Assembly: GCA_024639405.1 (NCBI GenBank)
Contig: JAHEIL010000052.1
Location: 1 to 44,157, forward strand
Length of the DNA stretch: 44,157 nucleotides
Reading direction: 5' to 3'
Source: Crocinitomicaceae bacterium
GTDB taxonomy: Bacteria; Bacteroidota; Bacteroidia; Flavobacteriales_D; Crocinitomicaceae
A program made the position numbers and the translations under genes. The stretch's first letter is position 1, and the number at the start of each line of letters is the position of its first letter. Shown piece by piece: positions 1-44,157 of this stretch. The notes under the pieces are model-generated. The model was given only the letters and a program-made list of their open reading frames with translations. It did no database searches and was not told the DNA's origin.

Positions 1-54
1 TTACAATATTTAATTACAACCTGGAATAAAAGTGTTTACTCCAACTTAATTACC

Positions 55-62
55 TATCTTTG
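55..62 (+). promoter_or_regulatory. Promoter -7 box (TATCTTTG) for left candidate sRNA
   Basis: TATCTTTG is an exact match to the Bacteroidota -7 consensus TAnnTTTG. No clear TTG -33 box is seen at the usual distance. Transcription would start near 68-70 and run into the hairpin and terminator structure ending near 160. Confidence 0.6.
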
Positions 63-68
63 TACCAC

Positions 69-160
69 TCTAAGTAATTAGAAAAAATATTTAAGACAAG
101 CCACATATGGCTGTGTGGAATAGAAGCCCCCTAGATGTATCAATATCGAAGGGGTTTTGT
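69..160 (+). ncRNA. Candidate small RNA 1
   Basis: This is a roughly 90-nt unit with no convincing ORF, lying between a TAnnTTTG box (55-62) and a terminator-like hairpin. Visible elements are a small hairpin AGCC (99-102)/GGCT (109-112), the linker GAATAGAA (118-125), and a G/C stem CCCCT (128-132)/AGGGG (150-154) followed by TTTTGT. The loop contains AGATGTATCAA (133-143). All of these elements recur in the same order at 419-475, which suggests a conserved RNA rather than a chance terminator. I do not recognise an Rfam family. It could instead be the 3' UTR or leader of a gene beyond the left edge. Confidence 0.5.
98..160 (+). repeat. 3' RNA module, copy 1
   Basis: This diverged copy shares AGCC-loop-GGCT, GAATAGAA and the loop 11-mer AGATGTATCAA, in order, with the module at 418-480. 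The terminator stem bases differ between copies but pairing is kept. Confidence 0.6.
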
Positions 161-248
161 CTTTTAAAATAGTCCTGATTTCAGGTTCAAAATCACCTTT
201 TTTTCTAAATATTACCCATAAAATTTAGTTTCAAATACTTGGATTTAG

Positions 249-256
249 TATCTTTA
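249..256 (+). promoter_or_regulatory. Promoter-like -7 box (TATCTTTA) for second candidate sRNA
   Basis: TATCTTTA matches TAnnTTTG at all but the last base and shares TATCTTT with the box of the first RNA. No good -33 TTG is seen. The inferred transcription start is about 262-265. Confidence 0.4.
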
Positions 257-263
257 CTTCAGA

Positions 264-480
264 ACACGTTCTTTAAATTCAAGCAAATTCCAATTAATTA
301 CAAGCGAACAATGAGGCGAACAAGCTCATTTTTACAATAGCTAACTAATTGAAAAACAACACAAAGGCATACGTTTACTCGGTCCCGTCCAGACCGCAAA
401 ACGCTAAAGTTAAAAGAAAGCCTCTATGGCTGGATGAATAGAAAACCCTAAGATGTATCAACTATCTTAGGGTTTTTGTT
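264..480 (+). ncRNA. Candidate structured small RNA 2 (about 215 nt)
   Basis: This non-coding stretch has several strong helices. CAATTAATTA (291-300) pairs with TAACTAATTG (342-351) with one mismatch, and encloses AATGAG (310-315)/CTCATT (325-330). CGTTT (372-376)/AAACG (399-403) encloses CGGTC (380-384)/GACCG (392-396). AGCC (419-422)/GGCT (428-431) follows. A perfect 12-bp terminator stem, AAACCCTAAGAT (443-454)/ATCTTAGGGTTT (464-475), ends in a T-run. The last two elements match the RNA at 69-160. The rod-like 5' domain recalls 6S-type RNAs, but I cannot assign a family. No SRP, tmRNA or RNase P signatures are visible. Confidence 0.55.
418..480 (+). repeat. 3' RNA module, copy 2
   Basis: This is the partner of the module at 98-160. 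GAATAGAA is at 436-443 and AGATGTATCAA at 451-461. The terminator stem here is a perfect 12 bp with a 9-nt loop (455-463). Confidence 0.6.
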
Positions 481-574
481 TTTATGAGAATTTTGAATTA
501 AAAAATTAAACGTTTTATTTTTTGATGTAAACAAATTTATTTAGTCCTAATTTATTATCATGAGAAAGATTTCT

Positions 575-612
575 AAATCAACCCCCTTTATAAAAAAAGG
601 GGGAATTGATTT
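575..612. repeat. Strong inverted repeat in a gene-free stretch
   Basis: AAATCAACCCCCTTT (575-589) pairs with AAAGGGGG (596-603) and TTGATTT (606-612), with a two-base bulge at 604-605 and a 6-nt loop. It lies about 175 bp beyond the stop of the minus-strand EamA gene. It may act as a terminator in that direction, but no long T-run follows it on either strand. The rest of 481-768 is AT-rich and shows no gene I can support. Confidence 0.55.
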
Positions 613-768
613 TGGTTGTAAAAGGGTAAAATACCAAGTTGTTATTTTACCAAGGCTAATAATTCTATTATATGAGTTGAGTTCTTTTTTCTCACTTAAA
701 CCTTTATAAATTGTAGCAATGTAAACATCTACAAAGTGTAAATATACATGAATGTAAAAAGAATAAAC

Positions 769-787
769 AGTTCAAGTTAGTTCAAGT
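769..787. repeat. 19-bp direct repeat, left copy
   Basis: AGTTCAAGTTAGTTCAAGT is itself two 10-bp units (AGTTCAAGTT). It is identical to 2721-2739, and its last base falls in the stop codon of the EamA gene. Together the copies bracket the two minus-strand genes between them. Confidence 0.8.
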
Positions 788-1638
788 TATACGCTTTGAA
801 GGTGAAGTATAAATGCCCCACTTGAAATAAAAATTAGCGCTAGAATAGTATAAAGTTTTATTTTTTCTTTAAAAAAGATAGCTGCAAAAACAATTGTCAA
901 CAAGGGGTTTGATAAGAATAATAAGCTTGAAATCAATGGATTGGTTACTTTTAAACCTAAGAAACTAAACAAAAGTGCTGAGAAAATAAGGAGCGCCATT
1001 ACCAGCACTTTTTTAAAATTCAACCTGACTTCAAGCTTAATTTGACTGTATGTTTGCGTTTTAACGATTAATAGTAATGCTGTTATAAACACAACGAATT
1101 CTTGATTTGAAATTAAAACCAATGCAGGTACTTCTGAAGCCAAATTTTTCCAATGAATTAAAGAAGAAGTGCTAAATAACAGCGTCATTAATAGCAAATA
1201 AAAATGTTGTTTGAACGTTATTTTTACATCCATTTCTTTATTAAAAAAGAGATGGACTAAAAATCCTACAATAATTAAAACAAGACCAAAGACTGAGTCA
1301 AATAGAACTATTTTTTCAACAAAAAATAAATAAACAGCTGTAAAAACAACACCAATTAAGTTATAAATTCCCAACCATTGTAATGGAGCATTTTTGATAA
1401 CAGTTAACATACAAAACAATCCCATTACTCCAAAAACAGAACCTATCGTAATTTTAAAATATGGCAATGAAAGTAATTCCTGGAAATCATAGTAATAAAA
1501 CACTAACCCACAAGAAATCAAACTAGTAAAAAATGCGCGATAACCAACTAAAAAAGGGATTGTTACAGTTTGTAAGTTCTTTTTCCAAAGCACATTATTC
1601 AATGAAAAAAGAAGGATGGAAATTAAAATAAAAATCAT
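787..1638 (-). CDS. EamA/DMT-family transporter
   Basis: This 283-residue integral membrane protein has about ten hydrophobic segments along its whole length and short basic loops, as in the EamA (drug/metabolite transporter) superfamily. The family exports small metabolites or amino acids from the cytoplasm, but the substrate cannot be read from the sequence. Its ATG overlaps the TGA of the upstream gene (ATGA at 1635-1638), so the two are probably translationally coupled and share a promoter. The stop codon touches a 19-bp direct repeat that also lies upstream of the operon. EamA membership is supported by topology and length; function beyond that is not. Confidence 0.75.
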   Translation of the reverse strand: MIFILISILLFSLNNVLWKKNLQTVTIPFLVGYRAFFTSLISCGLVFYYYDFQELLSLPYFKITIGSVFGVMGLFCMLTVIKNAPLQWLGIYNLIGVVFTAVYLFFVEKIVLFDSVFGLVLIIVGFLVHLFFNKEMDVKITFKQHFYLLLMTLLFSTSSLIHWKNLASEVPALVLISNQEFVVFITALLLIVKTQTYSQIKLEVRLNFKKVLVMALLIFSALLFSFLGLKVTNPLISSLLFLSNPLLTIVFAAIFFKEKIKLYTILALIFISSGAFILHLQSV

Positions 1639-2693
1639 TCGGGAAGAAAGTTTAATAAACCATTTGCATTGTTCAATTTTAACAAATCAATTTTACCTTT
1701 ATTCAAATGAATTAATTTCTGTTCAGTGATTTGGGTAATTTGAAGTTCAAACTCTTTTAGTTTTAATTGTTGAACAACCTCAATAATGGTTTGATAAATA
1801 ATTGAAATATCAAGAACTGAAACCGTCTTTTCTAGTTCTTTCTGAACCCAATATAGGATGAAATCCTGGTATTCAAGAATTTGATTTCTACTAGTTTTTT
1901 TCAAGTTTAAATACCATAATTTGTAGGCAATAAATCGTGTTTTGGGAAAAACATGTATAGCTGCTTCAGATACATCTACCCTACCTTTATCATACAAACG
2001 AGCCCCAATTTCCAAGGCTTTTAAATCTTTATTTAAATAATAATAACGAAACAAAACTGCATTGGCAAAAACAGCATCTTGTTCATATGAAGCAGCTTTT
2101 TTATCAGCTGAATTTAAATATAACTCAATGCTTTCAGCATAACCTTCAATACGGTGTTTTGGATCGTACAATGCTTCAATCAAGATCGTTCTAACAAACG
2201 AATTATCGCCAAATTTCTTAATAAAAGAAGGAAACAAATTGGTGTTTTGAAAATTTAAAAAAGTCTTTAACCCATAAAACTCTTTCGTCTTATAGTTTTC
2301 ATCTTCTAGACTATTAAATATCTCAATTAATGGGCTGAATTTCTCTTTGTGAATCAAATTTTTTAACACAACATTGATGGAATGATTTAAAAATTCTGGT
2401 TCATTAAATAAGTAATTTGAATTGTAATAATTAAAAAAACTATCCCAATCTTTAAACCCACAAAAAATTGCTAAAATTGTCAATGTATTTTTATACGGTT
2501 TGGTCGTCTCGTTTTGAAGTAAAAAGAAACGGTATAAAGTAGATTCAGAAAGATACCCAATCTTTTCATCTGAAATCAATTGACTGACAATCCTACAATC
2601 GTTTTTTGTTGTAATGTAAATGCCCGTTTTTGAATAAATTGCTTCAAGAAGAATCCGCTTATTGTACATTCTTTTTTTTATAAAATTAATCAT
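1635..2693 (-). CDS. Hypothetical protein with HTH-like N-terminal region
   Basis: This 352-residue soluble protein has no signal peptide. Residues about 1-100 resemble an N-terminal module often seen in Bacteroidota proteins: a basic start, a segment around STLYRFF, then TLTILAIFCGFKDWDSFF. I read this as helix-turn-helix-like, so DNA binding is plausible but not shown. Residues about 105-350 are helical with Leu/Tyr/Ala periodicity, like TPR-type repeats. It is the first gene of a two-gene operon with the EamA transporter and overlaps it by 4 bp. It may regulate or sense for the transporter; this is inference from the operon arrangement. Confidence 0.6.
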   Translation of the reverse strand: MINFIKKRMYNKRILLEAIYSKTGIYITTKNDCRIVSQLISDEKIGYLSESTLYRFFLLQNETTKPYKNTLTILAIFCGFKDWDSFFNYYNSNYLFNEPEFLNHSINVVLKNLIHKEKFSPLIEIFNSLEDENYKTKEFYGLKTFLNFQNTNLFPSFIKKFGDNSFVRTILIEALYDPKHRIEGYAESIELYLNSADKKAASYEQDAVFANAVLFRYYYLNKDLKALEIGARLYDKGRVDVSEAAIHVFPKTRFIAYKLWYLNLKKTSRNQILEYQDFILYWVQKELEKTVSVLDISIIYQTIIEVVQQLKLKEFELQITQITEQKLIHLNKGKIDLLKLNNANGLLNFLPE

Positions 2694-2720
2694 TTAAAAA
2701 AAACGACGAGTTTGTCAAAA

Positions 2721-2739
2721 AGTTCAAGTTAGTTCAAGT
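2721..2739. repeat. 19-bp direct repeat, right copy
   Basis: This is identical to 769-787 and begins 28 bp upstream of the start codon of the HTH-like gene. It could be an operator (two 10-bp half-sites on one helical face) or the scar of an insertion. See the finding. Confidence 0.8.
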
Positions 2740-2897
2740 GTGAAATTTGATTGTATCAGCTCCTAATGAAACGAATACAATTTGTTTAACATAAAAAGTA
2801 AAATGTCTTGATGAATTGCAATCATCAAAAAAGTATTTCGAATAAACAATTGATAATCAAATTTGTTATATTCATAATTCTATTAAAATCTTATTGT

Positions 2898-4166
2898 ATG
2901 TCTAAAATAATATCTCTTCTTATTATCGTAAGTTGCATTCTAAGTTTTACTTCAAATGGTCAAAATAATTCTCTATTTGGTTTACTTAGAACTTCAAATC
3001 CAGCGGCTATTCATTTAGGTAGTTTAGATTTAAGTGCAGGTACTTTCAACCAAATAAGTCCTAATAGCATTGCTACCAGTTTCAACATAACAGGTGCTGC
3101 ACTTGATCCAATTGCAGGCACTTATTTTTTTCTTGGTACTAATGGGATGTTTTCTGTCGAATTGGATTCAGGAACAGTCCTATCTCAAGTACCTTTATCA
3201 AACCCTATCGCTCCAAGCAATTTCGACAATTTCCGTTTCAACACTAGTAATTCTACGCTTTATGGTTTAGCGAGAAGATATATTCAAGGAAGTGGACCCG
3301 GTCAAGGTTATGGCGAATTGTTTTTAGCAACTGCTAACCCAAATACTGGTATTATTACTCAAATCTCTCCGCAATCAGTTGGTGAATCATATGCTTTACA
3401 AGGGAATGCAATCGATCCTCATTTGATGGTGTATTATTATTCAATTGCTTCTAAATTTGTTGGATTGGATATGTACACTGGATTAGTCTATTCAACACCG
3501 AACATTAGTTTCCCACAGGGCGGATTGTATTTTGATAATTTCACTTACAATTGTGCAGACACGACGATTTACGGATTGATTAGAGTGAACAATACAGCTC
3601 CTGTTACGGTTCATTTTGGAAAAATCAACCCTCAAACTGGAGTTGTAACCCAAGTGTCACAACAACCATTAGCTTATACTTCGTTTACAATAAATGGTAG
3701 TTCAACAATTGACCCCACAACTGGAACTTATTATTATGTTAGCGTTTTGCCTCAAGGAGGAAATGCTGTAATTGGAGTTTCTATTCAAACAGGCAGCGTT
3801 GTAAGTGTAAACCCGATACCAAACAATGGAAATGTTCAAACTTATTTTGACATGATGCGTCATCCTTCTGATTGTTTTGGAGCACAGGCTTATAGACCAA
3901 ATCCAAGTGGAGGAACTGCAAGCACTTCAAATCTTTCTTCAAATGAATTGAACGTTTATCCTAATCCATTTAATAAACATTTAACGATTAAATCTGATCA
4001 AAATATAGTTGCTTTTAAACTTATAGATACGCAAGGTAAAGTTATCGTTCAAGAAGCTCCTTTCAAAACAGAACTTCAAGTTCAAACATCAGAACTTACA
4101 AATGGCATTTATTTTCTTGAAATCAAAACAGAGTTGAGTACTCAAATAATTAAAGTAATTAAGTAA
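2898..4166 (+). CDS. T9SS-sorted secreted protein with propeller-like repeats
   Basis: I place the start at the ATG at 2898 (422 residues). It gives a clean signal peptide (MSKIISLLIIVSCILSFTSNGQ, cut at 20 here), whereas an in-frame ATG at 2808 adds 30 residues before it. The body has about four to five repeats of 60-75 residues containing motifs such as LYGL, NITGAALDPIAGTYFF and FDNF.FN, a layout consistent with a beta-propeller or sheet-repeat surface protein. The last ~75 residues form a type A T9SS sorting domain (LNVYPNPFNKHLTIKS ... GIYFLEIKTE ... IIKVIK), which directs export and surface attachment or release through the type IX system. No catalytic motif is visible. Confidence 0.8.
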   Translation: MSKIISLLIIVSCILSFTSNGQNNSLFGLLRTSNPAAIHLGSLDLSAGTFNQISPNSIATSFNITGAALDPIAGTYFFLGTNGMFSVELDSGTVLSQVPLSNPIAPSNFDNFRFNTSNSTLYGLARRYIQGSGPGQGYGELFLATANPNTGIITQISPQSVGESYALQGNAIDPHLMVYYYSIASKFVGLDMYTGLVYSTPNISFPQGGLYFDNFTYNCADTTIYGLIRVNNTAPVTVHFGKINPQTGVVTQVSQQPLAYTSFTINGSSTIDPTTGTYYYVSVLPQGGNAVIGVSIQTGSVVSVNPIPNNGNVQTYFDMMRHPSDCFGAQAYRPNPSGGTASTSNLSSNELNVYPNPFNKHLTIKSDQNIVAFKLIDTQGKVIVQEAPFKTELQVQTSELTNGIYFLEIKTELSTQIIKVIK

Positions 4167-4220
4167 ATAGTTATAATTAACGATATTACTTATATTGATA
4201 AATAGTAAAGTTTATTAATG

Positions 4221-4256
4221 ATACCAGCAGAGAAAATTTGTTGGTATTTTTTTTTC
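4221..4256 (+). terminator. Rho-independent terminator
   Basis: ATACCAGCAGA (4221-4231) pairs with TTTGTTGGTAT (4237-4247) over 11 bp including G-U pairs, followed by a run of T. It ends the transcript of the upstream T9SS gene. Confidence 0.85.
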
Positions 4257-4533
4257 TTTTTGGATTAATAATGTGCAGACTCATATTTTTGTTCCTGTCA
4301 CAACTTAGACATTCTATACTGTACTTATACTACCAGCTCAACTATTTTCTTCCCTATCAGGTTAAAATTTAAGTTCTGTTTTTATTTATAATTGGTTAAA
4401 ATAAAGCTTGATAGCTATAGATACAAGATTGAGACTTATACCAAATTCATTTAACTAAAAAGCCTTTAATTGAATCTAGGTTTTCAATTCATTCATCAAC
4501 TATTAAAAATAAACTTTAAACAGAAGCATGATT

Positions 4534-4566
4534 TAATTTAAGATACTTTCAGTGTATCTTAAATTA
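4534..4566. repeat. Perfect 13-bp inverted repeat, orphan
   Basis: TAATTTAAGATAC (4534-4546) and GTATCTTAAATTA (4554-4566) are perfect complements around a 7-nt loop. There is no T-run after it on either strand, so it does not look like a terminator. It sits in a gene-free stretch (4257-4706) where I find no other supported feature. Confidence 0.6.
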
Positions 4567-4701
4567 GATATAATTAGATTTGATCAACTCTTTAGTAAAA
4601 ACGAACTTCACCTTTTATGAAGATAACCTCTTTTTTTACTTAAATTATGAATTATCATGATTTAAAGAAGTGTAACGGTATTCTAAGACCAGAAACTTGT
4701 A

Positions 4702-4737
4702 TAAAAAAAGACCGATGGAAAGTTTCCACCGGTCTTT
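4702..4737 (-). terminator. Strong terminator of the giant adhesin gene
   Basis: AAAGACCG (4707-4714)/CGGTCTTT (4730-4737) plus TGGAAA (4716-4721)/TTTCCA (4723-4728), with one A-C mismatch, form a long stem. Read on the minus strand it is followed by seven T's. It lies 47 bp past the stop at 4784. Confidence 0.9.
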
Positions 4738-4783
4738 ATAAATTTTTAATTGAAGTCCTAAAAAGGACATTTCAATCGTTAAA

Positions 4784-7700
4784 TTATTGTTTTACAACTC
4801 GGAATACTTTAGATCCAGTTTCATTAGAAACTTTAACTAAATAAGTTCCGTTTTCAACATCTTGCAATCCAATGATTGAACCATTTTGTGCATTTTCTAA
4901 TGTTGAAACAACTTTTCCTTGTGCATCAAACACAGTTACATTTACTTCAACATCATTAGACATTGTAATGTTAACGTTACCTGTTGTTGGATTAGGGAAT
5001 AAGCTAATTGTAGCATCTAATTCTGTTTTGTCTAACCCTACAGTTGTAACGTTGAAACAAGCAGAAGTATCAGAACATCCACCATTTCCTGTTACGATTA
5101 CTGCATAACTTCCGTTAACAGTTGCAACATAAATTGGAGATACTGCACCTACAATCGCTTGATTTGTTGCGCAGTTAATCCATTGGTAAGAAGCACCAGC
5201 TGGTGTTGCTTGCAATGTTACGGCATCAATAGCATTAATTGTAGCTGTAGGCGTAGCATAAATTGTTACTGTCACTGCATCTGTATTAGAACATCCTAAT
5301 GCATCTACACCTGTTACGATGTAAACTGAAGTACCAAACGGTGCATCAAAAGAAGTTCCATTTACAATGTTACCACTCCAAGCAAATGCAGTTGCACCTG
5401 TTGCAGTTAAAGTAACTGTTTGGTCACCACATTGTTCGATATTGTTGCCAGCATCAACCAATGGTAGTGGATTTGCAGTTACAGTAATAGAATCTGTATT
5501 CACACATCCATTTGCATCTGTTCCTGTTACAGTATAAGTAGCTGTTTCAGTTACTAAGAACGCAACATTATTTGTAACGTTATTGTTCCAAACATACGTT
5601 GAAGCACCTGAACCTGTTAAGACAGTAGTCGTATTATCACAAACAGTGAAATCTGAACCAGCATTAACATTTGGTAATGCATTAACAACTAAAGTTACTG
5701 GAGCAGAAACCCCAACACATCCATTTGCATCTGTTTGCGTAACAGTGTAAATTCCAGCTGTATTTAAAGTAATTGAATCATTAGTAGCAGTTGTTGACCA
5801 AACATTTCCTGTTTGAGCTGAAGAAACCAATACAGTTGATTCATTTGAACAAATCACTAAGTCTCCAGAAATAACAGGCGTAGGAAGTGCGTTAACGTTT
5901 ACAGTAACTGTATCTGTATTAACACAACCATTGGCTGCTGTTCCTGTTACAATGTAATTAGTCGTTGCAGTAGGTACAAAAGATGTATTATTAACAACTC
6001 CATTATTCCAAGTCAAAGTAGGTGCACCTGAACCAACTAACGTTACATTCGAAGTAGCACAAACAGTTTGATCATTACCTGCAGAAACTACAGGAAGAGC
6101 AGTAATAGTTGTTACATAAGGAGCAGAAGTTCCAACACAACCATTTGAATTTGTTACAGTAACTGTGAATGAACCAGCAGTAGAAACTGAAAGTGTATCA
6201 TTCGTTGCAGTAGCAGATGAAGACCAAACATTTCCATTCGCAATTGATGAAACCAATAATACAGAAGATCCACTACAAAGAATAGGGTTACTTGCTGTAA
6301 TTGTTGGAGTTGGTAATGCATTTACTGTAACTACCAAAGGAGTACGAACAAATGAACCACATGTACCTGTTTCAGTTTGAGCATAGAATGTATAAGTTCC
6401 TGCTGTTGCTGGAGATGCAAGTACAGATGTTCCAATTGCATTAATTGAATTTGTGTTACCTAATTGCGTACCTCCCGAAGCGGCAGACCACCAACTAATA
6501 CCTGAAGGAACTGTGTAATTAATTGTCAAAGTAGCAGCACCTGTTCCTAATGTAAACGTTGCATCAGCACCCGCTGCTACATCATCATACGCATCCCAGT
6601 ATAAAATATTAACTGTTGAACCTGAACCAACTGTTGGTGTAAACGTTCTTGTATAGTTAAATGTACCTGCTCCATTTGAAGCTCCAACACCTGCACCTGC
6701 ATTGTTTACTAACGCTCCGCTTAATCCTAAATTAACATCCGCTTGCCATGAGAATCCATTTGCAGTAATACTTGGCACACTTAAAGTAGCACTTGTAATA
6801 ACTGCACCAGCTGGTAACGTTGGCATTGTTGCCGTTGCAAAAACATTTCCAGGAGCTGCATTCACTTCAGTTGGTTGAGCTGTTACATTAAAAGGAACTA
6901 CTATTGGAGTTTGAACCAATTGGATCCCATTAGAATTGATCGTCTGTGAAGTTGAACCTGCACACACTGAAACACCTGAAAGAGCAGCTGGAGCTGGAAC
7001 ATTCGTTACGTTTACAACATATGATTTAGTATTTTGACAATTTAATGCTGACTGAGATGTCAACGTATAAGTTGTAGTAGTTGTAGGATTGAAAGTCCAA
7101 CCTGTAGTAGCGTTTCCTGTTACACCAGTTACTGGTGACCAAGTGTATGTACTGAAATCAGCAACGTTTGAAGTTAAGGTAACAGTTGAAGTTGATGAAC
7201 CTTCACAAATTGAAGCAGTTGATCCACTTAATGTTAAAGCTGGAGCAGCCGTAAATGTAATAGGAACTGCAACACGAGGTGAAGAACAGATACCTGTACC
7301 ATTTATTGTGAAACGTGGTCTGAAGGTAGTTGTAGTATTCACAGCAGTTTCAGCCAACATTGCAGCAGGAGTCAAATTATCTCTTTGTCTGTAAGCAGTT
7401 GAAGCAAACCCAACATTATCAACTTTCATAGTAGTTGCAGTAGAAGTTGCAGCACCTGGTACTAAACTCCAAGAAATAGAAACAACAATATTAGAAACAC
7501 CATCCCAGTTATAAGAAGCACTTGTTCCAGTTCCTGTTCCAAATGCAAGCGTATTCACTGCATTTGCAACTGGAGTAAATCCATTGTTTGCAGCAGTTCC
7601 TAAATATACTGTAGACAAACCACTTAAGAATGTAGTTGTTGGAGCTGTATTTGCTACAGATGCACCAATTTGAACAGTAAATCCTTGGTAAGTTGTACCT

Positions 7701-10700
7701 GAAGTTGTTGGTTCAAAACCAATACTTGTAATAGGACCAGCATTGATACCTGCAGCTGTCAACTCAGTAGCACGAATAATGTACTGTGTTTTAGCACCAC
7801 CCCAAAAACCAGGCAATAAAGATTGACCTGCCGTTGAACTAGCTGTTGCACCAGCTCCTAATGTCACCAAAGCAGGAGATGCAGTTTGAGCAGCAGCAAA
7901 GAAGGATGTATCAGAATTAATTACAGGCGTAGTAAATGTAGTACCTGAACCAATTGAAGCTCCACCTGTTGCAGTCGTATACCATGCAATAGTTGTACCT
8001 GTACTTCCTGTTGCCCCAATTGTTGCTGTACCTGGCCCACATTTTGTACCTGGTGTAGTAGTTACAACATTGTTATTAAATACTACTTGAATTGGTGTAG
8101 AAATTGATGTCAAAGAACTATTTGTACAAGTAACTTGATTTCTGTAATACAACGCTGAAGTTGGTGTGTTTGTATAACTAAAGTTAGTTGCAGTAGCAAT
8201 ATTTGTATATGTAATACCATCAGTTGAAGATTGCCATTGGTATGTTACACCAGTTCCAACAGGAATCGTTTGGATACCTAAAGTAACAGGGCTACCTAAA
8301 CAAATAGAAGTTGCAGTTGCAGTTGATGCTCCTACAGCTGGAGTTCCACTACACACATTTGAAGTTGCATATGAAACAAAACCAGTGTAAGCTGTTGCAC
8401 CCAAAACTGACTCAATTGTTTTTGGAGGTCCAGCAGCATACGTTGATGTAGATCCAAAGCTATTAGTGTATTCACCAGCAGCAGTTGGCGCTTGAACTGG
8501 AATATGAGTTGAAACTAAGTTAGTATCAGCTAAAAGCACATGAACACTTGTTGCAGTTCCAGAAACGATTGGCGCTTCCCATCTTCTATTTGAAGCTAAA
8601 CCAAAGATTGATCCATTCGCAGTACCTGTATTTGAATCAAATACTTCACCACTCATAACTGTAACCGCAGTTGTTGCTGGTTTAACAGAAATTGGAGCAT
8701 AGCTTGATTTACCAACAGGGAATAAAACAAAACTTGTGTTTCCACTTGCAATTGTTCGTTGAATTGGTCCTTTAACAAAACGAGTTGTACTCATTCCTGA
8801 AATTGTACCACCTGCAGTTGCTGTTCCAACACGGAAAACGTTTGCAGCTGTTGTATTAATGATACCATTTGTAAATGTTAAAGTACCGCTAATTGAAATT
8901 GGAGCCGCAATTGTTACACCAAGTGTATTTGTGTTGTTCACAGTTAAGCCTGTTAAACTAGCAGTAGAAGTAGTAGCATTGTTTTCAAAAAGACCTGAAC
9001 CACCAACTGATTGAGCAACGGTAGTTGGAGATTCAACTCCTGATAGATAATTTGCTAAAATCAACGTAGTTGTAGTAGTCATTTTACCATTGTTCTCAAT
9101 GTTTCCAGCAGCATAAACAGTTGAAGATAAAGGCGCAAAATGACTTGTAGGAGTAATCAAAAGAGTACCGTTAACACCAAAACTATACGTTGAGGTTACT
9201 TGTCTATTCGTACCTGCTAACGCATCAATTGTTAAGTTTGCAAAAGTAATTCTTGCACTACTAACCCATGTATTGATTCTAAATCCGTTAGTCGCGTTTC
9301 CACCAGCTTGTGTAGATAAACCATTTCCAAACTTTAAAGTATGAGCTCCTGTAACATTAACATTTAAACCAGAACCAGCAGTAAATGCAAATGAATTGGA
9401 TGCAGTTGAATTAGCATGTGGATCAACAATCGTCAACGTACCACCTGTCCAGTTCAATAAGTTAGTACTCATTTGAACAATTGAAGCACCAGAAGGAACT
9501 GATGTTAATGGATCAGCATTGTTGTTTCCATCAACATTAATGTTACCTGCTGAATGATTAAACGTAGAACCTGCATTACTAATCAATTGACCATTGATGT
9601 TTAATGTACCACCTGAAACAGTCAACGTACCATTGTTAGCCAAGATACTATTGTTATTTGTACAACCAACTGTTAAATCACCTGAAGTTACATTTAATGT
9701 ACCAGTTGTTGCAATCGTTAAATTTGAAGATACAATACCAGCGGTATTAACATTAACAACCGTACCATTTCCAATTGTTACGAAATCTGTACATGTTGGC
9801 ACTGTACCTTTGTTCCATATTGAAGCCGTATTCCAATCACCATTTGAGATAGATGCGAAAGGAATATCAGCTGAATTAATTCCAATATATAAAGGTGCAG
9901 CTAATAAATCAGCTTGAGGAATTGTAATTCGTTGAACACCTGGAGTAGCTGTACCGTTTTGGTGCACACCAGCAAGTGGTCCATTTTGATTCATAATTCT
10001 TGAATTACCATTAGTTGCATAATATGCATCGTTAGCTATGACAACAACAGTATATGAAGATGCTGAAACTGGTGTTCCTTCATTAGAAACTGACCAATTT
10101 GAATTGTAACGATCTGTAATATTGTATGCTCCATCAGGAATAGATAGACCAGAAGTTAACGTATTATCATGTTGATAAACAACAGATAATTCTCCTGCTA
10201 CAGCTCCCGTTGCATTAGTTCTAGTTAAGTATACAGAACGATCTTGGCCAGTAGGTGAGATCAATGGATAACGAGAAGTACTATTCGTAGGGTTTGTACC
10301 TGCAGTAACTGCAGTACCTGTTGCAGCATTTGTCCACCAACGTGAAAAACGACCACCCGGTAAGAATCCTGTACCTACTGGAGCAGTCAATGTACCACCT
10401 GCAGCTAGATTACCAAAAATCATTTTGTTGGTACCTAAGTTTATTCTTGCACCAGTTAAGTTCAAATTGTATGCAATAGCAATGTTATTGAATGACCAAG
10501 TTATGTTTGGTGTAGCAGTACTTGTATTTGAAAAAGTTAAGTTTCTGATAAAATTCGAAGTAAAAGTACCTGCACCAGAAACAGTTTGAGCAGCAGAACC
10601 ATTTAAAGTCAAATTACCTGCAGTTGTAGTTCCAACAGAAATATTAATAATACCATCATTAAGAATGTTTTTAGATACCACTAACGTTTTACCAGTTGTT

Positions 10701-11665
10701 CCATTAAATGCATTCAAAGTACCATTTGGTAAAACAGTTAAATCACCATTTACATTGAATTGAGTTGGAGTAGTTCCATAAGCAAGCGTACCTTCAACAG
10801 TCAAATTATTTATTGCTTGAGAAGCTGCATCAATTGTCACAATTGTACCACCAGAGATTATAGCATTATCTGCAGGTGAAGGAACTGCGTTAGCATCCCA
10901 TGTTGTAGCGCTTCCCCAGTTACCTGTCGCGATAGAAACAAAATTTCCAGGAACACTAGAAACAACATTAATGTTATCAACAGCAGCTGGAGGATTTGCG
11001 ATAGTAGAACCATCAGACTTCCATTGGAAAACCAATCTATACGATTGACCTGGTACAACAGCAGTTGAAATAGACTCAACATTCCATGCCGTTGTGTTTA
11101 ATTTATACATACCACTAATAGCACCTGGCCCACTAATTTGGTTACCAGCAGGGTTAGTTGCTGAAGAAATAGGAGTAACTGTTGTTGGAATTAAATATAC
11201 TTTTAAATTATCCCAATCAGACGTTGTAGTTCCTTCACCGGAAACTTTCCAATTGAAAGAAACTGTAAGTTTAGCCTCACCTGCTGGAATAGTGATATCT
11301 CTATATAAGTGATTAAAAACACTTAATTGAGAATAACTCCATGTAGTTCCATTATCAGCTGAAACAAAAGCACTTCTTATTCCATTTGAAACACCTGGTG
11401 TTGTAAGTGATCCAACCTGCCATGTGTCAGTTGATGGATTTACAACAGTCCAACCATTTGCAGCAAATGTTGTTCCAAGCTCAAAACCTCCGCCCTGTGT
11501 TCCATTCACAAGTGTTGTTTGAGCAAAAGAGTTAAAAGAAAAAACAGAGAAAACAAGTACAGCAATAACTGACAAGCTTCCAATCACGTTTAAACTCTTA
11601 CTCTTCAGCATTGAGATAGGCCTAAACCATTTCTCAAAATTACTTAGTAGTAACTTGTTTTTCAT
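4784..11665 (-). CDS. Giant T9SS-sorted adhesin-like protein with Ig-like repeats
   Basis: This 2293-residue secreted protein has a long N-terminal export signal (hydrophobic core about residues 26-47, ending FSFNSFAQ). A jelly-roll-like region follows at about 50-240. Two G8/filament-like entries with a W..A..W signature lie near 245-290 and 600-650, with Thr/Asn/Gly-rich beta repeats between and after them. From about 1790 to 2190 there are five tandem Ig/PKD-like modules of 75-85 residues, each with a Cys pair and a motif like GCVNTDTVTVN. A T9SS type A sorting domain (FPNPTTGNVNITMS ... YLVKVSNETGSKVFRVVKQ) covers about 2215-2293. Likely role is surface adhesion or biofilm; no enzyme motif is seen. 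It has its own promoter (11693-11721) and terminator (4702-4737). An alternative start at residue 19 (11611) would give a shorter signal peptide. Confidence 0.85.
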   Translation of the reverse strand: MKNKLLLSNFEKWFRPISMLKSKSLNVIGSLSVIAVLVFSVFSFNSFAQTTLVNGTQGGGFELGTTFAANGWTVVNPSTDTWQVGSLTTPGVSNGIRSAFVSADNGTTWSYSQLSVFNHLYRDITIPAGEAKLTVSFNWKVSGEGTTTSDWDNLKVYLIPTTVTPISSATNPAGNQISGPGAISGMYKLNTTAWNVESISTAVVPGQSYRLVFQWKSDGSTIANPPAAVDNINVVSSVPGNFVSIATGNWGSATTWDANAVPSPADNAIISGGTIVTIDAASQAINNLTVEGTLAYGTTPTQFNVNGDLTVLPNGTLNAFNGTTGKTLVVSKNILNDGIINISVGTTTAGNLTLNGSAAQTVSGAGTFTSNFIRNLTFSNTSTATPNITWSFNNIAIAYNLNLTGARINLGTNKMIFGNLAAGGTLTAPVGTGFLPGGRFSRWWTNAATGTAVTAGTNPTNSTSRYPLISPTGQDRSVYLTRTNATGAVAGELSVVYQHDNTLTSGLSIPDGAYNITDRYNSNWSVSNEGTPVSASSYTVVVIANDAYYATNGNSRIMNQNGPLAGVHQNGTATPGVQRITIPQADLLAAPLYIGINSADIPFASISNGDWNTASIWNKGTVPTCTDFVTIGNGTVVNVNTAGIVSSNLTIATTGTLNVTSGDLTVGCTNNNSILANNGTLTVSGGTLNINGQLISNAGSTFNHSAGNINVDGNNNADPLTSVPSGASIVQMSTNLLNWTGGTLTIVDPHANSTASNSFAFTAGSGLNVNVTGAHTLKFGNGLSTQAGGNATNGFRINTWVSSARITFANLTIDALAGTNRQVTSTYSFGVNGTLLITPTSHFAPLSSTVYAAGNIENNGKMTTTTTLILANYLSGVESPTTVAQSVGGSGLFENNATTSTASLTGLTVNNTNTLGVTIAAPISISGTLTFTNGIINTTAANVFRVGTATAGGTISGMSTTRFVKGPIQRTIASGNTSFVLFPVGKSSYAPISVKPATTAVTVMSGEVFDSNTGTANGSIFGLASNRRWEAPIVSGTATSVHVLLADTNLVSTHIPVQAPTAAGEYTNSFGSTSTYAAGPPKTIESVLGATAYTGFVSYATSNVCSGTPAVGASTATATSICLGSPVTLGIQTIPVGTGVTYQWQSSTDGITYTNIATATNFSYTNTPTSALYYRNQVTCTNSSLTSISTPIQVVFNNNVVTTTPGTKCGPGTATIGATGSTGTTIAWYTTATGGASIGSGTTFTTPVINSDTSFFAAAQTASPALVTLGAGATASSTAGQSLLPGFWGGAKTQYIIRATELTAAGINAGPITSIGFEPTTSGTTYQGFTVQIGASVANTAPTTTFLSGLSTVYLGTAANNGFTPVANAVNTLAFGTGTGTSASYNWDGVSNIVVSISWSLVPGAATSTATTMKVDNVGFASTAYRQRDNLTPAAMLAETAVNTTTTFRPRFTINGTGICSSPRVAVPITFTAAPALTLSGSTASICEGSSTSTVTLTSNVADFSTYTWSPVTGVTGNATTGWTFNPTTTTTYTLTSQSALNCQNTKSYVVNVTNVPAPAALSGVSVCAGSTSQTINSNGIQLVQTPIVVPFNVTAQPTEVNAAPGNVFATATMPTLPAGAVITSATLSVPSITANGFSWQADVNLGLSGALVNNAGAGVGASNGAGTFNYTRTFTPTVGSGSTVNILYWDAYDDVAAGADATFTLGTGAATLTINYTVPSGISWWSAASGGTQLGNTNSINAIGTSVLASPATAGTYTFYAQTETGTCGSFVRTPLVVTVNALPTPTITASNPILCSGSSVLLVSSIANGNVWSSSATATNDTLSVSTAGSFTVTVTNSNGCVGTSAPYVTTITALPVVSAGNDQTVCATSNVTLVGSGAPTLTWNNGVVNNTSFVPTATTNYIVTGTAANGCVNTDTVTVNVNALPTPVISGDLVICSNESTVLVSSAQTGNVWSTTATNDSITLNTAGIYTVTQTDANGCVGVSAPVTLVVNALPNVNAGSDFTVCDNTTTVLTGSGASTYVWNNNVTNNVAFLVTETATYTVTGTDANGCVNTDSITVTANPLPLVDAGNNIEQCGDQTVTLTATGATAFAWSGNIVNGTSFDAPFGTSVYIVTGVDALGCSNTDAVTVTIYATPTATINAIDAVTLQATPAGASYQWINCATNQAIVGAVSPIYVATVNGSYAVIVTGNGGCSDTSACFNVTTVGLDKTELDATISLFPNPTTGNVNITMSNDVEVNVTVFDAQGKVVSTLENAQNGSIIGLQDVENGTYLVKVSNETGSKVFRVVKQ

Positions 11666-11692
11666 AAGTATTTAATTTAAAATTAGTTTGAG

Positions 11693-11721
11693 CAAATGTA
11701 ATATTTATTTTATAATAACAA
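11693..11721 (-). promoter_or_regulatory. Promoter of the giant adhesin gene
   Basis: On the minus strand, TTG (11719-11721) is followed 18 nt later by TACATTTG (11693-11700), an exact Bacteroidota -33/-7 pair. The expected start of transcription is near 11686, about 20 nt upstream of the ATG at 11665. The rest of 11722-11940 is AT-rich with no gene seen. Confidence 0.75.
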
Positions 11722-11920
11722 TTAAATGTTAATAAAATATGGGCTAAAGTTTAAAAAAAATAAAAACAATGCATTCCTATTATTTACTTTAGCTTTGAAT
11801 TGAACAAAATATTATTCGTGTTTAGATGATTGAAATAAAATTTAGATTTTATAATTTTATTCTATCAGAACGTTTATTAATCCCAAATTGATTCTTTGAG
11901 ATTCTATCTAGAGAAAGAAA

Positions 11921-11953
11921 TTGAAAAGTCATTTTTTTTTAGATCTAAATTTG
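11921..11953 (+). promoter_or_regulatory. Promoter of the TonB-C protein
   Basis: TTG (11921-11923) and TAAATTTG (11946-11953) are separated by 22 nt. The -7 box is exact and the spacing is slightly long. The ATG follows at 12014. Confidence 0.55.
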
Positions 11954-12013
11954 CGTTTTCGATTAATAACAACTTTTACTACTTTTAATAAAGCAAATTA
12001 TAAATTATAAGCA

Positions 12014-12892
12014 ATGCAAATTGATATCAAACAACCCTGCTCAGCTAATTGGGAAACCATGAAAATTGTAGTCAATTCAAGATATTGTGATAAATGTCAC
12101 AAAAAAGTTATTGATTTTACTAACATGGATCGATTGGCAATCATTTCCTATTTAATTGAACATTCTGATAAAAGCGTTTGTGGTCGAATTAACCCGCAAT
12201 TTGTTGATGTGCGTATGAGCGATTTACCATTTATCGTTGAATCACTTAGAAAAAAATCTAACAACGCTTCTTTTGGGATTTTAGCTGCTTTGTGTTTGAG
12301 TTTAGTGGCCTGTCAAGAGACCAACTCACCTCATCCTAATCAACACAAACAAGAAATAACAAAGTATGAAACATCTTCAACATCCAATATAAAACCATCT
12401 CAGAAAAAGACTGATTCAACAAAAAAGCAAAAACAACAAATAATAAGTATTGTTCCTGAAATAATGGGCGAAATCGCTGTATTACCAGTTCCAGAACCCA
12501 TTGACCCTATGCAATATCTTGAAGCACCACCAATTGATCTTCCAATTATTGAAACCAAACAACCAACAGATAGTATTTATCAATTTCCAACAAAATCACC
12601 TGAATTTCCAGGAGGTATGGATGAGATGTTTAAATTTATTCAAAATAACATTGTTTACCCTGATTACGAGAAGGAAAATGGCATTGAAGGAACGGTTTAT
12701 CTTGAATTTATTGTTCGCAAAACGGGAGATATTGATAACATTAAACTATTGAGAGGAATCAAAAATGGCCCAAATTACGAGAAAGAAGCAATTCGATTAG
12801 TAAAAAAAATGCCGAAGTGGAATCCAGGATCGATGGAAGGAATTCAAGTTTCAACATTGATGCGAATACCAATAAAATTTAAATTAGATTAA
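12014..12892 (+). CDS. TonB C-terminal domain protein with N-terminal Cys motif
   Basis: In this 292-residue protein the N-terminus carries C9, C25xxC28 and C56 with the conserved frame YCDKCHKKVIDFT ... VCGR, a Cys motif found ahead of membrane anchors in many Bacteroidota proteins and probably metal-binding or redox. A single transmembrane segment lies at about 86-100, followed by a Lys/Pro/Gln-rich linker (105-185). A TonB C-terminal domain covers about 190-292 (FPGGMDEMFKFIQNNIVYP ... GTVYLEFIVRKTGDI ... W.P). The topology implies a cytoplasmic Cys domain and a periplasmic TonB-like domain. It may contact outer-membrane receptors or act as an envelope sensor. ExbB/ExbD genes are not adjacent, so it is not a standard TonB operon. 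Confidence 0.75.
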   Translation: MQIDIKQPCSANWETMKIVVNSRYCDKCHKKVIDFTNMDRLAIISYLIEHSDKSVCGRINPQFVDVRMSDLPFIVESLRKKSNNASFGILAALCLSLVACQETNSPHPNQHKQEITKYETSSTSNIKPSQKKTDSTKKQKQQIISIVPEIMGEIAVLPVPEPIDPMQYLEAPPIDLPIIETKQPTDSIYQFPTKSPEFPGGMDEMFKFIQNNIVYPDYEKENGIEGTVYLEFIVRKTGDIDNIKLLRGIKNGPNYEKEAIRLVKKMPKWNPGSMEGIQVSTLMRIPIKFKLD

Positions 12893-12926
12893 GTATAAAT
12901 TAGCACGTTATTGATTGTTTAGTTTC

Positions 12927-12955
12927 TTGATTTTCAAATTGTTTTTTTACATTTG
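12927..12955 (+). promoter_or_regulatory. Promoter of the DUF2271 gene
   Basis: TTG (12927-12929), an 18-nt spacer, then TACATTTG (12948-12955). Because the start of transcription must be near 12962, an in-frame TTG at 12953 lies inside the promoter, so the start codon is the ATG at 12974. Confidence 0.8.
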
Positions 12956-12973
12956 TGTAACAAAATTAAAACT

Positions 12974-13768
12974 ATGAAATTACTATTTACTTCATTTATT
13001 GCTTTAGTATTCGTTTCAAGCAGTGTTGTTGCTCAAACTGCTGGTAATTTAAGCTTTACATTTACTCCAACATCTCATACAGGCTATCAAGGAACAAAAA
13101 ATGTTTTAGCTGTATGGATACAATCAAGTACAGGTGCATTTGTGAAAACTAAATTACGTTATGCTGGAAATTCAACTAAAGACCATTTACCTACATGGGC
13201 TGTAAATGCAGGTGGTTCAGCAAACAATTGTCTTTCTACTTCATGTAATACTGTAGGCGCTACAACTGGTGCAACATTAGCAAGTTTTACTACCAAAACT
13301 ATTTCTTGGGATGGAACGGATAAAAATGGTGTTTTAGTTGCAGATGGAGTTTACAAAGTAACCATTCAAGAATGTTGGAACCATGGTTCAGCTTACACTA
13401 CTACAGTTTCTTATACCTTTACAAAAGGTCCTAATCAAGATATCCAAACGCCAGCAAATGATGCAAACTTTACAAATGTAGCATTAGCATGGAATCCTTC
13501 AGGAGCTGGAGTGGAAGAAGATCCAACAATTTTACAAGCGAAAATTTTCCCAAATCCTAGTACTTCAGGTATCTTCACCATTAATAGTGAAAATGCGACA
13601 CAATTAGAAGTTTACAACTTGAAAGGTGAACAGGTATTAATTGATACATTTGATCAATTTTCAGGTTCAAAAACGATCGACTTGAGCGCTCAACCAATTG
13701 GAACATACTTTGTATATGTAACAGATGGCAAACGTACTAGCAAACATAAAATTGAAGTAATCAAATAA
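12974..13768 (+). CDS. DUF2271 protein with T9SS sorting domain
   Basis: The start at 12974 gives 264 residues with a signal peptide (MKLLFTSFIALVFVSSSVVAQ). Residues about 25-160 match DUF2271: NVLAVWIQSSTGAFVKT, LPTWAVN, GATTGAT, then ISWDGTDKNGVLVADGVYKV. A C-terminal T9SS domain follows (IFPNPSTSGIFTINS ... GTYFVYVTDGKRTSKHKIEVIK). DUF2271 genes commonly sit beside ApbE and heme/iron receptor genes, and here apbE and a FecA-like receptor follow directly. Fusion to a T9SS signal implies surface location or release, whereas many DUF2271 proteins are periplasmic. Its biochemical role is unknown; a part in iron or flavin-dependent envelope redox chemistry is inferred from the neighbours. Confidence 0.85.
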   Translation: MKLLFTSFIALVFVSSSVVAQTAGNLSFTFTPTSHTGYQGTKNVLAVWIQSSTGAFVKTKLRYAGNSTKDHLPTWAVNAGGSANNCLSTSCNTVGATTGATLASFTTKTISWDGTDKNGVLVADGVYKVTIQECWNHGSAYTTTVSYTFTKGPNQDIQTPANDANFTNVALAWNPSGAGVEEDPTILQAKIFPNPSTSGIFTINSENATQLEVYNLKGEQVLIDTFDQFSGSKTIDLSAQPIGTYFVYVTDGKRTSKHKIEVIK

Positions 13769-13788
13769 TTCATTTTTGATAGTATTAG

Positions 13789-13817
13789 AAAGGTTGTTCG
13801 TTTGACAGCCTTTTTTT
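13789..13817 (+). terminator. Terminator between DUF2271 gene and apbE
   Basis: AAAGGTTGTT (13789-13798) pairs with GACAGCCTTT (13804-13813), with two wobble pairs and a 5-nt loop, followed by a T-run to 13817. It overlaps the last codons of the convergent apbE gene. Confidence 0.85.
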
Positions 13818-14817
13818 ATGCCATTTTTCTAAGTTTTGACTTAAATCCTTTTGTTACAAAAGTTTTAAAACCACCTTTTCGTGTTGAATAAATTAACATT
13901 GCTTGATAATTATCATGATTTTTTAAAAATCGTTTGGCCTTTTTCAAACCGAGCACTAATAAACCTGTTGCAGTTGCATCTGCTGTAATACAATCAGTTG
14001 TTATTAAAGTAATGCTTAACAAGTTGTTTTTAGTTGGAGCACCCGTTTTAGGATCGATGTGATGCGCCAATTTTTCACCCGATTTTTCAATGTATTTGCG
14101 GTAATTTCCAGATGTTGCAACTGCTTCATTCTGAACAGCGATTACTTGAAAAATGGGATTGTTTGCTGTTGCATTATAAGTCGGTTTTTCAATTCCTACC
14201 AACCATTCTCGATTCGCATCCATCCTTCCATTTGCACGCACCTCTCCACCTATTTCAACAATGAAATGGATGCACTTTTTAGTTTGTAGAAATTGAGCAA
14301 TAACATCTACTGAATATCCTTGTGCAAAAGCATTAAAATCCAAACTCACGCGAGGATCATCCTTTACAATCTTTCCATTTAATAGTTGAATTTTCTCAAA
14401 ACCAACAAATTGTAAAATACTATCTAGTTTTTGTTGTTCAATTACTGCTTTTTTTTGAGGACCAAAACCCCATGCATTTACCAACGGAAAAACAGTTGGA
14501 TCGAATGCGCCATTGGTTAATTTCCAAATATCTTTTGCGCGATTAAAACACGTAAGAAATGTTTCGTCAAGTAAAACTGTTGTATCATTCGCATTTACTT
14601 TTGAAATAATCGAGGTTGAAACATAGGTAGAAACTGATTGATCAAAGGCTTCTAAAATAGCTTCTATTTCTTCAGAATAATTACGATTAAGTGAATCGTA
14701 ATAAGTTATGTGATAAGTTGTTCCTTGGGCTTCACCTTCTACAATGTGTTTAAACGTTTGACCAAAAGAAGCCGAAACAAAAAACATCAAAACAATAAGC
14801 AATCGACTTTTTTTCAT
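13816..14817 (-). CDS. apbE: FAD:protein FMN transferase
   Basis: I choose the ATG at 14817 (333 residues) because it begins a signal peptide (MKKSRLLIVLMFFVSASFGQ) and sits about 18 nt below a -7 box. The longer ORF to 14964 would run through that promoter. ApbE motifs in order are AQGTTYHI (30-37), GAFDPTV (103-109), DFNAFAQGY (160-168), VEIGGEV (187-193), ATSGNYR (234-240), HHIDPKTGAP (252-261) and DCITADATAT (275-284, Mg2+/FAD site). The enzyme attaches FMN to Thr of extracytoplasmic flavoproteins. With the FecA-like receptor across the Fur-like palindrome and the DUF2271 gene alongside, it probably belongs to iron acquisition by reductive release. The target flavoprotein is not in the window. 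Confidence 0.93.
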   Translation of the reverse strand: MKKSRLLIVLMFFVSASFGQTFKHIVEGEAQGTTYHITYYDSLNRNYSEEIEAILEAFDQSVSTYVSTSIISKVNANDTTVLLDETFLTCFNRAKDIWKLTNGAFDPTVFPLVNAWGFGPQKKAVIEQQKLDSILQFVGFEKIQLLNGKIVKDDPRVSLDFNAFAQGYSVDVIAQFLQTKKCIHFIVEIGGEVRANGRMDANREWLVGIEKPTYNATANNPIFQVIAVQNEAVATSGNYRKYIEKSGEKLAHHIDPKTGAPTKNNLLSITLITTDCITADATATGLLVLGLKKAKRFLKNHDNYQAMLIYSTRKGGFKTFVTKGFKSKLRKMA

Positions 14818-14834
14818 ATCTAATTTAGTTCCTT

Positions 14835-14842
14835 CAAATTTA
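14835..14842 (-). promoter_or_regulatory. apbE promoter -7 box
   Basis: On the minus strand the box reads TAAATTTG, an exact TAnnTTTG match. The -33 position (about 14861-14866) has no TTG and falls on the edge of the palindrome at 14864-14880. Confidence 0.6.
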
Positions 14843-14863
14843 AAACAATTCATTCGTTTTTTA

Positions 14864-14880
14864 TTTAGAATGATTCTAAA
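14864..14880. promoter_or_regulatory. Fur-like 7-1-7 operator
   Basis: TTTAGAATGATTCTAAA is a perfect palindrome around G14872. Its core TTAGAAT-G-ATTCTAA has the 7-1-7 layout of Fur-family boxes. It overlaps the -33 region of apbE and lies 17 bp upstream of the -33 TTG of the TonB receptor gene, so one bound dimer could repress both. Regulation by iron is inference. Confidence 0.65.
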
Positions 14881-14897
14881 ATACCTTTTTTGCGGTA

Positions 14898-14928
14898 TTG
14901 TTAAAAGTATACTGCTGCCGTAATTTTG
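14898..14928 (+). promoter_or_regulatory. TonB-dependent receptor promoter
   Basis: TTG (14898-14900), a 20-nt spacer, then TAATTTTG (14921-14928). The ATG is at 14946. Confidence 0.7.
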
Positions 14929-14945
14929 TCGAAAAATTATAAGAG

Positions 14946-17201
14946 ATGAAATTAATCGTAACACTAGCAGTTTTAATTTGCTTCAACGGAATAACAATTA
15001 GTCAAACAACTGACAACAATCAAAAAAAGCAACAAGATTCATTAGCTGAAATTTCGAAAGAACTGCCTGAAATCACCATAAAGCACACGACACTAATTGG
15101 AAACGAACAAGGATTAAATGCGATGCCTGGTTCAGCGTATTATTTATCTACGAAAGAATTACAAAAACACAATTACACTGATATTAATCGCGTTTTAAAA
15201 AGTATTCCAGGTGTTAATATTCAAGAAGAAGATGGTTTTGGTCTTCGTCCTAATATTGGGTTAAGAGGTGCTGGTGTTGAACGCTCTTCTAAAATCACGT
15301 TAATGGAAGATGGTATTTTAGTTGCTCCTGCTCCATATTCTGCCTCTGCAGCATATTATTTTCCGTCAGTTGGACGTATGCAAGCAGTTGAAATTATGAA
15401 AGGAAGTGCGCAAATAAAATATGGCCCTTACACTACAGGTGGAGCCATCAATTTAATTTCTACGCAACTTCCATTAAAATTTAATACTAAAATTTCAGCA
15501 ATTGGCGGAAGCTTTGCAGGAAGAAACTTACATGCTTATTTAGGAAATAATCACGGTCAAATTGCTTATTCGATTGAAGCATTACATTATGGGTCTGATG
15601 GTTTTAAACACTTAGAAAATGGAACAAAAACAGGTTTTGACAAATCTGACTATATTGCTAAAATTCGTTTTTCAACCAAAAGAACTGCACGTATTCAGCA
15701 AGCCCTAACATTCAAAGCTGGTATCAACAATGAAATTTCAAACGATACATACTTAGGTTTAACACTCAATGATTTTAACGTGGATCCATTCTTACGTTAT
15801 GCAGGTTCTCAAAAAGATGTGATGAAAGTGGAACAATCTCAAATCAATGCAACTCATACAATTATTCCTGCAAAATGGATAAACATTACAACTGTTGTAT
15901 ACCGCAATGATTTTAAAAGAAATTGGTACAAATTAGATGCTGTAAAAGACAGTAGTGGTGTTAAAAAAGGCATTGCAGATATCTTGAAAAACCCAACACA
16001 ATATGCCAATCAATTAGCGATAATAAAAGGTCAATCAAGTCCCAATTCAGATGCATTGTATGTAAAAGGCAATAACCGAAGCTATTTTGGCCAAGGTGTT
16101 CAAACTACAATTAGTATGAATTTCAAAACAGGAAGAATCAAACACGATTTAGACTTAGGCATTCGTTTTCACCAAGATGGTTTTGACCGTTTTCAAAATG
16201 AAGACATCTTCAAAATGTTAAATGGTACAATGCTACAAACAACTGCAGGTGAACTTGGTAGAGAAAGCAACCGCACTGGTTTCGCACAAGCTTTAGCGAG
16301 CTATTTACAATACAAAACGAGTTATAAAAAATTCAATTTAACAGCTGGTTTAAGAAACGAATTAATCGCAATGGAAGAAAAAGATTATGGTAAAAATGAC
16401 CCTACTCGACTTGGCACCAATTTAGTTCAATCAAAAAACGAAGTTGCTGTATGGATTCCTGGAATTTCTATTGACTATGTTTACTCAACAAGATTTACAG
16501 CATTTGCAGGAGTTCACAAAGGATTTTCACCTCCATCAGCTAAAACATCTTCTAAAGCAGAAGAAAGCATCAACTACGAAGCTGGAATTAAATTCAATCA
16601 AACGTATTTTCAATGTCAATTAGTAGGTTTTTACAATGCATACAGCAATTTGTTAGGCTCTGATTTAGCTGCAAGCGGTGGACTTGGAACGGGAGATTTA
16701 TTCAATGGCGGAAAATCATATTCTAGCGGAATTGAATGGTATAGCTCATTGAACATTGCACAACCTCTTCGTTTACCGTTCAAATTACCTATCACTGTAG
16801 CCTACACTTTTACAGACGCACGTTTCTTAAGTGATTTCAGTAGTACATTTGAAGATTGGGGTACGGTTAAAAGTGGTGACCAATTGCCTTATCTAGCACA
16901 ACATCAACTCAACATTGGATTGGCATTTGAATACAAAAAATGGCAAATAAATACTGGGATGAAATACACAAGTGAAATGCGCGCAACAGCTGGAACTGGA
17001 TCAGCAACAGGAATTGATCGCATACCTGAAATACTTGTTTTAGACGCAAGTATCAGTTATCAAGTTTCAACATCAATTAACTTGTTCACAAGTGTTACCA
17101 ACATAACAAATGAAACGTACATTGTTGCTGCTCGTCCTTCTGGTGTTCGACCTGGAATGCCAAGAGCGATACAAATTGGTTTACGTGCTACTATTTTTTA
17201 A
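14946..17201 (+). CDS. FecA-like TonB-dependent outer-membrane receptor
   Basis: This 751-residue protein has a signal peptide (MKLIVTLAVLICFNGITISQ). A likely TonB box lies near 41-47 (ELPEITIKHTT) and a plug domain at about 55-165 (RVLKSIPGVNIQEEDGFGLRPNIGLRG ... ILVAPAPYSASAAYYFP ... VEIMKGSAQIKYGPYTTGGAINL). A 22-strand barrel follows, ending NETYIVAARPSGVRPGMPRAIQIGLRATIF. The RPSGVRPGMPR end and the plug sequence resemble FecA, the ferric citrate receptor. There is no N-terminal signalling domain and no carboxypeptidase-like domain, so it should not drive a FecR/sigma cascade. It imports an iron chelate with energy from TonB. The Fur-like operator upstream and the divergent apbE fit iron control. 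The exact ligand is uncertain. Confidence 0.88.
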   Translation: MKLIVTLAVLICFNGITISQTTDNNQKKQQDSLAEISKELPEITIKHTTLIGNEQGLNAMPGSAYYLSTKELQKHNYTDINRVLKSIPGVNIQEEDGFGLRPNIGLRGAGVERSSKITLMEDGILVAPAPYSASAAYYFPSVGRMQAVEIMKGSAQIKYGPYTTGGAINLISTQLPLKFNTKISAIGGSFAGRNLHAYLGNNHGQIAYSIEALHYGSDGFKHLENGTKTGFDKSDYIAKIRFSTKRTARIQQALTFKAGINNEISNDTYLGLTLNDFNVDPFLRYAGSQKDVMKVEQSQINATHTIIPAKWINITTVVYRNDFKRNWYKLDAVKDSSGVKKGIADILKNPTQYANQLAIIKGQSSPNSDALYVKGNNRSYFGQGVQTTISMNFKTGRIKHDLDLGIRFHQDGFDRFQNEDIFKMLNGTMLQTTAGELGRESNRTGFAQALASYLQYKTSYKKFNLTAGLRNELIAMEEKDYGKNDPTRLGTNLVQSKNEVAVWIPGISIDYVYSTRFTAFAGVHKGFSPPSAKTSSKAEESINYEAGIKFNQTYFQCQLVGFYNAYSNLLGSDLAASGGLGTGDLFNGGKSYSSGIEWYSSLNIAQPLRLPFKLPITVAYTFTDARFLSDFSSTFEDWGTVKSGDQLPYLAQHQLNIGLAFEYKKWQINTGMKYTSEMRATAGTGSATGIDRIPEILVLDASISYQVSTSINLFTSVTNITNETYIVAARPSGVRPGMPRAIQIGLRATIF

Positions 17202-18420
17202 TTGTGTAATTATTTGGAAGATTAAATACAAACAATCCTCCAAAAATAGCTACAAAGAAAATTCCCATTTGACGTTCAAGGAGATTTTCAGTTAACATTG
17301 ATGTGCTTATTAAAAGTGAAAACACTAAAAAGATGAATTGCTTTTTTGAATAATAAAAAAATGCACCTAATAAAATTAGCAATGCTAAACATCCTATTAT
17401 TCCAAAACTAGCCCATTGGTTCAAAAATTCATTATGCGTGTTGTAATCGTGATCAAGTGTTGCTAAATACTCGTTTTTAGTCTCATAACAAACATTCAGT
17501 TTATGCTGAACATTCTCAAGACCAACTCCCATAATAGGATTTTCTTGAATGAGTTGAGTAGCACACGACCAAATTGTTGTACGAATAGACGTTCCATTGT
17601 TTTCAGTTGAATTGATTTCATTTAATCGACTTGAAATAGAAGGAATCAATACCATCGCAACAACGAAACAAGTAATCGCAATAAAAAATACTCCCACTTT
17701 TATTTTCCACGATTGAATTCGTTGATGTAAAATAATTACACTTGATAAAATCAGTCCTATTAATGCCATGCGAGCTGCCAAAAACAATAAAAAAACAAGT
17801 AACACGATCAACGAGAATGACATCCACACCTTTGTTAATTTATTCAGTTTTCTCCAATCTTGAAACAATTCGTCCATTCCAATAAGAATACTAAATGCTA
17901 TAAACAGTCCAAAATATGATGGATGTAACTTACTAATTTCTTCAATTGTAGTTCGAAAAGCAAAAGCAAAACCTCCAGATTGTAAGTAATTACTATGGAA
18001 ACCCTGCAAGGAAATCTGAAGGATGCAATACACTACAAAAATCACCATAACACGAAAGAAAAATCGAACATATGTTAAAGGATTTAAGTTAATTTTAGAC
18101 GTACTCACTAATAAAAATGCCAAAGGCGCGATGAACAAAGCCAATTTACGCTCAACAATTTTCCAGACGAATCCAATATCATCTGCAAAAATCAATTGAA
18201 AAAAGTACATTAGTGGAATGAAAATGAAAATACCAAAAACTAAGATTTCATTCCATTTAAAAACAGTGTTTTTAGCTTTTACAAAAGCTATGACAGAACT
18301 TATTGTAAATAAAAAAAATAATAAACTAGCGAATTTAGAGGGTACAAAAGGAAACAACAAGGCTAAAAACAGACTTATTTCTACAAGAGATTTTTCTTTT
18401 AGTTGCGCAATCCAATTCAT
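17191..18420 (-). CDS. O-antigen ligase (Wzy_C family)
   Basis: This 409-residue polytopic membrane protein has about ten to twelve hydrophobic segments and one large periplasmic loop (about residues 250-345). The loop contains SIRTTIWSCATQLIQENPIMGVGLENV and the family signature DHDYNTHNEFLNQWASFGIIG. The Wzy_C family includes O-antigen ligase WaaL and related polymerases that move lipid-linked glycans in the periplasm. It is the last gene of a three-gene minus-strand operon with two GT4 enzymes (ATG overlaps the previous stop by 4 bp). Its end overlaps the convergent receptor gene by 11 bp. Ligase versus polymerase versus protein glycosyltransferase cannot be decided here. Confidence 0.8.
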   Translation of the reverse strand: MNWIAQLKEKSLVEISLFLALLFPFVPSKFASLLFFLFTISSVIAFVKAKNTVFKWNEILVFGIFIFIPLMYFFQLIFADDIGFVWKIVERKLALFIAPLAFLLVSTSKINLNPLTYVRFFFRVMVIFVVYCILQISLQGFHSNYLQSGGFAFAFRTTIEEISKLHPSYFGLFIAFSILIGMDELFQDWRKLNKLTKVWMSFSLIVLLVFLLFLAARMALIGLILSSVIILHQRIQSWKIKVGVFFIAITCFVVAMVLIPSISSRLNEINSTENNGTSIRTTIWSCATQLIQENPIMGVGLENVQHKLNVCYETKNEYLATLDHDYNTHNEFLNQWASFGIIGCLALLILLGAFFYYSKKQFIFLVFSLLISTSMLTENLLERQMGIFFVAIFGGLFVFNLPNNYTIKK

Positions 18421-19535
18421 CCTAATTGAGCAGTTTTTTCGCTGACAAATTGTTTCAATTCCTGTTGAAATCGTTCATTTGAAAATTTCTCAGCATGTGC
18501 ACGAATAACTTTTCGATCAAAGATAAGTTCATTTTCTTTAAAAGATCTTACCGCTTGAATAATGGATGAAGTGGTTTGATCTTGAAACAATAAACCTGTT
18601 ACTTTATTCACCACAGATTCTTTATAGCCTCCATAATTAAAAGCAATTACGGGTGTACCACACGCTTGTGTTTCTAAAGATGTAATGCCAAAATCTTCAA
18701 TTGCTGCCATTAATACCGCTGTTGATTCTTGCATATATTCACGAACGACAGCAGCAGGTTGAAAGCCTAAAAATTGAATGTTATCACCTGCACGTTCATG
18801 AAGGTCATACTCTTGTGGGCCAGTACCAATTACAACTAATTCTAAATCAGGCATCGCATTAAATGCTTCGATGATTAAATCTATTTTTTTATAGTGTACC
18901 AAACGGGAAACAACTAAAAAAGATTTCTTGGTACGAACTAAATTATCTGGTAACTGATAAAAATCAGCATTTACAGGCGGATGAATAACCGTTGAAGTTC
19001 GACCATAATTTTGTGTGATTCGATCTGCAATAAAATGTGAATTCGCTATAAAATGAGAAACCTTTTGTGCACCTTCATAATCCCATTTTTTTATTTTAGA
19101 GATTTGTCGCATGGCTATGCCTCTTACAATTAATGGCAATTGCTGTAAATACGTTTTTTTCATATTCCACACGTATCTAATTGGAGTGTGACAATAACAA
19201 ATATGCAATTGATTCGGTGTGGTTTTAATGTTTTTTGCAATTGAATGTGAAGATGATAAAATGACATCAAATTCACTGAAATCAAACCGTTCAATTTGCT
19301 TGTAAAAAATTGGAATATAAAAACGGTAATTTTTTTTAATCAATGGAAAACGATTCAATAACGAAAGATTTTTTGTTTTATCATCTAATAATAAACTTTT
19401 TTCTTCTTGAGGTGTCAATTTATTAATCATACAAAATACTGTTGCACTTGGATACAATATCATAAATTGTTTTAGCACCTTTTCCGCACCTCCTACTGTG
19501 ATCATCCAATCGTGAACAATAGCTATTTTTTTCAT
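18417..19535 (-). CDS. Glycosyltransferase family 4 (WbaZ/mannosyltransferase-like)
   Basis: This 372-residue cytoplasmic GT-B enzyme has an N-terminal acceptor domain with HDW (8-10), GGAEKVL (15-21) and the subfamily signature HTPIRYVW (116-123). The C-terminal nucleotide-sugar domain has VSRLVHYKKID (209-219) and the EX7E motif E280-DFGITSL-E288, then ACGTPVIAFNYGG. This subfamily includes mannosyl and related transferases of O-antigen and capsule pathways, acting on lipid carriers at the inner membrane face. It overlaps the genes on both sides by 4 bp (ATGA), so the three genes form one translationally coupled operon. Confidence 0.87.
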   Translation of the reverse strand: MKKIAIVHDWMITVGGAEKVLKQFMILYPSATVFCMINKLTPQEEKSLLLDDKTKNLSLLNRFPLIKKNYRFYIPIFYKQIERFDFSEFDVILSSSHSIAKNIKTTPNQLHICYCHTPIRYVWNMKKTYLQQLPLIVRGIAMRQISKIKKWDYEGAQKVSHFIANSHFIADRITQNYGRTSTVIHPPVNADFYQLPDNLVRTKKSFLVVSRLVHYKKIDLIIEAFNAMPDLELVVIGTGPQEYDLHERAGDNIQFLGFQPAAVVREYMQESTAVLMAAIEDFGITSLETQACGTPVIAFNYGGYKESVVNKVTGLLFQDQTTSSIIQAVRSFKENELIFDRKVIRAHAEKFSNERFQQELKQFVSEKTAQLG

Positions 19536-20560
19536 GTCAAAGATTGAATTAATTGTACAATTTTTTCAGCTTCATTTTCAGCTTTATATTTCTTACCGTA
19601 ATAAGTTGAAAATGATTCAATAGGAGTTAATGTATCAATTTTTTTAAAGATATTAATTAATTCTGTTGAAGAATTATGCTCAAAAAATAAACAACCTTGA
19701 TCAAACAATTCCTTGTATACAGTCGTATTAGTTATAATAGCTGTAGAATGATTGATTAGACCTTCTAAAACTGGAAGTCCGAAGCCTTCGTAATTAGAAG
19801 CGGAAATAACATATGCTGCTTTCGCATACCATTCAGCTAGCAAATTATCTGATACATCCTTGTAAAACTTGATCGAATTGGTAGAAGATTGTTTCCATGT
19901 TTTACTTAAATGTGCATCTTCTTTTCCGATGAAGACTAATGTATAATTAGAGAGCTCCGCTGCTAAAAAACTATCAATGATAAATGGGATATTTTTGCGT
20001 TCAGATAGTGTTCCAACATGTAAAATAAAACGTTCTTTTTCTGATTCAACTTGTTGTATGTTCTTTGAAACACTATTGTACGTAACTAAAACTTTTGAAG
20101 CAGGTAAATTAAACATTGTAATCAATTCACTTTTCACAGTTTCACTAACCGTAAGTATTTGTTTTGATTTTTTACTGATTATTGGCGTTATGATACGGTA
20201 CCAAAAGGCGAACTTCCAATCATACCATTTTTTTTGACGAAAAACTCCTAAATCATGAATGGTAACAATTGAATTAGTGTAAAAAATTGGCGCAACATTA
20301 CAAAAATTCAATAAGATAGCTTTGTTTTTTTTCGCGAAAATAGGCAAGGAAATTTGTTCCCAAGCAGTTCCTTTTAACAAACCTGTAGAAAGTATATTTT
20401 GATTGAAATCGTTACAAACAAGTGATGCTTTTTTGGGAACAACGATTTTAATGAATGGAAAACAAACTAATAATGCACGGGTCATTTCGATTGCATAACG
20501 TTGAACCCCAGTCGTAGCTTGAGTTAAAAATTTTCCATTAACATAGATATTCGTAGACAT
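19532..20560 (-). CDS. Glycosyltransferase family 4
   Basis: This 342-residue GT-B enzyme shows TGVQRYA (17-23), typical of GT4 enzymes of the WbaV/mannosyltransferase B type, then IHDLG (101-105), HVGTLSERKN (181-190) and EX7E as E258-GFGLPVL-E266 in the donor domain. It has no signal peptide. It is the first gene of the operon that continues into a second GT4 and an O-antigen ligase. Its promoter diverges from that of the plus-strand glycan genes starting at 20657, so the whole block 17191-23282 looks like a small surface-polysaccharide locus. Sugar and linkage are unknown. Confidence 0.87.
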   Translation of the reverse strand: MSTNIYVNGKFLTQATTGVQRYAIEMTRALLVCFPFIKIVVPKKASLVCNDFNQNILSTGLLKGTAWEQISLPIFAKKNKAILLNFCNVAPIFYTNSIVTIHDLGVFRQKKWYDWKFAFWYRIITPIISKKSKQILTVSETVKSELITMFNLPASKVLVTYNSVSKNIQQVESEKERFILHVGTLSERKNIPFIIDSFLAAELSNYTLVFIGKEDAHLSKTWKQSSTNSIKFYKDVSDNLLAEWYAKAAYVISASNYEGFGLPVLEGLINHSTAIITNTTVYKELFDQGCLFFEHNSSTELINIFKKIDTLTPIESFSTYYGKKYKAENEAEKIVQLIQSLT

Positions 20561-20577
20561 TCACTTTCTTTCTTAAA

Positions 20578-20585
20578 CAAATATA
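20578..20585 (-). promoter_or_regulatory. -7 box of the GT4 / O-antigen ligase operon
   Basis: On the minus strand the box reads TATATTTG, an exact TAnnTTTG match, 18 nt before the ATG at 20560. No clear -33 TTG is seen. Confidence 0.55.
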
Positions 20586-20601
20586 GAAAGAAATAAATCG
20601 T

Positions 20602-20637
20602 TTGTCGGTAAATTAAACAGAGAAAAATGTACTTTTG
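20602..20637 (+). promoter_or_regulatory. Promoter of the Wzm-remnant / GT2 transcript
   Basis: The -7 box is TACTTTTG (20630-20637). The nearest TTG (20602-20604) is 25 nt upstream, which is longer than usual. The ATG follows at 20657. It is divergent from the GT4 operon promoter. Confidence 0.5.
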
Positions 20638-20656
20638 CTTGAAATGCTAGAATAAT

Positions 20657-20920
20657 ATGAAACAAAACAGCTCACTTTTGAGAAACTTAGTTACAAAACA
20701 GCTGAAACTTAAATTTAAGCAATCAATTCTAGGTTTTCAATTGAGTTTGTTAACAGCTTTAGTCTTTTTATTGTTTTTTAACTTCGTTTACACTCAAGTA
20801 TTTTTAACATTGATGTATTTTTTTGGCTTGTCATTTTCATGGTATTTGCTTTTTAAAGTTCTTGCAAATGGATCAATTAAATATGTTCTAGTATCTCACC
20901 AAAAATTATTTAATGCTTAA
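20657..20920 (+). pseudogene. Truncated Wzm-like polysaccharide ABC permease fragment
   Basis: This 87-residue ORF looks like the N-terminal third of an ABC-2 polysaccharide export permease (usually about 260 residues). LRNLVTKQLKLKFKQSILGF corresponds to the amphipathic interface helix of Wzm proteins. The first membrane span (about 27-47) and a span with YFFGLSFSWYLLF follow, then NGSIKYVLVSHQKL in place of the usual segment before span 3. The rest is absent. The ORF has no internal stop and overlaps the GT2 start by 8 bp (ATGCTTAA at 20913-20920), so it is probably still translated and may be kept for coupling. No Wzt ATPase is nearby. It could instead be an independent small membrane protein. 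Confidence 0.5.
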
Positions 20921-23282
20921 AAAAGTTACTCACTCTATTATTATTTGTGTAATTAATGAAACAGATTTAACAAGTGATTTTATATCAAAAATAACCTCTT
21001 TCAACTTGAATGAAGTTGAACTAATTTTTGTTTATAATGATGCTTTACAATTTCAGTCACTAATTGATACAACAATTTTTAAAGAAACAAGAAGTTTAGC
21101 AGTCCAATCAAACGATATAATGACGCTAAAAAACGAAGCTTTTAAAATTGCTTCTGGCGAAACAGTTTTCTTAATTGACAACCCTGTCACTTTTAATTTT
21201 GAGCTGAATACTAATTTTACAAAATTCTTATTATCAGCAAATGAAGATTCAAGTGCAAATAAATTGAATTCTTCTTTTGATGAACTAAACAATCAATATG
21301 TAAAAGCATTAACATCTATTCAAAATTTAGAAACAAGAATAAAGAAATATGAAACGACAAGTGTTTTTATTATTTCTAAAAAAATGAAACTGTTTTTAAA
21401 TAAAATTCGTTCCAACGCTGCTCAAAACTCAAATAATTCCAATTCAGATAAACTATTATTTGTTTTTAAAAAAAGTGGTAGAAAATTAATACGTAAAGCG
21501 ATTGTTAAAATTCTGAAAAACATTTATCTTCAGCTTGAGACTAAAAATGTTTATATAAAAGAAATTCTAAACGAAGATGATAAGATCAGTCTATTTGCTG
21601 ACACCTATCAACATTGGTTAAATTATCATCAACTTGATAATGACAAATTAATGCAATTCACAAAAGAAATCTGGAAATTCAATCATCACCCTAAGTTTAG
21701 TATTCTCCTAAATATCGAAAATAATAATGAATTTTTACACAATACAATTTCTTCAGTCGTAAATCAATTATACCCCAACTGGGAACTAATTATTGTTTCA
21801 ACATTGAATAATAAATCTAGTGTCATTGCAATAATTGATTCGTTTCAAGAAAATAACCCTCAGTTTTTATGCCTGTTTAACGAAGACACTTTAAATAAAG
21901 TCGTTAGTTTAAATGAAGGATTAAAACATGCATCCGGAGAATTTACATTGTTATTAAAAAATGGAGATGAATTAACAAAAGATGCGCTCTTTCAGTTTGC
22001 TAAATCTATCAATTTGAAAGAAAATACAGATTTAATATATTCTGATGAAGATACAATTGATGAAAACAATCACTTGTCCTTACCTATTTTCAAACCAGAT
22101 TGGTCTCCTGACAATTTGTTGTCTCGATTCTATTTAGGAAATGTAATTTGTTACAAAACTTCTTTATTGAAATCAATTGATGGCTGGAGAGAAGGTTATG
22201 ACGATAATGAAGAATTCGATTTGGCACTTCGATTTACTGAACAAACCGATTCAATTTTTCATGTTCCAACTGTAACCTATCACAATAGAATAAGCTCAAC
22301 AAATAAAGTATCAAATATAAATCCATCTATTTTTACAAGTGGTAAAAAAACTATAAACGATGCCCTAATAAGAAGAGGGGAAACAGGTAAAGTTGATGTA
22401 AATCAAAACTTTAGCGGATATACTATTCGTTATGACTTAGTTCAAAAAGATGCCTTAATAAGCATTATAATACCAACAAAAGATCAAACTGTACTTTTGA
22501 AAAAATGTATTGAATCAATTTTTGAGCGCTCTACATACAGAAATTTTGAAATTATTCTTATTGATAACAATAGTGAACAAAAAGAATTTTTCGATTTTGT
22601 AAAGCATTGTGAATCAAAATACAATAATCAATTTAACTATGTAAAAGCAGAAATTCCTTTTAATTTTTCTAAATTAATGAACATTGGTGCAGAAAATGCG
22701 AATGGTTCCTATTTAGTCTTACTTAACAATGATACAGAAGTCATTACTCCAGATTGGCTTGAAGGAATGCTTGAACAAGCACAGCGTAAATCTATTGGTG
22801 TAGTAGGTGTTAAATTACTGTATCCAAACAACACAATTCAACATGCAGGTGTAATTATGGGTATCGGCGGTGTTGTTGACCATGTTTTTGTAGGCGACGA
22901 TCGCTTTGGGCCTGGTTACTTAAACTACATTAACAATACTACAAATTATTCTGCCTTAACAGCAGCTTGTGTGATGGTAAAAACTTCTGTTTTCAATGAA
23001 GTAAACGGTTTTGAAGAATTATTTACGATTGAATACAATGACGTCGATTTTTGTTTGAAAGTAAAAGAAAAAGGCTACAACAATGTTTATGTTCCGCATG
23101 TAGAATTGTATCATTATGAATCTATATCCAGAGGGCATCCATATATGACCAAAGAATCGTATAATCGTCATGTTAAAGAGATGGATTTAGTAAAAAGTAA
23201 GTGGATGAAATATATCAAACACGACCCTTGTTACAACCCTAATCTTACCAGAAATGATAAAGATTTTGGAATTCGAATATAA
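20913..23282 (+). CDS. Multidomain family 2 glycosyltransferase
   Basis: This is a 789-residue soluble protein. Residues about 1-115 look like a shortened, degenerate GT-A half domain (SIIICVINETDLTSDFI ... NDIMTLKNEAFKIASGETVFLID). A coiled-coil-like stretch lies near 122-150 and a basic helical region near 155-200. GT2 domain 1 (about 259-480) begins FSILLNIENNNEFL but has LLLKNGDEL where a DxD motif is expected. GT2 domain 2 (about 514-740) begins SIIIPTKDQTVLLKKCIESI and has LLNNDTEV (near 602) and EYNDVDFCLKVKEKGY, so it looks active. The family builds O-antigen or rhamnan-type glycans. The start codon overlaps the Wzm-like fragment. Confidence 0.85.
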   Translation: MLKKVTHSIIICVINETDLTSDFISKITSFNLNEVELIFVYNDALQFQSLIDTTIFKETRSLAVQSNDIMTLKNEAFKIASGETVFLIDNPVTFNFELNTNFTKFLLSANEDSSANKLNSSFDELNNQYVKALTSIQNLETRIKKYETTSVFIISKKMKLFLNKIRSNAAQNSNNSNSDKLLFVFKKSGRKLIRKAIVKILKNIYLQLETKNVYIKEILNEDDKISLFADTYQHWLNYHQLDNDKLMQFTKEIWKFNHHPKFSILLNIENNNEFLHNTISSVVNQLYPNWELIIVSTLNNKSSVIAIIDSFQENNPQFLCLFNEDTLNKVVSLNEGLKHASGEFTLLLKNGDELTKDALFQFAKSINLKENTDLIYSDEDTIDENNHLSLPIFKPDWSPDNLLSRFYLGNVICYKTSLLKSIDGWREGYDDNEEFDLALRFTEQTDSIFHVPTVTYHNRISSTNKVSNINPSIFTSGKKTINDALIRRGETGKVDVNQNFSGYTIRYDLVQKDALISIIIPTKDQTVLLKKCIESIFERSTYRNFEIILIDNNSEQKEFFDFVKHCESKYNNQFNYVKAEIPFNFSKLMNIGAENANGSYLVLLNNDTEVITPDWLEGMLEQAQRKSIGVVGVKLLYPNNTIQHAGVIMGIGGVVDHVFVGDDRFGPGYLNYINNTTNYSALTAACVMVKTSVFNEVNGFEELFTIEYNDVDFCLKVKEKGYNNVYVPHVELYHYESISRGHPYMTKESYNRHVKEMDLVKSKWMKYIKHDPCYNPNLTRNDKDFGIRI

Positions 23283-23290
23283 TCTATTTC

Positions 23291-24154
23291 ATGTTTACTC
23301 GTTTAATTTTAACTGACCAACTTCCATTAACTTGTTCTAGAAAAGGAATTTGTTGCCATGGAAATCAAGTTTTTTTAAACCCATGGGAATTAGCTAGTTT
23401 AGCACATCAACTTCAAATTGACACGGTTGAATTTAGAAAACGCTATTGTGATTTCTTTGGCTTTCGTTTACGGTTTGAAGGTACAGAAAATTCTCTTGGT
23501 AAAAAAGCATGTTTATTGTATCAATCTGAAATGGGATGCACGGTTCATGAAGGTCGACCTTTGGCTTGTCGACTATTTCCATTAGGCCGACAAATACAAC
23601 AAGAGAACATAACTTACATTTTCGAGGGTAACGATTTCCCATGCAATAATGGATGTTCTGAAGTCAATTTCTTGCCTAAACTTAGTGTAGAATCGTATTT
23701 AAAAGAACAAAAAACAGCCCATTTTGAAACGGCACAAGATGCTTATTTAGAAGTCGCTCAATCCATTGCTGATATCGCCTTTATGCTTTTACTCGAAACT
23801 GGTTTAGCCGAATCGAATGATACAGAAACGCTTCAAGAATGGTTGAAACTGGGCAATGCATCGCCTCAAAAACTTGCAGAAAAAATTGGTATCGAATGGC
23901 TTGATCTTCTTACCATACCAGAAATAATTTTTGAAAAGAATAATCCGACTGAATTTATTAAAAAACACCTTGAATTGTTGCAACATGAAGCTCAAATTCA
24001 CATTGATAGCATGCATGATTTACAACAATTCAGAACAGGTGCTATTCAATTTATGGCGATGGCATTGTTAGTTGCAAAATCTGTTGGAGCAAACCCAGAA
24101 GAATTAGCTGAATTATGGATTGCTACAGCAAGAGAATATGGCGCAAAAGGCTAA
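23291..24154 (+). CDS. YkgJ family cysteine-cluster protein
   Basis: This 287-residue protein has the N-terminal Cys cluster of the CxxCxxCC (PF03692, YkgJ) family: LTCSRKGICCHGN, later ACLLYQSEMGCTVHEGRPLACRLFP and FPCNNGC, eight or so conserved Cys in the first ~120 residues. The family is thought to bind zinc or an iron-sulfur centre; its biochemical role is not established. The C-terminal ~150 residues are helical and family-specific. It starts 8 bp after the GT2 gene, so it is co-transcribed with the glycan genes, though a direct part in glycan synthesis is not implied by the family. Confidence 0.85.
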   Translation: MFTRLILTDQLPLTCSRKGICCHGNQVFLNPWELASLAHQLQIDTVEFRKRYCDFFGFRLRFEGTENSLGKKACLLYQSEMGCTVHEGRPLACRLFPLGRQIQQENITYIFEGNDFPCNNGCSEVNFLPKLSVESYLKEQKTAHFETAQDAYLEVAQSIADIAFMLLLETGLAESNDTETLQEWLKLGNASPQKLAEKIGIEWLDLLTIPEIIFEKNNPTEFIKKHLELLQHEAQIHIDSMHDLQQFRTGAIQFMAMALLVAKSVGANPEELAELWIATAREYGAKG

Positions 24155-24229
24155 AAATAGCTTTATAAATTGAAGCTCAAGTTTGGTTTCATTAAAATAA
24201 ATGATGATTTTTGTCATCAAATTAACTAA

Positions 24230-26104
24230 ATGAAAAAGAAAGTTGAAATTCTAGCCCCTGCAAAAAATTTATACCAAGGTATGTTTGCTATTAATGCAGG
24301 AGCAGATGCCGTTTACATTGGTGCCCCAAGTTATGGTGCGCGTTCAAATGCAACAAATCCAATTGAAGACATCGCAGAATTAGTCAACTATGCTCATTTA
24401 TTTAAAGCGCAAGTTTTTGTGGTTGTGAATACAATCTTATACGACCATGAATTGGAAGATTGCCAAAAAATGATCCATGAATTATATGCAATTGGTGTAG
24501 ACGCATTAATTGTTCAAGATATGGCGATTTTTGAAATGGACCTCCCTCCTATCGTTATTCATGCAAGCACACAAGCCAACAACAGAGATCCTAAACACGT
24601 TAAATTTTTGAAAGACGCAGGAATGCAACGCGTTGTTTTGGCCAGAGAATTAAATTTAGATCAAATTAAAGAAATACACGAAGCAACTGATGTAGAATTG
24701 GAATTCTTCGTTTCTGGCGCATTGTGTGTAGCATTCAGTGGTAATTGCTACATGAGTATCGCTGGCGGAGAACGAAGTGCCAACAGAGGTTCGTGCGCTC
24801 AAAACTGTCGCCTACCTTATGAATTAAAAGATGGAACAGGAACGACATTAATTGAAAGCAGCCATTTACTCTCCATCAAAGACTTAGATTTATCAGATCA
24901 ATTGCCTAATTTAATTGAAGCAGGTATCACTTCGTTTAAAATTGAAGGTCGCTTAAAAGATTTGGTCTACGTGAAAAATAATGTTTCCTATTTACGCCAA
25001 AAACTAGATTCCTTTTTAGAAAACAATGATCAATTTGTGAAAGCATCTTCAGGAAGAACCATTTTTAATTTCGAACCACAAATGGATCGAAGTTTTAATA
25101 GAGGCTATACAGATTACTTTGTGAATCAACGAAAAGAAAAAATTGGTTCGTGGGAAAGTCCAAAATCGAAAGGCCAATACATTGGGAAAATTACAGAAGT
25201 TACACCAAAAGGTTATTTCATTGAAAATGCTGATGATTTAAACAATGGTGACGGACTCTATTTTATCAATTCAGCGAATGAATCAGATGGGATTCAAGTA
25301 AATGTTGTATTGAACAGTTTTGTCATTCCTAATAATTACAAAGAAATTCCTGTTGGAACAGAAATCTACCGTAATTCAGATGCTGCTTTCAATAAATTGG
25401 TTGAACGTGAAGATGCAACCATTCGAAAAATTGGCGTCCATTTGACCTTAAAAGAAAGCATCAATGGTTTTGAACTAAGTGTAATCGACGAAGACGGACA
25501 CGCAACTTCAATGACACTTGAAAGCGAAAAAACACCTTCAACAAAAGGAGAAATCATCCTTGAAGAATTGAAGAAAAACCTTTCAAAAACTGGTAATACG
25601 CCTTTTATTGTAGATTCTATTAACATCGACTTTTCTCAACATTGGTTCCTTCCAACTTCGAAAGTAAATGAATTGAGAAGAGCTGTTTTGGAACAATTAA
25701 TAGAAATACGTGTAAAAGAATATGTTCGCGAAGAATTCCAATTAACCAAAACAGATCATCCTTATCCCGTTAAAGAATTAGATTTCACATACAATGTTTC
25801 CAATAAAATGGCACGTGCTTTCTACCACCGTCATGGCGTTACAGAAATAGAAAAAGCATTTGAAATCCAGTGGGATCCTGGTAAATCACGTGTGATGGTA
25901 ACAAAATACTGTGTTAAATATGAATTAGGTAAATGTGCGCGATTCCAACGCGATACAATGGGCGAAAAAGTAGTTGAACCATTATCCTTAAAACATGGTG
26001 ACAACGAATACAAATTAAAGTTCAATTGCAAACCATGCGAAATGGAAATCTGGGAAAAAGATGCAGAACTTGAATTTATCGACCAAGAAATACAATTAAA
26101 GTAA
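24230..26104 (+). CDS. U32 family protein, RlhA-type (23S rRNA hydroxylation)
   Basis: This 624-residue protein has a peptidase U32 core at residues about 5-250 (EILAPAKNLYQGMFAINAGADAVYIG, HASTQANN at 111-118, FFVSGALCVAFSGNCYMS). Cys166, Cys173, Cys189 and Cys193 provide the expected Fe-S ligands. The signature GGERSANRGSCAQNCRLPY precedes SIKDLDL and FKIEGRLK. A DUF3656-type region and a C-terminal Cys-containing tail (KYCVKYELGKCARF ... FNCKPCEMEIW) follow. Despite the name, this subgroup includes E. coli RlhA, needed for 5-hydroxylation of C2501 in 23S rRNA, and TrhP, which acts on tRNA; length and the DUF3656 region favour RlhA. Its stop is 3 bp from that of the convergent AlgX-like gene. 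Confidence 0.83.
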   Translation: MKKKVEILAPAKNLYQGMFAINAGADAVYIGAPSYGARSNATNPIEDIAELVNYAHLFKAQVFVVVNTILYDHELEDCQKMIHELYAIGVDALIVQDMAIFEMDLPPIVIHASTQANNRDPKHVKFLKDAGMQRVVLARELNLDQIKEIHEATDVELEFFVSGALCVAFSGNCYMSIAGGERSANRGSCAQNCRLPYELKDGTGTTLIESSHLLSIKDLDLSDQLPNLIEAGITSFKIEGRLKDLVYVKNNVSYLRQKLDSFLENNDQFVKASSGRTIFNFEPQMDRSFNRGYTDYFVNQRKEKIGSWESPKSKGQYIGKITEVTPKGYFIENADDLNNGDGLYFINSANESDGIQVNVVLNSFVIPNNYKEIPVGTEIYRNSDAAFNKLVEREDATIRKIGVHLTLKESINGFELSVIDEDGHATSMTLESEKTPSTKGEIILEELKKNLSKTGNTPFIVDSINIDFSQHWFLPTSKVNELRRAVLEQLIEIRVKEYVREEFQLTKTDHPYPVKELDFTYNVSNKMARAFYHRHGVTEIEKAFEIQWDPGKSRVMVTKYCVKYELGKCARFQRDTMGEKVVEPLSLKHGDNEYKLKFNCKPCEMEIWEKDAELEFIDQEIQLK

Positions 26105-26107
26105 AAA

Positions 26108-28417
26108 CTATTTTTTCATTGTTTTTAATTCTTTACTTACTATAGAAGGATTAGGTTTTTGTAAATCCAAAATAAATCGATCTAAAATTTCAGAAATTAC
26201 GATCGTTGGTTTTTCATCTTTAATTATTTGAGCATCAAATTTAGTCGTCCATAAATATACACTTCTCTGAAAATGATCGCTTAAAAACGGAACGAAAAAA
26301 TTAGAGTAGGAATCTCTACTAATTACTAATTTAGGGAGTTTTGGGTTTTTAACAACATAGGTTCTAATAGATTGAATTCCACTATAAGTTGGATAAAACA
26401 ATGATTTTACTTCATGATACTTTTGCCCTTTTTTTGGTGTTGGCATTATTTCTTCTCTCAAATATTTATTTTTTAATGAAAGTAAAAATGCTAAGTCACC
26501 TTCATTTGTGTTGAATTTATTCCAATTAAAATCGCTTTTGGTTTTTGGTTTTTCAAATTCAGGATGATCTAATCGAATTCTTTCATACATAGCTCTATAT
26601 CCATAATATGCTCCTAAATGATTCCAATGACTATCAGCTTTGTAGTAGAGTACATCTTTCTCTTTTTCTTTAGCATCAAAAATGGGTTTTCTTAAATCAA
26701 TAAACTTCACCGGTGAATTTGTAGCTTTCAAGTAATCATAAATTTGATCTAACTTTGGTTTATTATCGGAGCGCATTATATTTTTAGGTAAATATTCCTC
26801 ATAAATAGTTAATGACATTGCTGGAATAACTAAATAATAATCTATTCCTTGATTCTTTAACCAATAATGCCTTTCCTCTAAAACTTTTTTCATTTTTTTA
26901 AGCGTTTTTAATGAAAGAGGGTATTTATTTTCATATTGCTCTTTAACGCCATTAGAAACGTAGTACAACCAACCATTTTTACCAATAACAACTGGACTAA
27001 ATCGACTTGTTTGATTGTAAAACAAAATTCTTAATGTATTCCATTTTGAAATCACAACTGATCGACCTCCAAATTGATCATTTACGTAATCATTTAATTC
27101 GTTTTTAAACACTTTGAAATTCAATACACTACTTTTAGGGAATTGATTTGCATATCTTTTTTCACTTTCTAAAACAATCGTATTTAATTTTAATAACATT
27201 GCAAATGAAGGAATACTAATAATTGTACAAAACAATATGGTGTAAATTTTATTTTTCCTGTTTTTTGGTGAACATAAAAATGGTAAAAAGATAAATAACA
27301 ACAAAGCGGTCGCCCATGAAGGATAATCAATAATTTTATATTGAAATGCTGTCATTTTATCTTGGAAATCTGACTTGGTCAAAATAATGTAAGGATCAAA
27401 TTTCCCTGTAATAAATGTCATTTTCCCATCCTTATCTCTAAAGGATTGAACATTGTTTTGTAAAGTAAAGTATTTATTTATTTCATTGTTAGAAATAAAG
27501 TTATTCCCTAAAAAATTTGAAAAATTAATCGATTTAATAACTAAAGTGTCATTTTTAGGTAAATCAAATCGAACATAACGAGTCAATTTTGAAGGAATCC
27601 TAAAATGTATGTTAGATGAAACTTTTTTATTCAATGTATCCAAAATAACACTATTCAAATCAAAGGAATTAATATCTGAATAATAAAGTCTTGAATACAA
27701 AACTTTTTTCTTAGATTTTTCAATTTGAATATCCATTGTGTAATTTAGAACTTCCTCTTGCATGTATTTCATGTAAAATTTTATTACACCAGCTAAGAAA
27801 CTTGCAATTAACAAACCAACAAAAACCTGTTTAGCATTATTTCTATAATAATATAACAATGAAGTTGTAATTATTAGAAAAATAAAACCAATAATGAATC
27901 CAAAAATCCAAGTATTATTTTCTGATTTCGTATTAATATTCTCATTTAACTTTAAACCAAAAAAATGGGAAGAATCATTCGCTTTTATTATTAAATCGTG
28001 ATTCGTTACTTTTTTGATAGCATTTAATAATTCAACTTGATTTTTCAAATCATTTGATGTGATATTTTTAGTAAAATCTCCTGAAGAAACATTAATAGTT
28101 TTTACTTCAAAATCAGGTACGCCCTTCAATTTAACCTCAAGGTTTTTTAGAACTTTAACTTGAGGAAATGCAACTACAACAACTTGATTTTTTATGTCAG
28201 AACTCAATAATTTTTGTTTGTTTAATTTATTGTTTTCATCCAGAAAAGAAATTTGTATAGGTATATTTTTAGTAGAAACATTTAAGCCAATATTCACTAA
28301 TGTAGAACCCGTTCTTGATTTTTGTTTTGTTGTTCCATTTTTTGAAATTAAAAAATAGGTACCCAATACAATAAAAATAATTGAAATAATTCTATAAATG
28401 TTGTTCTTTGAGTTCAT
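26108..28417 (-). CDS. AlgX/AlgJ-like O-acetyltransferase with large N-terminal region
   Basis: This 769-residue membrane-anchored protein has a hydrophobic anchor at about 7-23, a periplasmic beta-rich region, two or three membrane spans near 170-212, a second extracytoplasmic beta domain (about 215-360), and two more spans near 365-410. The C-terminal ~340 residues are an SGNH/ALGX domain: GKNGWLYYVSNG, YLVIPAMSLTIYEEYLP, D595-S-H597-W as the catalytic Asp/His motif, and SRDSYSNFF (near 703) carrying the nucleophile Ser. It would move acetyl groups delivered by the AlgI-like partner onto an exported glycan. It follows the MBOAT gene with a 29-bp gap in one operon. The long N-terminal part is not found in Pseudomonas AlgX or AlgJ. 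Confidence 0.8.
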   Translation of the reverse strand: MNSKNNIYRIISIIFIVLGTYFLISKNGTTKQKSRTGSTLVNIGLNVSTKNIPIQISFLDENNKLNKQKLLSSDIKNQVVVVAFPQVKVLKNLEVKLKGVPDFEVKTINVSSGDFTKNITSNDLKNQVELLNAIKKVTNHDLIIKANDSSHFFGLKLNENINTKSENNTWIFGFIIGFIFLIITTSLLYYYRNNAKQVFVGLLIASFLAGVIKFYMKYMQEEVLNYTMDIQIEKSKKKVLYSRLYYSDINSFDLNSVILDTLNKKVSSNIHFRIPSKLTRYVRFDLPKNDTLVIKSINFSNFLGNNFISNNEINKYFTLQNNVQSFRDKDGKMTFITGKFDPYIILTKSDFQDKMTAFQYKIIDYPSWATALLLFIFLPFLCSPKNRKNKIYTILFCTIISIPSFAMLLKLNTIVLESEKRYANQFPKSSVLNFKVFKNELNDYVNDQFGGRSVVISKWNTLRILFYNQTSRFSPVVIGKNGWLYYVSNGVKEQYENKYPLSLKTLKKMKKVLEERHYWLKNQGIDYYLVIPAMSLTIYEEYLPKNIMRSDNKPKLDQIYDYLKATNSPVKFIDLRKPIFDAKEKEKDVLYYKADSHWNHLGAYYGYRAMYERIRLDHPEFEKPKTKSDFNWNKFNTNEGDLAFLLSLKNKYLREEIMPTPKKGQKYHEVKSLFYPTYSGIQSIRTYVVKNPKLPKLVISRDSYSNFFVPFLSDHFQRSVYLWTTKFDAQIIKDEKPTIVISEILDRFILDLQKPNPSIVSKELKTMKK

Positions 28418-28446
28418 AAGTATTTAGTAAATTTTTACTATTTAAA

Positions 28447-29856
28447 TTAAAATCTGAAATAAATAAATGGATTATAAGTAGTTGACGAAATTGACATAAT
28501 ACTTAATAAAAGTAAAATGAAGTAAAATACCATTGCAGAATAATCCCAAATTTCTATAATTACTGTATTACTAATCTTCATTTTAATTTGCTCGATTTTA
28601 CCTCTAATTGGCATACTTAAGAATATTGCAATAATAAAAATAAAGATTTGCTCAGAACCAACCCATCTCATAAAGCTCATTTTTGAATCTAATGGCTCAA
28701 ACAAAAACAATGAACGATAAAAATTAACTGCTTCTTCAAATGATGGTATCCTAAACAATACCCATGCAAAAACCACCACTAATAGCGTATAAATATGCCC
28801 TAAAAATGGAGCTCTATTCAAGGTTTTTTCAAAACCTAAACGTTCAATAATTAAAAACAACCCATGAAATAAACCCCACAAAACAAAATTCCATGTGGCA
28901 CCATGCCATAAACCTGTTGCAAAAAAGACAATAAATAAATTAAAGTAGGTTCTGAAATTACCTTTGTGGCTGCCTCCTAAAGGAATGTATAAATAATCTC
29001 TAAACCAACGCGACAAAGTCATATGCCATCTTCTCCAAAACTCTTTTATACTCTTCGCAATGTATGGGAAATTGAAATTCTCTGGAAAATTAAAACCAAA
29101 TACTTGCCCCAATCCAATACCCATATCTGAATACCCTGAAAAATCGAAATATATTTGTAGTGAATATGCAATGATCGCAAACCAACTTGTTGCAAAATAC
29201 ATCTCATTCGTTTGCATTGAAAATAACTCATCTGCAATTTCTCCTAACACATTTGCAATTAAGACTTTTTTCGCTAATCCAAGACAAAAACGCTTTGTTC
29301 CATTGACAAAATTCAATAATGTATGCTTCCGATGCATAATTTCATGTTCAATCTCTGAATATCGAACAATTGGACCTGCAACTAATTGAGGAAACAATGA
29401 AATATATAAAATCATATTCAACGGATTTTTTTGAATACCCGTTTTTTTCTTGTAAATATCTATGATGTAGGACATCGAATGGAAGGTAAAAAAAGAAATA
29501 CCAATCGGTAAATGAATATTGATGCCATTGTTAAAATGGGTGCCAAATAGGTTGTCAAAACTTCCAACTAATAACCCAATGTATTTGTAATAAATTAATA
29601 CGATTAAATTGACAGCAATACCAATAATTAATGGAATTTTTGTAGTCCTTTTTAGATCTATCCAAAATGCAATTCCATAATTAAACAAGGAAGAAAGTAC
29701 CATTAACAATACCAATTCACCTTCTCCCCATGCATAAAATAGCAAACTAAAAACCATTAAGACGAAATTCTTAATTCGAATTCCTGGTGATAAAAAATAA
29801 ACAGCTAATACAGCTACTAAAAAGAAAAACAAAAAAATAATTGAACTGAAAACCAT
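28447..29856 (-). CDS. AlgI-like MBOAT O-acyltransferase
   Basis: This 469-residue polytopic protein of the membrane-bound O-acyltransferase family, AlgI/DltB branch, shows HLPIGISFFTFHSMSYIID, the motif FWRRWHMTLSRWFRDYLYIPLGG and the invariant His H318 in GLWHGATWNFVLWG. It passes acetyl groups from a cytoplasmic donor across the inner membrane to a periplasmic acetyltransferase, most likely the AlgX-like protein encoded next. No alginate genes are near; the acceptor may be the surface glycan made by the locus at 17191-23282, but that is a guess from proximity. A TATATTTG box lies upstream on the minus strand. Confidence 0.9.
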   Translation of the reverse strand: MVFSSIIFLFFFLVAVLAVYFLSPGIRIKNFVLMVFSLLFYAWGEGELVLLMVLSSLFNYGIAFWIDLKRTTKIPLIIGIAVNLIVLIYYKYIGLLVGSFDNLFGTHFNNGINIHLPIGISFFTFHSMSYIIDIYKKKTGIQKNPLNMILYISLFPQLVAGPIVRYSEIEHEIMHRKHTLLNFVNGTKRFCLGLAKKVLIANVLGEIADELFSMQTNEMYFATSWFAIIAYSLQIYFDFSGYSDMGIGLGQVFGFNFPENFNFPYIAKSIKEFWRRWHMTLSRWFRDYLYIPLGGSHKGNFRTYFNLFIVFFATGLWHGATWNFVLWGLFHGLFLIIERLGFEKTLNRAPFLGHIYTLLVVVFAWVLFRIPSFEEAVNFYRSLFLFEPLDSKMSFMRWVGSEQIFIFIIAIFLSMPIRGKIEQIKMKISNTVIIEIWDYSAMVFYFILLLLSIMSISSTTYNPFIYFRF

Positions 29857-29905
29857 AAAAAACTATAAATCAAACACTTAATGGGAAATAAATATTAATC
29901 AAAAA

Positions 29906-29913
29906 CAAATATA
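29906..29913 (-). promoter_or_regulatory. -7 box of the O-acetylation operon
   Basis: On the minus strand the box reads TATATTTG, an exact TAnnTTTG match, about 50 nt before the MBOAT start codon. No -33 TTG is apparent. Confidence 0.45.
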
Positions 29914-29958
29914 ATTTTTTTAACTAAGATTTACATATTTTTCAGCTTGTAAATAGCA

Positions 29959-30096
29959 TTATAAAATGATGGCACCATCGCCCATTGTAATAATTCGATC
30001 CGTTTTATTAGCGAAATCTTCATCATGCGTTACGATCAATAAAGATAAATCATCAATCGTTGAAAGGTCTTTAAAAATTGTACTAACTATTTTCAT
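29959..30096 (-). pseudogene. Remnant of an ABC transporter ATPase (LolD/MacB-like C-terminus)
   Basis: A 45-codon minus-strand reading frame encodes a segment around LSLLIVTHDEDFANKTDRI, then ITMGDGAIIL and a stop. This is the H-loop region (IVTHD) and the ending of ABC ATPases of the LolD/MacB type. The Walker A, Q-loop, signature and Walker B regions are absent: upstream to 30230 I see no continuation in any frame. The piece is therefore a 3' remnant, not a gene. The ATG at 30096 is probably fortuitous. The rest of the gap 29857-30181 is AT-rich with no gene seen. Confidence 0.75.
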
Positions 30097-30181
30097 TTAT
30101 ACTTAATTAACCCTTCAAAATTAGGGTATTAATTCAAACAATATTATGTTTTATATCTCTATTCTAAGAAAAAAAAAATAG

Positions 30182-30193
30182 TTACCATGGTAA
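30182..30193. promoter_or_regulatory. Dyad TTACCATGGTAA upstream of pirin gene
   Basis: This perfect 12-bp palindrome ends 20 nt upstream of the TACATTTG -7 box, covering the place of the -33 element. It is a good candidate operator for a repressor of the pirin/nitroreductase pair, perhaps of the HxlR or MarR type (inference). No such regulator gene is in the window. Confidence 0.5.
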
Positions 30194-30212
30194 TTAAATG
30201 GAAATAAAGTCG

Positions 30213-30220
30213 TACATTTG
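30213..30220 (+). promoter_or_regulatory. Pirin gene -7 box
   Basis: TACATTTG is an exact TAnnTTTG match 15 nt before the ATG at 30235. It rules out an in-frame TTG start at 30229 as unlikely. Confidence 0.65.
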
Positions 30221-30234
30221 TAAAAAAATTGAAT

Positions 30235-30951
30235 ATGAAAAGTATTTTCCATCCAGCAAATTCAAGAGGCGATGTCAACCATGGTTGGCTTCATGCAAAA
30301 CATTCTTTTAGTTTTGGAAGTTGGTACAATCCTGAACGCGTTCATTTTGGCGCATTACGTGTTTTAAACGACGATATTGTGGCTGCAGGAATGGGGTTTG
30401 GTACTCACCCACATGACAACATGGAAATCATTACCATTCCATTAAGTGGAGCGATAGCACACAAAGACAGTATGGGAAATGCATCTACTATCAATGCAGG
30501 AGAAATTCAAGTAATGAGCGCTGGAACTGGTATTCAACATTCTGAATTCAATCCAATTAACGAAGAATTGAACCTATTTCAAATTTGGATTTTCCCTAAT
30601 AAAAAAAATGTAACACCTCGCTACGATCAATTTGAAATGAATGTAGCGAAAATGAAAAATAACTTTTTACAATTAATTAGCCCGAACCAAGACGATGAAG
30701 GAACTTGGATTCATCAAAATGCATGGATTCACATGGCTGAAATAGATGAAAAGACATCTCTTAATTACACATTAAAAGATCCTTCAAATGGTGTTTATTT
30801 CATGGTAGTAGATGGAGAAATTGAAATAAATAACCAACAATTAAACCAAAGAGATGCTTTAGGTGTTTGGAATACAACAGCCGTTTCGATTACAACAAAA
30901 ACAAAGAGTAAAATTGTCGCAATTGAAGTGCCAATGGAATTTGATTATTAA
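30235..30951 (+). CDS. Pirin family protein (YhhW-type bicupin)
   Basis: This 238-residue protein has the N-terminal cupin with the four metal ligands of pirins: H58 and H60 in GFGTHPHDNMEI, H102 and E104 in GTGIQHSEFNP. The signature HFGALRVLNDD precedes it. The C-terminal cupin is weaker. E. coli YhhW shows quercetin 2,3-dioxygenase activity in vitro, but the physiological role of bacterial pirins is unclear and often linked to redox or electrophile stress. It is followed after 16 bp by a nitroreductase gene, a frequent pairing that suggests a shared stress response. A palindrome overlaps the promoter. Confidence 0.9.
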   Translation: MKSIFHPANSRGDVNHGWLHAKHSFSFGSWYNPERVHFGALRVLNDDIVAAGMGFGTHPHDNMEIITIPLSGAIAHKDSMGNASTINAGEIQVMSAGTGIQHSEFNPINEELNLFQIWIFPNKKNVTPRYDQFEMNVAKMKNNFLQLISPNQDDEGTWIHQNAWIHMAEIDEKTSLNYTLKDPSNGVYFMVVDGEIEINNQQLNQRDALGVWNTTAVSITTKTKSKIVAIEVPMEFDY

Positions 30952-30967
30952 CAAAAAAACAAGAAAA

Positions 30968-31600
30968 ATGAGTACAATTTTAGCAAACTTAAACTGGCGT
31001 TACGCCACTAAAAAATTCGATTCAACTAAAAAAATTAGTACAGAAGATTTAGCAACATTAACAGAAGTTTTGCGTTTAACACCAACTTCATACGGATTAC
31101 AACCTTTGAAATTTTTTATCATAGAAAATCCTGCTATTCGTGCTGAATTATTGACAAAATCATACGGTCAAACTCAAATTGTTGATGCTTCTCAAATTGT
31201 TGTTATGTGTGCTTTCAACGATGTGAACGATTCACATGTTGATGATCATGTGAACAATACGGCTGCAGTTCGTGAAATGCCTGCAGAACAATTAGCTGGT
31301 TTCGGTCAATACATGAAGCAAAACATTGGCAATATGGATGCAACTCAAAAACATATTTGGGCGAGCAAACAAGCATACATTGCATTGGGTCAATTTCTTC
31401 ATGCATGTGCCGATTTAAAAATTGACGCAACGCCAATGGAAGGTTTCCAACCTGAAGGATACGATGAAGTTCTTGGATTAAAAGCAAAAAACTTACATGC
31501 TGTTTTAGTTTGTCCAATTGGATACAGAGCTGAAGACGATCATTACCAACATTTGAAAAAAGTAAGAAAAGCAACGTCTGATATTGTTGAATTTATTTAA
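30968..31600 (+). CDS. NAD(P)H-dependent nitroreductase family oxidoreductase
   Basis: The start at 30968 (210 residues) gives the usual family beginning MSTILANLNWRYATKKFD; an in-frame extension to 30863 runs inside the pirin gene. Features of the FMN-dependent NfsB/nitroreductase fold are RYATKKFD, LRLTPTSYGLQPLKFFII (flavin contacts), WASKQAYIALGQFLHACADL, the central stretch TPMEGFQPEGYDEVLGL, and AVLVCPIGYRAEDD near the end. Such enzymes reduce quinones, nitro compounds or other electrophiles in the cytoplasm. It is co-transcribed with the pirin gene. Confidence 0.9.
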   Translation: MSTILANLNWRYATKKFDSTKKISTEDLATLTEVLRLTPTSYGLQPLKFFIIENPAIRAELLTKSYGQTQIVDASQIVVMCAFNDVNDSHVDDHVNNTAAVREMPAEQLAGFGQYMKQNIGNMDATQKHIWASKQAYIALGQFLHACADLKIDATPMEGFQPEGYDEVLGLKAKNLHAVLVCPIGYRAEDDHYQHLKKVRKATSDIVEFI

Positions 31601-31614
31601 TTATTATATATTTG
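31587..31614 (+). promoter_or_regulatory. Promoter of small lipoprotein gene
   Basis: TTG (31587-31589), a 17-nt spacer, then TATATTTG (31607-31614). The -33 box lies inside the end of the nitroreductase gene. The ATG is at 31640. Confidence 0.6.
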
Positions 31615-31639
31615 TGTTAATAAAATTAAATGAATTATC

Positions 31640-32101
31640 ATGAAAAATTTATCAATCTTTAAAAAATTAATCGTTCTATGTGTCGTTTTATTTTTTGTAA
31701 TAGCATGTAAAAAAGAGGATACTTCAAAAACAAATCAAACGCAAACACAAATACAAAATGCTGTTCAAACTGGAACTTGGAGAATAACTAAGTTTATTGA
31801 TTCAGGCGTTGATGAAACTGTTCATTTTACAGGATACAATTTTACTTTTAGTTCGTCAGGTATAATTAGCGTTGTAAACAACTCTACTTCATACAATGGA
31901 TCATGGAGTATATATGATAGCAATAGTAATGATGACTCACAAAGTGACTTAGACTTTGTTTTAAATTTTAATTTAACAAATGATTTTGAAGATTTAAATG
32001 ATGATTGGGATTTCATATCGAATTCTTCTACAAAAATAGAATTAATAGATGTAAGTGGTGGAAATGGCGGTACTGATTATTTGACTTTTGAGAAAAATTA
32101 A
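31640..32101 (+). CDS. Small lipocalin-like lipoprotein
   Basis: This 153-residue protein has a lipoprotein signal peptide ending in a lipobox-like VIAC-KKE (Cys about 23). The mature part begins with a Thr/Gln linker and then GTWRITKFIDSGVDET, FTGYNFTFSSSGII and NGSWSIYD, a pattern seen in lipocalin-like Bacteroidota lipoproteins. It would sit in the outer membrane or periplasm. Rich in Asp, Ser and Asn. No function can be assigned. It has its own promoter and a strong terminator. Confidence 0.75.
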   Translation: MKNLSIFKKLIVLCVVLFFVIACKKEDTSKTNQTQTQIQNAVQTGTWRITKFIDSGVDETVHFTGYNFTFSSSGIISVVNNSTSYNGSWSIYDSNSNDDSQSDLDFVLNFNLTNDFEDLNDDWDFISNSSTKIELIDVSGGNGGTDYLTFEKN

Positions 32102-32135
32102 AACATAACTTTCAATTATTAACTTTAGGTTATTT

Positions 32136-32167
32136 AAAACGTTTGCAATTGCAAGCGTTTTTTTTTG
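32136..32167 (+). terminator. Rho-independent terminator
   Basis: AAAACGTTTGCAA and TTGCAAGCGTTT form a near-perfect stem (one internal mismatch) followed by a run of T up to 32166. It ends the small lipoprotein transcript. Confidence 0.88.
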
Positions 32168-32228
32168 CCACTTTTACTTTTATGACTAAAATAGATTTAA
32201 ATTTAGCATTAATTGATTTTCAAACGCA

Positions 32229-34493
32229 ATGAAATATTTTGTACTAATTCTTTTGTGTTTTTTTACTTCCATTGCTTTAAATGCGCAATATAAATTCATT
32301 TATAACGATTCAATTGAAGTCATAAAAAATGGTGCTCCATTAAAATTTCCTTGGGCAGGAGGATTAAACAATGCTCAATTTTCAGATATTGATTTCGACT
32401 TTGACGGTGATTTAGATTTATTTGTGCTCGACAGAAGCAATGATCAAATCCTTTTGTTTGAAAACGTGATTATCAATAATCAACGAACGTATCAATTTAT
32501 TTATAACGCGGCTGCATATTTACCAACTGATGTGCGATATCGTGCTACCATGATCGATTACAACAACGATGGAAAAAAAGACCTTTTCACCTATGGAATC
32601 GGTGGAATTAAAGTCTACAAAAATGTCGGTAATACTTCAAGCGGCTTACATTGGGAAGTAGCCAAGAATTTGATCTACTCCAATTACTTTGGAAATAATT
32701 ACAATTTATACGTCAGCTCAAGTGATATTCCTGCTATAACTGACGTTGATCACGATGGCGATGTAGATATTTTAACCTTTGAAATGGGTGGTGAACACAT
32801 GCAGTATCATAAAAACATGAGCATGGAATTATATGGAAATGCAGATTCTTTGGTTTACGTTTTAAAAAATCAATGTTGGGGGAAATTCAAAGAAGACATC
32901 AATTCGAGTGCCGTAACGTTGAATGACACATCATCCATTTGTACCAATGGAAATATTCCAAATGCAGAATTAGGTTTAAACAATTCACCAAATACAATTG
33001 TAAAACCAGAAGAATACCAACCAAAACATGCAGGTTCAAGTATTTTAGCGTTGGATATTGACAATTCTTCAACGATGGATTTAATCTTAGGTGATGTCTC
33101 ATTTCCAAACCTAAATTTATTAATAAATGGGGGGAATACTCCTAATTCAAATTCTGCTATGATTAGCGATGATAGTAATTTCCCAAGTAATTCATTACCC
33201 GTAGCAATCCAACAATTTCCGGCTTCTTTTTACGTAGATGTTGATTTTGACAACCGAAAAGATTTATTGGTGGCACCAAACTCAAAAAGTACTTTTCAAA
33301 ACGAAAACGGGATCAGTTGGTATAAAAACACAGGAACAACAACTCTTCCAGTTTTCACTTTCCAAGAAAATGGATTTTTACAAAACCAAATGATCGAACA
33401 TGGTTCAGGAGCCATTCCTATATTTACAGATATCAACAACGATGGATTAGAAGATTTGTTTGTGAGTAATTTTTACCGCTACAAACCTAATTTGGCAAAG
33501 GAAAGCACTATCGCTTTTTACAAAAATACAGGCACTCCTACTCAACCAATTTTCACGTTTATCACAGCAGATTTCTTAAACCTATCTACTCTTAATTATG
33601 GTCAACGCATCGTTCCTACTTTTGGTGACATTGATAGCGATGGTGATCAAGATCTATTTTTAGGTTTAGAAAATGGAACGCTTAGTTATTTTCAAAACAT
33701 AGGAACTGCGAGTAATTTTCAATTTACTACAGCTCAACACAACTACCCAGACCAATTAGGAAATACCATCACAACAATTCAATTCGCTGCACCCCAGTTA
33801 ATTGATTTAACAAAAGATGGCTTATTGGATTTAATCATCGGTAAAAAAAATGGAACGATTTCATATTATGAAAATACTGGCACAACAACAAATCCGACTT
33901 TTGAACTAAAAAACAATTTTTTAGGAATGGTTAATGTTTCAACAAACAACCAAGATTGTTTCGCAATACCACATTTCTTTGAATTTAAAGATAGCTTACA
34001 CCTCTTTGTGGGAAATAGTTTCGGTGAATTTTATCATTTTAATATTATTGAAAACAATTTAAACTTTCAAGACTCTTTTAATCTAGTGACAAACGATTAT
34101 TTTCCAATTACTAAAAATGCATTTAGTTCTTATTGGGCAAATGATCTTGACAATGATGGCGAATTGAATGTGTTTGTTGGCCAAGATTTAGGCGGATTGT
34201 TTCATTTTGAAAATGATTCATTGAGCAATTTGAGTATTTCTGAAGTTGAAATCATACCGAATGTTGTAATCTATCCAAATCCTTTTTCAACTTCACTTAC
34301 AATTTCTAGCGAAAACAACTTGATAAATTCAGTCGAAATAGTTGATGTGTTAGGAAATAAAATAAGGAGTCTTTCACCAAAGAATTCAACTTATTTGGTG
34401 CAAACAGATCAATTAAAAACAGGAATATATTGTTTGAAAATTGAATTTACTAATCATCAAATTATCTATCAGAAAATAATAAAAAACAATTAA
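32229..34493 (+). CDS. FG-GAP/VCBS repeat protein with T9SS sorting domain
   Basis: This 754-residue secreted protein has a signal peptide (MKYFVLILLCFFTSIALNAQ). About nine repeats with a Ca2+-binding loop of the form D-x-D-x-D-G-D-x-D follow, for example DIDFDFDGDLDLFVL, DVDHDGDVDILTF, FTDINNDGLEDLFV and FGDIDSDGDQDLFLG, spaced 60-90 residues apart as in FG-GAP/VCBS beta-propellers. The end is a T9SS sorting domain (VVIYPNPFSTSLTISS ... GIYCLKIEFTN). It is likely a calcium-stabilised surface protein; ligand unknown. Two repeats (DIDNSSTMDLILGD, DVDFDNRKDLLVA) have lost some Ca2+ ligands. The last 4 bp overlap the convergent ispE gene. Confidence 0.85.
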   Translation: MKYFVLILLCFFTSIALNAQYKFIYNDSIEVIKNGAPLKFPWAGGLNNAQFSDIDFDFDGDLDLFVLDRSNDQILLFENVIINNQRTYQFIYNAAAYLPTDVRYRATMIDYNNDGKKDLFTYGIGGIKVYKNVGNTSSGLHWEVAKNLIYSNYFGNNYNLYVSSSDIPAITDVDHDGDVDILTFEMGGEHMQYHKNMSMELYGNADSLVYVLKNQCWGKFKEDINSSAVTLNDTSSICTNGNIPNAELGLNNSPNTIVKPEEYQPKHAGSSILALDIDNSSTMDLILGDVSFPNLNLLINGGNTPNSNSAMISDDSNFPSNSLPVAIQQFPASFYVDVDFDNRKDLLVAPNSKSTFQNENGISWYKNTGTTTLPVFTFQENGFLQNQMIEHGSGAIPIFTDINNDGLEDLFVSNFYRYKPNLAKESTIAFYKNTGTPTQPIFTFITADFLNLSTLNYGQRIVPTFGDIDSDGDQDLFLGLENGTLSYFQNIGTASNFQFTTAQHNYPDQLGNTITTIQFAAPQLIDLTKDGLLDLIIGKKNGTISYYENTGTTTNPTFELKNNFLGMVNVSTNNQDCFAIPHFFEFKDSLHLFVGNSFGEFYHFNIIENNLNFQDSFNLVTNDYFPITKNAFSSYWANDLDNDGELNVFVGQDLGGLFHFENDSLSNLSISEVEIIPNVVIYPNPFSTSLTISSENNLINSVEIVDVLGNKIRSLSPKNSTYLVQTDQLKTGIYCLKIEFTNHQIIYQKIIKNN

Positions 34494-35299
34494 GCGAAAG
34501 GCCTAATCAATTCCAAATAGTTTTCTTTTGTAAAAGTTAGTTTGGGTTCTTCTTTGAATATTCCAAATAATGTTGAACCACTTCCAGACATAGCCGCATA
34601 GATTGCTCCTTCTTGATACAAAGAAGCTTTAATTTGAGCTAATGTTGGATGATTTTTAAATGCTGTTCGCTCAAAATCGTTCTTTAAATGTGCATTCCAC
34701 TGTTCAATAGGTTCAGCCAAAATTGCAGCGATCGAAGTCGAATCATCTGAAAATTGAATACCATCATACGCTTCTTTTGTTCCAATATGAATCCCCGGAT
34801 TGATTAATTTAAGGTAATAATTCTTTAAATCAAGTGTTATTGGTTGCAAAATCTCCCCTCTTCCAATTGCCAATTGAGCTTGTGAAGAAATGAAAAAAGG
34901 ACAATCACTTCCCAATTGTGCAACTAATTCTCGTTGTTCATCTTCAGAAATCCCTAAATTATATAGAGCAACTATTGCTTTCACAACATAACTTGCGTCA
35001 GCTGATCCACCGCCTAAACCTGCACCCATTGGAATGATTTTGCGCAAATAAATTGAGACAGGTGGGATTGCGTAATTTTGCTCCAACAAGCGAAAAGCTT
35101 TTACACATAAGTTATCTTCCAAATCTCCAGCAATCGTAATTCCAGATTGTTTAAATTCAAAAGTTTCAGCAGGAATAATTTCAAGAACATCGTAAAATGG
35201 AATTGCTATCATGCACGATTCTATTTCGTGATAGCCATCTTCACGTTTGTGTAAAACGTTCAATCCTAAATTAATCTTCGCTGGAGGAAATAATATCAT
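34490..35299 (-). CDS. ispE: 4-(cytidine 5'-diphospho)-2-C-methyl-D-erythritol kinase
   Basis: This 269-residue GHMP kinase phosphorylates CDP-methylerythritol in the MEP pathway to isoprenoids. Key features are K8 in PAKINLGL (catalytic Lys), the ATP loop PMGAGLGGGSADASY (90-104), D132 in GSDCPFF (catalytic Asp) and the C-terminal GHMP motif MSGSGSTLFGIF. Length matches the family. It is a single gene, convergent with the FG-GAP gene and divergent from accA. Its presence indicates isoprenoid synthesis through MEP rather than mevalonate. Confidence 0.95.
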   Translation of the reverse strand: MILFPPAKINLGLNVLHKREDGYHEIESCMIAIPFYDVLEIIPAETFEFKQSGITIAGDLEDNLCVKAFRLLEQNYAIPPVSIYLRKIIPMGAGLGGGSADASYVVKAIVALYNLGISEDEQRELVAQLGSDCPFFISSQAQLAIGRGEILQPITLDLKNYYLKLINPGIHIGTKEAYDGIQFSDDSTSIAAILAEPIEQWNAHLKNDFERTAFKNHPTLAQIKASLYQEGAIYAAMSGSGSTLFGIFKEEPKLTFTKENYLELIRPFA

Positions 35300-35331
35300 A
35301 CTACAAAAGTAAAAGAACTAAACAATTTTTG

Positions 35332-35339
35332 TAGATTTG
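35332..35339 (+). promoter_or_regulatory. accA -7 box
   Basis: TAGATTTG is an exact TAnnTTTG match 21 nt before the accA ATG at 35361. No clear -33 TTG is seen. Confidence 0.5.
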
Positions 35340-35360
35340 TAACCTTAAAATAATCAAATT

Positions 35361-36314
35361 ATGTCTGTTTATTTAGATTTTGAAGAACCGTTAAAAGCAT
35401 TAGAAGAGCAAATTGAGCAAACCAAAGAAATTGGTGCAAGCACAGAAGTTGATATGACAGATAAAATCAACGAATTGCAAAATTTGCTTTCTGAAAAAAC
35501 GAAAGAAATATTTACAGGGTTAACACCTTGGCAACGCGTACAATTATCACGTCATCCAGATCGACCTTATTCATTGGCATACATTAATGCAATAACTAAT
35601 GGTGATTTCCAAGAATACCATGGTGACAGAAGTGTAAAAGATGACAAAGCAATGATTGGTGGATTCGGTTCAATTGATGGGCAAACAGTTATGTTTATTG
35701 GTCAACAAAAAGGAATCAATACAAAAATGCGCCAATACAGAAACTTTGGGATGCCAAATCCTGAAGGTTACCGTAAAGCATTGCGATTAATGAAATTAGC
35801 TGAAAAATTTGAAAAGCCTATTGTTACGTTTATCGACACACCAGGAGCTTTTCCAGGTTTGGAAGCAGAAGAACGTGGTCAAGGAGAAGCTATTGCGCGC
35901 AACATCTACGAAATGATGCGTTTGAAAGTTCCTGTAATTTGTATCATTATCGGTGAAGGTGCTTCAGGTGGAGCTTTAGGAATTGGGGTTGGTGACAAAG
36001 TTGTAATGTTAGAAAACACTTGGTATTCAGTTATTTCACCTGAATCTTGTTCATCTATTTTATGGCGTTCTTGGGACTTCAAAGAAATTGCTGCAGATGC
36101 CTTGAAATTAACATCAACAGACATGAAGAAAAATGGATTGGTTGATGAAGTAATTAAAGAACCAATTAACGGTGCTCACAGAAGTCAAGAAGAAATATTC
36201 GAAACTGTTAAAAATTCAATCAAAGAATACTTAAAAGAATTAAGCCCTCAAAAAGCTGATAAAAGAATCAATGATCGCATTGAGAAATTCAGCAAAATGG
36301 GTGTTTGGAAATAA
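35361..36314 (+). CDS. accA: Acetyl-CoA carboxylase carboxyltransferase subunit alpha
   Basis: This 317-residue cytoplasmic enzyme subunit transfers the carboxyl group from biotin on BCCP to acetyl-CoA, making malonyl-CoA for fatty acid synthesis with AccD. Recognisable family blocks are [34 protein letters not shown], the crotonase-fold core GQQKGINTK and [56 protein letters not shown] and [14 protein letters not shown]. Length is typical. It is a single gene; an inverted repeat at 36344-36382 follows it. Confidence 0.97.
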
Positions 36315-36343
36315 TTCAATCAACTAAAAAATTGAACGAGATA

Positions 36344-36382
36344 AGTTTTCTGATGAATCGAATCATTTTTTATCAGAAAACT
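36344..36382. repeat. 11-bp inverted repeat between accA and the GT2 fusion gene
   Basis: AGTTTTCTGAT (36344-36354) and ATCAGAAAACT (36372-36382) are perfect complements around a 17-nt loop. The sequence after it (ATATCTTT) lacks a T-run, so termination is uncertain. A TATCTTTA promoter-like box begins at 36384, directly after it, so it may serve as a combined terminator or operator. Confidence 0.5.
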
Positions 36383-36417
36383 ATATCTTTATCTACTTTA
36401 TCTTAAGGTACTATACT

Positions 36418-38295
36418 ATGACTAAAAAATTAATTTTTCTTTTTACTGTTTTCATTAGCTTAACTTCTTTTGGACAAGTTACAAAACAGATTAAAGGTCA
36501 AATGATTGACCAACGCACAGAAGAAACAATCGAAAAATGTGAAATCATGATTCAAAATCAAGCTACAAAGAAAAAATTTGTAGCTGAAACGGATGACAAT
36601 GGTTATTTTTCATTTAAAAATGTACCTATCGGAAAATACACCTTCCACATTACAGATAAAGATTACACAGATACAAAATTCAATTTTGAAACAAATGCTG
36701 AAGAACATGTTGCTAAAAATTATGTCTTTGGTTCACCAATCACAGGTAAATTAAAAGTTTCCTGGTTATTTAATTGGGGTGATCGCGGTAAAAAAGAACA
36801 TTATTGGTCACATCTTGTTGCAAAGATTATTTTAACAATTTATGGACTTTGTTTGTTATTGGTCTTCTTTTACAGCGTATTACAATTATCATTGGCTATT
36901 GCTTATGTACGTAACAAAAAGAAAAAAGAAACAAAAAAAGCACCTGTTTACGATCCAGCTACTACACCTAAAGTAACGATTCAATTACCAATGTTCAACG
37001 AATTGTATGTTGCTGATCGAATCATTGAAACAATTGCAAAATTTGATTATCCTTCTGATAAAATACAAATCCAAGTTTTGGATGATTCAACAGATGAAAC
37101 AAAAGATGTTATCGCAAAAAAGGTAGCAGAAGTTGCTGCACGAGGAATCAATATCCAACACATTCACCGTGTGGACAGAACAGGATACAAAGCTGGTGCT
37201 TTAGATGCTGCAATGGATCGTGTTGAAAGTGAATTCATTGCGATTTTTGATGCAGATTTTATTCCAGATTCAGATTGGTTACAAAAAACGATGCCTTACT
37301 TTGAAAATGAAAACATTGGTGTTGTTCAAACACGTTGGGGACACATCAATAAATCCTATTCTATCTTAACAGAATTACAAGCGTTTGGATTAAACGGTCA
37401 CTTCGCGATTGAACAAGGTGGAAGAAACGCTGCAGGTCATTACATCAACTTTAATGGAACTGGTGGAATATGGCGTAAAAAATGCATTGAAGATGCAGGA
37501 GGTTGGGAACACGATACATTGACAGAAGATTTAGACTTAAGCTATCGTGCGCAAATTAAAGGATGGAAATTCCAATACTTAGAAGATGTTATCGCACCTG
37601 CTGAATTGCCAATTACAATGTCTGCACTAAAAAGCCAACAACACCGTTGGATGAAAGGTGGAGCGGAGTGTTTTGTAAAAATGTGGAAAACCATTTTAAC
37701 TGCTAAAAATGTAAAATTAGCGGATCGTATTCACGGTTTATCTCACTTATTCAATTCAACTGTATTTGTCTTTATTTTTGTGATTTCATTACTTTCATTA
37801 GCAGTATTACATGTAAAAGATAGTTTCTCTGATTTAAACAATGTGCTTCAATTTATGGGATTCTTCATTATTAGTACTGTTTTCTTAATGTATTATTATT
37901 GGAATGCGTACAGAGACAAAACTGAAAATACATTCAAATCTTTCATCCGATTTGTTGGAAGATTTTTCCAATTCTTAGTCGTTTCAATGGGACTATCATT
38001 AAGCAATACAGTAGCTGTTTTAGAAGGTTATTTGGGTATCAAAAGTTCATTTGTTCGTACACCTAAATTCAATGTTTCAGTAAAAAGTGAATTCAAAGGA
38101 AATAAATACGACAAAAAGAGTTTATCCATCATTAATATTGCTGAAGGGATTTTAATGGTTGTATTTGGATATACTGCTGTAATCAGATCTATTTATGGCG
38201 ATTTAGGAATGATGCCTTTCCATTTAATGTTATCAATTGGATACGGAGTAATCTTCTTTTCAACATTGAAAGAAAATCGTCAAAGCGGAAAATAA
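36418..38295 (+). CDS. Carboxypeptidase-regulatory-like domain fused to cellulose-synthase-like GT2
   Basis: This 625-residue protein has a signal peptide (MTKKLIFLFTVFISLTSFGQ). A carboxypeptidase regulatory-like beta domain covers about 22-105 (GQMIDQRTEETIEKCEIMI ... DDNGYFSFKNVPIGKYTFHI), which should lie in the periplasm. A membrane span near 138-163 follows, then a processive-type GT2 domain with LDDSTDET (near 221), DADF (278), TEDLD (368) and QQHRW (407). Three or four more membrane spans follow (about 445-465, 475-495, 595-620). The GT2 part belongs with the cellulose-synthase/glucosylceramide-like inner-membrane enzymes that polymerise and export a glycan or make glycolipids. The product is unknown. 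Confidence 0.85.
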   Translation: MTKKLIFLFTVFISLTSFGQVTKQIKGQMIDQRTEETIEKCEIMIQNQATKKKFVAETDDNGYFSFKNVPIGKYTFHITDKDYTDTKFNFETNAEEHVAKNYVFGSPITGKLKVSWLFNWGDRGKKEHYWSHLVAKIILTIYGLCLLLVFFYSVLQLSLAIAYVRNKKKKETKKAPVYDPATTPKVTIQLPMFNELYVADRIIETIAKFDYPSDKIQIQVLDDSTDETKDVIAKKVAEVAARGINIQHIHRVDRTGYKAGALDAAMDRVESEFIAIFDADFIPDSDWLQKTMPYFENENIGVVQTRWGHINKSYSILTELQAFGLNGHFAIEQGGRNAAGHYINFNGTGGIWRKKCIEDAGGWEHDTLTEDLDLSYRAQIKGWKFQYLEDVIAPAELPITMSALKSQQHRWMKGGAECFVKMWKTILTAKNVKLADRIHGLSHLFNSTVFVFIFVISLLSLAVLHVKDSFSDLNNVLQFMGFFIISTVFLMYYYWNAYRDKTENTFKSFIRFVGRFFQFLVVSMGLSLSNTVAVLEGYLGIKSSFVRTPKFNVSVKSEFKGNKYDKKSLSIINIAEGILMVVFGYTAVIRSIYGDLGMMPFHLMLSIGYGVIFFSTLKENRQSGK

Positions 38296-38316
38296 GAAAA
38301 TTTTTAAAATGAATTT

Positions 38317-38349
38317 AAAAGGTGGATGATTAATTCACCTTTTTTTTTG
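38317..38349 (+). terminator. Terminator after the GT2 fusion gene
   Basis: AAAAGGTG (38317-38324) pairs with CACCTTTT (38336-38343) and a T-run follows to 38348. It overlaps the last codons of the convergent yidD gene. Confidence 0.85.
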
Positions 38350-38577
38350 AGGTACTGGATCATGACCATGTCTACCCCATGGATGACAAGATAAAATTCG
38401 TTTTACCCCTAAATAAGTTCCTTTAAAAGGTCCCCATACACGAACTGCCTCCAACATATAATTCGAACACGTTGGTGTAAATCGACACGATGCTGGGAAA
38501 ATCGGTGAAATAATCCATTGGTAGATTTTAACTAACAATAAAATGGGAAACGATAGAATTTTAAAAACAACTTGCAT
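38335..38577 (-). CDS. yidD: Membrane protein insertion efficiency factor YidD
   Basis: From the ATG at 38577 this gives 80 residues. It shows the YidD family pattern: an N-terminal hydrophobic/amphipathic helix ([19 protein letters not shown]), [35 protein letters not shown] and the ending GHDPVP. It helps YidC-dependent insertion of inner-membrane proteins. An in-frame TTG at 38592 would add five residues but lies in a stretch resembling a -7 box (TAAATTTG on the minus strand). In many bacteria yidD sits in the rpmH-rnpA-yidC cluster; here it is solitary. Confidence 0.95.
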
Positions 38578-38686
38578 GTTCAAATTTAACAAAGTTCTTT
38601 GAATCGTCTATTTTAAGTGTAATCTTTTAAACAATTACTCGTTTGTTATTATAATTATCGTTCGCATACACAACAAACTAAATTTG

Positions 38687-38694
38687 TAATTTTG
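38687..38694 (+). promoter_or_regulatory. -7 box of the lytic transglycosylase gene
   Basis: TAATTTTG is an exact TAnnTTTG match 22 nt before the ATG at 38717. No -33 TTG is obvious. Confidence 0.5.
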
Positions 38695-38716
38695 AGAAGA
38701 GTCTATTTTTAAATCT

Positions 38717-39655
38717 ATGCAAATTAAAACCATTTTTTTCAGCCTTTGTTTTCTTCCAATTCTTTCTTTTTCTCAATCAAAATGGGACAATGAAAAAATA
38801 ATTGTGCAAAATGAATCAGCCACAAGTACGTTATTACATGCAGACAAATTGTATGAACACAGATGGGACACACTACCTCAAACGCAATTTTGGAAAAAAA
38901 TCATGCAGCTTTCTCCTGACTCATGTATTATAAATGTTGCTAGTAATCGGAAAATCATTGATAAAATAGCTTTAAAAAAATGGTCAGCTCAAACTGAATT
39001 TCAAAAAGATTTGTACCGCGACAGTGTTCGTTTGGCTCATGGTCTTTCAACGACAGAGCAAATCAATGTCACAACTGGAAAAAATGATTTTTACAGATTC
39101 AAAGATGTGTACCCATCCCTTTCAAAAGGAATTAAAGAATTCGAACGTAACGGTGTAGATCCATGGTACGCGCAAGCAATATTATTGATTGAAAGTCCTG
39201 GCCAATTAAAAAAATCAAGTGTTGGCGCATATGGTGCATTTCAATTAATGCCAAGTGTAGCTCGATCATATGGATTAGTTGTTAATACAGATTTTGATGA
39301 ACGAAAAAGTTTTGAGCGTTCAGCATATGCTGCATCAAAATTGATTGAACGCGTTTGTATACCTTCCGCAAAAAGTATACTTTCTGATCACAATATCACG
39401 TATAACGAATCAGACTTATGGTTTAGACTATTTGTATTACATGTCTATCATGCTGGTGCATCCAATGTTAGAGCTGTAGTTTCAAAAATTGCGCCTCAAA
39501 TTGGCAATAGAGAATTAATCATGGAAATGTGGCAAACTAAAGCTGCTTCTTTTGGTAATAATTCTCAAAATTATACGCAATTAGCCTTGGCTTCACAATT
39601 TATTTTAGACGAATTAGTATATACTACTTGTACTGAAATAAACCGCTTGAAATAA
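38717..39655 (+). CDS. Lytic transglycosylase (SLT domain) protein
   Basis: This 312-residue exported protein has a signal peptide (MQIKTIFFSLCFLPILSFSQ). The SLT domain lies at about 145-290: WYAQAILLIES with catalytic Glu159, then SSVGAYGAFQLMPSVARSYGL, and VLHVYHAGASNVRAVV later, as in MltD-type enzymes. It cleaves the MurNAc-GlcNAc bond in peptidoglycan, producing anhydro ends. The family usually has ES(x)G at this point and here it reads ESPG, consistent with it. No LysM repeats are present. The next gene starts at the base after its stop codon, so the two are co-transcribed. Confidence 0.85.
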   Translation: MQIKTIFFSLCFLPILSFSQSKWDNEKIIVQNESATSTLLHADKLYEHRWDTLPQTQFWKKIMQLSPDSCIINVASNRKIIDKIALKKWSAQTEFQKDLYRDSVRLAHGLSTTEQINVTTGKNDFYRFKDVYPSLSKGIKEFERNGVDPWYAQAILLIESPGQLKKSSVGAYGAFQLMPSVARSYGLVVNTDFDERKSFERSAYAASKLIERVCIPSAKSILSDHNITYNESDLWFRLFVLHVYHAGASNVRAVVSKIAPQIGNRELIMEMWQTKAASFGNNSQNYTQLALASQFILDELVYTTCTEINRLK

Positions 39656-40222
39656 ATGCATTTAATAGAACCATTTTACGGATGGAGAAACCATTACATC
39701 GCTTCTGAAGATCCATCTTCGCCTTTTTACAATCGAATTTATAGCGAGTTTGAATTTCAAAATAGTGTGTATAATTTTTACATTCACCCTCAATGGGATG
39801 AAATAGGTTCCCCAACTTTATTTATTAAAATTCTATATATTGAATACGATGAAAACTATGCTATCATAGAATTGATGGGGGAATGGAACGATGCCATTGA
39901 AAATGATATCATGACGCTCAAAAGAGATATAATTGAAACATTAATGAACGAAGGGATTAACAAATTTATACTGATTGGAGAAAATGTTTTAAATTTTCAC
40001 TATTCAGATGATTGTTATTACGAAGAATGGTTTGACGATGTTGAAGATGGATGGATTGCATTGATTAATTTTCATGATCATGTCATCAATGAATTTGAGC
40101 GGATTCATATAGATCATTACTTCGTGATGGGTGGAGAATTAGAAGACATTGAATGGCGAACATACCAACCTGCTCAATTTTATAAAAAAGTAGAAGATTT
40201 AGTTACAAAAAGATTGACATAA
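39656..40222 (+). CDS. Hypothetical acidic protein
   Basis: This 188-residue protein has no signal peptide or membrane span. It is rich in Asp, Glu, Tyr and Trp (YYEEWFDDVEDGW; GGELEDIEWRTYQPAQFY). I do not recognise a family. Its start codon directly follows the stop of the lytic transglycosylase gene with zero spacing, so translation is probably coupled. The alternating beta/alpha pattern (LFIKILYIEYDENYAIIELMG, then an amphipathic helix, then KFILIGENVL) suggests a compact alpha/beta fold. It is likely cytoplasmic, so a direct action on peptidoglycan is doubtful. Confidence 0.7.
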   Translation: MHLIEPFYGWRNHYIASEDPSSPFYNRIYSEFEFQNSVYNFYIHPQWDEIGSPTLFIKILYIEYDENYAIIELMGEWNDAIENDIMTLKRDIIETLMNEGINKFILIGENVLNFHYSDDCYYEEWFDDVEDGWIALINFHDHVINEFERIHIDHYFVMGGELEDIEWRTYQPAQFYKKVEDLVTKRLT

Positions 40223-40249
40223 AAAAAGCTCATTTTAATAATGAGCTTT
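40221..40249 (-). terminator. Bidirectional terminator, better for the minus-strand operon
   Basis: AAAGCTCATT (40225-40234) pairs with AATGAGCTTT (40240-40249). On the minus strand it is followed by seven T's, fitting the end of the cytochrome operon. On the plus strand it can also stop the preceding gene. Confidence 0.85.
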
Positions 40250-40267
40250 CCTTTAATTAGTATCAAA

Positions 40268-41134
40268 TTATAGCATGATCTTTTTATCAATTCCTTTATT
40301 TCCAATAAATAAATGTACGAAATACACACCGTGTTTAATGTTTGATGGAATCTGAACAGAGTGCTTATTTTTTCCTACAGATGTTAATCCTAAATCTTTA
40401 GTAAATACAGATTTCCCGCTTGCATCTACAATATTTAGAAACAAATTATCAACAGATAGCGCATCAAAATTAACTTGAATTTGATTAGATTCTGTATTTA
40501 CACCAACTACTAGATTAGAATTATTCTGCGCTTCTTGTACGCTAGCAGTAGAACCAATTATATGTTGAGATAAGTATATTACGTCTCCGTTATCATTGTT
40601 ATTTCCATTTGCTTTATTAGTCGCTAAATAAAATGTTACATCTCCAACATTTGTTGAAGGAGCTGTCCAAGACCATAACCATATTGTTGTAGTGGCATTA
40701 TTACTCGTTGATTTATGATTCGCATATTTGCGTGTTGAACCATTTATAGCAGTATTTAAACCTGCGGTAAATGATCCGGCCATATTTCCATTTCCATCCA
40801 ATGCAGTAGCTTGAAAGCCCTTTTTACTTGGATTTGAATTCATAGAAACAGAAACTGCATAAATTTGACCTGGCACATAACTAGTAACGGGGTTTCCAGT
40901 TGCTTCAATCAATACAAAAGCGTTTTCTGAAGCTCCTGATTGTGCCGATCCACTATGGCAACTTGTGCAAGATGTTTCACCAGGCGCACCTGTTTTACCT
41001 ACAGGAGAACCAGCACCATTTTTTAAATGTGCAAATGCGTAATCAAATTTTTCTATAGTAATATGTTGATTACGAAAGGAAAAAAGTGCTGATAATCCAA
41101 CGATTGCAACGATAGTAAAAATATTCTTTTTCAT
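40268..41134 (-). CDS. T9SS-sorted CxxCH protein (choice-of-anchor V type)
   Basis: This 288-residue secreted protein has a hydrophobic signal at about 5-20. A c-type heme motif C56-TS-C59-H60 lies in the frame GKTGAPGETSCTSCHSG, followed by a beta-sandwich (VPGQIYAVSVSMNSNPSKKGFQATAL) that matches the choice-of-anchor V layout of Bacteroidota. The C-terminal T9SS domain runs from about 210 (FLNIVDASGKSVFTKDLG ... GVYFVHLFIGNKGIDKKIML). A heme-bearing protein sorted by T9SS would be on the cell surface. It is the last gene of a five-gene operon, 6 bp after the cytochrome lipoprotein. Whether heme is really attached is not proven by one CxxCH. Confidence 0.8.
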   Translation of the reverse strand: MKKNIFTIVAIVGLSALFSFRNQHITIEKFDYAFAHLKNGAGSPVGKTGAPGETSCTSCHSGSAQSGASENAFVLIEATGNPVTSYVPGQIYAVSVSMNSNPSKKGFQATALDGNGNMAGSFTAGLNTAINGSTRKYANHKSTSNNATTTIWLWSWTAPSTNVGDVTFYLATNKANGNNNDNGDVIYLSQHIIGSTASVQEAQNNSNLVVGVNTESNQIQVNFDALSVDNLFLNIVDASGKSVFTKDLGLTSVGKNKHSVQIPSNIKHGVYFVHLFIGNKGIDKKIML

Positions 41135-41140
41135 AAAAAT

Positions 41141-41485
41141 TTAATTATTTTGTTTTCCTTGATTAATCCAACATGAAAATTGTTTAATTAATGTATCATT
41201 CAAAGCAGGGCCACCTTGAGGCATTAATTGAACAGATGTTCCTAAAAGTGAATTTTGAATTAACGAAGCATTAGCTGAAATATTAGAATGATTTGTTAAA
41301 ATGTATCCTGTTGAATTCCCATAATCATGACAGCTAATACAATATGTTTGTATCATAGGAAGAATTTGATCGGCAAAGGATATTGTTTGAGTACAAGTAC
41401 TATCAACAACAGTTACAGGTGCTTTATCTTTTTTACAAGCTGTTAAAATGACAAAAGCTATAAAAATTAAAGTCAGATTTTTCAT
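41141..41485 (-). CDS. c-type cytochrome lipoprotein
   Basis: The ATG at 41485 overlaps the previous stop by one base (TAATG) and gives 114 residues with a lipoprotein signal (MKNLTLIFIAFVILTAC, Cys17). An upstream in-frame ATG at 41521 would spoil the signal peptide. The small class I-like cytochrome has C49-IS-C52-H53 and M88 in QLMPQGG as the probable second axial ligand, close to the planctomycete-type/cytochrome c family with the pattern ILPMIQTYCISCH. It is lipid-anchored in the periplasm or outer membrane. Its neighbours (YceI, DUF5777, a second CxxCH protein) suggest a shared electron-transfer module. Confidence 0.83.
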   Translation of the reverse strand: MKNLTLIFIAFVILTACKKDKAPVTVVDSTCTQTISFADQILPMIQTYCISCHDYGNSTGYILTNHSNISANASLIQNSLLGTSVQLMPQGGPALNDTLIKQFSCWINQGKQNN

Positions 41486-41880
41486 TATGATCGTATAAAT
41501 ATAGGTTTCAAAGCAAACCAAATTAATGCAGGAAAAAAGTGCATTGTCATTGCGTAAGTTGGAAAAATCACAGTTAAATACTCATCAAAATCTAAAGGTA
41601 ATTTAAATAACATCGGTGAAATTAAACTTGCAAAAACTAAAATAGTAAAGACACTATTAAATAGTATGTCACTGTATTTTGGTGTTACTTTTTTAGCTAT
41701 AAAATATCCAATGGATGCTAAAACAGATCCAAACATACACGCACCAAATAGATTCATTGAAGTAATGATTTTTGAAAAATCATACATAAATTCATCTTTT
41801 AATATGGAATAAAATAAATAACATGCTATACCTGAAACAAGACCAGCAGTTATACCGTGAAATAAATGATTTTTAAACAT
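41485..41880 (-). CDS. Small four-span membrane protein
   Basis: This 131-residue protein has about four hydrophobic segments (near 7-25, 38-62, 75-92, 103-125) and several His residues near membrane edges (H5, H8, H114). I do not recognise a family. It sits between yceI-like (4 bp upstream) and the cytochrome lipoprotein gene (1-bp overlap), so it is tightly coupled to both. A role as the inner-membrane part of the module, for example quinone or heme contact, is possible but only by position. Confidence 0.65.
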   Translation of the reverse strand: MFKNHLFHGITAGLVSGIACYLFYSILKDEFMYDFSKIITSMNLFGACMFGSVLASIGYFIAKKVTPKYSDILFNSVFTILVFASLISPMLFKLPLDFDEYLTVIFPTYAMTMHFFPALIWFALKPIFIRS

Positions 41881-41884
41881 TTTC

Positions 41885-42421
41885 TTATTTTTTAGTTACT
41901 GGAATCGAATATGTGATATTCATAATATCAGGAACGGCATCGCTTTTCTTACCTACTTTATGTTCTATGCGATTAACGCCAAAAGTACCTGTCAATACTA
42001 AATCATTACCTGATTTAGCAACTTTCATAGGTATTTTTTTTGCTTTAGTAATTCCTTTAATTGTTAAATTTCCTATAACGTTAAAAGAATCTCCAGATTT
42101 AGAAATTTTAGTTGATTCAAATTTAATTTCAGGATGTTTATCTGCATCAAACCACTCTTCAGTTTGCGCTTTTTTATTCATCATTCCGTTTCCTGTAGAG
42201 ATTGAATTTACTTTGAAAGTTAAATCAATTGATGAATTTTCTATATCATTTTCGTCAAATTTAACGATACCTTTAGCATCTTTAAAAACCCCACTTGGAT
42301 CTTTACTTTTAAATGCTATGGAATAACCATCTTTAACTTTGTAATCTTGAGGTGTAAATGCTATTTTGGCAGACGTAAATAAAAATAGAGCAGCTACTAA
42401 TGGATAAAATATTTTTTTCAT
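41885..42421 (-). CDS. YceI family protein
   Basis: This 178-residue periplasmic protein has a signal peptide (MKKIFYPLVAALFLFTSAKIA). The YceI lipocalin-like barrel shows DPSGVFKDAKGIVKFDENDIENSSID, EEWFDADKHPEIKFESTKIS, IGNLTIKGITK and a C-terminal beta strand. The family binds isoprenoids such as polyprenyl or quinone-like chains inside the barrel. Linked to c-type cytochromes it may carry or store a quinone-like lipid; this role is inference. It starts 37 bp after the DUF5777 gene. Confidence 0.92.
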   Translation of the reverse strand: MKKIFYPLVAALFLFTSAKIAFTPQDYKVKDGYSIAFKSKDPSGVFKDAKGIVKFDENDIENSSIDLTFKVNSISTGNGMMNKKAQTEEWFDADKHPEIKFESTKISKSGDSFNVIGNLTIKGITKAKKIPMKVAKSGNDLVLTGTFGVNRIEHKVGKKSDAVPDIMNITYSIPVTKK

Positions 42422-42458
42422 AAATTGTGAATTTATTTAAGTTATTGTGATTTATTTA

Positions 42459-43364
42459 TTATTCTTTTTCCCACTTTCTTCCTATGCAAAAACCAAGTCT
42501 AAATTGACCTTTATTCCAGCTATCAAAAGTATTTGTTATAAACTGTGTTTCACCGAAGCCAGAAGAATTTGTAAGATTAACCGTAAAGTTATGACCAAAT
42601 GTTATCCATTCAAAGGCGATACCTAAACTATTGTAATTAGTAGTTCTAATTGCACTATTTGTAAAACAATGGTAGTATTCAACTAATATTGCCATTTTAG
42701 AATTTAATGCTAAACGCAAACCACTTCCTAAAGAAAAAATTGTATTATCATCGTCAGATGCAACTAGATTTCGGTGAACCAATGTCGGCATCAATGCAAA
42801 ACTAAATTTATCACCAAATTTCTTAGCTAAATTCAACTGTAAAGAATAAGCTAAGCGATGTTCCCATTTTGGAAAACTACTTACTTGTGTTAAATCTGTT
42901 GAAGCTTTCATGTATGTAAAACTAGATGTTCCAAGAATAGCCATAGAAAAAGGTAAACCTTTTTTAACTTGATTAAAAACTCTGTATTTCGCAAAACCGT
43001 CAATCAATGAACGATAAGGTTCACCTGTTCCTTTTGAACGTCCAAGACCTACCATTAACTTATCAGTTATACCATATTCAAAAGCAATTCTAATATCCGA
43101 TGAATTATCAAAACCATACATTGTTTGAACTCCACCATCATTACCAGCAATATCTCCAAATCTATGTTCAACTCTAAATTCTAAAACACCTTTTCTTAGT
43201 GTCTCTATAGAATGCCCATTGATTATTCTTGTTGATTGAAAAGTTTCTTTCACAATAAGTGAATCTTCAACTTGAGGATATTCTTCAATAAATGTAAGTG
43301 AATCTTCTTGTGAAAATGTAAAGAGTGGTAACGAAGAAATCAAAAATGAAAAAAAATATTTCAT
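42459..43364 (-). CDS. DUF5777 family outer-membrane beta-barrel protein
   Basis: This 301-residue protein has a signal peptide (MKYFFSFLISSLPLFTFSQ). The body is a predicted beta-barrel with the family signature LRKGVLEFRVEHRFGDIAG near residue 60, then ITDKLMVGLGRSKGTGE and alternating strands to the end (FRLGFCIGRKW). In Bacteroidota this family is often encoded beside YceI and c-type cytochrome genes, as here. It heads the five-gene operon running to 40268. It could be a porin or a sleeve for the cytochromes, which is speculation. Confidence 0.83.
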   Translation of the reverse strand: MKYFFSFLISSLPLFTFSQEDSLTFIEEYPQVEDSLIVKETFQSTRIINGHSIETLRKGVLEFRVEHRFGDIAGNDGGVQTMYGFDNSSDIRIAFEYGITDKLMVGLGRSKGTGEPYRSLIDGFAKYRVFNQVKKGLPFSMAILGTSSFTYMKASTDLTQVSSFPKWEHRLAYSLQLNLAKKFGDKFSFALMPTLVHRNLVASDDDNTIFSLGSGLRLALNSKMAILVEYYHCFTNSAIRTTNYNSLGIAFEWITFGHNFTVNLTNSSGFGETQFITNTFDSWNKGQFRLGFCIGRKWEKE

Positions 43365-43432
43365 AGAAAATAATTATTTATAGTGTAAACTTAATAAAAA
43401 AAATATCTTTAATGCAAAATTTAACAATAAAA

Positions 43433-43999
43433 ATGACAAAAATAGAATTAAGACAAATGTTTCAAAACAAAAGGAATCTGTTAAAAGATGATGATATTGA
43501 TCATTTAACTGATAAAATAATTATTTGTTTATCTGAACAATTAAATTTAGAAAATAAAAAAACACATATTTTCTTACCCATTACAAAAAAAAAAGAGATT
43601 AATACTTATAAAATAATTGATTTTTTAAGAACTAAAAAATGTAAAATTATTATTCCAAAAAGTGATTTTAAAAATAGCACATTAAACCATTTTGAATACA
43701 CTTCAGATACAGAAATTAAAATAACTGAATATGGAATACCTGAACCAATTAATGGAATTGAAACTTCAATAAATGATCTAGAAATTGTATTTATCCCTCT
43801 TCTTTGTTTTGATTTTATAGGGAATCGATTAGGTTATGGGAAAGGATTCTATGATCGTTTTCTATCAACACTTTCAGAAGATTGTTTAAAAATTGGTTTA
43901 AGTCACTTCGATGCCTTTGAATCATTACTTCCGATAGAAAAATTCGATATTAGATTAGATTATTGTATAACACCAAATCGAGTTTATTCATTTATATGA
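43433..43999 (+). CDS. 5-formyltetrahydrofolate cyclo-ligase
   Basis: This 188-residue enzyme converts 5-formyl-THF to 5,10-methenyl-THF using ATP (folate salvage). The start at 43433 gives the family-typical MTKIELRQMFQNKRNLL; an ATG at 43412 lies only four bases after a -7-like box (TATCTTTA, 43400-43407). Diagnostic motifs are IFLPITKKKEINTY, FIPLLCFDFIGNRLGYGKGFYDRFL (nucleotide and folate site) and IGLSHFDAF. Very A-rich codon use compared with neighbours. It converges on the rRNA operon. Confidence 0.93.
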   Translation: MTKIELRQMFQNKRNLLKDDDIDHLTDKIIICLSEQLNLENKKTHIFLPITKKKEINTYKIIDFLRTKKCKIIIPKSDFKNSTLNHFEYTSDTEIKITEYGIPEPINGIETSINDLEIVFIPLLCFDFIGNRLGYGKGFYDRFLSTLSEDCLKIGLSHFDAFESLLPIEKFDIRLDYCITPNRVYSFI

Positions 44000-44060
44000 T
44001 TTTATAATACCTAGTATTTTCTTCTATTAAAACACTATTTCCAAAAAGTTAAAGCATAAA

Positions 44061-44090
44061 AAAAGCCCCAACAATACTGAAGGGGCTTAA
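44061..44090 (-). terminator. rRNA operon terminator
   Basis: AAGCCCC (44063-44069) and GGGGCTT (44082-44088) form a G/C-rich stem. On the minus strand the T-run comes from the A's at 44057-44064. It lies directly after the 5S rRNA. Confidence 0.85.
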
Positions 44091-44093
44091 AAA

Positions 44094-44157
44094 ACGGCGT
44101 CGACTTACTCTCCCACCCTCAAAAGGGCAGTACCATCAGCGCAAGCAGGCTTAACTT
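44094..44157 (-). rRNA. rrf: 5S ribosomal RNA, 3' part (cut by window end)
   Basis: Read on the minus strand, the last ~63 nt carry the 5S 3' half typical of Flavobacteriia: GCCTGCTTGCGCTGATGG, TACTGCCC-loop-GGGTGGGAGAGTAAG, then GTCGACGCCG at the end. About 40-50 nt of the 5' part lie beyond 44157. The operon should continue with 23S, tRNA and 16S genes past the window. Confidence 0.9.

Follow-up and report, generated by a model that had tools for sequence, protein, structure and literature searches.

A structured RNA found behind tRNA-Asp in Crocinitomicaceae and its probable promoter-bearing copy inside a tRNA-Asp island

Tyrosine-recombinase islands that integrate at tRNA genes, including ICEs, IMEs and genomic islands, enter the 3' end of the tRNA and leave a direct repeat at the far border, with the integrase beside attL and arm-like repeats at both ends. 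The locus described here shares these properties, and its mobile-island part is of an already known kind. Small RNAs offer two further comparisons: the 3'ETS of the E. coli leuZ operon, which we take to be a small RNA from a tRNA 3' trailer and which resembles this locus in that the 3' trailer of a tRNA precursor is the candidate RNA, and 6S-Flavo and other Rfam 15 families, which are likewise small structured RNAs. In a KplE1-type prophage, attL overlaps the integrase promoter (PMC2951348). The window, meaning the whole 44,157-nt stretch analysed here, is the entire contig C47, one of the 52 contigs of a 2.63-Mb genome. Near its start lie two units sharing a 3' module of ~71 nt, unit 1 at 69..165 and the module of unit 2 at 398..482, both on the + strand. 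Very probably, unit 2 is the trailer RNA of a host tRNA-Asp displaced by an island that entered that tRNA, and unit 1 is a promoter-bearing copy carried by the island; the action of the RNA and its replacement by the island are the parts of this reading that we infer.

The module comprises a hairpin of 4-5 bp with the nearly invariant apical octamer UAUGGCUG, then a linker, UAGAA, and finally a terminator hairpin that carries GUAUCAA in its loop in most copies. In unit 1, hairpin 1 occupies 101..118 (+) with a CCACA/TGTGG stem and the octamer at 106-113, followed by the linker AATAGAA at 119..125 (+; alignments A1 and A3) and the terminator hairpin, with GUAUCAA in its loop, at 124..157 (+). 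Folds and sequence alike present the latter as a G+C-rich hairpin followed by a U tract, the form of an intrinsic terminator, while the minimum-energy fold of unit 1 places U-G and A-U pairs inside the octamer and leaves UGGC as the loop. In the window, the 11-mer AGATGTATCAA has only two occurrences, at 133 and 451, and GAATAGAA is found at 118, at 436 and once on the minus strand at 3779. Among 295 random pairs of window segments, the longest common word averaged 7.0 and reached 11; the 11-mer by itself is therefore weak, and the case rests on the ordered set of elements and on the relatives. Within their own genome the two units match at a blastn E of 3.4e-7, and the folding of both modules beats all 200 shuffles (z -4.24 and -4.49). 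The proposal of an earlier note on this DNA, that the two units share a homologous structured module with ordered elements, is borne out by these matches and by the homologues.

Homologues were collected with a pattern search for the octamer plus GTATCAA, which returned 111 stretches; 80 of the 111, together with the window, were analysed for context, pairing and integrase proximity. Since both motifs were part of the search pattern, their conservation is circular in the 102-copy set, where the octamer is found with at most one mismatch in 95 of 102 copies. A second set of 67 copies came from regions hand-picked among the hits of R1, a covariance model built from nine module copies, and was not selected by the loop pattern; because R1 was itself built on octamer-bearing copies, this set is only less biased. 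In it, UAUGGCUG is exact in 63 of 67 copies and the terminator loop is less constant, with L364 and L365, for example, lacking GUAUCAA.

In an alignment fitted to the model, 98.6% of the module's cells are paired, 15 of 18 pairs show double changes, and the covariation score is 0.555 against 0.206 after shuffling; double changes affect all five stem pairs of hairpin 1 and 10 of 13 terminator pairs (A3). A count anchored on the octamer and not fitted to structure found the inner 4 bp fully paired in 19 of 21 distinct hairpins, against a mean of 2.9 and a maximum of 9 of 21 over 2000 shuffles. On nine copies, an outer helix, AAGAC/GTCTT, has 91.1% of its cells paired and a single pair with double changes. 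Judged from the sequence, the 3' module is real and its covariation strong, with compensatory changes that exceed chance, as defines a structured noncoding RNA. The loops thus stay conserved on changing but paired stems, as the earlier note had proposed, and a covariance model search of the kind that it had called for did find homologues with compensatory changes in related genomes. The first hairpin that it had drawn, AGCC/GGCT, does not survive: on 24 copies 69.8% of its cells are paired, equal to shuffles, with no double change, and this helix reaches into the octamer, while the covarying helix lies outside. A scan with Rfam 15, which the note had suggested for 6S-Flavo and other families, gave no family at gathering score in the window; the 17 matches in window 1-800 at E<=10 all fall far below gathering score, with 6S-Flavo not among them, and the module RNA is without an Rfam 15 match at threshold.

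With the 3' part of unit 2 as blastn query, strong matches were obtained in relatives, and in nine of the first 20 loci the module lies directly 3' of tRNA-Asp(GTC), with a tenth (L043) 172 nt behind it. Among the 102 copies, 44 are found no more than 250 nt 3' of tRNA-Asp (41 within 60 nt and three at 109-232 nt), 33 follow a tRNA-Asp 3' remnant without the tRNA body, defined by the 16-mer with at most 3 mismatches no more than 260 nt upstream, 21 are orphans and four lie at edges; a few remnant assignments are doubtful (L209, and the second copy of L141, whose core belongs to a neighbour). The corresponding counts in the 67-copy set are 33 behind tRNA-Asp, 16 remnant, 16 orphan and two edge. 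The family accordingly sits directly downstream of a tRNA gene, the position of a trailer; neither window copy adjoins a tRNA. In a census of 120 genomes, 20 lacked tRNA-Asp at the cut-off; among the 100 with a located tRNA-Asp, eight of them unclassed, at least 43 carry the module within 150 nt behind it, at least 16 carry it elsewhere only, and no module was detected in at least 33, all nine sampled genomes of genus g2 among them, so that the module is either dispensable or undetected there.

Under stricter filters for the large genome searches, by which weak matches are lost, R1 matches 143 of 240 genomes of the family in 18 of 24 genera, and 129 of 349 genomes of the order, 18 of these 129 belonging to four other families. 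A phylum-wide spread was considered and set aside: 25 of 395 sampled genomes match, at 39.6 bits or less except for two genomes of the same family. The loci matched by the pattern are titled Crocinitomicaceae, Fluviicola, Brumimicrobium, Lishizhenia, Crocinitomix, or Flavobacteriales or Bacteroidetes MAGs, with a few titled otherwise, such as Chryseobacterium and Polynucleobacter. A viral or plasmid origin was likewise rejected, with no exact match to the module pattern in viral_contigs and no match of window 36-482 to phages or plasmids at E<=0.001. From its position and covariation, the module reads as a conserved structured RNA that in Crocinitomicaceae, and in some further Flavobacteriales, normally forms the 3' trailer of tRNA-Asp.

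Such counts would also suit a module that does no more than terminate and protect tRNA-Asp transcripts, all other copies, unit 1 included, being passive debris left by islands that integrated repeatedly at tRNA-Asp. The copies at tRNA-Asp 3' remnants, about a third of the 102, the decay of some copies such as unit 2, the tandem stacking of islands and the genomes showing no module speak for this account, which we consider rather unlikely: an invariant UAUGGCUG borne by a covarying stem is more than termination requires, and further points against it come from solitary copies and from unit 1 below.

The motif TAnnTTTG, which we take to be the consensus of the Bacteroidota-type -7 promoter box, precedes 38 of the 39 distinct copies at tRNA-Asp, with one row (L203) mis-cut, and 11 of the 21 orphans, for which shuffles gave a mean of 3.0 and a maximum of 7. 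Among tRNA remnants a strict box precedes 9 of 27, against a shuffle mean of 4.0 and maximum of 11, and 7 of 27 on the reverse strand; promoter restoration at displaced copies was therefore rejected for want of clear enrichment, and these copies are not clearly kept expressed. Passive debris is also hard to square with G674 (L299, C7:116500-122500), where an intact module with its hairpin stands alone 3.1 kb downstream of tRNA-Asp behind its own TAACTTTG box. In that genome the tRNA-Asp has its own terminator-like hairpin, and the solitary module lies right behind a coding gene. At several island right ends, window 263-275 among them, GTTCTTTAAA or a similar word follows a promoter-like box; it presumably resembles a boxA antitermination element.

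The one tRNA-Asp located in the genome of the window lies on contig C24 at 45938-46014. Its 3' side holds a terminator-like hairpin, recognised by eye, and not the module, followed by a tyrosine integrase (C24:46306-47586; Pfam Phage_integrase, Phage_int_SAM_5 and Arm-DNA-bind_5) and RteC. The same three domains are present in 5/5 neighbouring integrases of relatives, and an integrase with them lies behind tRNA-Asp in G002 (=G685), G006 (=G684) and G007 (=G686). The end of C24 equals the first 121 nt of the window, an overlap that is the only link between the two contigs in the genome's own assembly and is backed by the sequences of L142 and G142. In the joined 88.6 kb, the core GTCCCGTCCAGACCGC, a 16-nt copy of the tRNA-Asp 3' end, occurs exactly twice at up to 3 mismatches, at C24:45997 and as the attR core at window 382..397 (+), and the 38,808 bp between the two cores are the length of the island. 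Direct repeats of a tRNA 3' end thus mark both borders, with a recombinase beside one of them. Near the right border, two direct repeats of GCGAACAA 12 bp apart occupy 304..323 (+), starting at 304 and 316; the word occurs ten times in the 88.6 kb, four of them within 145 bp at the left end. Among 28 distinct remnant-side ends, 11 show an exact 7-mer repeat at a distance of 12, and other distances from 8 to 24 reach at most five, which makes it probable that the GCGAACAA repeats are integrase arm sites.

Relatives place the border at the same point. Window 1-381 is identical to L142, a MAG contig titled Flavobacterium, at 379 of 381 positions and the core at 16 of 16, followed by 79 of 85 positions in the trailer and an unrelated flank beyond; the identity breaks behind the core, as attR would have it. 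The left flank of the tRNA-Asp matches G025 at 89% over 2.8 kb, and the right flank matches G006 (81%) and G025 (70-73%), two of 25 other genomes of the genus. On one contig, G142 carries tRNA-Asp, a 7.7-kb element, a related island, unit 1 and unit 2, with cores at 179133, 186847 and 220222 and an alignment unbroken across the join of C24 and the window; its second element matches the island described here at 92% over 2.6 kb on the left and at 96% over 3.3 kb plus 97% over 0.6 kb on the right. By these comparisons, the window opens with the right end of a tyrosine-recombinase island of 38,808 bp that sits at the 3' end of tRNA-Asp.

In the interval G142:C1:179133-220222 (L375-L377), a single tRNA-Asp carries a stack of two distinct integrative elements; the first (7.7 kb) has its own integrase and a trailer RNA copy at its left end, behind the tRNA. 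Additionally, eight loci (L139, L156, L162, L175, L178, L192, L195 and L197, for example L197:7158-7716) show two modules 327-415 nt apart with a solitary GIY-YIG ORF between them; it measures 83-96 aa, is truncated in L195 and gave PF01541 in 7/7 tested. The arrangement resembles a minimal endonuclease cassette flanked by repeats at the 3' end of tRNA-Asp. An integrase ORF was found within 600 nt in 9 of 33 remnants, and within 1.5 kb in none of 21 orphans and one of 44 tRNA-linked copies, in a count that used five integrase seeds (L311 dropped out) and in which 14 of the 44 tRNA-linked copies had less than 800 nt behind them. Pfam was run on 23 of the 38 island ORFs. Apart from the integrase, it recognised subunits of a type I restriction-modification system, an RND efflux set accompanied by a TetR regulator, two proteins with HTH_17, a helicase and a protein with a sacsin domain; no relaxase or mating-pair gene was among the 23.

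Unit 2 can be read directly from these borders. Its module is a model hit at 412-482 with 71.0 bits, and its homologue lies behind tRNA-Asp in relatives, so that the stretch 398..482 (+) appears as the displaced trailer of the host tRNA-Asp: unit 2 is, on this comparison, an attR scar with 16 nt of the tRNA-Asp 3' end plus the host trailer, 38.8 kb from its tRNA. The terminator at ~442-477 is intact; because hairpin 1 is damaged (CCTC/GATG, 421-424 and 433-436, around the octamer at 425-432) and no strict promoter lies upstream, unit 2 may be decaying. Of the TAnnTTT(G) box that the earlier note had assigned to each unit, the strict form holds for unit 1, TATCTTTG at 55..62 (+), while unit 2 has only the promoter-like TATCTTTA at 249..256 (+), which departs from the strict consensus. 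Right of unit 2, window 574-613 contains an inverted repeat around CCCCCTTTATAAAAAAAGGGGG, a terminator-like hairpin before a converging gene at 787-1638.

The extra 5' domain once attributed to unit 2 would make both units alternative forms of a single regulatory RNA, with an additional structured part in unit 2. The module common to both and the folding of window 260-482, better than shuffles at z -3.43 with the terminator included, lean towards this, as does the covariation score of the 5' helices on seven sequences, 0.097 against 0.067 after shuffling, reached by 13 of 500 shuffles at low power. Against it, those helices show 2 double-change cells in 152 and an unfavourable RNAalifold covariation term of +1.55 kcal/mol, the domain ends in tRNA-Asp sequence, its repeats recur at the other island end, and the identity to L142 breaks behind the core, leaving two forms of one RNA very improbable. 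The 5' domain is DNA conserved among islands of the same kind, and its arm-like repeats mark the DNA 5' of the unit 2 core as the attachment-site arm of the island; with unit 2 an attR plus a displaced trailer and unit 1 a stand-alone copy borne by the island, both the extra domain and the two-forms idea give way; the earlier note had recognised neither the island nor the connection to tRNA-Asp.

Unit 1 has no tRNA core. Its transcript probably starts ~7 nt after the strict box and opens with a leader hairpin at 70..81 (+), CTAA-GTAA-TTAG, whose GNRA-type tetraloop is GTAA, GCAA or GAAA in relatives and which is kept in 10 of 10 unit-1-class copies. This class, aligned as A5 with ten copies (nine distinct) from three genera, comprises the window, L142, L131, L172, L144, L169, L034, L315 and L334 (twice), and L228 holds a further copy. 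Invariant positions in A5 number 2 of 17 just upstream of the box, 9 of 10 in 53-62 and 67 of 103 in 63-165. In the three genera, related islands carry unit 1 at ~300 nt inward from their ends: among ten full-length distinct hits, in which the window is represented by an identical locus and the C24 fragment is excluded, the tRNA core follows 287-345 nt after the leader in six, and in the other four no core was seen, some of those loci being short downstream. The one-contig genome G147 has a pair of unit 1 and unit 2 at a distance of 36.8 kb from its tRNA-Asp. Close to unit 1 in the island described here, C24:83247-83996 (L075) encodes a 249-aa protein without a Pfam match, and ORFs with near-identical starts occur near modules in L048 and L051.

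That promoter, leader hairpin and module are kept in three genera without a tRNA core, and that compensating changes separate the CCACA/TGTGG stem of seven of the ten unit 1 copies from the CCCA/TGGG stem of the other three, again argues against passive debris. Unit 1 could instead be a regulatory RNA of the island that imitates the trailer RNA of the host and titrates away the partner of that RNA for the island's benefit, for example in excision control. Its island linkage, its promoter and its retention near the attachment site in several genomes would fit, and the octamer kept in solitary copies outside islands would not; the partner would be a putative target only, and mimicry and replacement are not separated by any result. 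We regard mimicry as improbable.

The displaced trailer with an island-borne copy is thus the reading that we prefer. Trailer linkage, covariation, island borders and unit 1 conservation are what the sequence itself provides, and the module is most likely a small RNA acting through UAUGGCUG. Unit 1 would yield a transcript of ~97 nt, and the trailer of tRNA-Asp would be released as a small RNA, which would act via the exposed UAUGGCUG as a contact site for base-pairing or protein binding. Insertion of the island would cut the trailer off from the tRNA-Asp promoter, and unit 1 would resupply the trailer RNA afterwards. The boxes ahead of tRNA-Asp copies and orphans, the solitary module of G674 and the genomes with the module behind tRNA-Asp or elsewhere only speak for this course of events; the genomes where no module was detected and the remnants without clear promoter enrichment speak against it. 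A broader proposal, held only tentatively and at less than even confidence, is that islands at tRNA-Asp sever a useful trailer small RNA and compensate by their own promoter-driven copy, as unit 1, or, in another island type, by a fresh trailer at the left end, as in the first G142 element. If this is true, mobile elements preserve the tRNA that they enter and also a small RNA that its tail encodes. Replacement of the displaced trailer by the island copy would mean that a small RNA next to the tRNA target is protected by the elements.

The analysis defines a structured RNA unmatched in Rfam 15, present in more than half of the family genomes searched, with a clear covariation model and an invariant octamer to test. 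It also carries a caution: where sequence like that of a tRNA lies alongside, a conserved 'RNA domain' can turn out to be an attachment-site arm. Our literature searches found no paper on the module RNA, and we know of no earlier description of an island that brings along a spare copy of the trailer RNA of its target. Compared with 6S-Flavo and the other Rfam 15 families, the module shares small size and structure without a covariance-model match at gathering score. The 3'ETS of leuZ differs in that the module here has covarying hairpins, an invariant octamer and stand-alone promoter-bearing genes, a distinction drawn by description and not by sequence. The KplE1-type prophage (PMC2951348) resembles the locus in having a promoter near the attachment site of an integrase element linked to a tRNA, differing in that the conserved promoter here lies inside the right end, before an RNA copy. 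Unlike known tRNA islands, finally, the far end here holds the host trailer RNA together with a promoter-bearing copy carried by the island.
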